DNA of 63,134 nt from Actinomycetes bacterium (GTDB taxonomy: Bacteria > Actinomycetota > CALGFH01). The notes below the pieces were generated by a model. That model did not search any database. It had not been told where the DNA came from and saw only the letters and a list, made by a program, of their open reading frames with translations. Below are positions 1 through 63,134 of this stretch, in pieces. The position numbers and the translations under genes were made by a program. How positions within the stretch are numbered: position 1 is the first letter of the stretch; the number at the start of each line of letters is the position of its first letter. The DNA is taken from the NCBI GenBank assembly GCA_036000965.1, contig DASYUT010000161.1:1-63134 (forward strand), written 5' to 3'.

Positions 1-1226
1 TCGACGTGGGCGGTCTGGGGGAAGAGGTCGACGGGCTGGACCCAGGCGGGGTGGTAGCCCTCGTCGACGAAGGCGCGCACGTCCCTGGCCAGGGCGGCGG
101 GGTCGCAGGACACGAGGGCTACGGCCCGGGGGGAGAGGCGGGCGATGCGGCGCACGGCGGCCGCGCCGGCGCCGGCGCGGGGCGGGTCGAGCACGACCAG
201 GTCGGCCGCGTGGAGCCCCTTGAGCCCGCGGACGGCGTCGTCGGCGATCACGCGGGCATGGGGGTGGCCGGAGAGGTTGCGCTCGGCGTCGCGGGCGGCC
301 GGCTTCCACGACTCGACCGCGAGCACCCGGCCGGCGCGCCTGCCGACCGTGGCGGCGAACAGGCCCACCCCGGCGTACAGGTCGACCAGCAGGTCGGAGG
401 GTCCGGGGGCGAGCGCCTCCCCGACCAGCTCGACCAGCAGGTCCGCGCCTTCACGGTGAACCTGGAAGAAGCTCGCGGCGCTGACGTGGAACTCGGTGCC
501 GGCCACCCGCTCGGTCACGAAGGGGGGGCCCTCGCCGTCACGCACCTTGCCGTTGGCCTGCACCGCGGCCCAGGCGAGCCCCTCGACCGGCGGGGCGCCG
601 GCCCGCTTCGACTTGGCCGCCTCCAGCACGGCCAGCCGCTCGTCGCGCACGCCGTGCCTGAGCCTGACGCGGCTGCCGGCCGGGTGGCGGCCGAGCCGGC
701 CGGGCAGCTCCTGGAGCGGCAGGGCGAGCAGTGGGCAGCGGTCGACCGGGTGGACCTCGTGGCTGGCAGCCCGGAGGAAGCCGAGCCGGCCGTCGGCGCC
801 GGCGGTCAGGGTGGCCCGCTCACGGTAGCCGAACCCCTCCGGCTGGCCGGGCGCCTCCGGCCGCAGGCTGGGACGGACCGGCACGGCGTCCAGGCCGCCG
901 ACGTGCGCGAGCTGCTCGCGGACCAGGCGCGCCTTCAGCTCGGCCTGCACGGCCGGGCGGATGTGCTGCCAGGCGCAGCCGCCGCAGCGGCCAGGCCCGA
1001 AGTGGGGACAGGGGGGCTCGACCCGGTCGGGGCTCGGCTCGAGCACCTCGACCAGCTCGGCGCGGGCGAACCGGGGGCGCACCTCGGTGACCCGGACGCG
1101 CACGCGCTCCCCGGGGATGGCGTAGGGGATGAACACGGCCCGGCCGTCGGCCAGCCGGGCGACTGCCTCGCCGCCGTGGGCGACGCCGGCGCAGGTGACG
1201 TTCTCGACCCACCCGCTGCCGCCCAT
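1..1226 (-). CDS. Class I SAM-dependent RNA methyltransferase (RlmD/TrmA family), 3' end cut by window edge
   Basis: Reading from ATG 1226 leftwards gives 408 codons without a stop before the window ends. Residues 1-60 look like a TRAM RNA-binding domain. They are followed by a cluster of cysteines (C73, C81, C84, in CGGCAWQH) that binds a 4Fe-4S cluster in RlmD-type enzymes. The C-terminal part has the SAM-binding Rossmann motif (VDLYAGVGLFA) and the catalytic-Cys motif SCDP at about residue 374, typical of m5U-forming rRNA/tRNA methyltransferases. The ATG overlaps the stop of the upstream DsbA-fold gene (TGATG), so translation is probably coupled. Only the last few dozen residues should be missing. 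Whether the substrate is 23S rRNA or tRNA cannot be told from sequence. Confidence 0.88.
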   Translation of the reverse strand, partial: MGGSGWVENVTCAGVAHGGEAVARLADGRAVFIPYAIPGERVRVRVTEVRPRFARAELVEVLEPSPDRVEPPCPHFGPGRCGGCAWQHIRPAVQAELKARLVREQLAHVGGLDAVPVRPSLRPEAPGQPEGFGYRERATLTAGADGRLGFLRAASHEVHPVDRCPLLALPLQELPGRLGRHPAGSRVRLRHGVRDERLAVLEAAKSKRAGAPPVEGLAWAAVQANGKVRDGEGPPFVTERVAGTEFHVSAASFFQVHREGADLLVELVGEALAPGPSDLLVDLYAGVGLFAATVGRRAGRVLAVESWKPAARDAERNLSGHPHARVIADDAVRGLKGLHAADLVVLDPPRAGAGAAAVRRIARLSPRAVALVSCDPAALARDVRAFVDEGYHPAWVQPVDLFPQTAHV

Positions 1227-1825
1227 CAGCGGGGGATCCGGGTCGCCTTGAACTCGTTCAGGTCGGTCCAGCCGGTGACCATGTCGAGGATCCGGTCCAG
1301 TGTGGCCCGGGCCGAGCGCTGCGTCTCGGGCCGCTGCATCAGGCGCACGAAGACGGCACGGTCGCCGGCGACGAAGGTGGGCACGCCGAACACCCGGTGC
1401 TCCTCCACGCCCCAGGTGTGGTCGTCGGCCAGGGCCTTGGCCGGGTGGCCCGCTGCCACCGCCCGGGCGACCTCCCGGGGGTCGAGCCCGGCCGAGGCGA
1501 CCGCGGCGCGGACCACCTCGGGGTCGTTGACGTCGCGGCCCTGGTCGTGCCGGGCCGAGAAGATCGCGAGGTGGGCGGCTTGGAACCGCTCGGGGAACTG
1601 GTCGCGGACGGCGAGCCCCCACTGCAGGGCGAGCACGCCGGAAGGGGGCGGGTCGGTCTCCCAGACCGGCGCGGCCCCCTCTTCCAGGTGGACCTGGGAG
1701 AGCGAGAACGCGCGCCATTCGACCTCGTGGACCGGGCCGCCGTCCTCCTGGGCCCGGACGACGATCTCGTTGGCGATGCGGGCGAACGGGCAGAGGTAGT
1801 CGAAGGTGATGGCGAAACGGCTCAT
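1226..1825 (-). CDS. DsbA-family thioredoxin-fold protein (FrnE/2-hydroxychromene-2-carboxylate isomerase-like)
   Basis: 199 aa. The start is ATG 1825, preceded by AGGGGAG; an in-frame extension upstream is Arg/Pro-rich and lacks a ribosome site. The N-terminus FDYLCPFARIANE fits the DsbA/FrnE thioredoxin fold, but only one cysteine of the usual CxxC is present. The C-terminal VFGVPTFVAGDRAVF supplies the cis-Pro loop (GVPT) of this fold. The family includes cytosolic thiol-disulfide oxidoreductases and glutathione-dependent isomerases; with a single Cys, isomerase-like or non-redox function is possible. No signal peptide is visible, so it is probably cytosolic. It is translationally coupled to the downstream RNA methyltransferase. 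Confidence 0.8.
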   Translation of the reverse strand: MSRFAITFDYLCPFARIANEIVVRAQEDGGPVHEVEWRAFSLSQVHLEEGAAPVWETDPPPSGVLALQWGLAVRDQFPERFQAAHLAIFSARHDQGRDVNDPEVVRAAVASAGLDPREVARAVAAGHPAKALADDHTWGVEEHRVFGVPTFVAGDRAVFVRLMQRPETQRSARATLDRILDMVTGWTDLNEFKATRIPR

Positions 1826-1908
1826 GCTGCTCCCCTGACATCTGCGTGCCGAAGGCCCACGCTGGGGAGCGTGGGCCCTGTGCGACGGTCGGCGGTACGG
1901 TGCGGCTG

Positions 1909-2847
1909 CTAGGCGGCGACGAGGTCCTCGAGACGAGCCCGGATCTCCGGGCTGCGCAGGCACGCCAGGGCGTCACGCTCGACCTGGCGGGCACGCTCCC
2001 GGCTGAAGCCCATGACCGCGCCGACCTCCTCGAGTGTGCGGGGGGTGCCCGAGTCGAGCCCGAAGCGCAGGATCAGCACCTGCCGCTCGCGGTCGGGCAG
2101 GGCGCCGAGCACCTGCTCGAGGGCCTCCCGGCCGACCGCCTCGACGGCCAGCTCGTCGGGGCCGATGGCCGAGTCGTCCTCCAGGAAGTCCTGCAGGGCG
2201 GCACCGTCGTCGCCGATCGGGGTGTCCAGCGAGGTGATCGCCTGGGCGGTGTCCTTGAGGCGGTGGACCTTCTCGACCGGCATGTCGAGCTCGTCGGCGA
2301 GCTCCTCGTCGCTCGGCTCGCGACCCAGCGTCTCGTGCAGCCGGGTCTGGGTGCGGCGCAGCCGGCCGACCTGCTCGTCGACGTGCACGGGCAGGCGGAT
2401 CGCGCGGGCGCCACGGTCGGCCGCCCCTCTGGCGATGGCCTGACGGATCCACCAGGTCGCGTAGGTCGAGAACTTGAAGCCCTTGCGCCAGTCGAACTTC
2501 TCGACAGCGCGGAGCAGGCCGAGGTTCCCCTCCTGGACGAGGTCGCCGAGCGGCAGGCCCGTTGCCGAGAAGCGCCGGGCGATCGACACCACGAGCCGGA
2601 GGTTCGACTCGATCATCTTGCGCCGGGCACGCTCACCACGCTCCGCCTCGGCCTCGAGCTCGGGGCGGCGCGGGTCGTCGGCGGGAAGCTCGCTCAGCGC
2701 GGCCTGGGCAGCCTGGCCAGCTTCGAACGCCTGGGACAGCTCGACCTCATCGTCCTTGGTGAGGAGGGGATGCCGACCGACCTCGTCGAGGTACAGACGG
2801 AACGAGTCCGTCGTCTGCAGATCGAGTAGCTGGTCGTGGTCCTTCAT
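1909..2847 (-). CDS. Sigma-70 family RNA polymerase sigma factor (primary or group 2, SigA/SigB-like)
   Basis: 312 aa. Region 1.2 (DSFRLYLDEVGRHPLL) is near the N-terminus. Region 2 carries the core-binding and -10 recognition helices (NLRLVVSIARRF, GNLGLLRAVEKFDW, FSTYATWWIRQAI). Region 3 and a region 4 helix-turn-helix (TLEEVGAVMGFSRERARQVE) follow. There is no long acidic region 1.1, and the length resembles mycobacterial SigB rather than long SigA/HrdB proteins, so either principal or group 2 sigma is possible. Start ATG 2847 was chosen because AAGGAGTGAG lies directly before it; the longer reading frame would translate the upstream tandem repeat. The leader carries three tandem SD-like copies. 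It directs RNA polymerase to promoters. Confidence 0.92.
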   Translation of the reverse strand: MKDHDQLLDLQTTDSFRLYLDEVGRHPLLTKDDEVELSQAFEAGQAAQAALSELPADDPRRPELEAEAERGERARRKMIESNLRLVVSIARRFSATGLPLGDLVQEGNLGLLRAVEKFDWRKGFKFSTYATWWIRQAIARGAADRGARAIRLPVHVDEQVGRLRRTQTRLHETLGREPSDEELADELDMPVEKVHRLKDTAQAITSLDTPIGDDGAALQDFLEDDSAIGPDELAVEAVGREALEQVLGALPDRERQVLILRFGLDSGTPRTLEEVGAVMGFSRERARQVERDALACLRSPEIRARLEDLVAA

Positions 2848-2850
2848 CTC

Positions 2851-2891
2851 ACTCCTTGACTGCACTCCTTGACTGCACTCCTTGACTGCAC
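2851..2891. repeat. 3 x 13-bp tandem repeat in the sigma-factor leader
   Basis: The plus-strand unit ACTCCTTGACTGC occurs three times perfectly (2851-2863, 2864-2876, 2877-2889) and continues for two more bases. On the minus strand every unit carries AAGGAGT, so the sigma-factor mRNA has three SD-like sites in a row, the last directly before ATG 2847. The 13-bp period is not a multiple of three. Confidence 0.95.
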
Positions 2892-2936
2892 AGCTTGTAG
2901 CACACCACGTCTTCTGTTTTGCCAACACCCATGTTC

Positions 2937-2957
2937 GCAAACTCTATTCCTGTTTGC
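2937..2957. promoter_or_regulatory. Inverted repeat upstream of the sigma factor
   Basis: GCAAAC (2937-2942) and GTTTGC (2952-2957) form a perfect 6-bp inverted repeat with a 9-bp spacer. It lies about 90 bp upstream of the sigma-factor start, in the 252-bp gap before the alkyltransferase-like gene, a clearly AT-richer stretch. It could be an operator. It does not match the actinobacterial SOS box spacing (GAAC-N4-GTT), so no regulator is assigned. Confidence 0.35.
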
Positions 2958-3099
2958 ACCAGGAATCTCGGATGGATCGCATCCCGAGGTAAGCGGCAGA
3001 GGCTGCCAGCCTCGACACCGCAGTGGCACGGCATCGGCTACCGTATCATCTCACGCGAGCGCGCCCAAGGCTTATCGAGTCTCGACCTCGGGTGGAAGG

Positions 3100-3450
3100 T
3101 TAGTCCGTGGGTCGCACGGCACCGCCACGGGGCCCGCGCTGCGCCGGGGACCAGGGGCCGGTCATGGTCCAGTCGACCCGCCCGTCCAAGGTCAGCGCCA
3201 CGCCCTCCTCCCGGAGGCGGGCGCACTGCTCGTCGCCGCCGGGGGCCGCCTTCATGGCGCCGTCGGCCTGCACCACCCGCCACCAGGGGACGTCGTCGGG
3301 GCAGCGGGCGATCGCCTGACCGACCCCGCGCGCACCCTTGCGGACCCCGTAGTACGCCTCCGCCACCTGGCCGTAGGTGGTCGCCCGCCCGGGCGGGACC
3401 CGGCGCACCAGCTCCCAGACCGCCTCGTCGAACCCGCCCGCCCTGCGCAC
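3100..3450 (-). CDS. Alkyltransferase-like protein (ATL; MGMT-family DNA-binding domain without the acceptor Cys)
   Basis: 116 aa from GTG 3450. The sequence follows the C-terminal DNA-binding domain of O6-alkylguanine-DNA alkyltransferase: PPGRATTYGQVAEAYYG (helix-turn-helix with the Arg/Tyr that flip the base) and ARGVGQAIARCP. The active-site PCHR motif is replaced by PWWR, so it cannot accept alkyl groups. ATL proteins bind O6-alkylguanine and hand the lesion to nucleotide excision repair. The gene starts 23 bp after the fabI stop on the same strand and is probably co-transcribed. The start is uncertain because no clear ribosome site precedes GTG 3450. Confidence 0.85.
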   Translation of the reverse strand: MRRAGGFDEAVWELVRRVPPGRATTYGQVAEAYYGVRKGARGVGQAIARCPDDVPWWRVVQADGAMKAAPGGDEQCARLREEGVALTLDGRVDWTMTGPWSPAQRGPRGGAVRPTD

Positions 3451-3473
3451 AGGATAGCCGTGCCCGGACCGGG

Positions 3474-4295
3474 CTACGCCCGCTCCTCCTCGGCGGCGGC
3501 CCTGGCCTGCTCGTCGGGGGACATGAGGTCGGCACCCATGGCGTGGAAGCCGCCGTCGACGTGGACCAGCTCGCCGGAGACCCCCCGGGACCAGTCCGAC
3601 AGCAGCCACAGGGTCGCCCGGGCCACGTTGGTCGGGTCGGTCACGTCCCAGCCGAGCGGGGCCCGCTTCGACCAGACGTCGGCGAACAGGTTGAACCCCG
3701 GGATGCCCTTGGCCGCCATGGTGCGGATCGGCCCGGCGCTGATCGCGTTCACCCGGATGCGCCTGACGCCGAGGTCGCGGGCCAAGTAGCGGGTGACGGA
3801 CTCGAGGGCGGCCTTGCTCACCCCCATCCAGTCGTACACCGGCCAGGCCACCCGGGCGTCGAAGTCGAGGGTGACCACGGAGGCGTCGTGGTCCTCGAGC
3901 ACTGGGAGCAGGCCGACCGTGAGGGTCTTGAGCGAGAAGGCGGACACCTGGAAGGCGGTCGCGGCCGACTCGAACGGCGTGTTCAGGAAGTTGCCGCCCA
4001 GGGCGTCGGCCGGGGCGAAGCCGATCGCGTGCAGCACGCCGTCGACCCGGCCCCAGCGCCTGGCCAGGTCGTCGGCGACCGCGGCCACGTCCTCGGGCTT
4101 GCTGGCGTCGAGCTCCAGGACGTCGACCTCGCGGGGCAGCCGTCTGGCCGTGCGCTCGGTCAGCGAGCGGGTACGGCCGAAGCCGGTCAGGACCACCTCG
4201 GCGCCGTTGTCGAGGGCCTCGCGGGCCACCGCGTAGGCGATCGAGCCCGGGGTCAGCACCCCGGTGATCAGCAGTCGCTTGCCGTCGACGAGCAC
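3474..4295 (-). CDS. fabI: Enoyl-[acyl-carrier-protein] reductase (NADH), InhA/FabI type
   Basis: 273 aa. Starts at GTG 4295 with GGGAGGAG upstream. The N-terminal nucleotide-binding motif ITGVLTPGSIAYAVA is the FabI/InhA variant of the SDR Rossmann loop. The catalytic pair is Tyr154 and Lys161 (YDWMGVSKAALES), the same spacing as Y158/K165 of InhA. ISAGPIRTMAAKGIPGF is the substrate-loop region. It catalyses the last reduction of each fatty-acid elongation cycle (type II FAS) in the cytosol. Length is normal. The alkyltransferase-like gene follows closely on the same strand. Confidence 0.93.
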   Translation of the reverse strand: MLVDGKRLLITGVLTPGSIAYAVAREALDNGAEVVLTGFGRTRSLTERTARRLPREVDVLELDASKPEDVAAVADDLARRWGRVDGVLHAIGFAPADALGGNFLNTPFESAATAFQVSAFSLKTLTVGLLPVLEDHDASVVTLDFDARVAWPVYDWMGVSKAALESVTRYLARDLGVRRIRVNAISAGPIRTMAAKGIPGFNLFADVWSKRAPLGWDVTDPTNVARATLWLLSDWSRGVSGELVHVDGGFHAMGADLMSPDEQARAAAEEERA

Positions 4296-4400
4296 AGCCG
4301 GGCTCCTCCCTTGCCGTCGGGACGGCGCATTGTACGCACACAGGGAAGAGGGACGGCCGGTGGCCGTCCCTCGGGGATATCGATTGGTAGTTCGTAAGGA

Positions 4401-4583
4401 CTAGTGCGAGAGGCGCTCGGTCATGAGCGAGATCACGTTCCCGCGGTCGTCGAAGTCTCGGATCAGCGCGATCGACGCGCGCTCCCTGGAAACGGGGCGT
4501 CCGCCCGCGTCAAGGAAGGAAAGCCGCTGCAGGCCCCCTGACATGGGCTCTTGGACCACCTCGGTTTCCGTTGGTGTCGCCAC
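4401..4583 (-). CDS. Small hypothetical protein (60 aa)
   Basis: 60 aa from GTG 4583, chosen because GAGGAGGACAGCCT lies directly upstream; a longer ATG-started frame to 4778 has no ribosome site and reads like non-coding sequence. The protein is hydrophilic, with no Cys and no membrane segment: LQRLSFLDAGGRPVSRERAS followed by IALIRDFDDRGNVISLMTERLSH. I do not recognise a family. It lies upstream of fabI on the same strand with a 105-bp gap. Confidence 0.5.
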   Translation of the reverse strand: MATPTETEVVQEPMSGGLQRLSFLDAGGRPVSRERASIALIRDFDDRGNVISLMTERLSH

Positions 4584-4898
4584 AGGCTGTCCTCCTCGTC
4601 CGGTGCCCGCGCCCGCCTCGGGCGCTGGCAGGGCCAGAACTGGATGGTCCTGTGTACCACCATCGGTGCGATCCGAAAAGCCCCTCGATGCAGCGGCCCA
4701 GTAGCCCTGTCTAGTCACCATTGATGGCCTGACCTGGGGTTTCGTGAGCGACGGGCTAGCTAACACCGGTAGTCGCATCTCCGTAATTTCTGTGATGTCA
4801 CGGAAGGGGACGCCGCAGTAGCTTCGGGCCTGTCATCGCCATAGGTACGCTCGACTCACTCCTAGAGGCGATCGGAAGCGCCGCCTCCCCCCGGGCGG

Positions 4899-4949
4899 CA
4901 CCCGCAAGGGCCGGAACCTTGCCAGGTTCCGGCCCTTGTGATGCGGGTG
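4899..4949. promoter_or_regulatory. Strong 15-bp perfect hairpin (terminator-like or regulatory RNA structure)
   Basis: Arms 4905-4919 and 4924-4938 are perfectly complementary over 15 bp with a TGCC loop. After a 5-nt bulge the stem extends by CACCCG (4899-4904) with CGGGTG (4944-4949). No T-run follows on either strand, so it is not a canonical intrinsic terminator. It may be a bidirectional GC-type terminator or part of the ndh leader. Confidence 0.5.
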
Positions 4950-5002
4950 GCGAGTCGCCGCCCTCTGCCCGACCAACGTGTGAGGCGGCGAGTCGCCGCC
5001 CT
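4949..5002. repeat. Two 16-bp direct repeats with near-palindromic core upstream of ndh
   Basis: GGCGAGTCGCCGCCCT occurs at 4949-4964 and again at 4987-5002, 38 bp apart. The core GGCGA-G-TCGCC is an inverted repeat with a one-base centre, so each copy could be a dimeric operator half-set. They lie 117-170 bp before the ndh start. Confidence 0.6.
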
Positions 5003-5089
5003 GTTCCCCGGTCGACCGGGTTTGCCGGGCGCGCGCGGGGCAACCCGGACTGGCACGATGGTGCCGCCCGACCGGGCCCAGCGCACCTG

Positions 5090-5117
5090 AGACAGGGAGC
5101 GTCAGACAGGGAGCGTC
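5090..5117 (+). repeat. 2 x 14-bp tandem repeat carrying the ndh ribosome site
   Basis: AGACAGGGAGCGTC is present twice in perfect tandem (5090-5103, 5104-5117), ending one base before the ndh ATG. Each copy includes AGGGAG, so the Shine-Dalgarno sequence is duplicated. Confidence 0.93.
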
Positions 5118-5118
5118 C

Positions 5119-6411
5119 ATGAGCGGCCGCAAGCGGATCCTGGTGGTCGGCGGCGGGTTCGGGGGCATGTACGCCGCCCGCGGCCTCGAGAAGCAACTGC
5201 CCGCCGGCATGGCCGAGATCGTGCTCGTCAACCCCGAGAACTTCATGCTCTACACGCCGCTGCTGCCCGAGGCCGCCTCCGGCACGATCGAGCCCAGGCA
5301 CGTGGTGGTGCCGCTGCGCCGGGTGCTGCGCCGCACCCGGCTCATCGTCGGCAAGGTGACCGGGATCGACGTCGACAAGCGCACCTGCGAGGTCAAGCCG
5401 CCCGAGGGCGAGCAGCGTGCCTTCGCCTGGGACTACCTGATCCTGGCCCCCGGCTCGGTCTCACGGCTCCTGCCGATCCCGGGCCTGCGCGAGCACGCCC
5501 GCGGCTTCAAGACCCTCCCCGAAGGCATCTACCTGCGCAACCACGTCCTCCAGCAGCTCGAGCTGGCCGACGCCACCGACGACGCCGACGAGCGCCGCAC
5601 GCGCTGCACGTTCGTCGTGGTCGGCGCCGGCTACGCCGGAACCGAGCTGGTCGGCGAGCTGCAGTCGCTCACCACCCGCGCCCTCAAGGCCTACCCGGGC
5701 CTGCGGCCCAGGGACATCCGCTGGATCCTGGTGGACGCGGCGCCCCAGATCATGCCCGAGCTGGGCAGGGACCTCAGCCGGATCGCCCTGCGCACCCTGC
5801 GCGAGCGCGGCATCGAGGTCCGGCTCGAGACCCAGGTGAAGGAGGTCGGGCCCGACTGGGTGCGCCTGTCCGACGGCGACGACATCCCGACCCGGACCTT
5901 CGTGTGGACCGCGGGGGTGACCCCCCACCCGATGCTGGCCAGGATCGGCCTGCCCGCCGACGACAAGGGCCGGCTGGTGGTCGACGAGTACCTGCGCGTC
6001 CACGGCCGCGAGGACGTCTTCGCCCTCGGCGACAGCGCCCGCGTGCCCGACCGGGCCGCGCCCGGCGGCTTCGCGCCGCCCACCGCCCAGCACGCCCTCC
6101 GCGAAGCCAAGGCGTGCGCCGCCAACCTCGCCGCCTCCCTCGGCGAGGGGCACGCCCAGCCGTTCCGGTTCAAGGGCCTGGGCCTGCTCGTCAACCTGGG
6201 CGAGTACAAGGGCGTCGGCCGGGCCCTCGGCGTCCCGCTCTCGGGCTTCGCCGGCTGGTTCGTGACCCGCACCTACCACCTGGCGGCGATGCCCACCTGG
6301 GGCCGCCGCCTCCGGGTCATGCTCGACTGGACGATCGCCCTCGCCTTCCCGCGCGACATCGCTGAGCTCGGCTCGCTCGGCCGCGACGAGGAGAACGCCC
6401 CCACCAGCTAG
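5119..6411 (+). CDS. ndh: Type II NADH:quinone oxidoreductase (NDH-2), FAD-dependent
   Basis: 430 aa, ATG 5119 directly after a duplicated AGGGAG site. Two Rossmann motifs are visible: VVGGGFGGMYAARGL at residues 9-23 (FAD) and VVVGAGYAGTELVGEL near 165 (NADH). The FAD-closing motif VFALGDSARVPD and the quinone-site-like PPTAQHALREAK follow. The C-terminal part (FKGLGLLVNLGEYKGVG, then a hydrophobic/aromatic tail) fits the monotopic membrane-anchoring region of NDH-2. It passes electrons from NADH to menaquinone without proton pumping. It stands alone behind a long regulatory-looking leader. Confidence 0.92.
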   Translation: MSGRKRILVVGGGFGGMYAARGLEKQLPAGMAEIVLVNPENFMLYTPLLPEAASGTIEPRHVVVPLRRVLRRTRLIVGKVTGIDVDKRTCEVKPPEGEQRAFAWDYLILAPGSVSRLLPIPGLREHARGFKTLPEGIYLRNHVLQQLELADATDDADERRTRCTFVVVGAGYAGTELVGELQSLTTRALKAYPGLRPRDIRWILVDAAPQIMPELGRDLSRIALRTLRERGIEVRLETQVKEVGPDWVRLSDGDDIPTRTFVWTAGVTPHPMLARIGLPADDKGRLVVDEYLRVHGREDVFALGDSARVPDRAAPGGFAPPTAQHALREAKACAANLAASLGEGHAQPFRFKGLGLLVNLGEYKGVGRALGVPLSGFAGWFVTRTYHLAAMPTWGRRLRVMLDWTIALAFPRDIAELGSLGRDEENAPTS

Positions 6412-6779
6412 GCATGGTGGCACAGGCGCTGGCGGGGGCCGAGGCGGCGGCGGGATCCCCCGGGCCATGGCACAGGCGCTCTTGGGGGGCCGTGGGGGGA
6501 GCGAGCTCCCCCCACCTCGAACGAGGACCGCGGCTCGCCGACTCCCCGGCAACCTCCGCTCCCAACGTATCCGACCGAAGATATGGGTAGGATCATGCTG
6601 GGCACCGCTGCCCGCCCGGAGCGCCCGGCTCCGGCTCCGGCACGGGGGCGCTGCCCGGCCGTGCCGGGGCGCTCGTCCACCAGACCCGCGCAACCGGCGC
6701 GACGGCGGCCTCGCCGGCCGCCACCCGGTCGCGAGGCGGAGCGTCCGCAAGCGGCGGACTGGACGCGGGAGTTGAGGGT
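6412..6779. other. 368-bp intergenic region between ndh and the 2-oxoacid dehydrogenase operon
   Basis: No credible gene. A hairpin of GGGGGGA (6494-6500) and TCCCCCC (6507-6513) around GCGAGC may terminate ndh, though no T-run follows. A 13-bp direct repeat TGGCACAGGCGCT lies at 6418-6430 and 6468-6480. TAGGAT at 6588-6593 is a possible -10 element, but no good -35 sits in front of it. The sequence just before 6780 (GGGAGTTGAGGGT) supplies the ribosome site. Confidence 0.5.
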
Positions 6780-7859
6780 ATGGACCAGACTGACGAGCAG
6801 GTCCGGCTGCTCGCCGAGGACGGCACGCTCATCGAGCACCAGACCTACAAGATCGACCTCTCCGACGACGAGCTGCGCGACCTGTACCGCAAGCTGGTCG
6901 TGGTCCGCCGGATCGACACCGAGGGGACCAACCTCCAGCGCCAGGGCCAGCTCGGCATCTGGGCGCCCTGCCTGGGGCAGGAGGCGGCCCAGGTGGGCAG
7001 CGCGGCCGCCCTCGGCCCGGACGACTTCGTCTTCCCCTCCTACCGGGAGCACGGCGTCGCCTACGTCCGCGGCATGGACGTCGTCAGGGTGCTCCAGCTC
7101 TACCGTGGCACGAGCCTGTCCGGCTGGGACCCCAAGGAGCGCAACTTCGCCTGCTACTCGATCCCGATCGGCACCCAGGCCCTGCACGCGGTCGGCTACG
7201 CCATCGGGGCCAAGTGGGACGGCGCCGAGCTGTGCGCGGTCGCCTACTTCGGCGACGGCGCCACCTCCGAGGGCGACACCAACGAGGCGTTCAACTTCGC
7301 GGCGGTGAACTCGGCGCCGGTGGTGTTCTTCTGCCAGAACAACCAGTGGGCGATCTCGGTGCCGCTGGCCAAGCAGATGGCCGCGCCCGTCTACCGTCGC
7401 GCTGCCGGGTTCGGCTTCCCCGGCGTGCAGGTCGACGGCAACGACGTCCTCGCGGTCTACGCGGTGACCAAGGCGGCCGCCGGCCGGGCCAGGGACGGCA
7501 GCGGCCCGACCCTGATCGAGGCCCTCACCTACCGGCTCGGGGCCCACACCACCACCGACGACCCGACCCGCTACCGCACCAAGGACGAGCTGGACATGTG
7601 GACGGCCAGGGAGCCGATCGGGCGGTACCGGTCGTTCCTCGAGAAGGCCGGCCTCTGGTCCGAGGAGGTCGAGCGCCGCGCCCAGGAGGACGCCGACGCC
7701 ACCGCGGCGCGGATCCGGCGGGCGGTGGAGGAGATGCCCCGCCCGGCCCTGTCCGACATGGTCGACCACGTCTACGCGGAGCCTCCCGCGACCCTGCTGC
7801 GGCAGTGGCGCCGGCTCGAGGAGTTCGAGGCCCAGTTCGCGGGCGGAGAGGAGGGCTAG
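6780..7859 (+). CDS. 2-oxoacid dehydrogenase E1 component, alpha subunit (pyruvate or branched-chain type)
   Basis: 359 aa. The thiamine-diphosphate motif GDGATSEGDTNEAFNFAA and the following FFCQNNQWAIS are typical of heterotetrameric E1alpha. YRLGAHTTTDDPTRYR matches the phosphorylation-loop region in this family. It pairs with E1beta (2 bp downstream) and E2 to decarboxylate a 2-oxoacid and transfer the acyl group to lipoamide. The GQLGIWAPCLGQEAAQ region is common to PdhA and BkdA proteins, so pyruvate versus branched-chain substrate is not decided here. No E3 gene is adjacent; dihydrolipoyl dehydrogenase must be supplied from elsewhere. Confidence 0.92.
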   Translation: MDQTDEQVRLLAEDGTLIEHQTYKIDLSDDELRDLYRKLVVVRRIDTEGTNLQRQGQLGIWAPCLGQEAAQVGSAAALGPDDFVFPSYREHGVAYVRGMDVVRVLQLYRGTSLSGWDPKERNFACYSIPIGTQALHAVGYAIGAKWDGAELCAVAYFGDGATSEGDTNEAFNFAAVNSAPVVFFCQNNQWAISVPLAKQMAAPVYRRAAGFGFPGVQVDGNDVLAVYAVTKAAAGRARDGSGPTLIEALTYRLGAHTTTDDPTRYRTKDELDMWTAREPIGRYRSFLEKAGLWSEEVERRAQEDADATAARIRRAVEEMPRPALSDMVDHVYAEPPATLLRQWRRLEEFEAQFAGGEEG

Positions 7860-7861
7860 CG

Positions 7862-8839
7862 ATGGCGTCGGTCACGATGGCCAAGGCGCTGAACACCGCC
7901 ATGCGGGACGCGATGGAGGCCGACGACCGGGTCGTGCTGCTCGGCGAGGACGTCGGCACCCTCGGCGGCGTCTTCCGGATCACCGACGGGCTGCAGAAGG
8001 ACTTCGGCGAGCACCGGGTGATGGACACCCCGCTGGCCGAGTCCGCCATCATGGGGATCTCCATCGGGCTGGCCATGCGCGGCTACCGGCCGGTGCCCGA
8101 GATGCAGTTCGACGGCTTCAGCTACCCGGCCCTGGACCAGGTCATCAGCCACCTGGCAAAGTACCGGAACCGTTCCAGGGGCACCCAGGCCATGCCGGTG
8201 GTCTGCCGGATCCCCTACGGAGGCGGGATCGGCGCGGTCGAGCACCACTCGGAGAGCCCGGAGACCTACTACGCGCACACGGCCGGCCTGAAGGTGGTGA
8301 CCCCCTCGTCGCCCGCTGACGCCTACTCCCTGCTGCGCCAGTCGATCGACGCCGAGGACCCGGTGATCTTCCTGGAGCCGAAGCGGCGCTACTGGCTCAA
8401 GCAGGAGCTCGACCTGCCGGTCACCACCGAGCCGATCGGCCGGGCCCGGGTGCTGCGCGAGGGCTCCGACCTGACCCTGGTCGCCTACGGGCCGATGGTG
8501 AAGGTCGCGATGGACACGGCCACCGCGGCCGCCGAGGACGGGCTGGCCTCGCTCGAGGTGATCGACCTGCGCAGCCTGGTCCCCCTGGACGAGGAGGCGC
8601 TGGTCGCCTCGGTGGAGCGGACCGGCCGCATGGTGGTCGTGCACGAGGCCCCCGAGTTCCTCGGCATGGGCGCCGAGATCGCGGCCCGCGTGACCGAGCA
8701 GGCCTTCTTGTCCCTCGAGGCGCCCGTGCTGCGCTGCACCGGCCTGGACATCCCCTACCCGCCGGCCAAGCTGGAGGAGGCCCACCTGCCCGGGGTCGAC
8801 CGGGTCCTGTGGACCGTCCAGCGGTCCCTGGACTTCTAG
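7862..8839 (+). CDS. 2-oxoacid dehydrogenase E1 component, beta subunit
   Basis: 325 aa. Start ATG 7862 has GGAGGG upstream and lies 2 bp after the E1alpha stop. The N-terminal transketolase-like domain starts [18 protein letters not shown], with [19 protein letters not shown] and the [17 protein letters not shown] active-site loop. The C-terminal domain has [19 protein letters not shown] and ends with the binding motif [18 protein letters not shown]. Length is normal for BkdB/PdhB. It forms the alpha2beta2 E1 with the preceding gene and is followed 14 bp later by E2, so the three form an operon. Confidence 0.93.
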
Positions 8840-8853
8840 AGGGAGGAGGCGCG

Positions 8854-10341
8854 GTGCCCGAGCGCGACTTCAGGCTCCCCGACCTCGGGGAGGGGCTGAC
8901 CGACGGCGAGGTGGTGCGCTGGCTGGTCGCCGAGGGCGACACGATCGTGCTCAACCAGCCCATCGTCGAGGTGGAGACGGCCAAGGCGGTGGTGGAGGTC
9001 CCGTCCCCCTACGCGGGCACGGTCACCAAGCTCCACGCAGCCGAGGGGGAGACCCTCGACGTGGGCGCGCCGCTGCTGAGCGTCGACACCGGTGGCGCAC
9101 CGGCGGACCAGGCAGCACGCGGCCTGGCCCGGGGCGAGCCCGCCGCGGCGGGGGAGCCGGGCCTGGCCGGGGGCGAGCCCGCCGCGGCGGGGGAGCCGGG
9201 CCTGAACGGCTTGGCGACCCCGGAGCCGGAGGCCGGCCCGGAGGCGGAAGCGGTCCCGGAGCAGCAGGCCAGCCCGGGGTCCGAGCAGCAGGCGACCCTG
9301 GTCGGTCCGGGCGAGCGCCAGCAGGCGCGCCGGCGCCGGGCCGCCGGGCCGGCCTCGCGGGGGCCGGCCGCGCCGAGCGGCCCGACCCCGACCGCCCCGC
9401 CGGGCTCTCGCGCTCCTGGAGCCCAGCCCGGTCGCCCCAAGGCGACCCCGCCGGTCCGCAAGTACGCCAGGGACCGCGGCGTCGACCTCGCACGGCTCAC
9501 CGGGACGGGCAAGGACGGCCGGGTGACCCGTGAGGACGTCGACCTGGCCCTGGCCGGGGAGGACGTCGACCTGGGTCTGGCCGGGGAGGCCGGCGCGCCC
9601 ACCGCGGTGAGCAGGTGGCCGGCCGCGCGCGCGCCGCGCGACCGCGCCGAGGAGCGCATCCCGGTCCGGGGCACGCGCAAGCAGATCGCGGCCGCCATGG
9701 TGGCGTCGAAGTTCTCCATCCCGCACGTGACCGAGTTCCTCACCGTCGACGCGACTGCCCTGATGGCGCTCCGAGCCCGCCTCAAGGCGCTGCCGGCGGC
9801 CGCCGGCGTCAAGCTGACGCCGCTCGCGGTCATCGCCAAGGCGCTCTGCGCGGCCGTGCGCCAGTACCCGCTGATGAACTCCTCCTGGGACGACGCCGCC
9901 AGCGAGATCGTCGTCAAGGGCTGGGTCAACCTCGGCATCGCCACCGACACGCCGACCGGGCTCCTCGTGCCCAACATCAAGGACGCCGACACGCTTGGCA
10001 TCCTCGAGCTGTCCAGCGAGCTGGCCCGCCTCACCGGCCTCGCCCGCGAGCGCAAGGCCGCGCCGTCGGACCTGTCGGGCGGGACGATCACGATCACCAA
10101 CGTGGGCGGGTTCGGGGTCGAGACCGGCACGCCGATCATCAACAAGCCCGAGTGCGCGATCCTGGCCACGGGCCTGATCGCGCCCCGGCCCTGGGTGGTG
10201 GACGGCGAGCTGGCCGTCCGCCAGCTCATGACCGCGTCGGTCTCGTTCGACCACCGGATCGTCGACGGCGCCTACGCCGCCCGGTTCCTGGCCCACCTGC
10301 GCGACCTGCTCGAGGACCCTGCGCTGCTGGCGGCATTCTGA
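8854..10341 (+). CDS. Dihydrolipoyl acyltransferase E2 component with one lipoyl domain
   Basis: 495 aa from GTG 8854, preceded by GGGAGGAGG. Residues 1-80 form a lipoyl domain with the modified lysine in [10 protein letters not shown] (K44). Next comes an Ala/Pro/Gly/Glu-rich linker containing a 13-residue tandem duplication. A peripheral-subunit-binding domain ([20 protein letters not shown]) follows, then a short repeated EDVDL(A/G)LAG linker. The C-terminal catalytic domain ends with the acetyltransferase motif [16 protein letters not shown] (His and Asp of HxxxDG). It is the core of the 2-oxoacid dehydrogenase complex encoded with E1alpha/E1beta. Two tandem duplications within its linkers match the habit seen elsewhere in the window. 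Confidence 0.93.
9121..9198 (+). repeat. 2 x 39-bp in-frame tandem repeat in the E2 linker
   Basis: Units 9121-9159 and 9160-9198 differ at one base and encode [13 protein letters not shown] and [13 protein letters not shown], lengthening the flexible linker after the lipoyl domain. Confidence 0.93.
9532..9585 (+). repeat. 2 x 27-bp in-frame tandem repeat after the E2 subunit-binding domain
   Basis: Units 9532-9558 and 9559-9585 (two mismatches) encode EDVDLALAG and EDVDLGLAG. The first copy is the natural end of the subunit-binding domain helix and the second is its duplicate. Confidence 0.9.
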
Positions 10342-10390
10342 CCACGGAATGCTCGGAATGGGTCGGCGGGTCTTGGTGAGGTCTTGGGGA

Positions 10391-10439
10391 GGTAAACACC
10401 TCGGGTGAACTCTGCCCCGAACTGCGCCGTCCGTTTACC
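10391..10439. promoter_or_regulatory. Long-range inverted repeat upstream of the M15-like gene
   Basis: GGTAAAC (10391-10397) and GTTTACC (10433-10439) are perfect complements 35 bp apart. A nested GAGGT-AAAC-ACCTC hairpin lies at the left arm. The structure sits directly before the ribosome site of the gene at 10466, so it could be a leader structure or operator pair. It does not match a riboswitch I know. Confidence 0.3.
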
Positions 10440-10465
10440 CTGGAGGCCGGAGAAGGGGGGTCGTG

Positions 10466-11629
10466 ATGCGGGCCCGGGCCAGGCAGCAACGGGCGGTGGC
10501 CGTGATCGCCCTGCTCGCCGCCGTCTCGGCCTCGACCGCCAGGATGGTCGCGGTCCACTCCGACGAGGTGGCGGCCGCCGCGGGGGTCCCGGGCAAGGGG
10601 GTCTTCGCCGACGCCGTCTCCCGCGGTCCGGTCGCGTTCAAGGGCGAGCTGCTCGTCTGGGCCTCCGGCGGCTTCTCCACCGACGAGGTCAAGCGCATCC
10701 GGGACTCGCCCCAGGTCGCCGCGATCGCCGCCGTGCGCACCGGGCAGCTCGCGGTCGAGAGCCGCAAGGCGGGTTACCCGGTGGTGCCGGTCGAGGCGAT
10801 GGCCGCCAACCGGGATGCCTACGCGGACGCCCTGGGCAAGCCGGCGGGCCCGCTCTCGGGGATGCTCCGCAAGGGCGCGGTGCTCTCCCAGACCGGCGCC
10901 CGGCTTCGTGGGCTGCGCACCGGTGGCCGGCTGCGGCTCGCCGACGGCAGGACCCTGCCGGTGACCGGCGTGGTGGCCGACTGGGTCATCGGCGGCTACG
11001 AGGTCGCGGTCGACCGTGACCTGGGCCAGCGGCTCAAGCTGCGACGAACCACCTACCTGCTGCTGCGGACGCGCGGCTCCCGGCCCAGGTTCGAGGCGGC
11101 CATCCGGCGCCTGGTGCCCAGGCGGGCGCTGCGCTTCCGGGCCCCGGGGGAGCGGCCCTTCCTGCGGGCCGGTGACGGCGCGCTCCCGCTCGGCCTGGTC
11201 AAGCTCCGCTTCGGCGAGTTCGCGGTGCGGAGCCTGGCCCGTCCCGAGCCCGATCCCCGCTGGGTGCGGGAGCACATCGTGCGCGCGGTCGTGCCCGTGC
11301 TCGGCCCCGTGCGCTGCCACAAGCTGATCGTCCCCCACCTGACCGCGGCCATGGCCGAGGTGAAGCGGCTGCGCCTCCAGCAGCTGGTCGACGTGGCCGA
11401 CTTCCGCCGCCGGGGTGGCTGCTTCAGCCCGGTCCGGGGCGGCGGCGCCGAGCTGTCCAGGCGCGCCTTCGGGATCGCGCTCGCGCTCAACGTCGCCGCC
11501 AACCCGCCCGGCAAGGCCAACGCCGACCCGAGGCTCGCGCGGGTGATGGCCCGCCACGGCTTCACCTGGGGCGGGCACTGGCTGCGCCCGAACGGCGGCT
11601 ACTTCGAGTGGGTGGGCTCGGGGGCTTGA
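10466..11629 (+). CDS. Secreted or anchored protein with a degenerate M15C peptidase-like C-terminal domain
   Basis: 387 aa from ATG 10466 (an adjacent GTG at 10463 is equally open); AAGGGGGG lies upstream. An N-terminal hydrophobic segment (VAVIALLAAVSAS) is a signal or anchor. The middle (about 40-200) is an uncharacterised domain with short similarity to periplasmic core regions of MacB-like permeases (SQTGARLRGLRTGGRLRLAD). The C-terminus follows the D-Ala-D-Ala carboxypeptidase M15C pattern: ADFRRRGGCFSP, SRRAFGIALALN, HGFTWGGHWLRPNGG, YFEWV. All three zinc ligands of that family (SRHxxG, the Asp of ALDxN, HFEW) are replaced by Arg, Ala and Tyr, so it is probably inactive and may bind peptidoglycan. 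It lies between the E2 gene and the FIST gene on the same strand. Confidence 0.75.
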   Translation: MRARARQQRAVAVIALLAAVSASTARMVAVHSDEVAAAAGVPGKGVFADAVSRGPVAFKGELLVWASGGFSTDEVKRIRDSPQVAAIAAVRTGQLAVESRKAGYPVVPVEAMAANRDAYADALGKPAGPLSGMLRKGAVLSQTGARLRGLRTGGRLRLADGRTLPVTGVVADWVIGGYEVAVDRDLGQRLKLRRTTYLLLRTRGSRPRFEAAIRRLVPRRALRFRAPGERPFLRAGDGALPLGLVKLRFGEFAVRSLARPEPDPRWVREHIVRAVVPVLGPVRCHKLIVPHLTAAMAEVKRLRLQQLVDVADFRRRGGCFSPVRGGGAELSRRAFGIALALNVAANPPGKANADPRLARVMARHGFTWGGHWLRPNGGYFEWVGSGA

Positions 11630-11681
11630 CCGGCGCCCGGAGGGGTACGCTGGTCGCCTTGGCCCAACCGGAGGACACGTG

Positions 11682-12989
11682 ATGAGGCTGCACTTCGGCG
11701 CCGCCGTCTCGACCGCCCCAGACCACCAGCAAGCCCTCGACGAGGTCATCCCGGCGGCCGTGGCCGCCCTCGAGGGCACGCCGGACCTGGCCGTCTGCTT
11801 CTTCTCGACCGAGCACGCGGCGGCCGCGTCCGGGATCGCCCTGAGCCTCTCCGAGCGCCTGGGCACCTCGGCGATCGTCGGCTGCACCGCCGAGGGCGTC
11901 ATCGGCGAGGGCCGCGAGCTGGAAGGCAGCCCCGGCCTGGCCCTGTGGCTGGCGCGGCTGCCCGGCGTGGACGTGCGCCCGTTCGCGCTCGAGGTGGTGG
12001 CGGTGCCCGACGGGTACGGCATCGCCGGGTGGCCGAGCATCGCGCCGCAGGAGGAGGCCACCGTCGTGCTCCTGGCCGACCCGTTCTCCTTCCCGGCCGA
12101 CCGGTTCCTCGAACGGCTGAACGAGGAGCAGCCCGGCCTGCCCGTGGTCGGCGGGATGGCGTCGGGGGGAAGCGGGCCCGGCGAGCACCGCCTGCTGTCC
12201 GGCACCGACGTGGTCGACCGCGGGGCGGTCGGCGTCGCCCTGGCCGGGGCGGTCGAGGTGCGCACGGTGGTGAGCCAGGGCTGCCGCCCGATCGGGTCGC
12301 CGTACGCCGTGACCAGGGGCGAAGGGAACGTGGTGCACGAGCTGGGCGGCCAGCCCGCGATCGAGCGTCTCCGTCAGGTCGTGACCACGCTCAGCCAGCG
12401 CGACCAGGCCCTCATCCGGGGCGGGCTGCAGGTCGGCCAGGTCATCGACGAGCACAAGGCCGAGTTCGGCCGGGGCGACTTCCTGATCCGCGGGCTGGTC
12501 GGTGCCGACGAGGAGACCGGCGCCATCGCGGTCGGGGACCAGGTCGAGCTCGGGCAGACCCTGCAGTTCCACGTCAGGGACGCGGTCGCCGCCGGCGAGG
12601 AGCTCGAGCTGCTGCTCGGTCCGGTGACCGGCTGGCACCCCAAGGGCGTGCTGCTGTTCTCGTGCAACGGCCGGGGTCGCCGCTTCTTCGGCGAGCCCGA
12701 CCACGACGCCCAGCGGGTCGCGGTCGCCACCGGCCAGGCCCCGATGGCCGGGTTCTTCGCCCAGGGCGAGCTCGGCCCGGTCGGCAAGCGCAACTTCGTG
12801 CACGGCTACACCGCCAGCATGGCCCTGTTCTGCGAGCCCGGGGAGCCCGTGCCCGCCCTCGACCGCGCCACCGCCGCGGAGCCCGCCGGCGCCCTGTCCG
12901 ACCCGCCGAGCCTGACCGGCCTGCCCTCGCCCCTCGACCGCCCACCAGTCCCCGACGCCGGGGAGCCGGGTGCGCCTCGGCCGGTCTGA
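11682..12989 (+). CDS. FIST signal-transduction protein (FIST N and FIST C domains)
   Basis: 435 aa from ATG 11682 with GGAGG seven bases upstream (GTG 11679 is the alternative start). The N-terminal part has the FIST_N signature: TPDLAVCFFSTEHAA, SAIVGCTAEGVIGEG and LPVVGGMASGG. The C-terminal FIST_C part ends in LLFSCNGRGRRFF and APMAGFFAQGELGPVG ... NFVHGYTASMALF. FIST domains are thought to sense small ligands such as amino acids and usually feed two-component or c-di-GMP systems. No kinase, GGDEF or EAL gene is adjacent here. A Pro/Ala-rich tail of about 50 residues follows the domain. Function as a sensor is inferred from the family. Confidence 0.9.
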   Translation: MRLHFGAAVSTAPDHQQALDEVIPAAVAALEGTPDLAVCFFSTEHAAAASGIALSLSERLGTSAIVGCTAEGVIGEGRELEGSPGLALWLARLPGVDVRPFALEVVAVPDGYGIAGWPSIAPQEEATVVLLADPFSFPADRFLERLNEEQPGLPVVGGMASGGSGPGEHRLLSGTDVVDRGAVGVALAGAVEVRTVVSQGCRPIGSPYAVTRGEGNVVHELGGQPAIERLRQVVTTLSQRDQALIRGGLQVGQVIDEHKAEFGRGDFLIRGLVGADEETGAIAVGDQVELGQTLQFHVRDAVAAGEELELLLGPVTGWHPKGVLLFSCNGRGRRFFGEPDHDAQRVAVATGQAPMAGFFAQGELGPVGKRNFVHGYTASMALFCEPGEPVPALDRATAAEPAGALSDPPSLTGLPSPLDRPPVPDAGEPGAPRPV

Positions 12990-13007
12990 CCCCCCGCGGA
13001 CCAGGAT

Positions 13008-14372
13008 CTACGAGGAGGTCTTCGCGGTGGCTGCCGGCTCCTTGTCTTCTTCGAGCTGGTCGTAGGAGGTACGGAAGCCGTCGCGGAGGCGGGTGCGGAA
13101 CTCGGCCCGGTTGCGGACGAGCAGGATGGCGCCGAGCAGGAGGTAGACGACCGAGACCGCGATCAGCTCGACGCCGTGGAGCGAGGCCGGGACGACCGCG
13201 CCGATGATGAACTGGGCCCAGAACAGGCCGAAGATCGCGGCCGCCTCCTTCACCGACATCGTGAGGTTGGTGAGGACCGCCACCGCGAAGACGGTCTGGG
13301 CGGCGGTGAGCAGCAGCTCCTCGCGCTGCTGGGCCTGGATGGGCAGGCCGTGCAGGCTCGACGACGCGACCGCGAACACGACCGGCAGGGTGCCCACGAG
13401 CAGCGTCCACTGGTTGACCTTGGAGGAGATCAGGGTGGTGAGCGCCTCGCCGGTCTTCAGCCGCCAGGCGTACAACCCGGCCACCAGCAGCTCGGGTGCC
13501 TCCGAGGCCAGCGGGGCGAGCCACTGGACCAGGAAGAACTCGCTGACGCCGAGTTCGGTACCGGTGTCGACCAGCGCCTCGGCGAAGTGCTCGGCCACGA
13601 GCAGGATGACCACGGCGGCGAACCCGAACAGGGCGAGGACGGTGGCCCGCCGGCGGCGGCGCGGCAGGGCGCCGACGTAGGCGGCCGGGCCGATCAGGTG
13701 CGGCTCCTCGGCCGGCGCCTTGGAGATGCGCAGCGTGTAGGCGACGAAGACGGCGACCAGGATGACGGCGTCGACCAGGGTGACGGTCCGCTTCAGGGGC
13801 AGGGTCAGGGAGTAGGCGCAGGCAAGGGCGAGGAATGACAGCTCGACCGACTTGGTCCGGTTGAGCGCGATGCCCTCGCGCGGCTCACCCCGCCGCCGCC
13901 AGCGCCACCAGGCGATGAACACCACCATCGCCCAGCCGATGCCGATCAGGAGCCGGTTGGCGCCGGTCATGTTCGCGAGCACGAGGGAGCAGTTGGACTC
14001 GCCGGCGCCGTCCGGCGGCTTGCAGGCCGAGCCGAACCGCTCCACGTCGTTGCCGCCCTTCCAGGCGAACACGAAGCCGACCGCGTACTCGGGCAGCACG
14101 GCGACCAGGGCGAGCGCGCCGATGGCCAGGCTGGCCGAGATGTCGAGCATGGCTGCCTCGGCCGCCCAGCCGAGCAGGAACGCCGCGCCGATCACGGCGA
14201 GCCCGTAGAGCAGGGCGGCGAGCGGGGGTGCGAGGTGGGGCCCGCCGAGGTGCAGCAGCTCGGCGACGCCCAGGAGGCCCCCCGGGATGGTGATCGCGAT
14301 GGCGAGGAGCAGGGGGATGCGCTGCGACCGGGTGGACGCCCTGTCGCCGGTCGTGTCCGTCTTGGTGACCAT
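13008..14372 (-). CDS. Sodium/calcium exchanger (CaCA)-family membrane protein
   Basis: 454 aa. ATG 14372 was chosen for GGAGG eight bases upstream; the longer frame adds only a charged extension. About ten hydrophobic segments are visible. Two internally repeated alpha regions carry the ion-binding acidic residue: LALVAVLPEYAVGFVFAW with NMTGANRLLIGIGW, and WLAPLASEAPELLVAGLY with SKVNQWTLLVG. This is the CaCA exchanger architecture, which antiports Ca2+ or other cations against Na+ or H+ across the inner membrane. A central cytoplasmic loop (SKAPAEEPHLIG ... PRRRRR) separates the halves. Substrate is not predictable. It is convergent with the FIST gene. Confidence 0.87.
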   Translation of the reverse strand: MVTKTDTTGDRASTRSQRIPLLLAIAITIPGGLLGVAELLHLGGPHLAPPLAALLYGLAVIGAAFLLGWAAEAAMLDISASLAIGALALVAVLPEYAVGFVFAWKGGNDVERFGSACKPPDGAGESNCSLVLANMTGANRLLIGIGWAMVVFIAWWRWRRRGEPREGIALNRTKSVELSFLALACAYSLTLPLKRTVTLVDAVILVAVFVAYTLRISKAPAEEPHLIGPAAYVGALPRRRRRATVLALFGFAAVVILLVAEHFAEALVDTGTELGVSEFFLVQWLAPLASEAPELLVAGLYAWRLKTGEALTTLISSKVNQWTLLVGTLPVVFAVASSSLHGLPIQAQQREELLLTAAQTVFAVAVLTNLTMSVKEAAAIFGLFWAQFIIGAVVPASLHGVELIAVSVVYLLLGAILLVRNRAEFRTRLRDGFRTSYDQLEEDKEPAATAKTSS

Positions 14373-14669
14373 GCGGGAGTCCTCCGGGTCGTCCGGGCGT
14401 CGACCGACGCCGAGCGGCACGAAGGTCTCGTCCCCCGCGTCGCGGGTGAGACGCCGGGCGGGCATCGGCCCGCCGTGGTGACGGCGCGCTCATGAGGCGC
14501 GGACGGCCCCGTGAGGACTACTCCCCTTCCGCGACATCCTACCTGCCCGGACGGGAGCACACGCGCACGCGGCCGACGGAGCACTGCGCACGCGGCGGGC
14601 CAGGGGCGGGCCGGCCGTCAGTCAGTGCGGGTGCGGGTGGCCCCGACCGGGGCCGTCAGGGGCGCCCCG

Positions 14670-14828
14670 TCAACATCCCGGCTCGCCCGGGTGGCCGCAG
14701 CAGACCCGGGCCCGCAGCGGGCGCCGGGCCAGGTTGCGGACGACCAAGTAGGCCTTCCTTGCCACCCCCGAATCGTGCTCGACGATGTTGCGGAGGAACG
14801 GGCCGGGTCCCGGCTCCTTGCCGCTCAC
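14670..14828 (-). CDS. Cys-rich microprotein coupled to dienelactone hydrolase (52 aa)
   Basis: 52 aa from GTG 14828; the GTG overlaps the hydrolase stop in a four-base GTGA overlap, the classical arrangement for translational coupling. The sequence has a basic amphipathic middle (ARKAYLVVRNLARRPLRARV) and ends in CCGHPGEPGC, a cysteine cluster with the look of a small metal-binding or redox tail. No membrane segment is evident. I do not know its function. The tight coupling suggests a role with the hydrolase or simply co-regulation. Confidence 0.6.
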   Translation of the reverse strand: MSGKEPGPGPFLRNIVEHDSGVARKAYLVVRNLARRPLRARVCCGHPGEPGC

Positions 14829-15517
14829 GACCCGCCACCCAGGGTGCCGCGCAGGAAGTCGAGCGTGCGCCGCCACGACAGGTCGGCCGCCTCGGCGTCG
14901 TGGACCTCGGGGCGGTCGTCGTTGAAGAAGGCGTGCGCGGTACCGGGATAGTGGTGGAAGGTCACCCCCACGCCGGCGTCCCGGAGCTCCTGTTCCATCT
15001 GGTCGGCCAGCTCGCGGGGGGCGAAGTCGTCGTCCTCGGCGAAGTGGCCGAGCACCGCCCCCTTGACCGTCGACAGGTCCCATTCGAGACCTGGGCGCGG
15101 GAACCCGTAGTAGCACACGGCCGCGGCCACCTCGGGCTCGAGCGACGCGAGGTAGAGCGCGAGCCCGCCGCCGACGCAGAAGCCGATCACGCCCACGCCC
15201 GAGCCGGTCGTCTCCGGCATGGCCAGGAGCGCGTCGACCGCGCCGCCCATGTCCCTGGCGGCCTGGTCGAGCCGCATCTCCATGACCAGCTTGCCGGCCT
15301 CGTCCGGCTCGCTGGTCTGCGCTCCGCGGTACAGGTCCGGGGCGATGGCCACGAACCCCTCGGCGGCGAGCCGGTCGGCCACGTCGCGGATGTGGGGCAC
15401 CAGCCCCCACCACTCCTGGATGACGACGACTCCCGGGCCGCTGCCGGACGGCGGCAGCGAGACGTAGGCGGGCACCGGCCCGCCGTCGGCCCTGATCTCG
15501 GTCATGGATCCAGCCAT
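14825..15517 (-). CDS. Dienelactone hydrolase family protein
   Basis: 230 aa from ATG 15517, with AGGAGGG upstream. It is an alpha/beta-hydrolase with the dienelactone hydrolase arrangement: oxyanion region VVVIQEWWGLVPHIRDVADRL, nucleophile Cys in GVIGFCVGGG, Asp in HFAEDDDFAP and His in YPGTAHAFFN. It hydrolyses dienelactones or related esters in aromatic degradation, although many family members have unknown substrates. The downstream Cys-rich microprotein is coupled to it. The M20 peptidase lies divergently across a 231-bp region filled with repeats. Confidence 0.9.
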   Translation of the reverse strand: MAGSMTEIRADGGPVPAYVSLPPSGSGPGVVVIQEWWGLVPHIRDVADRLAAEGFVAIAPDLYRGAQTSEPDEAGKLVMEMRLDQAARDMGGAVDALLAMPETTGSGVGVIGFCVGGGLALYLASLEPEVAAAVCYYGFPRPGLEWDLSTVKGAVLGHFAEDDDFAPRELADQMEQELRDAGVGVTFHHYPGTAHAFFNDDRPEVHDAEAADLSWRRTLDFLRGTLGGGS

Positions 15518-15630
15518 CCGATCCCTCCTGGGTGTGCCCGTCGGTCCGCTCGCGCCACGAAGGCGCAAGTGTGCCCGCATCCTTCCACGCCAGGCGTCCG
15601 GCAACCACCGGCACCGGCGACGGGGGCCCC

Positions 15631-15722
15631 CGGGCCCCTCTGACGGCCTGCCGGATCCGCCGGGCCCCTCTCTGACGGCCTGCCGGGGCCGCCGGGCCCC
15701 TCTGATAGCCTGCCGGATGTCG
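15631..15722. repeat. 3 imperfect ~30-bp tandem repeats before the M20 peptidase
   Basis: Units 15631-15660, 15661-15692 and 15693-15722 all begin CGGGCCCCTCT and continue with GA(C/T)(G/A)GCCTGCCGG; the middle copy carries a two-base insertion. The array ends 26 bp before the peptidase start, so it lies in its promoter or leader and between two divergent genes. Confidence 0.9.
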
Positions 15723-15748
15723 TTCCGCCCCGTTGCGTGAGGGAGCTT

Positions 15749-17149
15749 GTGGCTGACATCGACGCTTTCGTCAAGGCCGAGGCCGAGTCGCTGGTCGCCG
15801 AGCTGTCCGAGTGGTGCGCGATCCCGTCGATCTCCACCGACCCGGCCCACGCCGACGACGTCCGTCGCTCGGCCGAGCACCTGGCCGGGCTGATGGAGGC
15901 GGCCGGTCTCCAGTCGGAGGTGATCCCGGTGGAGGGCGGCCAGCCCGCCGTCTACGGCGAGTGGCTGGGCGCCGGTCCGGACGCCCCCACCATCACCGTC
16001 TACGGCCACCACGACGTCCAGCCCGTCGACCCGCTCGAGCAGTGGACCACGCCGCCGTTCGAGCCCACCGTGCGCGACGGCTGCCTGCACGGGCGGGGCG
16101 CCTCCGACGACAAGGGGCAGGTCCACTTCCAGGTGTCGGCCATCCGCCACCTGCTCGCCGCCGACGGCAGCCTGCCGGTCAACGTCAAGTTCCTGGTCGA
16201 GGGCGAGGAGGAGGCGGGCTCCCCCAACATCGAGGCGTTCCTGGCCGACCACGCCGAGCGGCTCGCCTGCGACGTCGTGTTCGTGTCCGACACCGGCATG
16301 CACGCCCGCGACGTGCCCTCGATGGTCACCTCGATGCGCGGGCTGATCTACTTCCAGGTCGACCTGCGCACCGCACCGGCCGACCTGCACTCCGGCACGT
16401 TCGGGGGGACGGTCCCGAACGCGGTGGAGGCGCTCGTCCGGCTCCTGGCCGGCCTCAAGGACGACCGCGGCCGGATCGCCATCCCGGGCTGGTACGACGA
16501 CGTCCTCGAGCTGACCGCCGAGGAGCGCCGGAACTTCGCGGCCCTTCCCTTCGACCCCGAGGAGCTGAAGCGCAACGCCGGCGTGCGGTCGCTGCCTGGC
16601 GAGGAGGGCTGGTCGCCGCTCGAGCGCATCGGGGGCCGCCCGGCCGCCGACGTCAACGGCGTCTGGGGCGGGTACACCGGGGTCGGGCAGAAGACCATCA
16701 TCCCCGCCGAGGCGCACGCCAAGGTGTCGTTCCGGCTCGTCGCCGACCAGGAGCCGGCCAAGCTGCAGCCGCTGTTCGAGCAGTGGGTGCGCGCCAACGC
16801 GCCCGAGGCCAGCGAGGTGGCCGTCCAGTCGATCGGCGGCGTCCGGCCCTGCCTGACCCCGATCGACCACCCCGGCAACCAGGCGGCCGCCCGGGCGGTC
16901 GCCCGTGCCTTCGGCACCGAGCCGCTGTTCACCCGGGAGGGCGGCTCGGGACCCGAGCGGGCTCTGTCCGACGCCCTCGGCGTCGCCTGCGTCTACGTCG
17001 GGGTCATGCTGCCCGAGGACCGCATCCACGCGCCCAACGAGCGGCTGCTGCTGTCCCACTACTACCGGGGCATGCGGGCCGCCGCCTACGCCTACGAGGA
17101 GTTCGCCCGCCCAGGCGTGGCCGCCGCCCTGCGCGCGCTGCGCCGCTGA
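15749..17149 (+). CDS. M20 family metallopeptidase (dipeptidase)
   Basis: 466 aa. GTG 15749 is preferred because GAGGGAG sits just upstream; GTG 15737 is in frame but has no such site. Metal-binding and catalytic motifs of M20/ArgE/CPG2 enzymes are present: YGHHDVQPVDP, GRGASDDKGQ (bridging Asp), EGEEEAGSPN (catalytic Glu) and FVSDTGM. The dimerisation domain follows, with DLHSGTFGG and EAHAKVSFRLV. The C-terminus has TREGGSGPERALSDALG and the last His in NERLLLSHYY. It is a cytosolic Zn-dependent dipeptidase or deacylase; substrate is not determined. Confidence 0.92.
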   Translation: MADIDAFVKAEAESLVAELSEWCAIPSISTDPAHADDVRRSAEHLAGLMEAAGLQSEVIPVEGGQPAVYGEWLGAGPDAPTITVYGHHDVQPVDPLEQWTTPPFEPTVRDGCLHGRGASDDKGQVHFQVSAIRHLLAADGSLPVNVKFLVEGEEEAGSPNIEAFLADHAERLACDVVFVSDTGMHARDVPSMVTSMRGLIYFQVDLRTAPADLHSGTFGGTVPNAVEALVRLLAGLKDDRGRIAIPGWYDDVLELTAEERRNFAALPFDPEELKRNAGVRSLPGEEGWSPLERIGGRPAADVNGVWGGYTGVGQKTIIPAEAHAKVSFRLVADQEPAKLQPLFEQWVRANAPEASEVAVQSIGGVRPCLTPIDHPGNQAAARAVARAFGTEPLFTREGGSGPERALSDALGVACVYVGVMLPEDRIHAPNERLLLSHYYRGMRAAAYAYEEFARPGVAAALRALRR

Positions 17150-17243
17150 CCGCGCCCTGCCGGCCTGCGTAGAGGTCCCGATTGCCGGACCTGGCCCGGA
17201 TCGGGGAGGCTCCCGCCGCCCACATCGAACGAGGACTGCCGGT

Positions 17244-17870
17244 ATGTCGACAGCGGGAGATGGAACCGGTGGGCGGGAGGCGGACCTGGACTGGCGTCCG
17301 GGCTTGCCCGGCTCCCATCCGGTCGGGCCGGGCGCGCGGCCCGGGTTCGGTGTCCCGGTCGCCTACTGGTCCACCGGGCAGGCTGGGGTCCGCCGCCGCG
17401 ACCCCGCGCCGGACCCCGACCGCCCCGGCTACTACGAGGGGTACCCGCTGGCCGGCTGGGGCCGGCGGGTCGTCGCGTCCCTGCTCGACGGGCTCATCGT
17501 CGCGTTCCTCTACGTGCCGGGCACGACCGTGTTCCAGCTCGCCGCCGACAGCGGTGCCGGGCCCGACCGCGCGGTCTTCCTGGTCCTCGGCATCGTGCTG
17601 GAGCTGCTCGCGCTCGGCCTGATGCTGTGGAACCAGTTCGCCGCCCAGGGCCGGACCGGCCAGACCTGGGGCAAGCAGGCGATGGGCATCCGCCTGCTCC
17701 GCAAGGCTGACGGGCGGCCCCTCGGCACCGGCCTGGTCTTCCTGCGCTGGGTCGTCCACCTCGTGGACTCGCTGCCGTGCTGCCTCGGCTACCTCTGGCC
17801 GCTGTGGGACCCGCGCCGCCAGACGTTCGCCGACAAGATCGTCGGCTCGCTCGTCATCCACGAGCGCTGA
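17244..17870 (+). CDS. RDD family membrane protein
   Basis: 208 aa from ATG 17244 with GAGGAC upstream. A Pro/Gly-rich hydrophilic N-terminus (about 70 residues) precedes the RDD domain: LAGWGRRVVASLLDGLIVAF (Arg and Asp in the first membrane helix), a second helix, then QGRTGQTWGKQAMGIRLL and the C-terminal DPRRQTFADKIVGSLVI. RDD proteins are small inner-membrane proteins of mostly unknown role, some tied to Na+/H+ exchange. Two further RDD paralogs lie at 36.6 and 37.3 kb and share the DARRQTFADKI ending. Confidence 0.88.
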   Translation: MSTAGDGTGGREADLDWRPGLPGSHPVGPGARPGFGVPVAYWSTGQAGVRRRDPAPDPDRPGYYEGYPLAGWGRRVVASLLDGLIVAFLYVPGTTVFQLAADSGAGPDRAVFLVLGIVLELLALGLMLWNQFAAQGRTGQTWGKQAMGIRLLRKADGRPLGTGLVFLRWVVHLVDSLPCCLGYLWPLWDPRRQTFADKIVGSLVIHER

Positions 17871-17933
17871 CCCGGGCTCGAGGTCGGGATGGAGGGCGGG
17901 ACGGCAGCACCGGCTGTCACGGCGGGTGGTGCC

Positions 17934-18329
17934 CTACCGGTCGGCTGCCGGGTCCGGCGTCCCCGGTCCGGGGTCCAGCAGGCGCTGGTTGCGTGCCTCG
18001 GCCCGGCGCGCCAGGCGGAGCTGGCGCCAGCCGACGAGCAGGATGGCGAGGAACAGCACGACCCCGACGCCGAGACCGGCGGCCAGCGCCGTCCAGTAGA
18101 CGCCGGCGTTGAGCGTGACCGGCAGCACCACCAGCACCAGCCAGACGGCGGTGGTCGCTGCGCTGATCCGCAGCGCGCTGCGCAGCGTCCGGGCCCGCAG
18201 CCGCGCCTGGGCCGAGCGGGCCAGCATGACCGCTGCCGCGGCCAGTGCCGGGTCGGCGACCGCCTCCCCGGTGCTGACCGCCCGCGCGACCCGCCGCCTG
18301 GCCTCGGGCCCGAGATCGAAGCCACTCAT
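17934..18329 (-). CDS. Hypothetical membrane protein with two transmembrane segments
   Basis: 131 aa from ATG 18329 (MSGFDLGPEARRRVARAVS). It contains a soluble helical N-terminus, two predicted membrane helices (ISAATTAVWLVLVVLPVT and WTALAAGLGVGVVLFLAILL) and a charged C-terminal tail. I do not recognise the family. The frame stays open upstream through the 15-bp repeat array, so a (HPGGL)n N-terminal extension is formally possible, but there is no start with a ribosome site there. It follows the prephenate dehydratase-like gene on the same strand. Confidence 0.65.
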   Translation of the reverse strand: MSGFDLGPEARRRVARAVSTGEAVADPALAAAAVMLARSAQARLRARTLRSALRISAATTAVWLVLVVLPVTLNAGVYWTALAAGLGVGVVLFLAILLVGWRQLRLARRAEARNQRLLDPGPGTPDPAADR

Positions 18330-18331
18330 GG

Positions 18332-18425
18332 CCCCAGGGTGCACCCCCCCAGGGTGCACCCCCCCAGGATGCAGCCCCCCAGGATGCAGCCCCCCAGGGT
18401 GCAGCCCCCCAGGATGCACCAGGCC
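18332..18425. repeat. 6 x 15-bp tandem repeat between pheA-like gene and a membrane gene
   Basis: AGG(G/A)TGCA(C/G) starts at 18336, 18351, 18366, 18381, 18396 and 18411, each followed by six C residues except the last. The period is exactly 15 bp, so any reading frame stays open. There are no spacers, so it is not a CRISPR. Confidence 0.95.
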
Positions 18426-18462
18426 CGGACAGGCCCGGGGGCCGCGAGGGCCCGGCCCGGGG

Positions 18463-19044
18463 TCACGGGTCGATGCGGCTCGCGGCCACGAACGTGGTGA
18501 AGTTGAACTTGAGGTCCTGGATGCGCCGCTCCAGCACACGCAGGCCGAACAGCTCGGCGCAGCGCTCGGCGGCGATCACCGCGGTCGTCGGCGGCAGCTC
18601 CCCGATGGCCAGCATCCGGGCCGCCTCGGCGGTGTCGGGCTCCTCGGTCACCAGCGTGGTCGGGAAGTGGTGGCGCAGCCACATCCGGCACTGCCGCAGC
18701 GCTTGCTGGTGGGAGGCGATGCGGTCGATCGCCCCCCGGCCGGGCAGGTCGGGATGGACGAGCAGGGTGTGGTTGACGTCGATCTCGAACAGGTCCTCCA
18801 CGTGGAAGCGGTGGGCCGCCATGGCGTAGACGCTCTCGTAGACGACCCCGCCGTTGGAGTTCTCGAGCGCGAAGATGCCGAGCTCGACCTCGCCGGCGGC
18901 CACCGCCCGCAGGACCCGGTCGGTGGAGACCAGCTCCACGATCTCGACCTCGCCGAGCTTGTTGTCCCTGGCGTACTCGAGGGCCGCCTCCTCGGAGAAC
19001 GACCCCCGGATGCCCATCACGCCGACCCGGCAGACCTCACCCAC
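18463..19044 (-). CDS. Prephenate dehydratase-domain protein without ACT domain
   Basis: 193 aa from GTG 19044, with GGGAGG upstream. It matches the periplasmic-binding-like fold of prephenate dehydratase: GIRGSFSEEAALEYA, ELGIFALENSNGGVVYESV and a C-terminal KFNFTTFVAAS. The usual NxTRF motif reads NFTTF, so the Arg next to the essential Thr is replaced by Thr. The regulatory ACT domain of PheA is absent; the protein ends directly after the catalytic region. Phenylpyruvate formation is the family role, but with the altered motif a divergent function is possible. Its start overlaps the stop of the upstream hydrolase by 8 bp, so the two are coupled. Confidence 0.75.
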   Translation of the reverse strand: MGEVCRVGVMGIRGSFSEEAALEYARDNKLGEVEIVELVSTDRVLRAVAAGEVELGIFALENSNGGVVYESVYAMAAHRFHVEDLFEIDVNHTLLVHPDLPGRGAIDRIASHQQALRQCRMWLRHHFPTTLVTEEPDTAEAARMLAIGELPPTTAVIAAERCAELFGLRVLERRIQDLKFNFTTFVAASRIDP

Positions 19045-19975
19045 GGGCGGCCACCTCCCTGGCGAAACCGGCGAGCTCAGCGGCCAGCGCCTCCGGGCGC
19101 TGCAGGGGAATGTCGTGCATGGTGTCCTCGAACCAGGTCACGCGGGCGTCGGGCAGCCGCGAGGCGGCCAGGTCGACCGCTGGCCGCTTGGCGGCGGCGA
19201 ACTCGTCGCTGCCGGCCGGGCAGATCAGCACCGGGCAGGCCACCTTGGCGTACAGCTCCGACGGCCGCTGGTCGTACAGGGCTTCGACGACCTGCATGTG
19301 GTTGCCGAAGTGGAACCGGGCGCGGGCCACGCCCCCGGCGTCGACCTCGACGCCGGCGCGCAGGAACGCCCGCACCCAGGCCTTGCGCGCGTCAGGCAAG
19401 GACGCGTTCTTCGTGTCGATCCTGGGTGGCACCCATCGTCCCGCCTGCTCGAGCCAGTCCTCCAGCGGCACCGCGAAGCGGGGCGGGGCAAGCTGCTCGA
19501 GCGCCTTCTCCCTGGTCATGCCGGGCCAGGCCGAGATCTCGATGAAGCCGCCGTCGACCAGGGCGAGGCCGGCGACGGCATCGGCGTCCCGGTCGGCGGC
19601 GTACTGCAGGGCGACGTTGCCGCCCCAGGAGTGACCGGCGAGCAGCGGGCGTGCGATGCCCAGGGCGCCCAGGGCGGCCTCGAGGTCGCGCCCGACCGGC
19701 TCGAACCCGTAGCCGCCCGCCGGCTGGTCGGACTCGCCATGGCCCCGCTGGTCCAGTGCCAACACCCGGAAGCCGGCCGCGGCGAGCAGGGGCGCGACCC
19801 CGTCCCAGATCCGGCAGTTGGAGGCGAGCCCGTGCAGCAGCACCACCGGGGGCCCGTCGCCGCCCCAGTCCCTGGCGTGCAGGGCGATGCCGTCGCCCGG
19901 GACGGACCGGTCGGTGGGCGTGCTCGGGTCGGTGGGCGTGCTCGGGTCGGTGGGCATGCTCGGGTCGGTGGGCAT
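19037..19975 (-). CDS. Alpha/beta-fold hydrolase
   Basis: 312 aa from ATG 19975. The first 24 residues are four tandem hexapeptides (MPTDPS, MPTDPS, TPTDPS, TPTDRS) before the fold begins at VPGDGIALHARDWGG; the second ATG (19957) is an alternative start. The hydrolase features are the oxyanion motif LLHGLASN, LDQRGHGESDQP, nucleophile Ser in AGHSWGGNVA, Asp in CPAGSDEF and His in DTMHDIPLQRP. It is a cytosolic esterase, lipase or C-C hydrolase of unknown substrate. The downstream dehydratase-like gene is translationally coupled. Confidence 0.85.
   Translation of the reverse strand: MPTDPSMPTDPSTPTDPSTPTDRSVPGDGIALHARDWGGDGPPVVLLHGLASNCRIWDGVAPLLAAAGFRVLALDQRGHGESDQPAGGYGFEPVGRDLEAALGALGIARPLLAGHSWGGNVALQYAADRDADAVAGLALVDGGFIEISAWPGMTREKALEQLAPPRFAVPLEDWLEQAGRWVPPRIDTKNASLPDARKAWVRAFLRAGVEVDAGGVARARFHFGNHMQVVEALYDQRPSELYAKVACPVLICPAGSDEFAAAKRPAVDLAASRLPDARVTWFEDTMHDIPLQRPEALAAELAGFAREVAARG
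19904..19975 (-). repeat. 4 x 18-bp in-frame repeat at the hydrolase N-terminus
   Basis: Four copies of an 18-bp unit (plus-strand core GGTCGGTGGGC(G/A)TGCTCG) encode the hexapeptide (M/T)PTD(P/R)S. The two upstream copies carry ATG where the others carry ACG, so the duplication has also multiplied the start codon. Confidence 0.9.
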
Positions 19976-20055
19976 GGACCAACATCCTACGGGCATCCGG
20001 GAACCCGATCGAATCCTGAGCGCGCCCAGGCGAGCACGCAGAGGAACCGAGGGTC

Positions 20056-20532
20056 CTAGGCGGCAGGCTCGGGGAGGTCGTCCCGGTCGACGTAGGCGAC
20101 CTCGAACGGCCGGCCGTCCTCGACCCGGACCCGGAACAGCGACCCGGTGCGGAAGTCGGGCGGCCCGTCGACCAGGCCGGCCCGCAGCAGGTACATCGGG
20201 ATGAGGTCGCCGTGGCCGACTCCGACCACGGCGGAGCCCGGGTGGGCGGCCGCCTCGCGGACCCAGCCGTCCATGTCGGCCTGGTCGTAGCCGAGCCGGT
20301 CGTCGAGCCGCAGCCCCACCCCGAGCGTGGCGGCCAGGGGCGCCGCGGTCTCGACGCAGCGCAGCCACGGGCTGGCAGCGAGCACGGCGGGCCGTTCCGG
20401 CGCGAGCGCCCTGGCGAGCCGCTCCGCCTGCGCCCGGCCACGCCCGGTGAGCGGCCGGTCCCGGTCGGCCCCGGTCCAGCGCCGCCGGTCGGCCGCCTTG
20501 GCGTGCCGCACCAGGAACAGGGTGGTTGCCAT
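20056..20532 (-). CDS. Histidine phosphatase family protein (SixA-like)
   Basis: 158 aa from ATG 20532. The catalytic RHG-type motif is LFLVRHAKAADRRRW, where the phosphohistidine is His in VRHA. DRPLTGRGRAQAERLA and a second His in VVGVGHGDLIP complete the active site. The length and the KAADR variant match SixA-type phosphohistidine phosphatases, which dephosphorylate His-containing proteins, though phosphoglycerate-mutase-like hydrolysis of small substrates is possible. An ATG at 20550 is an alternative start. Confidence 0.87.
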   Translation of the reverse strand: MATTLFLVRHAKAADRRRWTGADRDRPLTGRGRAQAERLARALAPERPAVLAASPWLRCVETAAPLAATLGVGLRLDDRLGYDQADMDGWVREAAAHPGSAVVGVGHGDLIPMYLLRAGLVDGPPDFRTGSLFRVRVEDGRPFEVAYVDRDDLPEPAA

Positions 20533-20568
20533 GCTCCGGAGTGTGGCCATGTGCCCGGCCGGAGGCAA

Positions 20569-20610
20569 CCCCAGCCCAGGCACCCCAGCCCAGGCACCCC
20601 AGCCCAGGTG
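20569..20610. repeat. 3 x 14-bp tandem repeat upstream of the SixA-like gene
   Basis: CCCCAGCCCAGGCA is repeated at 20569-20582, 20583-20596 and (two mismatches) 20597-20610. It lies 37-78 bp upstream of the phosphatase start and 33 bp after the SCP2 gene stop. Confidence 0.9.
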
Positions 20611-20642
20611 ACCTGGCATCGCCACCTCCCGCGCGTCCGGCG

Positions 20643-21080
20643 CTACGAGGCCGGGCGGTCGAACCAGGAGGCGAAGGTCTGGGCGAAGAACAGGTCCCCG
20701 GACACCTTGAGCTTGCCGGTCATGAACGCCTGCATGCCGGGCAGCCTGTTGGTGACCAGGCGCAGGAAGTCGCCCAAGCCGATCTTGAGGGTGACCCGAG
20801 GGCTCTCGGCGGTGCCCTTCTCGACCTCGCAGCGGCCGTCGGCGATCCGCATCACGTAGGGATGAGGGCCGTCCGGAGCCGCGATCTCGTACTGCACGGT
20901 GGCCTGCTGCCCGGCCGCCTTCTGCGGGTTGAACGAGTTGACCATGCCCTGGTAGACCTGCTCGAGCGTGCCGTCGACGCCGCCCTCCTGGCTCTGGATG
21001 GCGGCCACCAGCTCCTCGTTGGAGAGCCGGTCCACGGCGGCGACGAGCTGGTCGTAGTTCGAGGCGTTTATCTCGGTCAT
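20643..21080 (-). CDS. SCP2 sterol/lipid-binding domain protein
   Basis: 145 aa from ATG 21080 with GGAGGG upstream. The second half is a SCP2 fold: VQYEIAAPDGPHPYVMRIADG, RVTLKIGLGDFLRLVTNRL, PGMQAFMTGKLKVSGDLFFA. The GKLKVSGD turn is the family signature. It binds hydrophobic ligands in the cytosol; the natural ligand is unknown. The first 60 residues form a helical region with DGTLEQVYQGMVNSF. It is divergent from the AI-2E-family permease across a repeat-filled gap. Confidence 0.88.
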   Translation of the reverse strand: MTEINASNYDQLVAAVDRLSNEELVAAIQSQEGGVDGTLEQVYQGMVNSFNPQKAAGQQATVQYEIAAPDGPHPYVMRIADGRCEVEKGTAESPRVTLKIGLGDFLRLVTNRLPGMQAFMTGKLKVSGDLFFAQTFASWFDRPAS

Positions 21081-21150
21081 TTCCGTGTCCCTCCAGCGGG
21101 GCGGCAGCCAACGGCCCAAAGCCTATCGCGGCAACGCCGCCCTCGAGCAG

Positions 21151-21253
21151 CCCGGTCGAGCAGCCCGGTCGAGCAGCCCGGTCGAGCAGCCGCCCGGTCG
21201 AGCAGCCGCCCGGTCGAGCAGTAGCCCGGTCGAGCAGCCGCCCGGTCGAGCAG
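21151..21253. repeat. 7 copies of a 13-bp repeat in a divergent intergenic region
   Basis: CCCGGTCGAGCAG occurs at 21151, 21164, 21177, 21193, 21209, 21225 and 21241. The first three are contiguous; the rest are separated by CCG or TAG, giving a 16-bp period. A decayed copy precedes them at 21141. The array sits between SCP2 (minus) and the permease (plus), so it lies upstream of both genes. Confidence 0.95.
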
Positions 21254-21347
21254 CAGCCTAGCCTGGTCCGCACTTGAGCCGAGGGGCTAGAGGCCCTTTA
21301 CTTGCCCTGCCCCGCATGAGGGCCGACTCCCGGGAGGGTACTCGACG

Positions 21348-22517
21348 ATGGCCAGGACGCCAGACACTGGCGCCGTCACTGTCACGGCGACCGGCGGCAA
21401 CGGCGAGCGCGCCCAGGACCGGGCCCGGCGCCGGTCCTGGGCCGCCTACCGCTGGGGGCTGTTCGCCAGCCTTGGCGCGCTCACCGTGTACCTCGGCGCC
21501 CGTGCCGTGGTCGCCGCCCAGGCGGTGCTCATCCGGGCCCTGATCGCGCTGTTCTTCGCGGTCAGCCTGGACCCCGCCGTGCGCTGGCTGAACCGCCGCG
21601 GCGTCAGCCGGGGCCTCGCCGTGACGATCATCATCGGGCTCGTCGTGGTGGTGGCGGTCGCGTTCCTGGTCTCCATCATCCCGGCGCTGGCTTCCCAGTT
21701 CCAGACGTTCACCGCCGACCTGCCCCGGTACTTCGAGCAGCTCAACCAGCGCTCGCGGAGCTTCCGGGTGCTGAACCGGCAGTTCGACGTGTCCCGCCAG
21801 ATCCAGGGGCTGGTCGGCAGCCTGCCCTCCCGGCTCGGCACCGGCCTGCTCGGGTTCACCAGCCGGGTGTTCGGGGCGCTGTTCAGCGGCCTCACCATCC
21901 TCGTGCTCACCATCTACTTCATGGCCGACCTGCCGCGGCTGCGGTCCGGTCTGGTCCGCCTGATGCCCCGCCACCGGCGGGCGCGCTCGGCCGAGGTCGT
22001 CGGCCTCGTGGTCGAAAAGGTCGGCGACTACATGATCGGGAACATCCTCATCTCGGTCGTGGCCGGGGTCGCCTCCTACGCCGCGTTCCTGGTGCTCGGC
22101 GTCCCCTTCAGGATCCCGCTCGCCATCCTGGTCGCCTTCTGCGACCTCATCCCGATGGTCGGCGCCACCCTGGGCGCGATCCTCTGCGTCGCGGTCGCCG
22201 CGTTCGCCACCGACATCTGGCCGACCGCGGTCCTCGTCGCCCTGTTCTTCGTGGCCTACCAGCAGCTCGAGAACTACCTGATCGCCCCGCGCATCCTGAG
22301 GTCCACAGTCGACATCTCGGCCAGCGCCGTGCTGCTCGCCGGCCTCATCGGCGCGACCGTCCTCGGGCTGGTCGGGGCGTTGATGGCGATCCCGGTCGCC
22401 GCCGCCGTCAAGGTCCTCTACGCGCAGCGGGTGGCCGCCGAGGAGGCGTACGAGTCGGCCCGCGCACCGGCCGTCATGGGGACCGAGGCAGGGGCGCCGC
22501 CGGCCGAGCCGGGGTGA
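21348..22517 (+). CDS. AI-2E family transporter (TqsA/PerM-like permease)
   Basis: 389 aa from ATG 21348 with GGGAGGG upstream. The topology is typical: a pair of N-terminal helices (LIRALIALFFAVSLDPAVRW), two more, a soluble domain (residues about 115-190), then a cluster of helices with SRLGTGLLGF, VPFRIPLAILVAFCDLIPM and YQQLENYLIAPRI. The D-L-I-P-x-x-G and QxxEN motifs mark the family. Members export autoinducer-2 or act as Na+/H+ antiporters; many are of unknown substrate. Confidence 0.9.
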   Translation: MARTPDTGAVTVTATGGNGERAQDRARRRSWAAYRWGLFASLGALTVYLGARAVVAAQAVLIRALIALFFAVSLDPAVRWLNRRGVSRGLAVTIIIGLVVVVAVAFLVSIIPALASQFQTFTADLPRYFEQLNQRSRSFRVLNRQFDVSRQIQGLVGSLPSRLGTGLLGFTSRVFGALFSGLTILVLTIYFMADLPRLRSGLVRLMPRHRRARSAEVVGLVVEKVGDYMIGNILISVVAGVASYAAFLVLGVPFRIPLAILVAFCDLIPMVGATLGAILCVAVAAFATDIWPTAVLVALFFVAYQQLENYLIAPRILRSTVDISASAVLLAGLIGATVLGLVGALMAIPVAAAVKVLYAQRVAAEEAYESARAPAVMGTEAGAPPAEPG

Positions 22518-22681
22518 TGTCGCCGGGGGGCCGAGCACGGGCGGGTCGAGGACCGGGCGCCTTGACCCGCCGGGCCGACCGGCCGACCCGACCCGCCGGC
22601 GCCGCGCCGACCCACCGGCCCCGGCACACCCGCCCGAGCGGCCTGCGGCCGGAGACCCACTCAGGGCCGGCCCGCCGGCGG

Positions 22682-23692
22682 TCATCCGACGCGTCCGAGA
22701 AGGGCGTGGCCGAGCCGGTGGCCCGAGCGCCAGGCGCCCTCGACCTTCGCGCCCTCGCCCCAGTCGCCGCACAGCCCGACCGGCGCGTGCCCCGGGCCGA
22801 GCAGCCAGGGCACGTCCACACCCTCCGCGACCTGGGCGTGGGTCCAGCGCTGGTGGCTGGTCCAGGCCGGATCGGCCGCCCAGCCGCCAGCGACTCGCGC
22901 CGTGGCGGCGACCAGCTCGCCGGTGACCCGCGCCGGGTCGTCGTCCCAGTGGGCCCGGGTCCACGCCCCGGTCGCGTGGGCGACCAGGACCGTGCCGGCG
23001 GGGTCGTGGCGCTTGGAGGAGTCGTGGCAGAGGAACGAGAGTGGGCCGCCGTCCACGAACACGCCCCGCCAGGTCGGCGGGGCCGCGTCCGGGTACCCGG
23101 CGACCAGCGCCCAGCACGGGTCGTAGGCGGCCCGCGCCGCCGTCCCGGCCAGCTCCTCCAGGCCGGTGACGCCGGTCAGCAGCTCGACCGCCCGGGGAGT
23201 GGGCAGGGCGAGCACCAGCGCCCGCGCCACCCACACGCCCGCTGGCGTGGTGGCCAGCTCCCAGCTCGCACCCTTCGCCGGCCGGACGGCGGTCACCCGG
23301 ACCTGCCGGTGCACGGTGAGCCCGCGGGCGAGCTGCTCGGCAAGCGTGACGATGCCGTCGGGGAACGCCCAGCGGACCCGGCCCGACTCGGCCGGCCCGC
23401 CCTCGGCGAGCCGCCCGCTCTTGTAGCGGTGCAGGCGGGTCGCCCAGGGCTCGGCCAGGCCGGTGGCGGCCAGCCGGCGCAGCAACGCCGCGAACTCGGG
23501 GTTGCCCGCGGTCACGTACTGCGCGCCGTGATCGACGACCGTCCCGGCCACCCGCCGGGTGGCCATCCGCCCGCCCACGCCCCGGCGCTTCTCCAGCACG
23601 ACGACGGGCAGGCCGGCGCCGGCCAGCACGCGCGCGCAGGCCAGGCCGGACACCCCGGCCCCGACGACCACGACCGGCTGGCGGGAGGGCAT
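22682..23692 (-). CDS. FAD-dependent amine oxidoreductase (renalase-like, NAD(P)-binding)
   Basis: 336 aa from ATG 23692. Residues 7-20 hold the dinucleotide-binding motif VVVGAGVSGLACARVL, followed by VVVLEKRRGVGGRMATRR, the GG-R motif of the amine oxidase superfamily. VVDHGAQYVTAGNPEFAALL is typical of the bacterial renalase-like group (COG3380). The C-terminal FAD-contact motif is VGLCGDWGEGAKVEGAWRSG. Bacterial renalases oxidise isomeric dihydro-NAD(P), so a metabolite-repair role is plausible by family. No signal peptide is visible. Confidence 0.87.
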   Translation of the reverse strand: MPSRQPVVVVGAGVSGLACARVLAGAGLPVVVLEKRRGVGGRMATRRVAGTVVDHGAQYVTAGNPEFAALLRRLAATGLAEPWATRLHRYKSGRLAEGGPAESGRVRWAFPDGIVTLAEQLARGLTVHRQVRVTAVRPAKGASWELATTPAGVWVARALVLALPTPRAVELLTGVTGLEELAGTAARAAYDPCWALVAGYPDAAPPTWRGVFVDGGPLSFLCHDSSKRHDPAGTVLVAHATGAWTRAHWDDDPARVTGELVAATARVAGGWAADPAWTSHQRWTHAQVAEGVDVPWLLGPGHAPVGLCGDWGEGAKVEGAWRSGHRLGHALLGRVG

Positions 23693-23738
23693 GGACGCAG
23701 CCTAGAACCCCGGTCAAATGCACCCGCCCGCCCAGGTC

Positions 23739-24740
23739 CTACCCGAAGTCGATGCTCGCGTACCTGCTGAGCTTCGAGAACTGATGGCGAGCCTCGATCA
23801 GGCGCACCGTGCCCGACTTGGAGCGCATCGACAGCGACTGGGTGGTCGCCCCGCGCCGGTCGAAGCGCACGCCCCGCATCAGCTCGCCGTCGGTCACCCC
23901 GGTGGCCGCGAAGAACACGTTGTCGCCCCGGACCAGGTCGTCGATGGTGAGGACCTGGTCGAGGTCGTACCCGGCGTCCAGGGCGGCGGTGCGCTCCTCG
24001 TCGTTGCGGGGCCAGAGCCGGCCGAACATCACGGCGTCCAAGCACTTCAGCGCGCACGCGGCGATGACGGCCTCCGGCGTCCCGCCGACGCCGATGAGGA
24101 TGTCGACGCCGGTGCCGTCCCGGGCGGCCATGATCGCGCCGGCCACGTCGCCGTCGGGGATCAGCTTGATGCGGGCGCCCGCTTCGCGAACCTCGCGGAT
24201 CTTGTCCTCGTGCCGTGGCCGGTCGAGGATGCAGACGGTCAGGTCGGGAACCTCGCCTCCCTTGGCCTTGGCCAGCGCCCGCAGGTTGTCCCGGATGGGC
24301 GCCTCGAAGTCGATCACGTCGACACCCTCCCTGCCCACCACCAGCTTGTCCATGTAGACGCAGGGACCCGGGTCGAACATGGTGCCCCGGTCCGACAGGG
24401 CGACCACGGCGATCGCGTTCGGCATGCTCTTGGCGGTCAGGGTGGTGCCGTCCACCGGGTCCACCGCGATGTCGACCTGCGGCGGCGTGCCGTTGCCGAT
24501 CTCCTCGCCGTTGTAGAGCATCGGCGCGTTGTCCTTCTCGCCCTCGCCGATGACCACCACGCCGGTCATCGACACCGACCCGAGCACCGCCCGCATGGCG
24601 TCCACCGCGGCCTGGTCGACCAGCTCCTTGTCGCCGTAGCCCATCTTGCGGGCGGCCGCCATGGCGGCGGCCTCGGTGACGCGGACGAGCTCGAGAGCGA
24701 GGTTGCGGTCGGGGGCTTCGCTGCCTGGTCGAGCGCTCAT
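23739..24740 (-). CDS. glpX: Fructose-1,6-bisphosphatase, class II
   Basis: 333 aa from ATG 24740 with GGAGGTG upstream. The Li+-sensitive phosphatase signature [16 protein letters not shown] is clear, with upstream [14 protein letters not shown] and downstream [19 protein letters not shown], then [19 protein letters not shown]. These are the class II (GlpX) fingerprints. It removes the 1-phosphate from fructose 1,6-bisphosphate in gluconeogenesis and is the usual FBPase of Actinobacteria. A 3 x 15-bp repeat lies about 70-115 bp upstream. Confidence 0.94.
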
Positions 24741-24811
24741 GGGGCACCTCCGGGACGTGGCTCGCGGCCCGCCGGGCCGCCGGCTCGACAGTACCAGCTC
24801 AACGGGTTCCC

Positions 24812-24856
24812 AAGGGTCTTCATCACAGGGGTCTTCATCACAGGGGTCTTCACCGC
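24812..24856. repeat. 3 x 15-bp tandem repeat upstream of glpX
   Basis: A(A/G)GGGTCTTCATCAC at 24812-24826 and 24827-24841 is followed by a copy with a changed end (24842-24856). It is intergenic between glpX (minus) and the cation transporter (plus). Confidence 0.92.
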
Positions 24857-25115
24857 GTCCCTTTGCTCTTTGCGGCAAGGCCCTGGCGTGGGTCGCCGCC
24901 GTCCCTTACCCTTGTGAAATGGAGGCCCCGGCCCACTTTGGGCGAGGGCGGCCTCCGGCAGCAGGGCCCTGGCGCCCCCGATCCCACCCGGACGGCGCCG
25001 TGGGCCCGCTGCCTTTCCGGCCCCCGGCTGGAGCGTGCTTGCCGCGCCGGGCGTGGTTGGGTCAGGCTGTGCCAGACGGACAGCGCCGCCCGGTGCCACC
25101 TGGAGGAAGGGCTCG

Positions 25116-26129
25116 ATGAGCGGTAGCCACAGCCACGCCCCTGTGCCGGTCGCCGGATCGCGCGAGGGCGAGGACGAAGGGGCGCGGGCGGTCGCCCGGG
25201 CCGCCCTCGCCCTCGCGCTGACCGCCGCGGTGGAGCTTGCGTTCGTGGCCGCGAGCGGGTCGGTCGCGCTGCTCGCCGACGGGCTCCACAACCTGGGCGA
25301 CGTGTTCACCACCGTCACCCTGCTGATCGCCTTCCGGGTCGGGCGCAGGCAGCCCGACCGCCGCTACACGTTCGGCCTGGCCCGGGCCGAGGACGTGGCC
25401 GGCGTGCTGGTGGTGCTGGCGATCGCCGCCTCGGCCGGCGTGGCGCTGGCCGAGTCGCTGGCCAAGCTGGCCGGTCCGGTCGCCCCGCTGCGCAACCCCG
25501 GCTGGGCCCTGGCCGCCGCGCTGGTCGGCATGGCCGGCAACGAGGCCGTGGCCCAGTACAAGATCCGGGTCGGCCGGCGCATCAACTCGGTGCCGCTCGA
25601 GGCCGACGGCCGCCACTCGCGTGTCGACGGCCTGGCCAGCCTGGCCGCCGCGGTCGGCATCGCCGGGGCCTGGGCCGGCTGGCCCACGGCCGACCCGCTG
25701 GCCGGGCTGCTGCTCTCGGCGGTGATCGCCTGGGTGCTGGTCGGTACCGTCCGGGACGTCCTGGCCAGGCTGATGGACCGGGTCGACCCCGAGGTCATCG
25801 ACCGGGTCGAGCAGGCCGCCGGGTCCGTCGAGGGCGTCGAGGCCGCGCATGCGGTGCGGGCGCGCTGGGTGGGCCGCACGCTCCACGTGCTCGTCCACGT
25901 CGGGGTGGACCCCGAGCTGCCGCTGGGGCGCGCCCACGACCTCGCCGAGCGCGTCAGGCACCAGATCTTCCACGCCGTGCCTGGCGTGTCCGAGGTCGAC
26001 GTCCACCTCGACCCGGCCGGGGTCGACGAGCACGCCAGTCACAGCGAGACGCTGCACCACACCCGGCCCGGCCCGGACGGGGCGGACCACGAGCACCACC
26101 GGCACGACCGCGTGCACGACCACGGGTGA
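25116..26129 (+). CDS. Cation diffusion facilitator (CDF) metal transporter
   Basis: 337 aa from ATG 25116 with GGAGGAAGG upstream. Six membrane helices are visible. The two metal-site motifs are in helix 2 (ALLADGLHNLGDVFTTV, HxxxD) and helix 5 (EADGRHSRVDGLASLAA, HxxxD), typical of Zn2+/Cd2+/Mn2+ exporters. The C-terminal cytoplasmic domain has VEGVEAAHAVRARWVGRTLHV. Both termini are rich in His (N-terminal GSHSHAP, C-terminal HEHHRHDRVHDHG), suggesting metal sensing. It exports divalent metal in exchange for protons. Confidence 0.92.
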   Translation: MSGSHSHAPVPVAGSREGEDEGARAVARAALALALTAAVELAFVAASGSVALLADGLHNLGDVFTTVTLLIAFRVGRRQPDRRYTFGLARAEDVAGVLVVLAIAASAGVALAESLAKLAGPVAPLRNPGWALAAALVGMAGNEAVAQYKIRVGRRINSVPLEADGRHSRVDGLASLAAAVGIAGAWAGWPTADPLAGLLLSAVIAWVLVGTVRDVLARLMDRVDPEVIDRVEQAAGSVEGVEAAHAVRARWVGRTLHVLVHVGVDPELPLGRAHDLAERVRHQIFHAVPGVSEVDVHLDPAGVDEHASHSETLHHTRPGPDGADHEHHRHDRVHDHG

Positions 26130-26196
26130 GGCCCGGTGCCGGCACCGGAGCCGCCCGGCTCCCGGGTGAGGACCGCGACGAGGAGGGGGTGGGCAG

Positions 26197-26577
26197 GTGC
26201 TGACCGAGGTGGTGGTGAAGCTCGAGGACCGGCCGGGGACGCTTGCCACGCTGGGCGAGCTGCTCGGCGGGCGCGGCGTCGACATCCGGGCCGTCGCGGT
26301 GCTCGCCGTGCCGGGTGGCGGCGCCCTCGCCCACCTGGTGGTGGAGCCCGCCGACGTGGCCGTGCGGGCATTGCGCGAGGCCGGCATGCCCCCCGAGCGG
26401 GTCCGCGAGGTCCTGGTGGTGACGCTCGAGGACGAGCCGGGCGCGCTTGGCCGCTACTGCCGGCGGCTGGCCGACGCCGGGATCAACCTCGAGGCGGTCT
26501 ACCTGGCCGGCGAGAAGAACGGCTCCAAGCAGCTCGTGCTCGCGGTGAGCGACCTGGACACGGCCCGCCGGCTGTAG
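26197..26577 (+). CDS. Tandem ACT-domain protein
   Basis: 126 aa from GTG 26197 after GGAGGGGGTGGG. Two ACT-like units are visible: EDRPGTLATLGELLGGRGVD near the N-terminus and EDEPGALGRYCRRLADAGIN in the second half. The D-x-PG-L signature is the ligand loop. No catalytic domain is attached. Stand-alone ACT proteins usually bind amino acids and regulate partner enzymes. It is 67 bp behind the CDF transporter and convergent with the next gene. Confidence 0.85.
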   Translation: MLTEVVVKLEDRPGTLATLGELLGGRGVDIRAVAVLAVPGGGALAHLVVEPADVAVRALREAGMPPERVREVLVVTLEDEPGALGRYCRRLADAGINLEAVYLAGEKNGSKQLVLAVSDLDTARRL

Positions 26578-26585
26578 CGGCCGGC

Positions 26586-27074
26586 TCAAGGCAGGCCGTG
26601 GCGGGACCGGAACGCGGCGGCGTCCAGGGCGGCCGCGTCGCGGCGAAGCTCGTCCAGCCGGCGCCGCGCGTCGGCCTCGCTGTCGAACGGCTCGCTGAGA
26701 ACGACCGCGCCGTCGTCCCGGTGCACCAGCCTGACCCGCCAGGCCGTGCGGCCGGCACGAGAGAGCAACACCGCGTAGGCGGCCCCGGCCGTCTCCGGGC
26801 CGGCCGCACGGGGCGCCGGTCGCTGCTTGACGGCGACCACGACCCGGTCGGCCACGCCCGGGGGCACCGAGTACTCGCGGAAGTTGATGCGCACGTGGAG
26901 CCACCCGCCACCTGACGCCTCGACGACGTAGACCGCGGCTCCCCGCCGCAGCGGCGACTCGGGCGCGGGCCGGTGGTGGGGCGCGAAGCGCAGCTCCACG
27001 ATCGTCCCCTCGGCGCCCGCCGCCAGCTCGGCGAGCAGGCAGCGCTCGGGGCCTGCGTCGGGGCCTGCGGCCAC
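26586..27074 (-). CDS. Hypothetical protein (162 aa)
   Basis: 162 aa from GTG 27074 with GGAGGAGCC upstream. It appears to have two parts: an N-terminal beta-rich region (EGTIVELRFAPHHRP, GAAVYVVEASGGGWLHVRIN) and a C-terminal alpha/beta segment (AYAVLLSRAGRTAWRVRLVH, DGAVVLSEPFDSEADARRRL). No signal peptide, Cys pattern or known motif is seen. It lies 15 bp downstream of the 91-aa protein gene on the same strand, probably in one unit. Confidence 0.6.
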   Translation of the reverse strand: MAAGPDAGPERCLLAELAAGAEGTIVELRFAPHHRPAPESPLRRGAAVYVVEASGGGWLHVRINFREYSVPPGVADRVVVAVKQRPAPRAAGPETAGAAYAVLLSRAGRTAWRVRLVHRDDGAVVLSEPFDSEADARRRLDELRRDAAALDAAAFRSRHGLP

Positions 27075-27089
27075 GGCTCCTCCGGCGCC

Positions 27090-27365
27090 TCAGAGGGCCC
27101 AGAACCGGCACGTCAGCGGTCGGGCCAGGAGACCTTCCAGCGGCGAGGCGGCGACCTTGCCGTACAGCGGGTCCAGGGCGGCGGCGGTGCTCATGGCGTC
27201 CCAGCAGCTCACCGCGAGCAGGTCGGGCCCCTCGCGCAGGAGGACCCCGCCCTGGAAGCCGGGCCTGGCCCGCTCGAAGGGCCCGATCTCGGAGGTCCAC
27301 AGCGCGGCCATGGCCAGCGCCTCGCGCTCCGAGTGGGCGGTCGCGCGCAGCACCCGAGCGATCAC
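27090..27365 (-). CDS. ABM-like (dimeric alpha/beta-barrel) small protein
   Basis: 91 aa from GTG 27365; GAGGTGGACG precedes it. The pattern of a first strand (MIARVLRATAHSEREALAMA), GFQGGVLLREGPDLLAVSCWD and a C-terminal strand resembles the antibiotic-biosynthesis-monooxygenase/EthD type ferredoxin-like dimeric barrel. Members include small monooxygenases, but catalytic residues cannot be assigned from this sequence. The assignment rests on pattern and length only. Confidence 0.5.
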   Translation of the reverse strand: MIARVLRATAHSEREALAMAALWTSEIGPFERARPGFQGGVLLREGPDLLAVSCWDAMSTAAALDPLYGKVAASPLEGLLARPLTCRFWAL

Positions 27366-27522
27366 CGTCCACCTCGCCCCTCACCCGCCCGCAGCCACCC
27401 TCCGTGGCCGTCCCACGCTAGCTATCGACCCCAGGGGACCATCCGCTCACCCACCCTCAGGATGGCCCTCGCATAGTCAGAAATAGCTAGATCCGAGCCT
27501 GGTGACGGCACCCCGCCGGATT

Positions 27523-27546
27523 CCCGTGAGCGGGCCTGCTCACGGG
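27523..27546. promoter_or_regulatory. 9-bp hairpin in the MgtC leader
   Basis: CCCGTGAGC (27523-27531) and GCTCACGGG (27538-27546) form a perfect stem around GGGCCT, 34 bp before the MgtC-family start. A second, longer-range inverted repeat (CTAGCTAT at 27418, ATAGCTAG at 27483) lies upstream. It could be a leader structure. It is too short for a Mg2+ M-box riboswitch. Confidence 0.4.
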
Positions 27547-27580
27547 GGTAGCATCCGGTGGCCGACTCCTGGAGCCCATC

Positions 27581-28228
27581 ATGCCGACCGATCTCGAGCT
27601 GCTCGCCCGCCTGGCCCTGGCGGCCGTGCTCGGGGGGGCCGTCGGCGCCGAGCGCGAGCTCTCCGACCAGCCGGCCGGCCTGCGCACCCACATGCTGCTC
27701 ACCATCGGAGCCTGCCTGTTCACGCTCGTCTCCGCATACGGCTTCGAAGGGCCGGGGGACCCGGCCCGGATCGCCGCCCAGATCGTCACCGGCATCGGCT
27801 TCCTGGGCGGCGGGGCCATCCTGCGTCACGGGGCCTCCATCCGCGGGCTCACCACCGCGGCCAGCATCTGGGCCTCGGCCGCCCTCGGCGTCGCCGTCGG
27901 CGCCGGGCGCTACGTGCTCGCGCTCGGCGCGACCGTGCTCGTGCTGGCCACCCTGGTCGGGCTGCGCGCGTTCCGCAACGTGCTGCGCCATCGTGCCAGC
28001 AGCCGTGAGGAGTTCAGCCTGCTCGTCGGCCCTGGCTTCTCCGCCAGCAAGCTCACCGACCTCGCCCACAAGGAGAAGATCGGGCTCCGTGGCCTGGAAC
28101 GCACCCAGAACGGCGACGGCGGCCGCGTCCAAGTGGTCGTCAAGCTGCCACCCCGCTACGACGCCGAGCGGTTCCTGGAGGCCCTCACCGAGCTCGAGGG
28201 TGTCCGCGAGGTCGAGTGGGAGCGCTGA
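27581..28228 (+). CDS. MgtC/SapB family membrane protein
   Basis: 215 aa from ATG 27581. Four to five helices are visible. The family signature is AVGAERELSDQPAGLRTHML followed by LLTIGACLFTLVS and IVTGIGFLGGGAILRHGASI, then RGLTTAASIWASAALGVAVG. The C-terminal 70 residues form a cytoplasmic ACT-like domain. MgtC proteins help survival in low Mg2+, often by restraining the F-type ATPase, but many are of unknown function. The gene is separated from its neighbours by a 215-bp gap with hairpins. Confidence 0.9.
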   Translation: MPTDLELLARLALAAVLGGAVGAERELSDQPAGLRTHMLLTIGACLFTLVSAYGFEGPGDPARIAAQIVTGIGFLGGGAILRHGASIRGLTTAASIWASAALGVAVGAGRYVLALGATVLVLATLVGLRAFRNVLRHRASSREEFSLLVGPGFSASKLTDLAHKEKIGLRGLERTQNGDGGRVQVVVKLPPRYDAERFLEALTELEGVREVEWER

Positions 28229-28252
28229 CCGCACCAGGTTGCCGCGGGTCCC

Positions 28253-28741
28253 TCAGGGCGTCGCGGCGCGCACGTCGACGTAGAGGTCGCCCCGGGTGAG
28301 CCGGGCCGGGACCCGGCGCAGGGCTGGCGCCCCCGCCCGCCTCGGGGTGCCGTCAGCATCCCACGCCTCGTCCTGGCAGGAGCGGGCAAAGCCGGCCGAG
28401 CCCGCGGCCGCGGTCACCGGGCAGGGCCCTGGCTCGGCCAGGAACGCCTGCAGCAGCCCGCCCCTGCGGTCGACCACCACCACCAGCCCCGCGCCCGCCG
28501 GAACCTCGGCGACCGACCCCTCCGGGACCGCGGCCACCGCGGCCACCCGCACCCAGGGCGCGCCGGGACGGCCTCCCTGCAGCAGGAACAAGCTCCCGGC
28601 GACCAGGATGACGAGCGCGAACACGCTCGCCGCGAGCAGCCAGGCCAGGCCGAGCTGGGTGCGCAGGATGAGCTTGCGGGCCTTGGCCGCCCGGGGCGGG
28701 AGGTAGGCGGTGCGCGGGGTCTCGGGATGCTGGTCGGGCAT
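28253..28741 (-). CDS. Membrane-anchored Rieske-like protein lacking the histidine ligands
   Basis: 162 aa from ATG 28741. One membrane helix (about 28-54) follows a basic N-terminus. The rest has the layout of a Rieske domain: WVRVAAVAAVPEGSVAEV, GLVVVVDRRGGLLQAFLAE, C107 in GPCPVTAAAG, C122 in RSCQDEAWDADG, then GAPALRRVPARL and GDLYVDV. In a true Rieske protein the boxes are CPH and CxxH; here they read CPV and CQDE, so the two His ligands are missing and no [2Fe-2S] cluster would be expected. It is a divergent Rieske-fold protein with unknown role, convergent with the MgtC gene. Confidence 0.6.
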   Translation of the reverse strand: MPDQHPETPRTAYLPPRAAKARKLILRTQLGLAWLLAASVFALVILVAGSLFLLQGGRPGAPWVRVAAVAAVPEGSVAEVPAGAGLVVVVDRRGGLLQAFLAEPGPCPVTAAAGSAGFARSCQDEAWDADGTPRRAGAPALRRVPARLTRGDLYVDVRAATP

Positions 28742-28977
28742 GGACGGTCGGGCTCCTCGGCGGGTTGGGGACGGTTGCCTCACGGGTAGTATCTTCCCGG
28801 CACGGTCGGGCCACAGGGTAGGCTGCCTCGGCGGCGCCCTGCCGCGCGGCCGGCCGGCACCACCGGGGCGGGGCGGAGCCCAGGGCCCAGCCTACGGAGT
28901 GCCAAGGGGCCCGGCAGCAACGCGGCGCCGGACCTTGTACGGAGTGTGAAGGGTCGCGAGCGAAAGGACGGCGTGCC

Positions 28978-29382
28978 GTGGCGCAGGGACGCATCCGGGT
29001 CGTGGTGGCCAAGCCGGGGCTGGACGGGCACGACCGCGGCGTCAAGGTGGTCGCCCGCGCCCTGCGCGACGCCGGCTTCGAGGTCATCTACGCCGGCCTG
29101 CACCAGACCCCGGAGCAGATCGTGGCCGCCGCCATCCAGGAGGACGCCGACGCGGTGGGCCTGTCGATCCTGTCCGGTGCCCACATGACCCTGTTTCCCC
29201 GCGTGATCGAGCTCCTGCACGAGCGGGGCGCCGGCGACATGCTGGTCTTCGGGGGCGGCATCATCCCCCAGGAGGACATCGTCGCCCTCAAGGAGCAGGG
29301 CGTTTCGGAGATCTTCACCCCTGGAACCCCGACCCGGAAGATCGTCGACTGGCTGCGGGCGGCGGTGGACCCGGCCGCCTGA
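28978..29382 (+). CDS. Cobalamin-binding protein (methylmalonyl-CoA mutase C-terminal domain, stand-alone)
   Basis: 134 aa from GTG 28978 with AAAGGA upstream. The B12-binding motif DxHxxG appears as [18 protein letters not shown], where His is the lower axial ligand. [20 protein letters not shown] and [15 protein letters not shown] follow, then [14 protein letters not shown]. This is the 130-aa C-terminal domain of methylmalonyl-CoA mutase encoded alone. It must combine with a catalytic subunit encoded elsewhere to interconvert methylmalonyl-CoA and succinyl-CoA. Its place before sucCD fits, since succinyl-CoA is the shared metabolite. Confidence 0.92.
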
Positions 29383-29453
29383 CCGTTCCCCCGAGCTGCG
29401 GCGGTCCTGTTCGCCCGCGCTGCGCGGACGGGCCGCAGACGAGGAGTGCTGCG

Positions 29454-30620
29454 ATGGACCTGTTCGAGCATCAGGCGAAGGAGCTGTTCGCCAAGCACGG
29501 CGTCGCCGTCCCCAGGGGCGGGGTCGCCTGGTCGCCCGAGGAGGCCGAGGCGGTAGCCGCCGAGCTGGGCGGGACGGTCGTGGTCAAGGCCCAGGTCCAG
29601 ATCGGCGGCCGCGGCAAGGCGGGCGGCATCCAGCTCGCCAAGGACCCGGCCGAGGCCAGGGCCCAGGCCGAGCGCATCATCGGCATGGACATCCGCGGCC
29701 ACACCGTCCGCCGGGTGCTCGTCGAGGAGGCGTCCGACATCGCCAACGAGTACTACCTGGCGGTCCTGCACGACCGGGCCAGCAAGGGCTACCTGGCGAT
29801 GGCCTCGGCCGAGGGCGGGATGGACATCGAGGAGGTCGCCGCCACCAAGCCCGGCGCGATCGTCAAGGTCGGCGTCAACCCGCTCATCGGGCTGCGCCCC
29901 TACCACGTCAACCAGCTCCTCTACGGGGCAGGGTTCCCGCCCGGGACCCACAAGGGCGCGGCCGCGATCGTCACCAGGCTGTACGAGGTGCTCACCGCCG
30001 AGGACGCCATGCTGGTCGAGGTGAACCCGCTCGTGGTCACCACCGACGGTCAGGTCAAGGCCCTGGACGGCAAGGTGTCGCTGGACGACTCCTCGCTGTT
30101 CCGCCACCCCGAGCTCGAGGAGATGCGCGACACCTTCGCGGTCGACCCGCAGGAGCAGGCGGCCAAGGACAAGGGCCTCAACTACATCAAGCTGGACGGC
30201 TGGGTCGGCATCATCGGCAACGGCGCCGGCCTGGTCATGTCCACCCTCGACGTGGTCGCGCAGGCGGGCGGCAAGGCCGCCAACTTCCTCGACGTCGGCG
30301 GGGGCGCGTCGGCCGAGACCATGGCGGCCGGGCTCGAGGTCATCCTGTCCGACGACAAGGTCCGCAGCGTGTTCGTGAACATCTTCGGCGGCATCACCCG
30401 CGGCGACCTGGTCGCCCAGGGCATCCTCGACGCGCTCGACCGGCTCGGCGACAAGGTCAAGGTGCCGCTCGTCGTCCGGCTGGACGGCACCAACGCCGAG
30501 GAGGGCCGCCGGCTGCTCGCCGAGTCCCCCTCGGACAAGGTCGTGCCCGCCGCCACCATGCTCGAGGCGGCCGCCAAGGCGGTCGAGCTCGCCGGCCCCC
30601 CTGCCAAGGAAGGTGCGTAG
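29454..30620 (+). CDS. sucC: Succinyl-CoA synthetase beta subunit (ADP/GDP-forming)
   Basis: 388 aa from ATG 29454. The N-terminal ATP-grasp domain begins [17 protein letters not shown] and has [17 protein letters not shown]. The C-terminal CoA-ligase domain shows [18 protein letters not shown] and [18 protein letters not shown]. Length is normal for SucC. It forms the heterodimer with SucD (2 bp downstream) and converts succinyl-CoA to succinate with substrate-level phosphorylation in the TCA cycle. Confidence 0.96.
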
Positions 30621-30622
30621 CC

Positions 30623-31495
30623 ATGGCCATCCTCGTCGACGCCGACACCCGCCTGGTCGTCCAGGGGCTGACCGGGCGCGAGGGCCGCTTCCACGCGCTG
30701 CGCAACCGCGAGTACGGCACCAACCTGGTCGCCGGCGTCACCCCGGGCAAGGCCGGCCAGGACGTCGAGGGCGTCCCCGTGTTCAACACGGTGGCCGCCG
30801 CGGTGGCCGAGACCGGCGCCAACACCTCGCTGATCTTCGTGCCCGCCCGGTTCGCGGTCGACGCCCTCTACGAGGCGGTCGACGCCGGCGTCGGCACCGT
30901 GGTCCTCATCACCGAGAACATCCCGGTCCTCGACATGACCCGCGCTTACAACTACGTCCGGGCCAAGGGCGTCGCCCTGGTCGGCCCGAACTGCCCGGGG
31001 GTGATCTCGCCCGGCAAGGCCAACGTCGGCATCATCCCGGGCGAGATCACCCACCCGGGCCCGGTCGGGCTCGTCTCCCGCTCGGGCACGCTCACCTACC
31101 AGGTCATGTACGAGATGGCCGAGGCCGGGGTGGGGCAGACCACCGCGGTCGGCATCGGCGGCGACCCGGTGGTCGGCTCGAGCTTCATCGACGTGCTGGC
31201 CCGCTTCGAGGCCGACCCGGAGACCGAGGCGGTGGTGATGATCGGCGAGATCGGCGGCGACGAGGAGGAGCAGGCGGCCCGGTTCGTGGCCGACAGCATG
31301 TCCAAGCCGGTCGTCGCCTACATCGCCGGGTTCGAGGCGCCCCCGGGCAAGCGCATGGGCCACGCCGGCGCGATCATCTCCGGGTCCAGCGGCACCGCCA
31401 AGGCCAAGGCCGAGGCGCTGGAGGCCGCCGGCGTCCAGGTCGGCCGCAACCCGACCGAGGCCGCCGAGCTGGCCGTGGCCAGGGTCAAGGGCTGA
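30623..31495 (+). CDS. sucD: Succinyl-CoA synthetase alpha subunit
   Basis: 290 aa from ATG 30623. The CoA-binding domain contains [20 protein letters not shown] and [14 protein letters not shown]; the ligase domain has [20 protein letters not shown] and [19 protein letters not shown]. The phosphorylated His lies in [20 protein letters not shown]. It is coupled to sucC with a 2-bp gap. Its last 27 bp, including the stop, are duplicated immediately downstream (31496-31522). Confidence 0.96.
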
Positions 31496-31522
31496 CTGGC
31501 CGTGACGAAGGTCAAGGGCTGA
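31469..31522 (+). repeat. Tandem duplication of the sucD 3' end including the stop codon
   Basis: Copy 1 (31469-31495) ends in the sucD stop; copy 2 (31496-31522) differs at three of 27 bases and also ends GTCAAGGGCTGA. Each copy spells L-A-V-x-x-V-K-G-stop. Confidence 0.92.
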
Positions 31523-31678
31523 GCGGACCGCCACCCTTGACCACCGTCAGGCTGCTCGGCACCCGGGGACTCTGACCGGTTCTGCGCCAGCGCCCGGGCT
31601 GACGGGGGTTGATCGCCGTGGGACGATAGACCTGGAAGGGCCAGATCCGTACCGACCGCCTCCGCGCCGAGCTCGCCT

Positions 31679-33004
31679 ATGCGCCTACCGCAACCGCGTC
31701 GCCTCGTTCCTCTCGTCCGGGCCCTGAGCGCCTGGCTGCTCGTGCTCCTCGCATCCGTGGCCGTGCTGCCCGGGTTCGTGCCCGGCGCCGCCGCGGACCC
31801 GGCCCGGAGCGCGGCTCCCCTGGTCGCCGTGGCCACGTTCGCCGGGGACCAGGGCGGCGCCGCGGAGGACGAGGCCCGCGACCGCCGGGCCTGGCTGAGC
31901 GGGCGGGAGGCGTCGGGCCGGGCGGCCGCCGACCAGGCCGCCGCGGAGCGGGTCGCCCGCGGGTCCGGGGTCACGGCGGCGACGCCAGCAGCATGGGTCG
32001 TGCCCGCCGGGGCCGACCAGACCATCCCGCCGCTCACCCTGCGCGCCTACCGCACCGCGGCGGCCTGGGCCTCGGGCTACGACCCGGGCTGCCGGCTGTC
32101 GTGGAGCGTCCTGGCCGGGATCGGTCGCATCGAGTCCAACCACGGCCGCCACGCCGGCGCGGCGGCGCGGTTCAGCCAGGGTGGCGACGTGACCCCGCCG
32201 ATCCTCGGTCCCGCCCTGGACGGCCGGGGCGGCTTCGCCGCGATCGCCGACTCCGACGGGGGCCGCCTGGACGGCGACCGGGTATGGGACCGCGCGGTCG
32301 GCCCGATGCAGTTCCTGCCCTCGACCTGGCGGTCGCTCGGGCGCGACGGCAACGGCGACCAGGTCGCCAACCCCGGGAACTTGTTCGACGCCGCGGTCAG
32401 CGCGGCCGCCTACCTCTGCCTGAGCGGCGCCGGCGACCTGTCCGACCCGGCCCGGCTCCGCCAGGCCGTCTACGGCTACAACCACTCCTGGTCCTACGTG
32501 GACAGCGTGCTCGGCTGGGCCACGTTCTACGCGCAGCGGATCAGCGGCGGGCCGGGGGTCCTGCCCCCGCTGCCGCCGACCACCACGGCGTCGACCACCA
32601 CGGCGTCGACCACCACGGCGCCGACCACGCCGGCCTCCACCACCACCGGCCCGGCCACCACGCTCGCACCGACGACGACACGCCCGGCCACCACGGTCCC
32701 GCCCGCGACCACCGGGCCGCCCGCGACCACCGGGCCGCCGTCGACCACCGGGCCGCCGTCGACCACGACGCCGAGGACCACCGGCACGACCGCGCCGCCT
32801 TCGACCACGACGCCAGCGACGACGACCACCCGGGCGCCGACCACGACGGCGCCGTGCGCACCGCCGCCGACCACGACGAGCCTGCCGCCGGGCTCGACCA
32901 CCACCACGACGACCACGACCATGCTGCCGCCCGGCTCGACCACCACCACGACGACGCTGCCGCCCTGCCCGACCTCCACGACGGTCGGCACGAGCCGCCC
33001 GTAG
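31679..33004 (+). CDS. Secreted lytic transglycosylase with a Thr/Pro-rich tail
   Basis: 441 aa from ATG 31679. A signal peptide (about 1-40) includes SAWLLVLLASVAVLPG. A helical region precedes the lysozyme-like domain: WSVLAGIGRIESNHGRHAG with catalytic Glu152, VGPMQFLPSTWRSLGRDGN, AVSAAAYLCLSG and LRQAVYGYNHSWSYVDSVL. This fits a family GH23-type or MltB-like murein lytic transglycosylase. The last about 145 residues are a low-complexity tail of TTT, PP and TTGPP units, probably a cell-wall-spanning or glycosylated stalk. It cleaves peptidoglycan outside the membrane. Confidence 0.88.
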   Translation: MRLPQPRRLVPLVRALSAWLLVLLASVAVLPGFVPGAAADPARSAAPLVAVATFAGDQGGAAEDEARDRRAWLSGREASGRAAADQAAAERVARGSGVTAATPAAWVVPAGADQTIPPLTLRAYRTAAAWASGYDPGCRLSWSVLAGIGRIESNHGRHAGAAARFSQGGDVTPPILGPALDGRGGFAAIADSDGGRLDGDRVWDRAVGPMQFLPSTWRSLGRDGNGDQVANPGNLFDAAVSAAAYLCLSGAGDLSDPARLRQAVYGYNHSWSYVDSVLGWATFYAQRISGGPGVLPPLPPTTTASTTTASTTTAPTTPASTTTGPATTLAPTTTRPATTVPPATTGPPATTGPPSTTGPPSTTTPRTTGTTAPPSTTTPATTTTRAPTTTAPCAPPPTTTSLPPGSTTTTTTTTMLPPGSTTTTTTLPPCPTSTTVGTSRP

Positions 33005-33152
33005 CCCGTAGCCGGCGGAAGACATACCGGCAAGACCGACCCCGCAGCCCCGCGTCCGGTGACCTGCTGGCGGATGCTGCTGTCCGGCGGTGTGGTGCAG
33101 GGTGCCGTCGAGGACGCGGCTCCTTGGGCATGGCTTGCCCTCCGAGAGGATG

Positions 33153-36100
33153 TCAGCGCAGCAGTAGCACCAGGGGCAGGACCGGGCCGGCGCCGGCCTG
33201 GCGCAGGGCGGCGCCGGCGGTGGTCAAGGTCCAGCGGGAGCTGGCCACGTCGTCGACCAGCAGCACGGCGCCGGGCGGCACGAGGTCGGCAGCGGCCACC
33301 GCGACCGCACCGTGCACGTTGCGGCACTGGTGGGTGCTGTTGGACATGGAGGCCTGGGGGGTGGCGTCCCGGGTCCGCTCGAGGACCGGGTGCAGCGGGA
33401 GCCGGCCGAGGTCGGCGATGCGGGCGGCCAGGCTCTCCACCAGCCGGGGGTGGGAGCGTGAAGGCACGAACGTCACCCAGCTCGGCCGGGTCGCCCACTC
33501 CCAGCGGGCGAGCAGCCGGACCACTGCCCGTACCACCTCGTCGGGCACCGGCCCGTCGGTCGCCAGCAGCCCGGCGATGACCCGCCCCCAGCCGGCGTCG
33601 GCCGCCCCGGCCATGGCCAGCGCCCGCCCGGGCTCCACCCGCAGCTCGGGCGGGATGGTGCCGACCAGGCCGTCCACGCCCCGCGGCCATAGCCGGCGGG
33701 GCTCGACCACGGTGTCCCGGCCGAGCAGGAACGCGCTCGCCTCGGCAGCGAGCGCCGGGTCGACCTCGGCCGCGGGCCGCTGCCCGGTGCAGTTGGCGCA
33801 GCGGCCGCACTCGGCCGGGTCCGGGTCGTCGAGCTGGCGGCGCAGGTAGGCCATGAGGCAGGCGTCGGTGGTGGCGTAGGCGACCATCGCGGCCTGCTCG
33901 GCCTCGCGGGCGGCAGCGACCCGGCCGTGGCGCTCCTCGTCGTAGGTCCAGGGAGCGCCGGTGCGCGTCCAGCCCCCGCGCTCGCGGCGCACCGCCCCCT
34001 CCACGTCCAGGACCTTGAGCATCGCCTCGATGCGGCCGCGGCCGAGGTTCACCGCCTCCTCGATCGCGGCCGCTGGTACCGGCCCGGACGCCCGCTGCAG
34101 GGTGCCCAGCACCCTCGCCACCAGGTCGCGGGGCGGGAACGCGGTGGTCGCGAACCAGTCCCAGATCGAGCGGTCCTCCGCACCGCACAGCAGCACCGCC
34201 TCGGCCCGCGGCAGGGCCCGGCCGGCCCGGCCGACCTGCTGGTAGTAGGTGACGGGGGAGTCGGGGGACTGGAAGTGGACCACGAAGGCCAGGTCGGGCT
34301 TGTCGAAGCCCATGCCAAGGGCGGAGGTGGCCACCACCGCCTTGACCTGGCCCGCCCGCAGGGCGTCCTCGACCGCGGCGCGCTCCTCGGGGTCGGCCTT
34401 GCCGCTGTAGGAGCGCGCGTCGACCCCCCGCGACCGGAGCCAGGCGGTGACCCGCTCGGTGTCGGCCACGGTGAGGCAGTAGACGATGCCGGAGCCGGGC
34501 AGCCGGGGGACCTGCTCGGCGAGCCAGGCCAGCCGCTCGGCCTGGCTCGGCAGCCGCAGGACCGACAGGACCAGGCTCTCGCGGTCGAGCGGCCCACGCA
34601 GGGTCACTGGCGCGACGCCGAGCTGGTCGGCGACGTCGGCCATGACCCGGTGGTTGGCGGTGGCCGTGGTCGCCAGCACCGGCACGTCCGGCCCGATGGC
34701 GTCGAGCACCCGGATGATGCGCCGGTAGTCGGGGCGGAAGTCGTGGCCCCAGTCGGAGATGCAGTGCGCCTCGTCGATGACCAGGAGCCCGGCCGCGGCC
34801 GACAGGGTGGGCAGCACGTCGGTGCGGAACTGGGGGTTGTTGAGCCGTTCGGGCGAGACCAGCAGCAGGTCGACCCCGCCCGCGGCCAGCGACCGCTCCA
34901 CCTCCGACCACTCGTCGTGGTTGGTCGAGTTGATCGTGGCGGCGCGGATGCCGATGCGCCGCGCGGCCTCGATCTGGTCGCGCATCAGCGCGAGCAGCGG
35001 CGACACGAGCAGCGTGGGGCCGGCTCCGGCGTCGCGCAGCAGGCGGGTGGCCAGGAAGTACACGGCCGACTTGCCCCAGCCGGTCCGCTGGACGACCAGC
35101 GCCCGCCGGCGGTCCACGACGAGCGCGCCGACGGCGGCGAGCTGGTCGGGGCGGAGCACCGCTCCCGGACCGGCCAGCGCCGCGAGCAGCTCCTGGGCCC
35201 GCGCCGGGAGCGTGGCCGGATCGACCGGCCGCGCCGGCGGGCCGGACCGCCGGGCCGGGGCGGGCGCCGGGCCGCCCACCGGGCCTGTGCCGCCGGCGGT
35301 TGGGACCGGGCCGCCGCCCGCCGGGTCGGGGCCCGGGCGGGCCCGGACGCGGCCGTTGGCAGATGGCGTGGCGCCGTTCCCGGTCCGGGTCGCCGGCAGG
35401 GTGGTCGCCTCGGGACGGCCACGGCTGTCGGTGGCTGGTCGGGCACCAGTGCCGCCGTTGGCCGCCGGCGAGGCAGCCTCGGACCGGCGGCGGGTGTCGG
35501 CGCGGCGCAGGGTGCGGCCGCAGCGGGGCCACGGGGCCCAGCCCGCGGGCAGCGGCGGCCCCGGGAGCCACTCGAGGTCGGCGAGGGTGCCGAGGCCTCG
35601 GGCCGCGGCCTCGGCGAGGTGGATGCGGAGCAGGTGCGCGGTGGCGCGCGCGTCGGACAGGGCCGAGTGCGGCTCGGCGTGCTCGATGCCGAAGGTCTGG
35701 CAGCAGTCCACCAGCCGGCATTCCACCTCGGGGTGGAGCAGCCGGGTGAGCTGCGCCGTGCACAGCGCCGCGACAGGTGGGAGCGTGCGGCCGGCGAGCT
35801 GGAACTCCCCCCGGAGGAAGCCGATGTCGAACAGGACGTTGTGGGCGACCACGACGGCGCCCTGCAGCAGCCCGGCCACGTCGCCGGCGACCTCGGCGAA
35901 GGCTGGCGCGCCGGCGACCATGCCGTCGGTGATGCCGTGGATCTCGGTGGCCTCGACCGGCCGGTCCGGGGCCAGGAGGGTCTCGTACTCCTCGACCACC
36001 GACCCGTCGGGCGCCAGGCGCACGATGCCGATCTCGAGGGCCCGGTGCAGCGGCCACGGCTGCGTGCCGGTCGTCTCGAGGTCGACCACCGCCCAGGGGG

Positions 36101-36212
36101 TGGCGCCGAGCTCGGCCCGGGCCGAGCTCGGCGCGCCGTCCTCTGGCAGCTCGTCCCGGTCGGGGCGGCCCTCGGACGTCGCCGAGCCCGCCTGGCTCAC
36201 CCCACCGGCCAT
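33153..36212 (-). CDS. recQ: Exonuclease-RecQ helicase-phosphoribosyltransferase-like fusion protein
   Basis: 1019 aa from ATG 36212, which has GGAGGGG upstream. Three domains are fused. (1) A DEDDh exonuclease (epsilon/RNase T-like), residues about 38-215, with VVDLETTG (D44, E46), VVAHNVLFDIGFL and HSALSDARATAHLL. (2) After an Arg/Pro/Gly linker, a RecQ-type helicase with VVQRTGWGKSAVYF (Walker A), LLVIDEAHCISDWGHDFRPDY, ATTATANHRV, TSALGMGFDKPDLAFVVHF and YYQQVGRAGR, plus the zinc site DACLMAYLRRQLDD and ECGRCANC. (3) A C-terminal PRTase-like motif VLLVDDVASSRWTLTTAG. RecQ unwinds DNA 3' to 5' during repair; the attached exonuclease gives a Werner-protein-like layout. Confidence 0.9.
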   Translation of the reverse strand: MAGGVSQAGSATSEGRPDRDELPEDGAPSSARAELGATPWAVVDLETTGTQPWPLHRALEIGIVRLAPDGSVVEEYETLLAPDRPVEATEIHGITDGMVAGAPAFAEVAGDVAGLLQGAVVVAHNVLFDIGFLRGEFQLAGRTLPPVAALCTAQLTRLLHPEVECRLVDCCQTFGIEHAEPHSALSDARATAHLLRIHLAEAAARGLGTLADLEWLPGPPLPAGWAPWPRCGRTLRRADTRRRSEAASPAANGGTGARPATDSRGRPEATTLPATRTGNGATPSANGRVRARPGPDPAGGGPVPTAGGTGPVGGPAPAPARRSGPPARPVDPATLPARAQELLAALAGPGAVLRPDQLAAVGALVVDRRRALVVQRTGWGKSAVYFLATRLLRDAGAGPTLLVSPLLALMRDQIEAARRIGIRAATINSTNHDEWSEVERSLAAGGVDLLLVSPERLNNPQFRTDVLPTLSAAAGLLVIDEAHCISDWGHDFRPDYRRIIRVLDAIGPDVPVLATTATANHRVMADVADQLGVAPVTLRGPLDRESLVLSVLRLPSQAERLAWLAEQVPRLPGSGIVYCLTVADTERVTAWLRSRGVDARSYSGKADPEERAAVEDALRAGQVKAVVATSALGMGFDKPDLAFVVHFQSPDSPVTYYQQVGRAGRALPRAEAVLLCGAEDRSIWDWFATTAFPPRDLVARVLGTLQRASGPVPAAAIEEAVNLGRGRIEAMLKVLDVEGAVRRERGGWTRTGAPWTYDEERHGRVAAAREAEQAAMVAYATTDACLMAYLRRQLDDPDPAECGRCANCTGQRPAAEVDPALAAEASAFLLGRDTVVEPRRLWPRGVDGLVGTIPPELRVEPGRALAMAGAADAGWGRVIAGLLATDGPVPDEVVRAVVRLLARWEWATRPSWVTFVPSRSHPRLVESLAARIADLGRLPLHPVLERTRDATPQASMSNSTHQCRNVHGAVAVAAADLVPPGAVLLVDDVASSRWTLTTAGAALRQAGAGPVLPLVLLLR

Positions 36213-36302
36213 GCCGCCGCTCCCCTCCGGGCACCAGTACCCCATCAGGCGGCAGCATACGGCCCGCCCCGGACAACAGGAGACCCGCCCGGCCCGTCCT
36301 GT

Positions 36303-36377
36303 GGACGCCCGGAGGGCGGTGTCAACTGGACGCCCGGAGGGCGGTGTCAACTGGACGCCCGGAGGCCGGTGTCAACC
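36303..36377. repeat. 3 x 25-bp tandem repeat between recQ and a small ORF
   Basis: Units at 36303-36327, 36328-36352 and 36353-36377 share GGACGCCCGGAGG(G/C)CGGTG followed by TCAAC(T/C). On the minus strand each contains TTGAC, and the TGA of the last copy is the stop codon of the 55-aa ORF. A partial fourth copy continues to about 36386. Confidence 0.94.
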
Positions 36378-36539
36378 GGCGGTGTCGGCGGCCGCGGCCA
36401 GCTCGGCGGCGACCGCGTCGGCGCCCAGGCCGATCATCCAGGTCAGTGGGACGTCCGGGGAGAAGCGTCGCATGGTGGCGTCGAGCTCGGCCTTGGAAGC
36501 GTCGTCGAGTTGGGGGGCGCCTCCGGCCAGCCGCCACAC
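36372..36539 (-). CDS. Possible small protein or gene remnant (55 aa)
   Basis: 55 aa from GTG 36539; no good ribosome site is visible and the frame stays open upstream (…QREVVWRLAGG). The composition looks coding rather than random: LDDASKAELDATMRRFSPDV, PLTWMIGLGADAVAAELAAA. Its stop lies in the last copy of the 25-bp repeat. It may be a real small gene, or the 3' remnant of a longer one. I do not recognise a family. Confidence 0.35.
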   Translation of the reverse strand: MWRLAGGAPQLDDASKAELDATMRRFSPDVPLTWMIGLGADAVAAELAAAADTAG

Positions 36540-36625
36540 AACTTCCCGTTGATGCGCTGGCGGCTGCCGCAGCAGCCGCCAGCGCGCGGGGCGGGCCGGC
36601 CTGCCCCGCCCCGCCCCGACGTAGG

Positions 36626-37261
36626 TCAGCGCTGCTCGGCCAGCACCACCGTGCTGAGGATCTTGTCGGCAAAGGTCTGCCTGCGCGCGTCGAACGCCGC
36701 GTAGATGTAGCCGACGAGGCAGATCCCGTCCAGGAAGTGGCAGATGTCGCGCACGAACGCCATCAGGGGCCCGATCGGCTGCCCGTCCGACATGCGCACC
36801 AGCCGCAGGTTGAGGGCCTTCTTGCCCCAGCTCTGCCCCGTCTGGCCCTGCATGATCCAGCGGTTGTAGATCCAGATGCCGAGGCTGAGCAGCCAGCCGA
36901 GCGCCGCCAGGATCCCCAGCCCGACCGACGGGCTGCCGTCGGTGGCCGACAGGTTGTACGGCGTCACCAGGATGATGGCCGGGATGGCCTGGATGAGCCC
37001 GTCGATCAGGTAGGCGCCGACACGCTGGATCCAGCTTGCCAGCGGCCGTCCCATGTAGAAGCCTGGCTGGTCGGTGGTGTAGCCGGGCTGTCCGTAGCCG
37101 GCGCCGGCCGGCGCCGACGGGTATGGGGATGTCCCCCCGTAGCCCGGCTGCGCCGGCTGCTCGTAGGCCGGCGGCTGGCCGTACTGCGGCGGCCGGTCGT
37201 ACTGCGGCGGCTGGCTCGAGCCTGGCTGCTCGGGCTCGTTCGGTCCGTACCCCTGTGTCAT
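36626..37261 (-). CDS. RDD family membrane protein with Tyr/Pro/Gln-rich N-terminus
   Basis: 211 aa from ATG 37261 (GGGAAGGAG upstream). Residues 1-70 are a low-complexity Pro/Gln/Tyr/Gly region (RPPQYGQPPAYEQPAQPGYG). The RDD domain follows: MGRPLASWIQRVGAYLIDGL, helices around 88-130, QGQTGQSWGKKALNLRLVRM and FDARRQTFADKILSTVVLAE. It closely resembles the next gene, so the pair probably arose by duplication. It is an inner-membrane protein of unknown function. Confidence 0.9.
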   Translation of the reverse strand: MTQGYGPNEPEQPGSSQPPQYDRPPQYGQPPAYEQPAQPGYGGTSPYPSAPAGAGYGQPGYTTDQPGFYMGRPLASWIQRVGAYLIDGLIQAIPAIILVTPYNLSATDGSPSVGLGILAALGWLLSLGIWIYNRWIMQGQTGQSWGKKALNLRLVRMSDGQPIGPLMAFVRDICHFLDGICLVGYIYAAFDARRQTFADKILSTVVLAEQR

Positions 37262-37290
37262 TTGACTCCTTCCCTTCCAGGGGTGCTCGG

Positions 37291-37851
37291 CTATCTGCCG
37301 GCGAGCACCACCGTGTTCACGATCTTGTCGGCAAAGGTCTGCCTGCGCGCGTCCCAGAGCGGGAACAGGTAGCCGATCAGGCAGATCCCGTCCAGGGTGT
37401 GGAGCAGGTCACGCACGAAGGCCATGACCGCCCCCACCGGCAGCCCGTCCGCCATGCGGACCAGCTTCAGGTTGAAGACCCGCTTGCCCCAGCTCTGCCC
37501 GGTCCGGCCCTGGGTGAGCAGCCGGTTGGCCACGTACAGGACGAAAGCGGCCAGGTAGCCCATGAGGATGATGCCGCCCCCCGTGCTGCTGTCCCCCTGG
37601 CCAGCCGCGCTGGCCAGGACGCCGGCGACGATGACAGGCACGAAGGTCACCATCTGGTCGATGAGGTAGGCGCCGACCCGCTGGGGCCAGTTGGCCAGCT
37701 GCCGCCCCATGTAGGTCCCGGGTCCCTCGAGGGGCGCGTAGCCGGGCTGGCCGTAGCCGGGCGGGACGGACGGGTACCCGGGAACCGGCGGGTGTCCAGG
37801 CTGACCGGAGCCGGGCCGGCCCGGCTCCGGTGGCGGATATCCTTGGGACAT
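37291..37851 (-). CDS. RDD family membrane protein
   Basis: 186 aa from ATG 37851, with AAGGGG upstream. A short Pro/Gly/Tyr-rich N-terminus leads to MGRQLANWPQRVGAYLIDQM, two hydrophobic segments, QGRTGQSWGKRVFNLKLVRM and WDARRQTFADKIVNTVVLAG. It is a close paralog of the gene 29 bp downstream and a more distant one of the gene at 17.2 kb. The cluster continues upstream with a DUF4870 protein and a DUF2752 protein on the same strand. Confidence 0.9.
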   Translation of the reverse strand: MSQGYPPPEPGRPGSGQPGHPPVPGYPSVPPGYGQPGYAPLEGPGTYMGRQLANWPQRVGAYLIDQMVTFVPVIVAGVLASAAGQGDSSTGGGIILMGYLAAFVLYVANRLLTQGRTGQSWGKRVFNLKLVRMADGLPVGAVMAFVRDLLHTLDGICLIGYLFPLWDARRQTFADKIVNTVVLAGR

Positions 37852-37910
37852 CGAGTCGGTTCCCCTTACGTGCTCGTGGGCCGAGCGCGTCTGCGCCCGC
37901 GGCCCCGTGC

Positions 37911-38549
37911 TCACACCGGCTTGGCCTGCTGCTCGGCGATGTCGCCGAGCACGGGAAGCTTGAAGTGCCGGCCCGAGAAGCCCTGGATCATCAGCACGAT
38001 CCACACCACGAAGAACGCGAGCGACAGCAGGAACAGCAACAGGTCGAGCACGGTCCCGGTGATGATGCTGTTGAGGATGCTGACGGCGATCCAGACCGCC
38101 CCGAACAGGATCGCCTGCATGGCGTGGAAGCGGACCTCCGGGCGCTTGTCGGTGAAGAAGAAGATCAGCCCCGTGATGAAGGTCAGCACATAGGACAGGC
38201 CGGATGCCACGTTCTCGGCCAGCCCGCCACTCTGCTGGGACTGGTACCCGGGTGGCGGGCCCGCGGGCGGGTAGCCGCCCGGCGGCTGCTGTTCCCAGGC
38301 CTGCCCCGGCTGGCCCTGCCAGCCGGCCGACCCGGACGGGGGTGGGGGCGGCGACCCGTAGCCCTGCTGCTGGCCCCAGTCGCCGGGCGGGGGTGGCGGG
38401 GACGGCGGGGACGACCACCCGCCCTGGCCCGCCGGGGGTGTCCCGGCCGGCGGGTAGTCCGGCTGGGGAGGGTTCACCGGTGCGCCCTGGTCCTCGGGGT
38501 CCCGGCGTGGCTCGTCGGGCAGGTCCCGAGGTGGGGTTCCCTCGTTCAT
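37911..38549 (-). CDS. DUF4870 (Tic20-like) membrane protein
   Basis: 212 aa from ATG 38549 with AAGGAGG upstream. About 110 residues of Pro/Gly/Gln-rich sequence precede a DUF4870 domain: ASGLSYVLTFITGLIFFFTD, EVRFHAMQAILFGAVW and two further helices, ending in GFSGRHFKLPVLGDIAEQQA. The E-V-R-F-H-A-x-Q motif is the domain signature. The domain is found in small membrane proteins of unknown function. Its layout mirrors the neighbouring RDD proteins, a disordered Pro-rich head plus a small membrane domain. Confidence 0.88.
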   Translation of the reverse strand: MNEGTPPRDLPDEPRRDPEDQGAPVNPPQPDYPPAGTPPAGQGGWSSPPSPPPPPGDWGQQQGYGSPPPPPSGSAGWQGQPGQAWEQQPPGGYPPAGPPPGYQSQQSGGLAENVASGLSYVLTFITGLIFFFTDKRPEVRFHAMQAILFGAVWIAVSILNSIITGTVLDLLLFLLSLAFFVVWIVLMIQGFSGRHFKLPVLGDIAEQQAKPV

Positions 38550-38613
38550 AGGTCCTCCTTGTCGTACGGGCGGCTCGACCGGTCCAGCGCCGGGCGAACA
38601 TCGTGGCGATGCG

Positions 38614-39081
38614 TCATATCCGACCGAACCGGTGCAGCTGGAACAGCCAGCTCCCTACCGCGAGCACCCCGACCACGAGCCGGACGTGGCGCTGGCGGGC
38701 GGGCGGCCACGTGGTGGCCTCGGGGGCCAGGCCGGCCGCCCTTGCCGCCATGAGCACCGTCATGACCAGGGTCATCCCGGCGAGCAGGAGCACGAACGGG
38801 TTGGCGGCGAGCGCGGCCTGCAGGTGGCCGGCTGCCAGCGAGGTGGCCGCCGTGGTCATCCCGCACATCGGGCAGGGGATGCCGGTGGTCAGCCGCAGCA
38901 GGCAGGGCGCCGTCAGCCCGGTGGCGTGGCTGGCGGCCGGGTAGACGAACGAGGCACCAGCCGCCACCAGGCCGGTCAGCGCCAGGCGCTCGGGCGTCGA
39001 GGTCGGGCGCCATGCCAGGAGGCAGGCGACGGATGGCCGGGTGAGTCGGGCAGCTCGTGCGGGCGTCTCCGTGTTCGACAT
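38614..39081 (-). CDS. DUF2752 membrane protein
   Basis: 155 aa from ATG 39081. The family motif IPCPMCGMTTAATSLAAGHL (CPxCGxT) lies between two membrane helices; further helices are at the N-terminus (LALTGLVAAGASFVYPAASH) and C-terminus (LVVGVLAVGSWLFQLHRFG). DUF2752 proteins are small inner-membrane proteins with a Cys pair, of unknown function. The gene is first in a run of four small membrane-protein genes on the minus strand. Confidence 0.88.
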   Translation of the reverse strand: MSNTETPARAARLTRPSVACLLAWRPTSTPERLALTGLVAAGASFVYPAASHATGLTAPCLLRLTTGIPCPMCGMTTAATSLAAGHLQAALAANPFVLLLAGMTLVMTVLMAARAAGLAPEATTWPPARQRHVRLVVGVLAVGSWLFQLHRFGRI

Positions 39082-39483
39082 GTCCGTCCTGCTCCAGGGC
39101 AACGCAGGCCATGCTCACCGCGTCGATTCCGTGCGGGTCGGCGCAGTGAACCATATGCGCATGGGCGCAGCAATCCTTGTACTCCTTCGGAACGCGTTCG
39201 TCCCGCTGTAGCCGCTCGGCCGCCTGGTCGGCGAGCGTCGTGCCCGTGGCAGCGTCCCGGCCTCGGGGGATCGCTGCCTCGGGGGATCGCTGCCTGGGGG
39301 ATCCCAGCCTCGGGAACCGCGACCTCGGGGATCCCGGCCTGGGGATCCCGGCCGGGGGGGGGGTTCCGCCCTCCCGTTCCAGGCCACGGGGTTGCCGGCC
39401 GGGGAGCCGGGTGGCAGCATCCGTTTCCGGTCGGGTCCGTGACCGGGACGCCCGACCACCAGATCGACCAGGCCGGGGGCAAC
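39082..39483. other. 402-bp intergenic region upstream of purN
   Basis: Between DUF2752 (minus) and purN (plus). It holds an AT-richer stretch (about 39100-39200) and an array of imperfect GATCCC/GATCGC repeats at 39258-39360 (CCTCGGGGGATCGCTG and relatives, alternating with CGGGGATCCCGG). A minus-strand frame across 39085-39260 looks locally protein-like but has no start. No promoter could be set with confidence. Confidence 0.45.
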
Positions 39484-40257
39484 ATGGCAGACGTCAGGCG
39501 GATGGTCGTGCTGGTGTCCGGCCACGGCTCGAATCTCCAGTCGCTCATGGACGCAGCCGCCGACCCGTCCTACGGGGCCGAGGTGGTGCTCGTGGCAAGC
39601 GACCGGCCGGGCGCGTACGGCCTCGAGCGGGCCCGGGCGGCCGGCGTCGAGACCGCGGTGGTCCGACCCGTCGACTTCCCCGACCGGGCCGCGTTCGACG
39701 AGGCCCTGACCGGCGTGGTCGCCGCGGCCCGGCCCGATGTCGTCTGCCTGGCCGGGTTCATGCGGATCCTCGGCCCCCGGTTCGTCCGCAGCTTCCCCGA
39801 CCGCATCGTCAACACCCACCCGAGCCTGCTGCCCGCCTTCCGGGGCGTTCACGCCGTCCGTGACGCCCTGGCCTACGGCGTTCGGGTGACGGGCTGCACC
39901 GTCCACCTCGTCGACGAGGAGGTCGACCATGGCCCGGTGCTCATGCAGGCGCCGGTCGCGGTCGAGGACGGCGACGACGAGGCGAGCCTGCACGACCGCA
40001 TCAAGCAAGAGGAGCACCGGCTCCTGCCCGCCGCGGTCCGGCTGGTCGCGCACGGCCGGGTGCGCCTGGACGGCAGGCGCGCCCGGCTGCTGGCCGGCGG
40101 CCCCGAGCCCGCCGCGATTCCGGGCCCCGCTGCCGGTCCGGGCACTGCTGCCGGTCCGGGCACTGCTGCCGGTCCGGGCACTGCTGCCGGCCCTGCCGGC
40201 AGCGGACGCCGCGGGCGGGCGCCCGACCGCGAGCCCATCGACGGAGGAACGCCGTGA
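39484..40257 (+). CDS. purN: Phosphoribosylglycinamide formyltransferase (PurN) with repetitive C-terminal tail
   Basis: 257 aa from ATG 39484. The formyl-transfer core is complete: [17 protein letters not shown] at the N-terminus, [13 protein letters not shown], the catalytic [20 protein letters not shown] (His of HPSLLP) and [16 protein letters not shown] (catalytic Asp). About 50 residues beyond the usual end form an Ala/Pro/Gly tail with AAGPGT repeats encoded by an 18-bp tandem repeat. It formylates GAR with 10-formyl-THF in purine synthesis. Its stop overlaps the purH GTG in GTGA. Confidence 0.94.
40129..40182 (+). repeat. 3 x 18-bp in-frame repeat in the purN tail
   Basis: GCTGCCGGTCCGGGCACT is perfectly repeated at 40129-40146, 40147-40164 and 40165-40182, followed by a partial copy. 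It encodes AAGPGT units. Confidence 0.95.
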
Positions 40258-41839
40258 CCGACCGCCAACCCATCCACCGCGCCCTCGTCTCGGTGTTCGA
40301 CAAGGCCGGCCTCGAGCGGCTCGCTGCGGCCCTGCGGGCGGCCGGCGTCGAGGTGGTGTCGACCGGCTCCACCGCCCAGGCCCTCGAAGGGCACGGCCTG
40401 ACCGTCACCCGGGTCGAGACGGTCACCGGCTTCCCGGAACTGCTCGACGGCCGGGTCAAGACCCTGCATCCCAAGGTGCACGCCGGCCTGCTCGCCGACC
40501 GGCGCCGCCCCGAGCACGCCGCCCAGCTCCAGGCGGCCGGGGTCGCCCCGTTCGACCTGGTGGTCTGCAACCTCTACCCCTTCGAGGAGACGGTGGCTGA
40601 CCCCCGGGCCGGCGAGGACCTGGCCGTCGAGCGGATCGACGTCGGCGGCTCGGCCATGGTGCGGGCGGCGGCCAAGAACTTCGCGTCGGTCGCGGTCGTC
40701 TGCGACCCGGCCGACTACGGCCTGGTCGAGGCCGCGCTGGCCGCAGGCGGGACCACGCTGGCCGAGCGCCGCGCGCTGGCTGCGCGGGCGTTCGCCCGGA
40801 CCGCCGCCTACGACGGCGCGGTGGCGGCCTGGTTCACCCGCGACCAGGCGTTCCCGGCGACGCTGCCCCTCACCGCCCGGCTCGTGCAGACCCTCCGCTA
40901 CGGCGAGAACCCCCACCAGGCAGCCGCTTTCTACGCCCTCGGCGGTCCGGGTCCCGCCGTCACGCCCGGCCGGGCCGCCCCGCAGGGCCCCACCCCGGCC
41001 CCGCGGCTGGCGCCGGCAAGGAGCTGTCCTACAACAACCTGCTGGATGCCGACGCGGCCCTCGGCCTGGTCGCCGAGTACGCCGACCGTCCGTTCGCGGT
41101 GGTCGTCAAGCACACCAACCCGTGCGGCGCCGCACCCGGTGAGACCCTGGACGCCGCCTACGCCGCCGCCCTGGAAGGCGACCCGGTGAGCGCCTTCGGC
41201 GGCGTCGTGGGCCTGTCCCGAGCACTCGACGAGGCCACCGCGCAGCGCCTGGCCGGGGTGTTCACCGAGCTGGTGCTCGCCCCCGGGTTCGACGCCCCGG
41301 CCAGGCAGGTGCTGGCCGGCAAGCCGTCACTCCGGCTCCTCGAGGTGGACCTGGCCAGCCTGCCCGGAGCGGGCGGGGCCCGGTCCCTGGCCGTGCGGTC
41401 GGTGGCCGGTGGCCTGCTCGTGCAGGAGGCCGACCTCGCGGCCGACGACCCGGCCGCCTGGACGGTCGCGGCCGGCGCTCCGCCCGCGCCGGCCACCCTG
41501 GACGAGCTGGCCCTGGCCTGGACGGTGGCCAGGCACGTGAAGTCCAACGCGGTCGTGCTCGTCAACCACGGACGGGTGGTCGGCGTCGGCGCCGGCCAGA
41601 TGAGCCGGGTCGACTCGGTCCGGGTCGCGGTCGCCAAGGCCGGCGCCCGGGCCGTCGGCGCGGTGGCCGGAAGCGACGCGTTCTTCCCGTTCCCCGACGG
41701 CGTGGAGGAGCTGGCCGCCGCCGGGGTCCGGGCCGTGGCCCATCCCGGCGGCAGCGTCCGCGACGCCGAGGTGACCGCCGCCGCCGACCGCGCCGGCCTC
41801 ACCCTCGTGCTCACGGGCCGCCGCCACTTCCGCCACTGA
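40254..41839 (+). CDS. purH: Bifunctional AICAR transformylase/IMP cyclohydrolase (PurH), frameshifted
   Basis: The GTG 40254 start overlaps the purN stop. The first part (to about 40965) reads correctly: [51 protein letters not shown] and [15 protein letters not shown]. The rest (from about 41010 to 41839) continues in another frame: [33 protein letters not shown] and [21 protein letters not shown] net -1 shift is needed somewhere in 40930-41010, a run of short C and G homopolymers. Purines require this enzyme, so a missing base in the read data, or programmed slippage, is as likely as a true mutation. It performs the last two steps of IMP synthesis. Confidence 0.9.
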
Positions 41840-41978
41840 GTTGCGGGCCAGGACCTGGAACACACGCCGGCCTGGTCGATGTCGCGCTCGGCGTGCTCGT
41901 CCTGGTCACCGCGGCCGTAGCCATTGCAGCCGCGGTAGCGTTGCCGGGTACGCCGGTTGGAGGGAGCAAGGAGACAAG

Positions 41979-42833
41979 ATGCCCGCAAGGATCCTCGACG
42001 GCAGGGCGGCAGCGGCCCAGATCCGGGCCGAGCTGGCCCCGGAGATCGAACGGCTCGCGGCCGCAGGGCGCCGTCCAGGGCTGGCCGCGGTGCTGGTCGG
42101 CGACGACGAGGCGTCCCACATCTACGTGGGGGCCAAGCAGCGGGCGGCGGCCAACGTCGGCATCGACTCGCGCCGGGTCTCGCTGCCGGCCGACTCGAGC
42201 CAGGCGCAGGTGCTGGACGCGGTGGCCGAGCTGAACGCCGACCCGGCCGTGCACGGGATCATCGTGCAGCTCCCCCTGCCCGACGGTCTCGACCCGGTGG
42301 CGGTGCAGGAGGCGATCGACCCGGCCAAGGACGTGGACGGCCTGCATCCCTGGAACGAGGGACGCCTGCTCCGGGGCGACCCGGCTTTCGCCCCCTGCAC
42401 CCCGGCCGGCATCGTGGAGCTGCTCCGCCGGGAGCGGGTGCCGGTGGAGGGCAGCCACGTGGTCATCGTGGGGCGCGGGCTGCTCGTCGGGCGGCCGCTG
42501 GCGGTGCTGCTGTCGGCCAAGGCGGCCGGGGCGAACGCGACCGTGACCATCTGCCACACCGGGACCCGCGGGTTGTCGAGCTTCACCCGCGAGGCCGACG
42601 TGCTGGTCGCGGCGGCCGGGCGGCCGGCCATGATCGGGCCGGACATGGTGCGGCCGGGCGCGACCGTGGTCGACGTCGGCAACCACCGGGTGGACGGCGC
42701 CCTGGTCGGCGACGTGGCCCCCGAGGTGGCCGAGGTCGCCGGTGCGCTCACTCCGGTCCCGGGCGGGGTGGGGCCGATGACGGTGGCGATGCTCCTGGCC
42801 AACACGGTGCGCGCCGCTGGCGGCACGACCTGA
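41979..42833 (+). CDS. folD: Methylenetetrahydrofolate dehydrogenase/methenyltetrahydrofolate cyclohydrolase
   Basis: 284 aa from ATG 41979 with AAGGAGACAAG upstream. FolD fingerprints are complete: [19 protein letters not shown] (Tyr and catalytic Lys), [32 protein letters not shown], the nucleotide-binding [18 protein letters not shown] and [16 protein letters not shown]. It interconverts methylene-, methenyl- and formyl-THF and supplies the one-carbon unit used by PurN and PurH next to it. It is convergent with gltA. Confidence 0.96.
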
Positions 42834-42864
42834 GCCACCCGCCGGTCCAACCGCACTGAGCGGC

Positions 42865-42910
42865 CCGGCGGGCCTCTCCCGCTGCAGGCCGGCGGGCCTC
42901 TCGCTGCAGG
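42865..42910. repeat. 2 tandem copies of a 22-24-bp repeat between folD and gltA
   Basis: CCGGCGGGCCTCTC(CC)GCTGCAGG is present at 42865-42888 and, two bases shorter, at 42889-42910, in the convergent gap of folD and gltA. Confidence 0.88.
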
Positions 42911-42918
42911 CGGGCTCG

Positions 42919-44049
42919 TCAGCCCCGGGCGTCGAGGGGCCGGTAGCTGCGGGGTGGGGGGCCGATGTAGGTGGAGTCGGGCCGGATCAGCCGGTTGTCG
43001 GCGTACTGCTCGCGGATGTGGGCGGTCCAGCCGGCCATCCGGGAGGTGGCGAACAGGGTCGTGTAGAGGTCGGGCGGGATGCCGAGGGCCGAGTACACGC
43101 TTGCGGTGTAGAAGTCCACGTTCGGGTACAGGCCCTTCTCCTCCATGACCGTCTCCTGGACCCGGGCCGAGGTCTCGTACCAACGGGTGTCGCCGAGCTG
43201 CTTGCCGAGCCGCTCGCCCATCTCCCGGAGCACGGTCGCGCGCGGGTCCCAGGTCTTGTAGACGCGGTGGCCGAAGCCCATGATCTTCTGCTTCTGCGCC
43301 AACCGCTGCCTGACCCAGTCGGCGGCCCGCTCGGGGGTGCCGATGTCGTCGAGCATGTAGCGGACCTGCTCGATGGCGCCGCCGTGGAGCGGGCCCTGCA
43401 GGGTGGCGACGGCCGCGGTCGCGCCCGCGTACATGTCGGCCAGGGTGGCCGCGGCGACCCGGCCGGCGAACGTGGACGCGTTCAAGGTGTGGTCGGCATA
43501 CAGGACCAGGACCACGTCGAAGTCGCGGGTGACGGCCGGGTCAGGCTCCTTCCCGGTCAGCGCGTAGAGGAAGCTGCCAGCGATCGACAGGTCGTCGCGG
43601 GGCTCGACCGGGTCCGAGCCGCTGCGCTGGCGCTGGTAGGTGGCGACGATCTGCGGGGTCTTGGCGATCAGCCGGTAGGCCTTGCGCAGGTTGGCCTCTT
43701 GCGAGTCGTCGTCACCGTCGAGGTCGTGGACCGCTGCGGCCGACACCGCCGTCCGGAGCGCGGTCATCGGGCCGGTCTGGCCGGCGATCGAGGTGACGAG
43801 CTGGACGAGGGCGTCGTCCAAGGTGCTCTCGGCGCGCAGGGTCGCGGTGGTCTCCTCGAGCTGCGCCCGGGTCGGCAGCTCCAGGTGGTGGAGGAGGTAG
43901 ACGATCTCCTCGAACGTGGCGTGCTCGGCCAGCTCGCCGATGTCGTACCCGGCGTAGTAGAGCCTCCCCTTCTGCCCGTCGACGTCGGAGATCTTGGTCT
44001 CGGCGGCGACCACGCCCTCGAGTCCCTTACCCTTGCCGCTACCAGCCAT
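42919..44049 (-). CDS. gltA: Citrate synthase (type I-like)
   Basis: 376 aa from ATG 44049, with GGAGG upstream. The catalytic residues are present: His in LYADHTLNASTFAGRVAA, His in KIMGFGHRVYKTWDPRA and Asp in NVDFYTASVYSALGIP. LYYAGYDIGELAEHATFEE and GPLHGGAIEQVRYMLDDIG are typical. The length and N-terminal region match short (archaeal/Gram-positive-type) citrate synthases. It condenses oxaloacetate and acetyl-CoA. It is divergent from icd across a 235-bp promoter region. Confidence 0.95.
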   Translation of the reverse strand: MAGSGKGKGLEGVVAAETKISDVDGQKGRLYYAGYDIGELAEHATFEEIVYLLHHLELPTRAQLEETTATLRAESTLDDALVQLVTSIAGQTGPMTALRTAVSAAAVHDLDGDDDSQEANLRKAYRLIAKTPQIVATYQRQRSGSDPVEPRDDLSIAGSFLYALTGKEPDPAVTRDFDVVLVLYADHTLNASTFAGRVAAATLADMYAGATAAVATLQGPLHGGAIEQVRYMLDDIGTPERAADWVRQRLAQKQKIMGFGHRVYKTWDPRATVLREMGERLGKQLGDTRWYETSARVQETVMEEKGLYPNVDFYTASVYSALGIPPDLYTTLFATSRMAGWTAHIREQYADNRLIRPDSTYIGPPPRSYRPLDARG

Positions 44050-44248
44050 TGCGCTGCCTCCAGGTCTCACCAGGGGTGGGCTGCCGCTCTTATCGTAGGC
44101 AACCTGCCCGTTCCCGCACATCACTGGCGTACCGGCCGGGAGCGGGGCCCGGTGAGTTTCGTTCCCAGGATCGAAGCCGAGATATCTTGACAGGGCGGAT
44201 GAACGCGACCCGTCCATCGGCTTGTTCGACCGAAACCACGCCCTCGTT

Positions 44249-44282
44249 GAGCTTGAGAGGAACCTGAGCTGAGAGGAGCCTT
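44249..44282 (+). repeat. Imperfect 17-bp tandem duplication carrying the icd ribosome site
   Basis: GAGCTTGAGAGGAACCT (44249-44265) is followed by GAGCTGAGAGGAGCCTT (44266-44282). Both contain GAGAGGA, so the SD-like stretch is doubled; the icd ATG is 2 bp later. Confidence 0.75.
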
Positions 44283-44284
44283 CC

Positions 44285-45403
44285 ATGGCCCACCGTGTCA
44301 CGTTCATCCCCGGTGACGGAGTAGGCCCCGAGCTGTCGGAGGCGACCCGCCGCGTGCTCGAGGGCACCGGGGTGCAGTTCGAGTGGGACCTCCAGGAGGC
44401 CGGCGCCGACGTGATCGACAGGTACGGCACGCCCCTGCCCGACCCGGTCCTCGACTCGATCCGGACCAACAAGGTCGCCATCAAGGGGCCCCTGACGACC
44501 CCGATCGGGACCGGCTTCCGCAGCGTCAACGTGGCCCTGCGCAAGGAGCTCGACCTGTACGCGTGCCTGCGGCCGTGCAAGTACTACCCGGGTGTCCGCA
44601 GCAGGTACGACGACGTCGACCTGGTGATCGTCCGGGAGAACCACGAGGACCTCTACGCCGGGATCGAGTTCGAGCAGGGCACCGACGAGGCCAAGCGGGT
44701 CATCGAGTTCCTGAACAGCGTGCAGCCCAAGCAGATCCGTGACGACTCGGGCATCTCGATCAAGCCGATCTCGATCACGGGCACGCGGCGGATCGCGCGC
44801 TACGCGTTCGAGCACGCCCGCGCCTACGGTCGCAAGAAGGTCACCGCGGTGACCAAGGCCAACATCATGAAGCACACCGACGGGCTGTTCTACGCGGTAA
44901 GCCGGGAGGTGGCCAAGGAGTACCCCGACATCGAGTACGACGAGTACCTGGTCGACAACATGTGCATGCAGCTGGTGCAGAAGCCGGAGAACTTCGACGT
45001 GCTGCTCCTGCCCAACCTGTACGGCGACATCCTCTCCGACCTGTCGGCCGGCCTGGTCGGCGGGCTCGGGGTGGCGCCCGGGGCGAACATGGGCGACGAG
45101 GTGGCGGTGTTCGAGGCCACCCACGGGTCGGCCCCCAAGTACAAGGGGCAGAACAAGGTCAACCCGATGGCGATGATGCTGTCGGGGATGCTCATGCTGC
45201 GGCACCTCGGCGAGGCCGAGGCGGCCGACCGGCTCGAGGGCGCGCTGGCCGCGGTGATCGAGGAGGGTAAGAGCGTCACCTACGACATGAAGCCCAACCG
45301 CGACGACCCCAGCGCGGTCGGCACCAGCGACGTCGCCGACGCGGTGATCGCCAAGCTGGAGCAGGGCGCCCAGGGCACCACGTCCGGCCGCGTCCAGGGC
45401 TGA
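44285..45403 (+). CDS. NAD(+)-dependent isocitrate dehydrogenase (beta-decarboxylating dehydrogenase family)
   Basis: 372 aa from ATG 44285. It begins [40 protein letters not shown] carries the substrate-binding Ser and Arg pattern of NAD-IDH rather than isopropylmalate dehydrogenase. [38 protein letters not shown] (catalytic Asp) and [19 protein letters not shown] complete the site. It oxidises isocitrate to 2-oxoglutarate. mdh follows 21 bp downstream, so the two are in one operon. Confidence 0.9.
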
Positions 45404-45424
45404 GCCCGGCAAGGGGAGGTCGTC

Positions 45425-46357
45425 ATGAAGGTCACCGTCGTCGGGGCCGGCAAGTACGGCTCCACCACCGTCCAGCGCATCGCCGAGAAGGACCTGGCCG
45501 ACGAGGTCGTCATGACCGACATCGTCGAGGGGCTGCCCCAGGGCCTCGCGCTGGACATGAACCAGTCCCGCCCGCTCGAGGGCTTCCAGACCCGCGTGGT
45601 CGGCACCAACGGCTACGAGGAGACCGCCGGGTCCGACGTGGCCGTGATCACCGCCGGGCTGCCCCGCAAGCCCGGCATGAGCCGCATGGACCTGCTGGAG
45701 ACCAACGCCAGGATCGTCGGCGAGGTGACCCGCAAGGTGGTCGACGCCTCCCCGGACGCGGTCCTGATCGTGGTGTCCAACCCGCTGGACGAGATGACCG
45801 CGCTCGCCGCCGAGGTGTCGGGCTTCCCCCCCGAGCGGGTCATGGGCCAGGCCGGCATGCTCGACACCGCCCGGTTCAAGTACTTCCTGGCCGAGGAGTT
45901 CGGCACCAGCCCGGACAAGGTCGAGGCGATGACCCTCGGGTCCCACGGCGACACCATGGTGCCGATGCCGAGCATGGTCAGGGTCGACGGCAAGCCCCTC
46001 ACCGACCTGGCCGACGCCGACACCATCGAGCGGCTGGTGCAGCGGACCCGCGACGGCGGCGCCGAGGTGGTCGCCCTGCTCAAGTCGGGCTCGGCCTACT
46101 ACGCGCCGTCGAGTGCGGCCGCGCGGATGGTGGAGGCGGTGCTGACCGACTCGAGGGCGGTCATGCCGGTGTGCGCCTGGGTCAGCGGCCAGTACGGCAT
46201 CGCCGACGTCTACCTGGGGGTCCCGGCCCGGCTGGGCCGGGGCGGCGTGCGCGAGGTGGTGGAGCTGCCCCTCACCGACTCCGAGCTTGCCGAGCTGCGC
46301 GAGGCGGCCGAGGCGGTCCGCTCCAAGCAGGCCGACGTCGCCAAGCTGACCGGGTGA
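45425..46357 (+). CDS. mdh: Malate dehydrogenase (LDH-like, type 3)
   Basis: 310 aa from ATG 45425, with GGGGAGG upstream. VTVVGAGKYGSTTVQRIAEK is the NAD motif; the Asp after it (TDIVEGLPQGLALDM) sets NAD specificity. AVITAGLPRKPGMSRMDLL gives the two mobile-loop Arg residues that prefer malate. IVVSNPLDEMTALAAEVSG and the catalytic His in MTLGSHGDTMVPMPS follow. It oxidises malate to oxaloacetate next to citrate synthase and IDH. Confidence 0.95.
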   Translation: MKVTVVGAGKYGSTTVQRIAEKDLADEVVMTDIVEGLPQGLALDMNQSRPLEGFQTRVVGTNGYEETAGSDVAVITAGLPRKPGMSRMDLLETNARIVGEVTRKVVDASPDAVLIVVSNPLDEMTALAAEVSGFPPERVMGQAGMLDTARFKYFLAEEFGTSPDKVEAMTLGSHGDTMVPMPSMVRVDGKPLTDLADADTIERLVQRTRDGGAEVVALLKSGSAYYAPSSAAARMVEAVLTDSRAVMPVCAWVSGQYGIADVYLGVPARLGRGGVREVVELPLTDSELAELREAAEAVRSKQADVAKLTG

Positions 46358-46376
46358 GTGCCGCGGGCGGCCTGGG

Positions 46377-46568
46377 GTGACCGAGCGCGTCCTGTCGACC
46401 CGCGAGCTCAACCGGGCGGTGCTCGCCTCAGGACTTGGGGCCGGACTAGGACCCGGACTCGGACTAGGACCCGGACTGGGAGTAGTCGGGCTGGTGCACC
46501 GCCACCACGTCCGGCTCGCCGAGACCGAGCAGACCGACATCTACAGCGAGCGCGCCACCTGGGGCTGA
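46377..46568 (+). CDS. Small ORF with an AlkZ/YcaQ-like N-terminus (possible remnant)
   Basis: 63 aa from GTG 46377. The first 14 residues ([17 protein letters not shown]) resemble the N-terminus of the winged-helix DNA glycosylase-like AlkZ/YcaQ family, which would continue for about 350 residues. Here that is interrupted by a Gly/Leu/Pro repeat and then [20 protein letters not shown], and ends. It may be a truncated pseudogene with an expanded tandem repeat, or a short unrelated protein. It lies between mdh and acnA. Confidence 0.4.
46443..46478 (+). repeat. 2 x 18-bp tandem repeat in the small ORF
   Basis: GGACTAGGACCCGGACTC is repeated at 46443-46460 and 46461-46478 with one mismatch, and a partial copy precedes it. 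It encodes alternating Gly-Leu-Gly-Pro. Confidence 0.88.
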
Positions 46569-46698
46569 CGCCGCCACCACGGGCCGGGATCGGTACGCTC
46601 TCAGGTACGAGGGAGCCGAGATTCCCCCGGTCGACGGGCGTGCGGCGCCGCCGGCAGGGTACTGGCAGGTGTGCGGGCCGCGATCAGGAGGTCATGAC

Positions 46699-49695
<2,997 letters not shown>

Positions 49696-49860
49696 CGTCC
49701 TCCCGCGCCCTGAAGGCGGGGGATTCCTGGCCGAAGTCATGCTGGGACTCCGGAGAGGTTCACGCATGCGGCTCCTCGCGGGCCTTGCCACCCAGGGTGA
49801 CTGCGCGTGCTGTGCACCGCCCGTCCGGCGGCACGACCTTCGATACTGCCGGCCCGGCTG
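49696..49860 (-). mobile_element. IS200/IS605-type right-end relic with omega-RNA-like hairpin
   Basis: Read on the minus strand, GGAATCCCCCGCCTTCAGGG followed by CGCGGGAGGACGTC matches the hairpin at the right end of IS200/IS605/TnpB elements, with one base off the perfect stem (pairing 49702-49706 with 49716-49720). Upstream on that strand lies an open frame ending GRCTARAVTLGGKAREEPHA, plausibly the eroded 3' end of tnpB. No catalytic TnpB or TnpA domain remains. The hairpin end abuts the acnA stop codon, which may belong to the element. Confidence 0.55.
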
Positions 49861-49982
49861 ACGGCGCCGCCTGGAGCGCGCGTGGGCGCCACGGGCGTTG
49901 CCAGATGCTCGCGTTCGCTAGGATGCGGGTGGCGGCCTGCGCGCCCGCCGTTTCGAGACCGTCGAGCAAGTGGAGGACGCTC

Positions 49983-51011
49983 GTGCCGCGGATCCTTTCC
50001 GGCGTCCAGCCGACCGGCAACACGCATCTCGGCAACTACGTCGGGGCCTTCCGGCAGTGGGTCCAGCAGCAGCACGAGTTCGACGCCTTCTTCCCGATCG
50101 TGGACCTGCACGCGATCACGCTGCCCTACGAGCCGGCCGAGCTGCGCGCCCGCACCCTGGAGACAGCAACCATCCTGCTGGCCGTCGGGCTCGACCCGGA
50201 CGTCTGCACGATCTTCGTGCAGTCCCACGTGCCCGAGCACACCGAGCTGGCCTGGATGTTCAACAACATCGTGACCGTGGGCGAGCTGCGCCGCATGACC
50301 CAGTTCAAGGCCAGGGCGGCCCTCCGCAGCGAGGGCGCGGTGCCTGTCGGCTACTTCAACTACCCGGTGCTGCAGGCGGCCGACATCCTCGTGTACAAGG
50401 CCGAGCGGGTGCCGGTGGGGGAGGACCAGCGCCAGCACCTGGAGCTGACCCGGGAGGTCGCCCAGACCTTCAACGCCCGCTACGGGCAGACCTTCCCGCT
50501 TCCCGAGGCCTACATCCCCAAGGTGGGCGGCCGGGTCATGGACCTGCAGCAGCCCGACGCGAAGATGTCGAAGTCGGCGGTGTCCCCGGCCGGCCGCCTG
50601 CACCTGCTCGACCCGCCCGAGGTGGTGCGCAAGAAGGTGCGCTCGGCGGTCACCGACTCGGGCCGCGAGGTGGTCGCCCGTCCCGACAAGCCGGCCGTCT
50701 CCAACCTGCTCGAGCTGTACTCGATCGCGTCGGGCCGGTCGGTCGGCGAGCTGGAAGGCCTGTACGCCGGCCGCGGCTACGGCGACTTCAAGTCCGACCT
50801 GGCCGACGTGCTGGTCGGCTGGCTCGCGCCGGTCCGGGAGCGGTACGAGGTGCTGCGGGCCGACCCCGACCGGCTGGCCGGTATCCTGGCCGACGGCGCG
50901 GCCAAGGCCCGCTCGATCGCGCGCGGGACCCTGGCCGAGGTCAGGGACCGCATGGGCTTCCTCCCGGGCCGGCCTGGCGCGCTTCAGGCGCCTGCGACCG
51001 GGAACGCCTGA
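49983..51011 (+). CDS. trpS: Tryptophanyl-tRNA synthetase
   Basis: 342 aa from GTG 49983 with GGAGGACGC upstream. The class I signatures are VPRILSGVQPTGNTHLGNYV (HIGH variant) and PDAKMSKSAVSPAG (KMSKS). FNNIVTVGELRRMTQFKARA, the Asp/Gln pair GEDQRQHLELTREVAQTFNA and YIPKVGGRVMDLQQ are TrpRS-specific. It attaches tryptophan to tRNA(Trp). The next gene follows one base after its stop. Confidence 0.95.
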   Translation: MPRILSGVQPTGNTHLGNYVGAFRQWVQQQHEFDAFFPIVDLHAITLPYEPAELRARTLETATILLAVGLDPDVCTIFVQSHVPEHTELAWMFNNIVTVGELRRMTQFKARAALRSEGAVPVGYFNYPVLQAADILVYKAERVPVGEDQRQHLELTREVAQTFNARYGQTFPLPEAYIPKVGGRVMDLQQPDAKMSKSAVSPAGRLHLLDPPEVVRKKVRSAVTDSGREVVARPDKPAVSNLLELYSIASGRSVGELEGLYAGRGYGDFKSDLADVLVGWLAPVRERYEVLRADPDRLAGILADGAAKARSIARGTLAEVRDRMGFLPGRPGALQAPATGNA

Positions 51012-51012
51012 C

Positions 51013-51978
51013 GTGCCCAGGCGCCGGCTGGCCGTGGTCGCGCTGCTGCCCCAGCCGGTCGCCTTCCACATCCAGGCCTGGCGCCGGGCGCTGCGCGAGC
51101 CGGCCAGGCACGCCGTGCCCCCGCACATCACCCTGGTCCCGCCCCAGTCGGTCCGCGCCGAGGACGTGCCGGCGGCGGTCGCGCTCCTGGAGCGGGCGGC
51201 CACCGCCGCGGTGCCCGCGGTGGTGACCCTGGACGGGGCGGGTACCTTCCTGCCCGACGCCCCGGTCGCCTTCGTCGCCGTCGGCGAGGGCGCGCCAGCG
51301 CTCGAGGCCCTGGAGGCGGCGCTGCGGGAGCCGCCGCTGGACCGGCGCACCCACCCGTTCCGCCCGCACGTCACCGTCGCCCAGGACCTCCCGCCCGACC
51401 AGATCGAGCAGGCCGCGCGCGACCTGGCCGGGTTCTGCGCCTCGTTCCCGCTGCGCGAGGTCGCCCTCATGGAGGAGGGCGACGACCAGGTCTGGCGTCC
51501 GCTGCGCCGGGTGGCCGTTGGTGCCTCGGAGCTGATCCGCGAGGTCCCCACCAGCCGGGCGGCCAGCGTCGCCCTGTTCCTGCTCGACCCGCCGCGGGTG
51601 CTGCTCGGGCTCCGCACCCGGGCCCGGGGCCGCCGCTACCCGGGGGCGTGGGACGCGCTCGGCGGCAAGCCCGAGCCGGGCGAGCTGCTGCTCGCGGCGC
51701 TGCTGCGCGAGGTGCGCGAAGAGGCCGCGGTCGAGCCGCTGGACATCGCCTCCCTCGGCTGCTTCGACGACGGCGAGCGGGCCGACGCCTACTTCGTCGC
51801 CACCACCTGGCGCGGCGAGCCGCACAACGAGTCGCCCGACGAGCACATCCGGCTCGAGTGGGTCCCGATGGACGAGGCGCTCAGGCGGAGCATGCCACCC
51901 ACCGTCCGCCGGGCCCTGGTCCGGCTCGTCGAGGTCGTCGGCGGCACCGGCACCGTCCACGGTTGCGCGCCGCCCTGA
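51013..51978 (+). CDS. 2H phosphoesterase-Nudix fusion protein
   Basis: 321 aa from GTG 51013, one base after the trpS stop. Residues about 1-165 form a 2H phosphoesterase (2'-5' RNA ligase-like) domain with the two catalytic HxT motifs, VPPHITLVPPQS and FRPHVTVAQDLP. Residues about 180-310 form a Nudix hydrolase with the box GGKPEPGELLLAALLREVRE followed by EA (GX5EX7REUXEE) after WDALGGKP. Members of the first family act on RNA 2',3'-cyclic ends and the second cleave nucleoside diphosphate derivatives, so the fusion may process RNA ends or nucleotide repair products. The 3' end, with its stop, is duplicated downstream. Confidence 0.88.
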   Translation: MPRRRLAVVALLPQPVAFHIQAWRRALREPARHAVPPHITLVPPQSVRAEDVPAAVALLERAATAAVPAVVTLDGAGTFLPDAPVAFVAVGEGAPALEALEAALREPPLDRRTHPFRPHVTVAQDLPPDQIEQAARDLAGFCASFPLREVALMEEGDDQVWRPLRRVAVGASELIREVPTSRAASVALFLLDPPRVLLGLRTRARGRRYPGAWDALGGKPEPGELLLAALLREVREEAAVEPLDIASLGCFDDGERADAYFVATTWRGEPHNESPDEHIRLEWVPMDEALRRSMPPTVRRALVRLVEVVGGTGTVHGCAPP

Positions 51979-52055
51979 CCGCCCGGAGGCGAGGAGCCGT
52001 TCGCGGATGGCCAGAGGGCCGGCACCGTCCACGGTGACGCGCCGCCCTGACCGCC
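51947..52055 (+). repeat. 37-bp direct repeat of the 2H-Nudix gene 3' end
   Basis: 51947-51983, spanning the last codons and the stop TGA, is repeated at 52019-52055 with two mismatches, 72 bp downstream. The second copy also carries the sequence GCCGCCCTGACCGCC. Confidence 0.88.
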
Positions 52056-52221
52056 TCGGCGTGGAACGGCTGCTCTGGGCCGATCTGCCCGTGCGGGTAG
52101 GCGATCTGCCGGCGTGCGGATAGCGGGGCAGGTCCCGGGGTAGTGGGTGCAGAGCCACGGAGCGGGTACCGTCTTCTCGACCGTGCAGGCTCGATCCGCT
52201 CAACCGCTGGAAGGAGCAACC

Positions 52222-52695
52222 TTGGCCACCCAGGAAACGCCGTCGCCCGGGACCGGGGCGACCCGGCCCGGTCCCGGCGCCGCTCCGCCAGGCGAGCCCT
52301 CGACAGCGCAGCTGCTGAAGGGCATCGCCGACGACGCGACCACGCTGGTCCGCCAGGAGATCCTCCTGGCCAGGCAGGAGGTCACCGAGGGGCTCGCCAG
52401 CACCGCCAAGGCATCCAGCCTCCTGGCCGTCGCGGGGGTCCTCGCCCTCTACGGCCTCGGCTTCCTGCTGTTCACGATCGCGGTGGCGATCGGCGGCCCC
52501 GACTGGCTCGGTTTCCTCATCGTCACTATCGTGCTGTTCCTCGTGGTCGCCGTCCTCGGGTTGATCGGCGGGAGGCGCCTCCGAGCCACCAAGATGACGC
52601 CCGAGAAGGCCAGGGCGGAGCTGAGGGAGACGGCCGCGGAGCTGAAGGAGGAGCTCAAGTGGGCGAGACAGCGGCAGCAACAGCCAAGGAAGTAG
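52222..52695 (+). CDS. Holin-X-like (phage holin 3_6 superfamily) membrane protein
   Basis: 157 aa from TTG 52222, with AAGGAGCAACC just upstream; no ATG or GTG with a ribosome site is present. It has a Pro-rich head (about 35 residues), an amphipathic region (KGIADDATTLVRQEILLARQ), two membrane helices (AVAGVLALYGLGFLLFTIAV and FLIVTIVLFLVVAVLGLIGG) and a charged coiled C-terminus. This is the layout of the actinobacterial Holin-X group; the cellular role is unclear. It overlaps the next gene by 37 bp. Confidence 0.85.
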   Translation: MATQETPSPGTGATRPGPGAAPPGEPSTAQLLKGIADDATTLVRQEILLARQEVTEGLASTAKASSLLAVAGVLALYGLGFLLFTIAVAIGGPDWLGFLIVTIVLFLVVAVLGLIGGRRLRATKMTPEKARAELRETAAELKEELKWARQRQQQPRK

Positions 52696-52898
52696 AGGAG
52701 ACCCGCAAGCAGATGGAGGCGAAGGTGGCCAAGCTGTCGGAACGCGCGCCCGCGGAGGCGCGCAAGCTCGCCAAGCGGGTGGTGTTCGCGGTCATCACCG
52801 CCTTGGTCGTGCTCGCGGCCCGCAAGCTGGTCGACAGGCTCTGGGAGCGCGCGACCGGCGAGCTGCCCCCGACCAAGGTCGCGCGCGACGACGACTGA
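52659..52898 (+). CDS. Small DUF3618-like membrane protein
   Basis: 79 aa from GTG 52659, preceded by GAAGGAGGAGC. A basic/acidic helical N-terminus (EVEETRKQMEAKVAKLSERA) is followed by one membrane segment (VVFAVITALVVLAARKL). The companionship with a Holin-X protein (37-bp overlap) is typical of DUF3618 genes in Actinobacteria. Its stop lies in the first unit of an 18-bp tandem repeat. The function is unknown. Confidence 0.75.
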   Translation: MGETAAATAKEVEETRKQMEAKVAKLSERAPAEARKLAKRVVFAVITALVVLAARKLVDRLWERATGELPPTKVARDDD

Positions 52899-52945
52899 GC
52901 ATGCAGCCTCGACTGAGCACACAGCCTCGACTGAGCATGCAGCCT
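52892..52945 (+). repeat. 3 x 18-bp tandem repeat starting at a stop codon
   Basis: CGACTGAGCATGCAGCCT at 52892-52909, 52910-52927 (two mismatches) and 52928-52945. The first TGA is the stop of the DUF3618-like gene, so the array repeats the end of the gene. Confidence 0.93.
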
Positions 52946-53009
52946 CGGCGGACCCTTGGGGCCCCTCGGCGCCGCGTCGGGGAGGCCCTCCCCGTGCTTG
53001 AATGAGCCC

Positions 53010-54863
53010 ATGACGACGGTGCCCCTGATCCCTCGCGACGTGCTGTTCGGCAACCCCGAGCGGGTCAGCCCGAGCATCTCGCCTGCCGGCACCCGCCTTG
53101 CCTACCTCGCTCCGGTCGACGGCGTGCTGAACGTGTGGGTCGGCACGGTCGGCGGGGACGACTTCAAGCCGGTCACCGACGACCGCGACCGCGGCATCCG
53201 GGCCTTCTTCTGGGCCCACGACGACCGTCACCTGCTCTACGTCCAGGACCGCGGCGGCGACGAGAACTGGCACCTGTACGCGGTCGACCTCGTGCTCGGG
53301 ACCACCCGCGACCTCACCCCGTTCGAGAACGTGCAGGCGCAGGTGGTCGCGGTCGACAAGCACTTCCCGGGCGAGCTGCTGGTCGGGATCAACAAGGACA
53401 ACGAGCAGCTCCACGACGTCTACCGGGTGGACCTGGCCACCGGCGAGCTCGAGAAGGTCGCCGAGAACCCGGGCTTCGTGGGCTGGCTGGCCGACTCGGA
53501 GCTGCGGGTCCGCTGCGGCGTCGCGCTGACGCCCGAAGGCGGCCTCGCGGTCATGCTCCGGGACGGCGAACAGGCCGAGTGGGAGCCGGCCCTGGTCGTC
53601 GGGCCGGAGGACGCCCTGGGGACGAGCCCGGTCGCGTTCAGCGCCGACGGGCGGGAGCTGCTGCTGGTCACCTCCAAGGACGCCAACGCGGCCCGGGTGG
53701 TCTGCTTCGACCCGGCCGCGCGCTCGAGCCGGGTGCTGTTCGAGGACCCCAGGTACGACGTGCGCGACCTCACCGTCAACCCCGACACCCACCGGCCCGA
53801 GCTGGTCACCGTGCTGCGCGAGCGGGCCCAGATCGAGACGCTCGACCCGGGGCTGGCCGGCGACCTCGAGCGGATCCGCGCCATCCACCCGGGCGACCCC
53901 GCCTTCCTCGGCCGTGACCACGCCGACCGCATCTGGCTGCTGGAGTTCACCGCCGACGACGGCCCGGTGTCGTACTACGCCTACGACCGGGCCTCCGGCG
54001 AGGCCACCTTCCTGTTCGTGCACCGCCCGGAGCTCGAGCGCTACCAGCTCGCCAAGATGGAGCCGTTCTCGTTCACGGCCAGGGACGGGCTCACCGTGCA
54101 CGGCTACGCCACCTTCCCGCCCGGTGCGGGCCGGTCGGGCCTGCCCGCGGTGCTGAACGTCCACGGCGGCCCCTGGGCCCGCGACGTCTGGGGCTTCGAC
54201 CCGGAGGCGCAGTGGCTGGCCAACCGGGGCTACCTGTGCGTGAAGGTCAACTTCAGGGGCTCGACCGGGTACGGCAAGGACTTCCTGAACGCGGGCGACA
54301 AGCAGTGGGGCGCGGCCATGCACGACGACCTGGTCGACGCGGTCGGCTTCGCGGTCGAGCGGGGCTGGGCCGACCCGTCCCGCTTCGCGATCTACGGCGG
54401 GTCCTACGGCGGTTACAGCGCCCTGGTCGGCGCGACCTTCACCCCTGAGGTGTTCCGCTGCGCCGTCGACGTGGTCGGGCCCTCCAACCTCATCACGCTC
54501 ATCGAGTCGGTGCCGCCCTACTGGAAGCCCATGCTGTCGCTGTTCAAGACCCGGGTGGGCGACCCGGACACCGAGGCGGACCTGCTCTGGTCGCGGTCGC
54601 CGCTGTCGCGGGTCGACCGGATCCGGATCCCGATGCTGATCGCCCAGGGCGCCAACGACCCCAGGGTCAAGCAGGCCGAGTCGGAGCAGATCGTGGCCGC
54701 CATGCGCGACAAGGGCATCCCCCACGAGTACCTGCTCTTCCCCGACGAGGGCCACGGCTTCGCCAAGCCCGAGAACCGCCTGCGCTTCTACGCCGCGGCC
54801 GAGCGCTTCCTCGCCGAGCACCTGGGCGGTCGCCACGAGCAGGCTGCGGTCCCGACCGGCTGA
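53010..54863 (+). CDS. S9 family peptidase (prolyl oligopeptidase-like)
   Basis: 617 aa from ATG 53010; the ribosome site is weak. The N-terminal about 350 residues are a beta-propeller of WD/TolB-like strands ([53 protein letters not shown]). The C-terminal hydrolase domain carries [17 protein letters not shown], the nucleophile in [16 protein letters not shown], Asp in [16 protein letters not shown] and His in [14 protein letters not shown], the S9C-type catalytic triad. It cleaves short peptides; no signal peptide is present, so it is probably cytosolic. Confidence 0.93.
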
Positions 54864-55244
54864 GGCTCGAGTCCCCTCGCCGCCGACCCCAGCAACGCTC
54901 CGGCGGCCTGCGCGGCGAGGCCTCCTCGGTAGCCAGGCAACACGCCACCGTCACCCTCGACTACGACCTCGCCTGAGCACCGCGGCTCGCCACACAGGCG
55001 CGGGCCCTGGCCGGCCGAGGAGCGCGGCCGAGGCTGCCGCGCCGAGCACCACCAGCGCGGCGGCAGGTAAGCGGCAGTGTACCCGGCAGGCCAGCAGCTT
55101 GCGCGCCGGACGCTGACGCCACCCGGGAGCGGCGGTCGCGCAGCTCCCTTCCCGATCCCGCCGCGGCGGTCCGGACCCACGCCGCCTATCCACAGATGCC
55201 GGCCAGTGGGTGGCGGCGGGATCGGGACGGGGTAGCCTGCGGGC
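54864..55244. other. 381-bp intergenic region
   Basis: Between the S9 peptidase and the HNH gene. No gene with a start and ribosome site is recognisable. A plus-strand stretch at about 54905-54976 ends TVTLDYDLA-stop and might be a gene remnant, but it is too short to assign. The 60 bp before 55245 lack a clear -35/-10 pair. Confidence 0.4.
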
Positions 55245-56729
55245 ATGGACTCGAACACAGTTTCGACAGGGCTGGCGCCGGTGGGGCCGGCGGTGGGGCC
55301 GGCGGTCGGGCGGGCGGGGGAGCCTGCGGCCGGGCTGGCGGGCCAGCCGGTGGGGCTGGCCATGCTGGCCGCCGCGGTCCAGGAGCTGGCCGCCCAGGAC
55401 CTGACCGGCCTGCCCGACGGGGTCGCGGCCGAGCGGGTGCTGGCGCTGCGGGGGCTGCTGGACCGCCTCGAAGGCCAGTGGCTCCGGGAGCTGGCCGCGG
55501 TCGACGCGCGCGGCGCGGCCGGCGCCGAGCGCGGCGGGCGGGCGGCGTCGACGGCGGGCTGGCTGCGGGCGCGGGCCCGGCTGACCGCCGGCGCGGCCTG
55601 CCAGCGGGTCCGGGTCGCGCGGGCGCTGCATCGCGGCCCGCTGCCGGGTACCGCGGCGGCCTTGGCGGCAGGGGCGCTGTCCTACGAGCACGCGGTGGTG
55701 CTGGCCACCGGGACCGGTGACCTGGACGCCCCCACGACGGCACGGGCCGAGCCGGTGCTGCTGGAGGCCGCCCGCCGCCTGGACCCGGGCCGGTTGCGCC
55801 GGGTGGTCGAGCAGCTGCGGGTGGTCGCCGACCCCGACCGGGCCGAGCAGCAGGCGCAGCGCCGGTTCGAAAAGCGCGGCCTGCACGTGGCGGGCACCTG
55901 GCAGGGGATGGTGGCGCTTGCGGGGCTGCTGGACCCCGAGGCGGGGGAGACGCTGCTGCAGGCGCTGGACCCCCTGACCCGCCCCGCCGGCCCGCACGAC
56001 CACCGCACCGGGGCGCAGCGGCGCGCCGATGCGCTGACCGAGCTGGCCCGGCGGAGCCTGGCCGGCGGGCGGCTGCCCGACAGCGGCGGGGTGCGCCCCC
56101 AGGTGACCGTCACCATCGACCTGGCCGCCCTGCTGGGCCGCCCGGGTGCGCCCGGGGTGTTCGGCTGGGCCGGGCCGGTTGGCCAGGAGACGGCCCGCCG
56201 GCTGGCCTGCGACGCCGCCATGACCCGGGTGGTCTGCACCCGCCACCCCACCGCCAACCGTGACCTCACCCCCGGCCCCGACAACCCGCCCACCGGCGCC
56301 AGCCACCCGCTGGTCGACGGCCAGACGCTGACGGCCGGCGCCGACGACCCGGTCCCCGGCGGCCACGACGAGCTGCTCCGGCGGCTGCGCGAGGGGCTGG
56401 CGCTGCTGCCCCCCGCCCTGGGTGGGGCCCGCTCGCAGGTGCTGGACGTGGGCCGCACCACCCGGGTGGTGCCAGCCGGGCTGCGCACGGCGTTGGCCGT
56501 GCGCGACAAAGGCTGTGTGGTGGCCGGCTGCGACCGGCCCCCGGCCTGGTGTGACGCCCACCACCTGCGGCACTGGCTGCACGGCGGCCCGACCAGCCTG
56601 GACAACCTGGTCCTGGTGTGCCGCGCCCACCACCGTGCGGTCCACGAAGGCCACCAGCACCTCGCCCGTGGCCCCACCGGCCACCACACCCTTACCGGAT
56701 CGCCCCCACCACAACCCACCGCCGCCTGA
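55245..56729 (+). CDS. DUF222/13E12-family HNH endonuclease-like protein
   Basis: 494 aa from ATG 55245. The N-terminal two thirds match the actinobacterial DUF222 region: LRGLLDRLEGQWLRELAAVD, STAGWLRARARLTAGAA, LPGTAAALAAGALSYEHAVV and RLDPGRLRRVVEQLRVVADP. The C-terminal HNH motif is GCDRPPAWCDAHHLRHWLHG followed by TSLDNLVLVCRAHHRAVHE, with the zinc Cys pair and the catalytic HH. This family is abundant and multi-copy in Actinobacteria; its role (nuclease linked to mobile DNA or repair) is not established. It is convergent with sdhB. Confidence 0.9.
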   Translation: MDSNTVSTGLAPVGPAVGPAVGRAGEPAAGLAGQPVGLAMLAAAVQELAAQDLTGLPDGVAAERVLALRGLLDRLEGQWLRELAAVDARGAAGAERGGRAASTAGWLRARARLTAGAACQRVRVARALHRGPLPGTAAALAAGALSYEHAVVLATGTGDLDAPTTARAEPVLLEAARRLDPGRLRRVVEQLRVVADPDRAEQQAQRRFEKRGLHVAGTWQGMVALAGLLDPEAGETLLQALDPLTRPAGPHDHRTGAQRRADALTELARRSLAGGRLPDSGGVRPQVTVTIDLAALLGRPGAPGVFGWAGPVGQETARRLACDAAMTRVVCTRHPTANRDLTPGPDNPPTGASHPLVDGQTLTAGADDPVPGGHDELLRRLREGLALLPPALGGARSQVLDVGRTTRVVPAGLRTALAVRDKGCVVAGCDRPPAWCDAHHLRHWLHGGPTSLDNLVLVCRAHHRAVHEGHQHLARGPTGHHTLTGSPPPQPTAA

Positions 56730-56786
56730 CCCACCCGGCCGCGGCCTGACCCGCCGGCCGCCCCCCTCCGGTTCCTCAGCTGGCTC

Positions 56787-56830
56787 CTGCCGGTGGTGGG
56801 AACGCGCGCTGCCGGTGGTGGGAACGCGCG
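56787..56830. repeat. 2 x 22-bp perfect tandem repeat after the HNH gene
   Basis: CTGCCGGTGGTGGGAACGCG plus CG is repeated at 56787-56808 and 56809-56830, in the convergent gap before sdhB. Confidence 0.93.
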
Positions 56831-56924
56831 GAGGATGCGGCACCGTGCGACGTGTAAGGGCTGACGACGCCGGTCACATGAAGGCCCTCATCGAGGGCTG
56901 CATGGCCCGGGAACGCCCCGCCGC

Positions 56925-57623
56925 CTAGACGCGCCGGAACAGCAGGGCCCGCTTCACCTCCTGGATCGCCTGGGTGACCTTGATGCCGCGCGGGCAGGCG
57001 TCGGTGCAGTTGAAGGTGGTCCGGCAGCGCCAGACGCCCTCCTTGTCGTTCAGCACCTCGAGCCGCTGGCCGGCGCCGCGGTCGCGGGAGTCGAAGATGA
57101 ACCGGTGGGCGTTGACGATCGCAGCTGGCCCGAAGTACTCCTCGTCGGCCCAGAACACCGGGCAGGACGTGGTGCAGGCGGCGCACAGGATGCACTTGGT
57201 GGTGTCGTCGAAGCGCTCGCGCTCCTTCGGCGACTGCAGGCGCTCGCTGTCGGGCGGCTGCCCGTCGTTGATCAGGTACGGCATGACCTCGCGGTAGGAG
57301 CGGAAGAACGGCTCCATGTCCACGGTCAGGTCCTTGGCAAGCGGCAGGCCGCGCAGCGCCTCCACCGTGATCTGGTCGCCCACCTCGCGCACCAGCACCT
57401 TGCAGGCCAGGCGGTTCGCCCCGTTGATGAGCATGGCGTCCGACCCGCAGATGCCGTGGGCGCACGACCGCCGGAAGGTCAGCGAGCCGTCGATGTTCCA
57501 CTTCACGTAGTGGAGCAGGTCGAGGACCCGGTCCATCGGGTCGGCCGGGATCTCGTAGGTCTCGAAGTGCGGGGCCTCGTCCGTCTCCGGGTTGAAGCGG
57601 CGGACCCGCAGGGTCACCTGCAT
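56925..57623 (-). CDS. sdhB: Succinate dehydrogenase iron-sulfur subunit
   Basis: 232 aa from ATG 57623 with AAGGAC upstream. The [2Fe-2S] box is RSCAHGICGSDAMLINGANR with a fourth Cys at LACKVLV. The [4Fe-4S] box is CILCAACTTSCPVFWADEE and the [3Fe-4S] box RCRTTFNCTDACPRGIKV. It relays electrons from the flavoprotein SdhA to quinone. In most Actinobacteria it directly follows sdhA; here about 3.5 kb and four oppositely oriented genes separate the two, so it probably has its own promoter in the 254-bp divergent gap. Confidence 0.96.
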   Translation of the reverse strand: MQVTLRVRRFNPETDEAPHFETYEIPADPMDRVLDLLHYVKWNIDGSLTFRRSCAHGICGSDAMLINGANRLACKVLVREVGDQITVEALRGLPLAKDLTVDMEPFFRSYREVMPYLINDGQPPDSERLQSPKERERFDDTTKCILCAACTTSCPVFWADEEYFGPAAIVNAHRFIFDSRDRGAGQRLEVLNDKEGVWRCRTTFNCTDACPRGIKVTQAIQEVKRALLFRRV

Positions 57624-57660
57624 GGGAGTCCTTCTCCGTGGCTGCGCGGCGTGGGTCCTA

Positions 57661-57696
57661 ACCCTACAGAAGCTTGCGACCCTACAGAAGCTTGCG
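57661..57696. repeat. 2 x 18-bp perfect tandem repeat upstream of sdhB
   Basis: ACCCTACAGAAGCTTGCG is repeated at 57661-57678 and 57679-57696, about 40 bp upstream of the sdhB start, probably in its promoter or leader. Each copy contains AAGCTT. Confidence 0.95.
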
Positions 57697-57877
57697 CGCC
57701 TCTGCGCCAGGTCACGGGCGGGGGCGGGGACTCGAGACCCCGTCACCTCGAAGTCCTTGCCGACTTCGACTCAGCAGACTCCCAGGTGCCTTCCAGGCTT
57801 GTTCCAGCTGCGACGGGCAGGCTTGGGGCCATGCCCGTCGGCCATGCCGGTCGAAGGAGTGTGAGAGGGAGGTTGCT

Positions 57878-58201
57878 GTGGATCACATGCCACTGCCTGA
57901 TGCTGGAACCGACCGGGGCGCTGTGGCCCGGCGAGCCAGGGATGGCACCCGCCGGCCGGGTCGGCGACGCCACCCCGCCGCGCGGTCGCGGGTGGTCGCC
58001 GCTGTGCTGAGCGCGGCGGTCTTCGTCGGTCTGGGCGGCGGCATGGCCGCCCACCAGGCCAGCAGCACGGCGGCCGCGTCCGCGTCGAGCCCGGGCTCCA
58101 CAAGCTCCCAGTCGACCTCGCAGTCGGACACCAGCTCATGGGGGGCCACGCCTGGATCGTCGTCGGCCCAGTCGCCCGTGACCGCCAGCCAGGGGAGTTG
58201 A
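57878..58201 (+). CDS. Small membrane protein with Ser/Thr-rich tail
   Basis: 107 aa from GTG 57878, with GGGAGG upstream. A basic N-terminus leads to one membrane segment (VVAAVLSAAVFVGLGGGMAA) and then a Ser/Thr/Gln/Gly-rich tail containing SDTSSWGATPGSSS. It is the first gene of the plus-strand cassette and lies 7 bp before apbE. In flavin-based extracellular electron transfer systems the partner of ApbE is a flavinylated protein with an S-G-A-T motif; SWGAT is only vaguely similar, so that role is speculative. Confidence 0.6.
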   Translation: MDHMPLPDAGTDRGAVARRARDGTRRPGRRRHPAARSRVVAAVLSAAVFVGLGGGMAAHQASSTAAASASSPGSTSSQSTSQSDTSSWGATPGSSSAQSPVTASQGS

Positions 58202-58208
58202 GGCCGCC

Positions 58209-59396
58209 ATGCCGACCGCGACCACTGCAGGAGCTGAGCTGCGGTTTCGTGCCATGGGCTGCGACGTCCACGTGCTGGTGGTGGGCGGACAGCCGCGCCT
58301 GCTCCAGGTCGCCCGCGAGCGCATCCAGCGGCTCGAGCGGCGCTGGAGCCGGTTCCAGCCGACCAGCGAGGTCAGCCGACTGAACGACCTTGCCGGCTCG
58401 CCGGTGCACGTCTCTCCGTCGACGCTTGGCCTGGTGGAGCACGCCCTGGAAGGCGCGCGCGTCAGCGGCGGACGCTACGACCCGACCGTCCTCGGCGACG
58501 TGCTCCGGGCCGGCTACGACCGCAGCTTCGAGCTGCTCACCGACAAGGCCCCCCGCGGCCGGTCACGGCTCGGCCGAGGCTACGACCGGGTCGTCGTCGA
58601 CCGCGCCCGCCAGACGGTCACCCTGCCGCCGGGCGTCGGCTTCGACCCGGGTGGGATCGGCAAGGGCCACGCCGCCGACCTGTTGGTCGACGAGCTGCTG
58701 TCGCAAGGTGCGGCGGGAGCCTGCGTGAACGTGGGCGGCGACCTGCGGGTCGACGGCAGCGCACCAGGCGGCGGGTCCTGGGTGATCGCAGTCGAGCACC
58801 CCTCGCGTCCCGAGCCGGCCGCGCCCGGCCTGGCTGTTCGACCTCCACCGCTTCCTGGGCGGCCTGGCCCTCGTGTTCACCGGCATCCACGTGCTCGCCG
58901 TAGTCGCCGACAGCTACGTCCACTTCAGTCTGGTCAACGTCTTCGTACCGCTGACCGGCGACTGGCATCCGCTGGCGGTCGCCTGGGGGACCATCGGCCT
59001 CTACCTGCTCCTCGCAGTCGAGCTGACCTCGCTGGCCCGGGGTCACCTGCCCCGCACGCTCTGGCGGCGGGTGCATTACGCCAGCTTCGCCCTCTTCGCA
59101 GCGACAACGGTGCACGCGCTGACCGCAGGGACCGACCGCTGGTCGCCCGCCTTCCTGCTCGCCGCCGTGGCGGTCTGCGGCGCGGTGGCCGTCCTCACCG
59201 CGGCCCGTGCCGCGCGATCGGCCCGGCGCTCCCCGGTCGCGGCGACAGCGAGCCGGCGTCCACCTCAGCAGCCGGCCAGCGACCGCGCCCTGTCCCGAAC
59301 GGCACGACAGCCGACCCCACTGCCTTGATCGCGGCCACGAGGCCGTCTGCGGTGCCCGAGGGCGTCACGAAGCGGCGGTTAGCGGCATTGGCGTAA
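58209..59396 (+). CDS. apbE: FAD:protein FMN transferase (ApbE), 3' part missing and reading into another gene
   Basis: The frame runs 395 codons from ATG 58209. The first about 205 are ApbE: FRAMGCDVHVLVVGGQPRLL, RRWSRFQPTSEVSRLND, GRYDPTVLGDVLRAGYDRSF, GFDPGGIGKGHAADLLVDEL and GACVNVGGDLRVDGSAPGGG, then VEHPSRPEP. After that the frame crosses a junction and reads the ferric-reductase gene in the wrong frame, giving Arg/Ala/Pro-rich sequence. The ApbE C-terminal domain with its Mg2+/Thr site is lost. ApbE links FMN to a Thr of partner proteins. The truncated protein is unlikely to work. Confidence 0.75.
   Translation: MPTATTAGAELRFRAMGCDVHVLVVGGQPRLLQVARERIQRLERRWSRFQPTSEVSRLNDLAGSPVHVSPSTLGLVEHALEGARVSGGRYDPTVLGDVLRAGYDRSFELLTDKAPRGRSRLGRGYDRVVVDRARQTVTLPPGVGFDPGGIGKGHAADLLVDELLSQGAAGACVNVGGDLRVDGSAPGGGSWVIAVEHPSRPEPAAPGLAVRPPPLPGRPGPRVHRHPRARRSRRQLRPLQSGQRLRTADRRLASAGGRLGDHRPLPAPRSRADLAGPGSPAPHALAAGALRQLRPLRSDNGARADRRDRPLVARLPARRRGGLRRGGRPHRGPCRAIGPALPGRGDSEPASTSAAGQRPRPVPNGTTADPTALIAATRPSAVPEGVTKRRLAALA
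58816..59328 (+). pseudogene. Ferric reductase-like transmembrane domain, 5' part missing
   Basis: In a frame one base off apbE, the sequence reads PAWLFDLHRFLGGLALVFTG, IHVLAVVADSYVHFSLVNVF, LTGDWHPLAVAWGTIGLYLL, RRVHYASFALFAATTVHALT, matching the ferric reductase-like transmembrane component, with membrane His residues in HRFLGG, HVLAV and VHYAS. The first transmembrane part is missing; the gene starts abruptly at the apbE junction. The first in-frame GTG is 58873. Its usual neighbours are ApbE and an FMN-binding protein, so the two were once separate genes and an internal deletion joined them. Confidence 0.7.
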
Positions 59397-59635
59397 AGCT
59401 CAGCCTCCCGTCCGCTGAGGAGCCTGGCCTTTAGAGCGTATTTCCGACCTTCGGCCGGTTCTTGTCGATCGTCCTGGCCGCGGGGATGATCCGCGACCCT
59501 GCGGGTCGGGCAACTCGGAGTGGGCATGCGCCGCCCAGGTGGCGAACTTGCGTCACGGGAACGACAGGACTTGCCGCAGGAGTACGGCGTGGACGATTGA
59601 CAAAGACTTGCCTTATGTTCAAACTTACTTGTGCA
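59329..59635. other. 307-bp region between the cassette halves
   Basis: AT-richer than its surroundings. A minus-strand frame (59527 to 59195) reads ARLLSGREAELYANAANRRF but runs into the shadow of the ferric-reductase gene and has no clear start. The last part holds the promoter of the ArsR-type regulator (59597-59625). No other gene is recognisable. Confidence 0.45.
59597..59625 (+). promoter_or_regulatory. Likely promoter of the ArsR-SRPBCC operon
   Basis: TTGACA (59597-59602, perfect -35) is followed 17 bp later by CAAACT (59620-59625), which keeps the two key -10 bases (A at position 2, T at position 6). Transcription would start at about 59632, a few bases before ATG 59636. No SD sequence is present there, so a leaderless mRNA is expected. 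The surrounding AT-rich ACTTG/CAAA steps could be the autoregulator site. Confidence 0.5.
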
Positions 59636-60193
59636 ATGAGGGAGCTACTGTACCTGGACCGGTTCGAGCAGGCCGAGGCGCTGCTCAAGCCCCAACGCGT
59701 CGAGGTGCTGCGGCAACTCGCCGAGCCGCGGTCCTGCACCGAAGTCGGGGCGCAGCTCGGCCAGACGCCCCAGCGGGTCTACTACCACGTCAGGCGGCTG
59801 GTCGACGCCGGCCTGGCCACCCAGGTCGCCGAACGCCGCGTCCGCGGCATCCACGAAGGCATCTACCAGGCCAGCGCCCGCTCCTACTGGCTCTCACCCA
59901 AGCTGGTGGGCACCATCGGCGGCCGCCGCGCCCAGGACGAGCTGAGCCTTGGCTACCTGCTCAACCTGGTCGAAGAGGTCCAGGCCGACCTCGCCGGGCT
60001 CGACCGGACCGCCGCCGAGCTGCCGTCGCTGGGCATCTCCGGCGAGATCCGCCTGCCCCTCCGGCGGCGGCAGGCGTTCCTCGACGAGCTCCGCACCACC
60101 CTTCAGGACCTGTTGACCCGCTACGGCGACGCCGACGGCGACGCCTTCCGCATCGCCCTGGCCTGCTATCCGAAAGGAGAAGCCCGTGAGTGA
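59636..60193 (+). CDS. ArsR-type HTH transcriptional regulator
   Basis: 185 aa from ATG 59636; a longer frame upstream lacks features and would start inside non-coding sequence. The winged helix is VEVLRQLAEPRSCTEVGAQL, then GQTPQRVYYHVRRLVDAGLA (recognition helix) and TQVAERRVRGIHEGIYQASA. The rest is a helical domain typical of ArsR regulators paired with SRPBCC proteins. It probably represses its own operon. It overlaps the SRPBCC gene by 8 bp. Confidence 0.88.
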   Translation: MRELLYLDRFEQAEALLKPQRVEVLRQLAEPRSCTEVGAQLGQTPQRVYYHVRRLVDAGLATQVAERRVRGIHEGIYQASARSYWLSPKLVGTIGGRRAQDELSLGYLLNLVEEVQADLAGLDRTAAELPSLGISGEIRLPLRRRQAFLDELRTTLQDLLTRYGDADGDAFRIALACYPKGEARE

Positions 60194-61103
60194 CGTCTTC
60201 ACCCTCCGTGCACGCATCGCCGCGCCCCCAGGAGCTGTGTACCGGGCGCTGACCGACCCCGCCGCGCTGCGCACCTGGCTGACCGAGCACGCCGAGGTCT
60301 CGCTGCCCGAGGGCCGTTTCGAGTTCTGGGGCCGCTCCACCCCCAAGGGCCAGCCCGGCCGTCAGCGCCTGCTGGCCGCCGAACCCGACCGGCTGCTGCG
60401 CCTGGCGTGGCTGCTGGACGGCGACGAGACGACCACCGAGATCCTCCTGGAGCCGGACGGGCGGGACGGCACCGTGCTGACGCTCACCCAGACCGGCGCG
60501 CCGACGTTCGAGGAGCTGCTGGCGGGGACCGGCCGGGTCCCCCTCCACGACTTCTGGCGGCTCTCCGTCGCCAACCTCGCCAACCACGTCGAGGGACGCG
60601 ACCTCGCCCCCAAGCGCGACTTCAGCCACGCCCGCCGCGACGAGGCCCGTGTCGACCTCACCATCGACGCCCCGCCTGAGCAGGTCTACGCCTCCCTCAT
60701 CGAGCCCGAGCAGCTCAACCGCTGGATCGCCGGCGATGCCGCGGCCGACCCGCGGGTCGGCGGCCACATCACCTTCAGCCCGGGCGACGCCCCGCTCAAG
60801 ATCCTGGAACTGGAGCCCAGCCGGACGCTGGCCTACACCTGGCCGTCGGGCGACCGTCCCGACACGGTAGTGCGCTGGGAACTGGAGGGCTCCGCCGGCA
60901 GGACCCACCTGACCATCGTCCACAGCGGCTTCACCAAGGACGGCGACGCCGACCAGACCCAGGCCGGCTGGCACGCCTTCCTCGCCGAGCTCAAGCGCAT
61001 GCACGAACTCGGCCCGGCCTGGCGCCCCATCCAGTTCGAGCTGCCCCAGCAGCCCGCCGGCCTGCTCGCCAACCCCGTCCACCAGCAGGAAACACGCTCC
61101 TAG
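60186..61103 (+). CDS. Tandem SRPBCC (AHSA1-like) domain protein
   Basis: 305 aa from GTG 60186 with AAAGGAGAAG upstream, overlapping the regulator stop. Two AHSA1/SRPBCC folds: residues about 5-140 ([36 protein letters not shown]) and 150-290 ([53 protein letters not shown]). ArsR-SRPBCC pairs are common; the SRPBCC part binds small hydrophobic ligands, and its substrate is unknown. Its stop TAG lies in CTAG (61100-61103), shared with the sdhA stop on the other strand. Confidence 0.9.
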
Positions 61104-62833
61104 TATTTTCTTTCCATGGGCTGGTAGCGCGTGATGACGACCGGCTTGTAGGCCAGCTTCACCCCGTCGTCGGTCCTGGAGGCCAGGGTGTGGCGCAGCC
61201 AGTTCTTGTCGTCCCGGACCGGGAAGTCCTCGCGGAAGTGGCCGCCCCTGCTCTCCTGCCGGGCCCTGGCCGACACGACCAGGGTCTCGGCCAGGTCGAG
61301 GAGGAAGCCGAGCTCGACCGCCTCGAGCAGGTCGGTGTTGTACCGCCTGGAGGTGTCCTGCACCCAGACCCGGCGGTAGCGCTCGCGCAGCGCGGCCAGC
61401 TCGACCTCCATCTCCTTGAGCAGCGTCTCGGTGCGGTAGACGCCGGCCTTGGCGTCCATGTTGACCTGCAGGTCGCCCCGGATGGCGGCCGCCCGCTCGC
61501 CCTCCGGGTGGCCGGCCAGCTCCTCGAGCATGCGGACGACCGGGCCGGCGGGGTCGTCGGGCAGCTCGGGCCGACCGACCGTCGCCGCGTGCTCGGCGGC
61601 GTAGCTGCCGGCCCGCCGGCCGAACACCACGATGTCGAGCAGCGAGTTGGTGCCGAGCCGGTTGGCCCCGTGCACCGAGACGCAGGCGCACTCGCCGGCC
61701 GCGTACAGGCCGGGCAGGACCGTGTTGGCCGGGTCGATGACCACCTCGGCACGCACGTTGGTCGGGATCCCGCCCATGGCGTAGTGGGCGGTGGGCTGGA
61801 TCGGCACGCCCTCCTTCTTGGGCTCGACGCCGAGGTAGGTGCGGGCGAACTCGGTGATGTCGGGCAGCTTGGCGTCGATCACCTCGGGGTCGAGGTGGCT
61901 CACGTCCAGGTAGACGTAGTCCCCGTCCGGCCCGGCGCCGCGGCCCTCGCGGGTCTCGGTGTAGATGGCCCGGCTGACCATGTCGCGTGGAGCGAGGTCC
62001 TTGATGGTGGGGGCGTAGCGCTCCATGAACGCCTCGCCGTCCTTGTTCCGCAGGATGCCGCCCTCGCCCCGGGCCGCCTCGCTGAGCAGGATGCCGAGCC
62101 GGTACAACCCCGTGGGGTGGAACTGGAAGAACTCCATGTCCTCCATGGGCACGCCGCGGCGGTACAGCGCGCCTGGGCCGTCGCCGGTGAGGGCGTGGGC
62201 GTTGGAGGTGACCTTGAACATCTTGCCGAAGCCGCCGGTGCAGAAGACCACCGACTTGGCCCGGAAGACGTGCAGCTCCCCGGTGGCCAGCTCGTAGGCG
62301 ACCACCCCGCCCGCCCGCCCCTCCACGAGCAGCACGTCGAGCACGTAGAACTCGTCGAAGAAGACGGTCCCCTGCTTGACGTTCTGCTGGTAGAGGGTCT
62401 GCAGGATCATGTGCCCGGTGCGGTCGGCCGCGAAGCAGGAGCGGCGCACCGGCCCCTTGCCGTGGTGGTGGGTGTGGCCCCCGAAGCGGCGCTGGTCGAT
62501 CTTGCCCTCGGGCGTGCGGTTGAACGGCATGCCCATGTGCTCGAGGTCGTAGACCGCGTCGACCGCCTCACGGCACATGATCTCGGCGGCGTCCTGGTCG
62601 ACCAGGTAGTCGCCGCCCTTGACGGTGTCGAACGTGTGCCACTCCCAGTTGTCCTCCTCGACGCTGGCCAGCGCCGCGCACATGCCGCCCTGCGCGGCGC
62701 CCGTGTGCGAGCGCGTCGGGTACAGCTTGGAGAGCACGGCCGTCTTCGCCCGCGCCGACGCCTCCAGCGCCGCGCGGAGCCCGGCTCCGCCCGCACCGAC
62801 GATCACCACGTCGTAGGAGTGCCGCACTGTCAT
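61100..62833 (-). CDS. sdhA: Succinate dehydrogenase flavoprotein subunit
   Basis: 577 aa from ATG 62833. It has the FAD motif [20 protein letters not shown], the covalent-FAD His in [19 protein letters not shown] (H43), [40 protein letters not shown], the substrate-region [18 protein letters not shown] and [20 protein letters not shown]. The C-terminal helical domain has [20 protein letters not shown] and [20 protein letters not shown]. It oxidises succinate to fumarate. The upstream sdhD frame runs into it without a stop, and no clear SD lies before its ATG. sdhB is not next to it. Confidence 0.96.
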
Positions 62834-63134
62834 CGCCGTCAGCCGTTGCGGGGTGAAAATGAAGATCGTCAGCGAGCCGAGCACCCAGGTGAGGCCGATG
62901 ACGGTGAGGTTCAGCGCCTGGTAGGCGAGCCGCCGGGCGCCGCTGCGCGCGTAGTCGTCGATGATCACGCGCAGCCCGTTGCCGCCGTGCAGCAGCGCCA
63001 GCGTGAGCATGGCGAAGTCGTAGACGCGCCAGAACGGGTTGGACCAGCGGCCCGACACGAACGCGAAGTTCACGCGCGAGATGCCGCCGTCGATCACGTG
63101 CATGATCGCGAAGTGGCCGAGGACCAGCAGCACC
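62834..63134 (-). CDS. sdhD: Succinate dehydrogenase membrane anchor subunit (SdhD), 5' part outside the window
   Basis: About 100 residues of the C-terminal part are present, with two membrane segments: [20 protein letters not shown] (the heme-ligand His in LLHGGNG) and [19 protein letters not shown], and FSGRW-type SdhD features ([15 protein letters not shown]). It anchors the enzyme and binds quinone. There is no stop before sdhA: the frame reads TPQRLTA and continues into the SdhA Met. It is therefore either fused, or one base has been lost at the junction. Confidence 0.88.

What the first reader, a model, noticed from the sequence alone, without database searches (positions are those of the whole stretch)
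33153..36212. Exonuclease-RecQ-PRTase three-domain fusion
A DEDDh exonuclease precedes a RecQ helicase in a single 1019-aa protein that also ends in a PRTase-like motif (LLVDDVASSRWTLT). RecQ plus PRTase is, from memory, common in Actinobacteria, but the N-terminal exonuclease makes it resemble the layout of human WRN (WRN has a different exonuclease subclass). All catalytic motifs look intact, so both activities may be combined at DNA ends.
Basis: partly seen in the sequence, partly recalled or inferred. Interest (0 to 1): 0.6.

Follow-up and report, generated by a model that had tools for sequence, protein, structure and literature searches.

The report
Exonuclease fused to RqlH-type RecQ helicase
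One bacterial genome (apparently an actinobacterium) joins a DNA-trimming enzyme to a helicase of the RqlH/PsyrT family, a pairing absent from 135 other copies of that helicase examined here, and it hints at what this poorly understood helicase does in cells.

Summary
ORF 33153-36212 (-), 1019 aa, has a strong Shine-Dalgarno before its ATG, a DEDDh 3'-5' exonuclease (aa 42-194, all catalytic residues present), a ~100-aa A/P/G/R-rich linker, and a RecQ-like helicase plus C-terminal PRTase-fold domain.

That is a named clade with published work: a 3'-5' helicase in M. smegmatis, and a PRTase-dependent genotoxin restrained by RqlI in E. coli. RqlH is common in this phylum (72 of 396 sampled genomes) and, as usual in Gram-positives, comes without RqlI here.

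The exonuclease is the exception. Of 136 distinct RqlH genes examined, including one at 61% identity in the same taxonomic family, only this one has it, fused or nearby. The resemblance to WRN is layout only: no RQC or HRDC hit, and a different exonuclease subclass. The closest working analogues are exonuclease-bearing DinG and the MrfA/MrfB pair.

Most likely it is a chromosomal repair enzyme coupling 3'-5' unwinding to 3'-5' trimming. It is a new variant of a known kind, seen in one draft assembly, with function inferred rather than shown.

The parts
33153..36212 (-). Fusion gene, 1019 aa: DEDDh exonuclease, linker, RecQ-like helicase, PRTase-fold domain
   Evidence: Single open frame; Pfam; PADLOC PsyrT over aa 338-1016
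36220..36228 (-). Shine-Dalgarno-like GGAGGGGAG, 7 nt before the ATG
   Evidence: Sequence printed
35631..36089 (-). DEDDh (RNase_T) 3'-5' exonuclease domain, aa 42-194; D44, E46, D129, H182, D187
   Evidence: Pfam E=3.9e-27; alignment with 15 other DEDDh domains; residue numbers
35208..35510 (-). A/P/G/R/T-rich linker, aa 235-335, containing an imperfect in-frame 34-aa repeat; no stop codon in any of the three frames of this strand
   Evidence: low confidence in the model over aa 206-320, as expected for a flexible linker
34641..35153 (-). RecQ-like helicase domain 1 (DEAD), aa 354-524; Walker A TGWGKS, DEAH
   Evidence: Pfam; 100 of 107 family members share RTGWGKSA
34215..34499 (-). Helicase domain 2, aa 572-666; motif VI QQVGRAGR
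   Evidence: Pfam, conservation
33789..33860 (-). Four-cysteine zinc module, Cys 785/802/805/808
   Evidence: Invariant cysteines in alignment of 29
33156..33770 (-). C-terminal PRTase-fold domain, aa 815-1019
   Evidence: AlphaFold pLDDT 94; Foldseek top matches are PRTase-fold proteins such as APRT, PurF, ShosT, ComF
33222..33263 (-). PRPP-binding loop LLVDDVASSRWTLT, aa 984-997; family consensus LLVDDxxDTGWT, so Gly replaced by Arg993
   Evidence: Column counts; profile match to PRPP synthetases

Best explanation
It is a chromosomal DNA-processing enzyme: an RqlH-type 3'-5' DNA translocase/helicase whose N terminus has gained a DEDDh 3'-5' DNA exonuclease on a flexible tether. Inferred working: the helicase loads on a 3' single-stranded tail or gap and tracks 3' to 5' while opening the duplex; the tethered exonuclease trims the 3' end of the strand left behind, so unwinding and removal of damaged or aberrant 3'-ended DNA are coupled in one polypeptide, as MrfA plus MrfB do as two proteins and exonuclease-bearing DinG does as one with opposite helicase polarity. 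The PRTase-fold domain probably binds PRPP or a nucleotide and sets when the enzyme is active. Shown here: architecture, presence of catalytic residues, family membership, absence of RqlI, no other RecQ-family helicase found in this genome. Inferred: polarity, coupling, repair role, role of the PRTase domain.
For: aa 338-1016 matches PsyrT end to end. RqlH of M. smegmatis is a 3'-5' helicase whose PRTase domain is dispensable for unwinding (reported in PMC4670107). All exonuclease and helicase catalytic residues are kept. The neighbours are housekeeping genes (sucCD, purH, malate dehydrogenase), not a defence island. No RqlI/PsyrA homologue was found in the genome (only a weak hit to a LOG-family-like protein), as in 99.6% of Gram-positives with RqlH (PMC4670107). 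No other RecQ-family helicase was found in a 99% complete genome: the next PsyrT-profile hits are no better than E=4e-13, whereas partial matches covering the helicase half reach about 1e-100 in other genomes. The tree of RqlH bodies places it next to the same-family genome G002, consistent with vertical inheritance of the helicase and later addition of the exonuclease. Helicase-exonuclease couples for crosslink repair exist: SaDinG needs both activities (PMC12345164); MrfAB (PMC11194089).
Against: No activity was tested. The fusion is seen in one draft genome. In E. coli, RqlH without RqlI is genotoxic through its PRTase domain (PMC4670107), which fits a simple repair role poorly. The exonuclease part of the full-length model is unreliable (no alignment depth there), so no domain contacts can be read from it. 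DEDDh enzymes can also act on RNA.
Confidence: 0.55

Rival explanations
1. A phage-defence or toxin-like protein of the PsyrT kind, in which the PRTase domain is the harmful part and the exonuclease is either a second effector against invading DNA or a built-in restraint that takes the place of PsyrA/RqlI.
For: Strong PsyrT match; E. coli and Nostoc plasmid relatives sit beside PsyrA. The E. coli pair lies inside a type I restriction-modification operon. The exonuclease is nearest a PADLOC candidate-defence family, PDC-S48. The fold search also lists ShosT, a PRTase of a toxin-antitoxin defence system.
Against: No PsyrA in the genome, housekeeping neighbourhood, and RqlH is a regular gene across the phylum, almost always without RqlI in Gram-positives (PMC4670107).
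Confidence: 0.2
2. The fusion is an assembly or consensus error, or the frame holds two products, with exonuclease and RqlH separate in the cell.
For: Draft genome of 358 contigs. The nearby purH is split by an apparent frameshift, so indel errors or real frameshifts exist on this contig. No second genome with the fusion was found.
Against: No stop codon lies in any of the three frames across the linker. In the other two frames the first stops fall at 34985, inside the helicase, and at 32527, beyond the gene's end. A single indel therefore cannot restore two clean genes. The linker holds a degenerate repeat with 102-nt (34-codon) spacing. Possible starts inside the linker lack a good Shine-Dalgarno.
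Confidence: 0.1
3. The exonuclease serves as an RNA-processing or structural module, for instance trimming RNA ends at R-loops or acting on RNA-DNA hybrids while the helicase unwinds.
For: DEDDh enzymes include RNases; B. subtilis DinG, with the same kind of exonuclease, is titled an exo(ribo)nuclease (PMC12525004, listed).
Against: Nearest families by profile are DNA-acting or defence-candidate DEDDh proteins; no RNA-specific domain present.
Confidence: 0.12

Closest known systems
RqlH / PsyrT (RecQ-like helicase with C-terminal PRTase domain; M. smegmatis RqlH, E. coli RqlH, P. syringae PsyrT)
   Same: aa 338-1016 is a near full-length member: helicase core, four-Cys module, PRTase-fold domain; no RqlI, as in most Gram-positives
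   Different: Adds an N-terminal DEDDh exonuclease and linker; none of 135 other RqlH genes examined has it
Exonuclease-bearing DinG (S. aureus, B. subtilis)
   Same: N-terminal DEDD 3'-5' exonuclease joined to an SF2 helicase in one chain
   Different: DinG is an XPD-like 5'-3' helicase and has no PRTase domain; here a RecQ-like helicase, expected 3'-5'
MrfA/MrfB of B. subtilis
   Same: 3'-5' SF2 helicase working with a DEDDh 3'-5' exonuclease
   Different: Two separate proteins; MrfA belongs to a different helicase group with no PRTase domain (family assignment from own knowledge)
Human WRN
   Same: N-terminal 3'-5' exonuclease followed by a RecQ helicase
   Different: WRN's exonuclease is DEDDy (own knowledge); WRN has RQC and HRDC, not detected here; no PRTase domain in WRN
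PADLOC candidate family PDC-S48
   Same: Its N-terminal ~195 aa is the best profile match to the exonuclease domain (E=9e-62)
   Different: PDC-S48 carries its own C-terminal ~200-aa part, absent here, and no helicase

Membership tests
RqlH / PsyrT | RecQ-like helicase core with family signatures | tested here: met
   TGWGKS, DEAHCISDWGHDFRP, TTATAN, QQVGRAGR conserved across 107 family members; PsyrT profile E=1.7e-240
RqlH / PsyrT | Four-cysteine zinc module after the helicase core | tested here: met
   Cys 785/802/805/808 invariant in 29 sequences
RqlH / PsyrT | C-terminal PRTase-fold domain with PRPP loop | tested here: met
   Model pLDDT 94 and Foldseek matches; profile match at the PRPP loop; loop Gly is Arg993
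RqlH / PsyrT | 3'-5' helicase activity | not testable with these tools
   Known for M. smegmatis RqlH (as reported in PMC4670107)
PsyrTA / RqlHI two-gene system | Adjacent PsyrA/RqlI (DprA-like) partner | tested here: not met
   No PsyrA homologue beyond a weak 59-position hit (E=1.4e-4) elsewhere in the genome, in a LOG-family-like ORF
DEDDh exonuclease | Exo I DxE, Exo II D, Exo III H....D | tested here: met
   D44, E46, D129, H182, D187
WRN-type RecQ | RQC winged helix and HRDC domains | tested here: not met
   No Pfam hit for either; a divergent winged helix cannot be excluded
WRN-type RecQ | DEDDy exonuclease | tested here: not met
   His at the Exo III position (H182), so DEDDh
DinG (exonuclease-bearing) | XPD/DinG-type helicase after the exonuclease | tested here: not met
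   DinG profiles match only the exonuclease part, aa 40-212

The most novel reading that the evidence does not exclude
The fusion reveals that RqlH helicases work with a 3'-5' exonuclease: a bacterial, independently evolved WRN-like nuclease-helicase in which a PRPP-binding domain gates DNA-end processing, and the exonuclease replaces RqlI as the safeguard against RqlH toxicity.
Probability: 0.12. Interest if true: 0.7.

Novelty: new variant of a known kind. Interest (0 to 1): 0.42.

Why it matters
RqlH is widespread, yet why most Gram-positives keep it without the RqlI protein that restrains it in E. coli is unknown. A natural fusion is a clue to a partner activity: it predicts that RqlH action and 3'-5' exonuclease action belong to the same step. 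It also gives a bacterial counterpart in layout to WRN that could be tested in a simple host.

Tried and rejected
Protein-query whole-genome searches failed repeatedly; family-profile queries were used instead. Reading the protein as a plain RecQ was rejected because the PsyrT profile covers aa 338-1016. Reading it as a PsyrTA pair was rejected for lack of PsyrA. Reading it as a mobile or phage gene was not supported: no matches in viral contigs and housekeeping neighbours. Long open frames upstream of some RqlH genes (up to 761 aa) were checked with a DEDDh profile and hold no exonuclease. A survey of Chloroflexota could not be run, and the M. smegmatis RqlH paper is not held, so its content is taken from PMC4670107. 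Literature searches found no report of an exonuclease-RecQ-PRTase fusion, but that library is partial. A search for ShosTA literature returned only unrelated papers.

Full report
What is there. The frame 33153-36212 on the minus strand is a single 1019-aa protein. A Shine-Dalgarno-like GGAGGGGAG sits 7 nt before the ATG. Third-position GC is high throughout, dipping only in the linker. Pfam gives an RNase_T exonuclease at 42-194, DEAD 354-524 and Helicase_C 572-666. All five DEDDh residues, the helicase Walker A and B residues and arginine fingers, and four zinc-ligand cysteines are present.

The helicase half is not a generic RecQ. The PADLOC profile for PsyrT covers aa 338-1016 from position 7 to 681 of 689 at E=1.7e-240. 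PsyrT is the same family as RqlH: a RecQ-like clade with a C-terminal PRTase domain, described in M. smegmatis as a 3'-5' helicase and in E. coli as genotoxic through that PRTase domain unless restrained by RqlI (PMC4670107). Pfam does not see the PRTase domain, so it was tested separately. A profile of aa 815-1019 and 28 relatives hits PRPP synthetase, HGPRT and PurF at the PRPP loop. Its AlphaFold model (pLDDT 94) has PRTase-fold proteins such as APRT, PurF, OPRT, ComF and ShosT as its best Foldseek matches; those E-values are modest (3e-3 at best) but the listed matches agree. The PRPP loop carries Arg993 where Gly is usual; 14 of 107 family members have Arg there, so it does not by itself mark a dead domain.

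How unusual is the fusion? Relatives came from plasmids, 80 loci of genome contigs, 100 related genomes and 396 genomes of the phylum (72 with RqlH at E<=1e-150). The phylum is not named by the tool; named relatives around it in the tree are Actinomycetota, so I take it to be that. Among 142 loci holding a near full-length RqlH, 136 distinct, only the window's own gene shows a DEDDh exonuclease, whether by tblastn or by a DEDDh profile run on six-frame translations. 136 of the 142 loci include at least 1.4 kb upstream of the match, so an adjacent separate exonuclease gene would have been seen too. The same-family genome G002 has RqlH at 61% identity with no exonuclease. No PDC-S48-like exonuclease passed E=1e-40 in G001 or G002. 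The RqlH tree puts the window protein and G002's on neighbouring branches at the base of a large group. They are not strict sisters in that tree, so vertical inheritance of the helicase is consistent but not proven. The simplest history is gain of an exonuclease domain on a resident RqlH.

Where the exonuclease came from. Its best profile is PDC-S48, a candidate-defence DEDDh family, N-terminal part only. The nearest sequences found are DEDDh proteins of the same phylum at 43-46% identity, whereas the two other DEDDh proteins of the same genome are at 32-37%. It is therefore not a recent copy of either.

Is the fusion real? No frame of the minus strand has a stop across aa 225-350. In the other two frames the first stop lies inside the helicase or beyond the gene. 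A single indel therefore cannot turn it into two clean genes; a lost stop codon would be needed. The linker holds a degenerate repeat with 34-codon spacing. Against this, the contig comes from a draft assembly, purH on the same contig looks frameshifted, and no independent genome repeats the fusion. I put an artefact at about 10%.

What it probably does. Helicase and exonuclease would share polarity: RqlH tracks 3' to 5', and the DEDDh domain removes nucleotides from 3' ends. The enzyme could unwind from a 3' tail and trim the tail left behind it. MrfA/MrfB (PMC11194089) and exonuclease-bearing DinG (PMC12345164) are precedents; SaDinG needs both activities for crosslink repair. The gene lies among housekeeping genes, no other RecQ-family helicase was found in the genome, and no RqlI is present. 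I favour a chromosomal repair role at 0.55, with a PsyrT-like toxin or defence role as the main rival at 0.2. The role of the PRTase domain is inference.

Comparison with WRN. Layout is similar, but RQC and HRDC are not detected, the exonuclease is DEDDh, and a PRTase domain is added. This is convergence of layout, not membership.

Verdict: observation confirmed, interpretation partly supported, new variant of a known kind.

Noticed in passing
window 40254-41839 (+): purH appears split by a frameshift: 40254-41189 carries the MGS domain and the start of AICARFT, 41099-41839 the rest in another frame. Either a consensus error or a real frameshift.
   Followed up: partly
window 36302-36379: Three tandem 25-bp repeats upstream of the fusion gene, each with TTGACA on the minus strand; found nowhere else in the genome at up to 2 mismatches. 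The copy farthest from the gene overlaps the stop codon of a possible short minus-strand reading frame.
   Followed up: partly
L004 4562-14641 (E. coli plasmid NZ_OX030731.1): A PsyrT-PsyrA pair lies between the S and R genes of a type I restriction-modification operon, suggesting a composite defence cassette.
   Followed up: no
G044 contig C10, 57878-59908 and 79033-81069: One genome of the same phylum carries two full-length RqlH genes about 19 kb apart.
   Followed up: no
window 36626-39102 (-): Consecutive small membrane-protein genes (RDD, DUF4870, DUF2752 types) with Gln/Pro-rich N termini directly upstream of the fusion gene.
   Followed up: partly
window 31679-33004 (+): SLT-type transglycosylase with a long Thr-rich C-terminal tail of low complexity.
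   Followed up: no
L176-L185 and L191: PDC-S48, a DEDDh exonuclease with a C-terminal ~200-aa part, is found essentially full length in 11 of 396 genomes; its second half is unidentified here.
   Followed up: no
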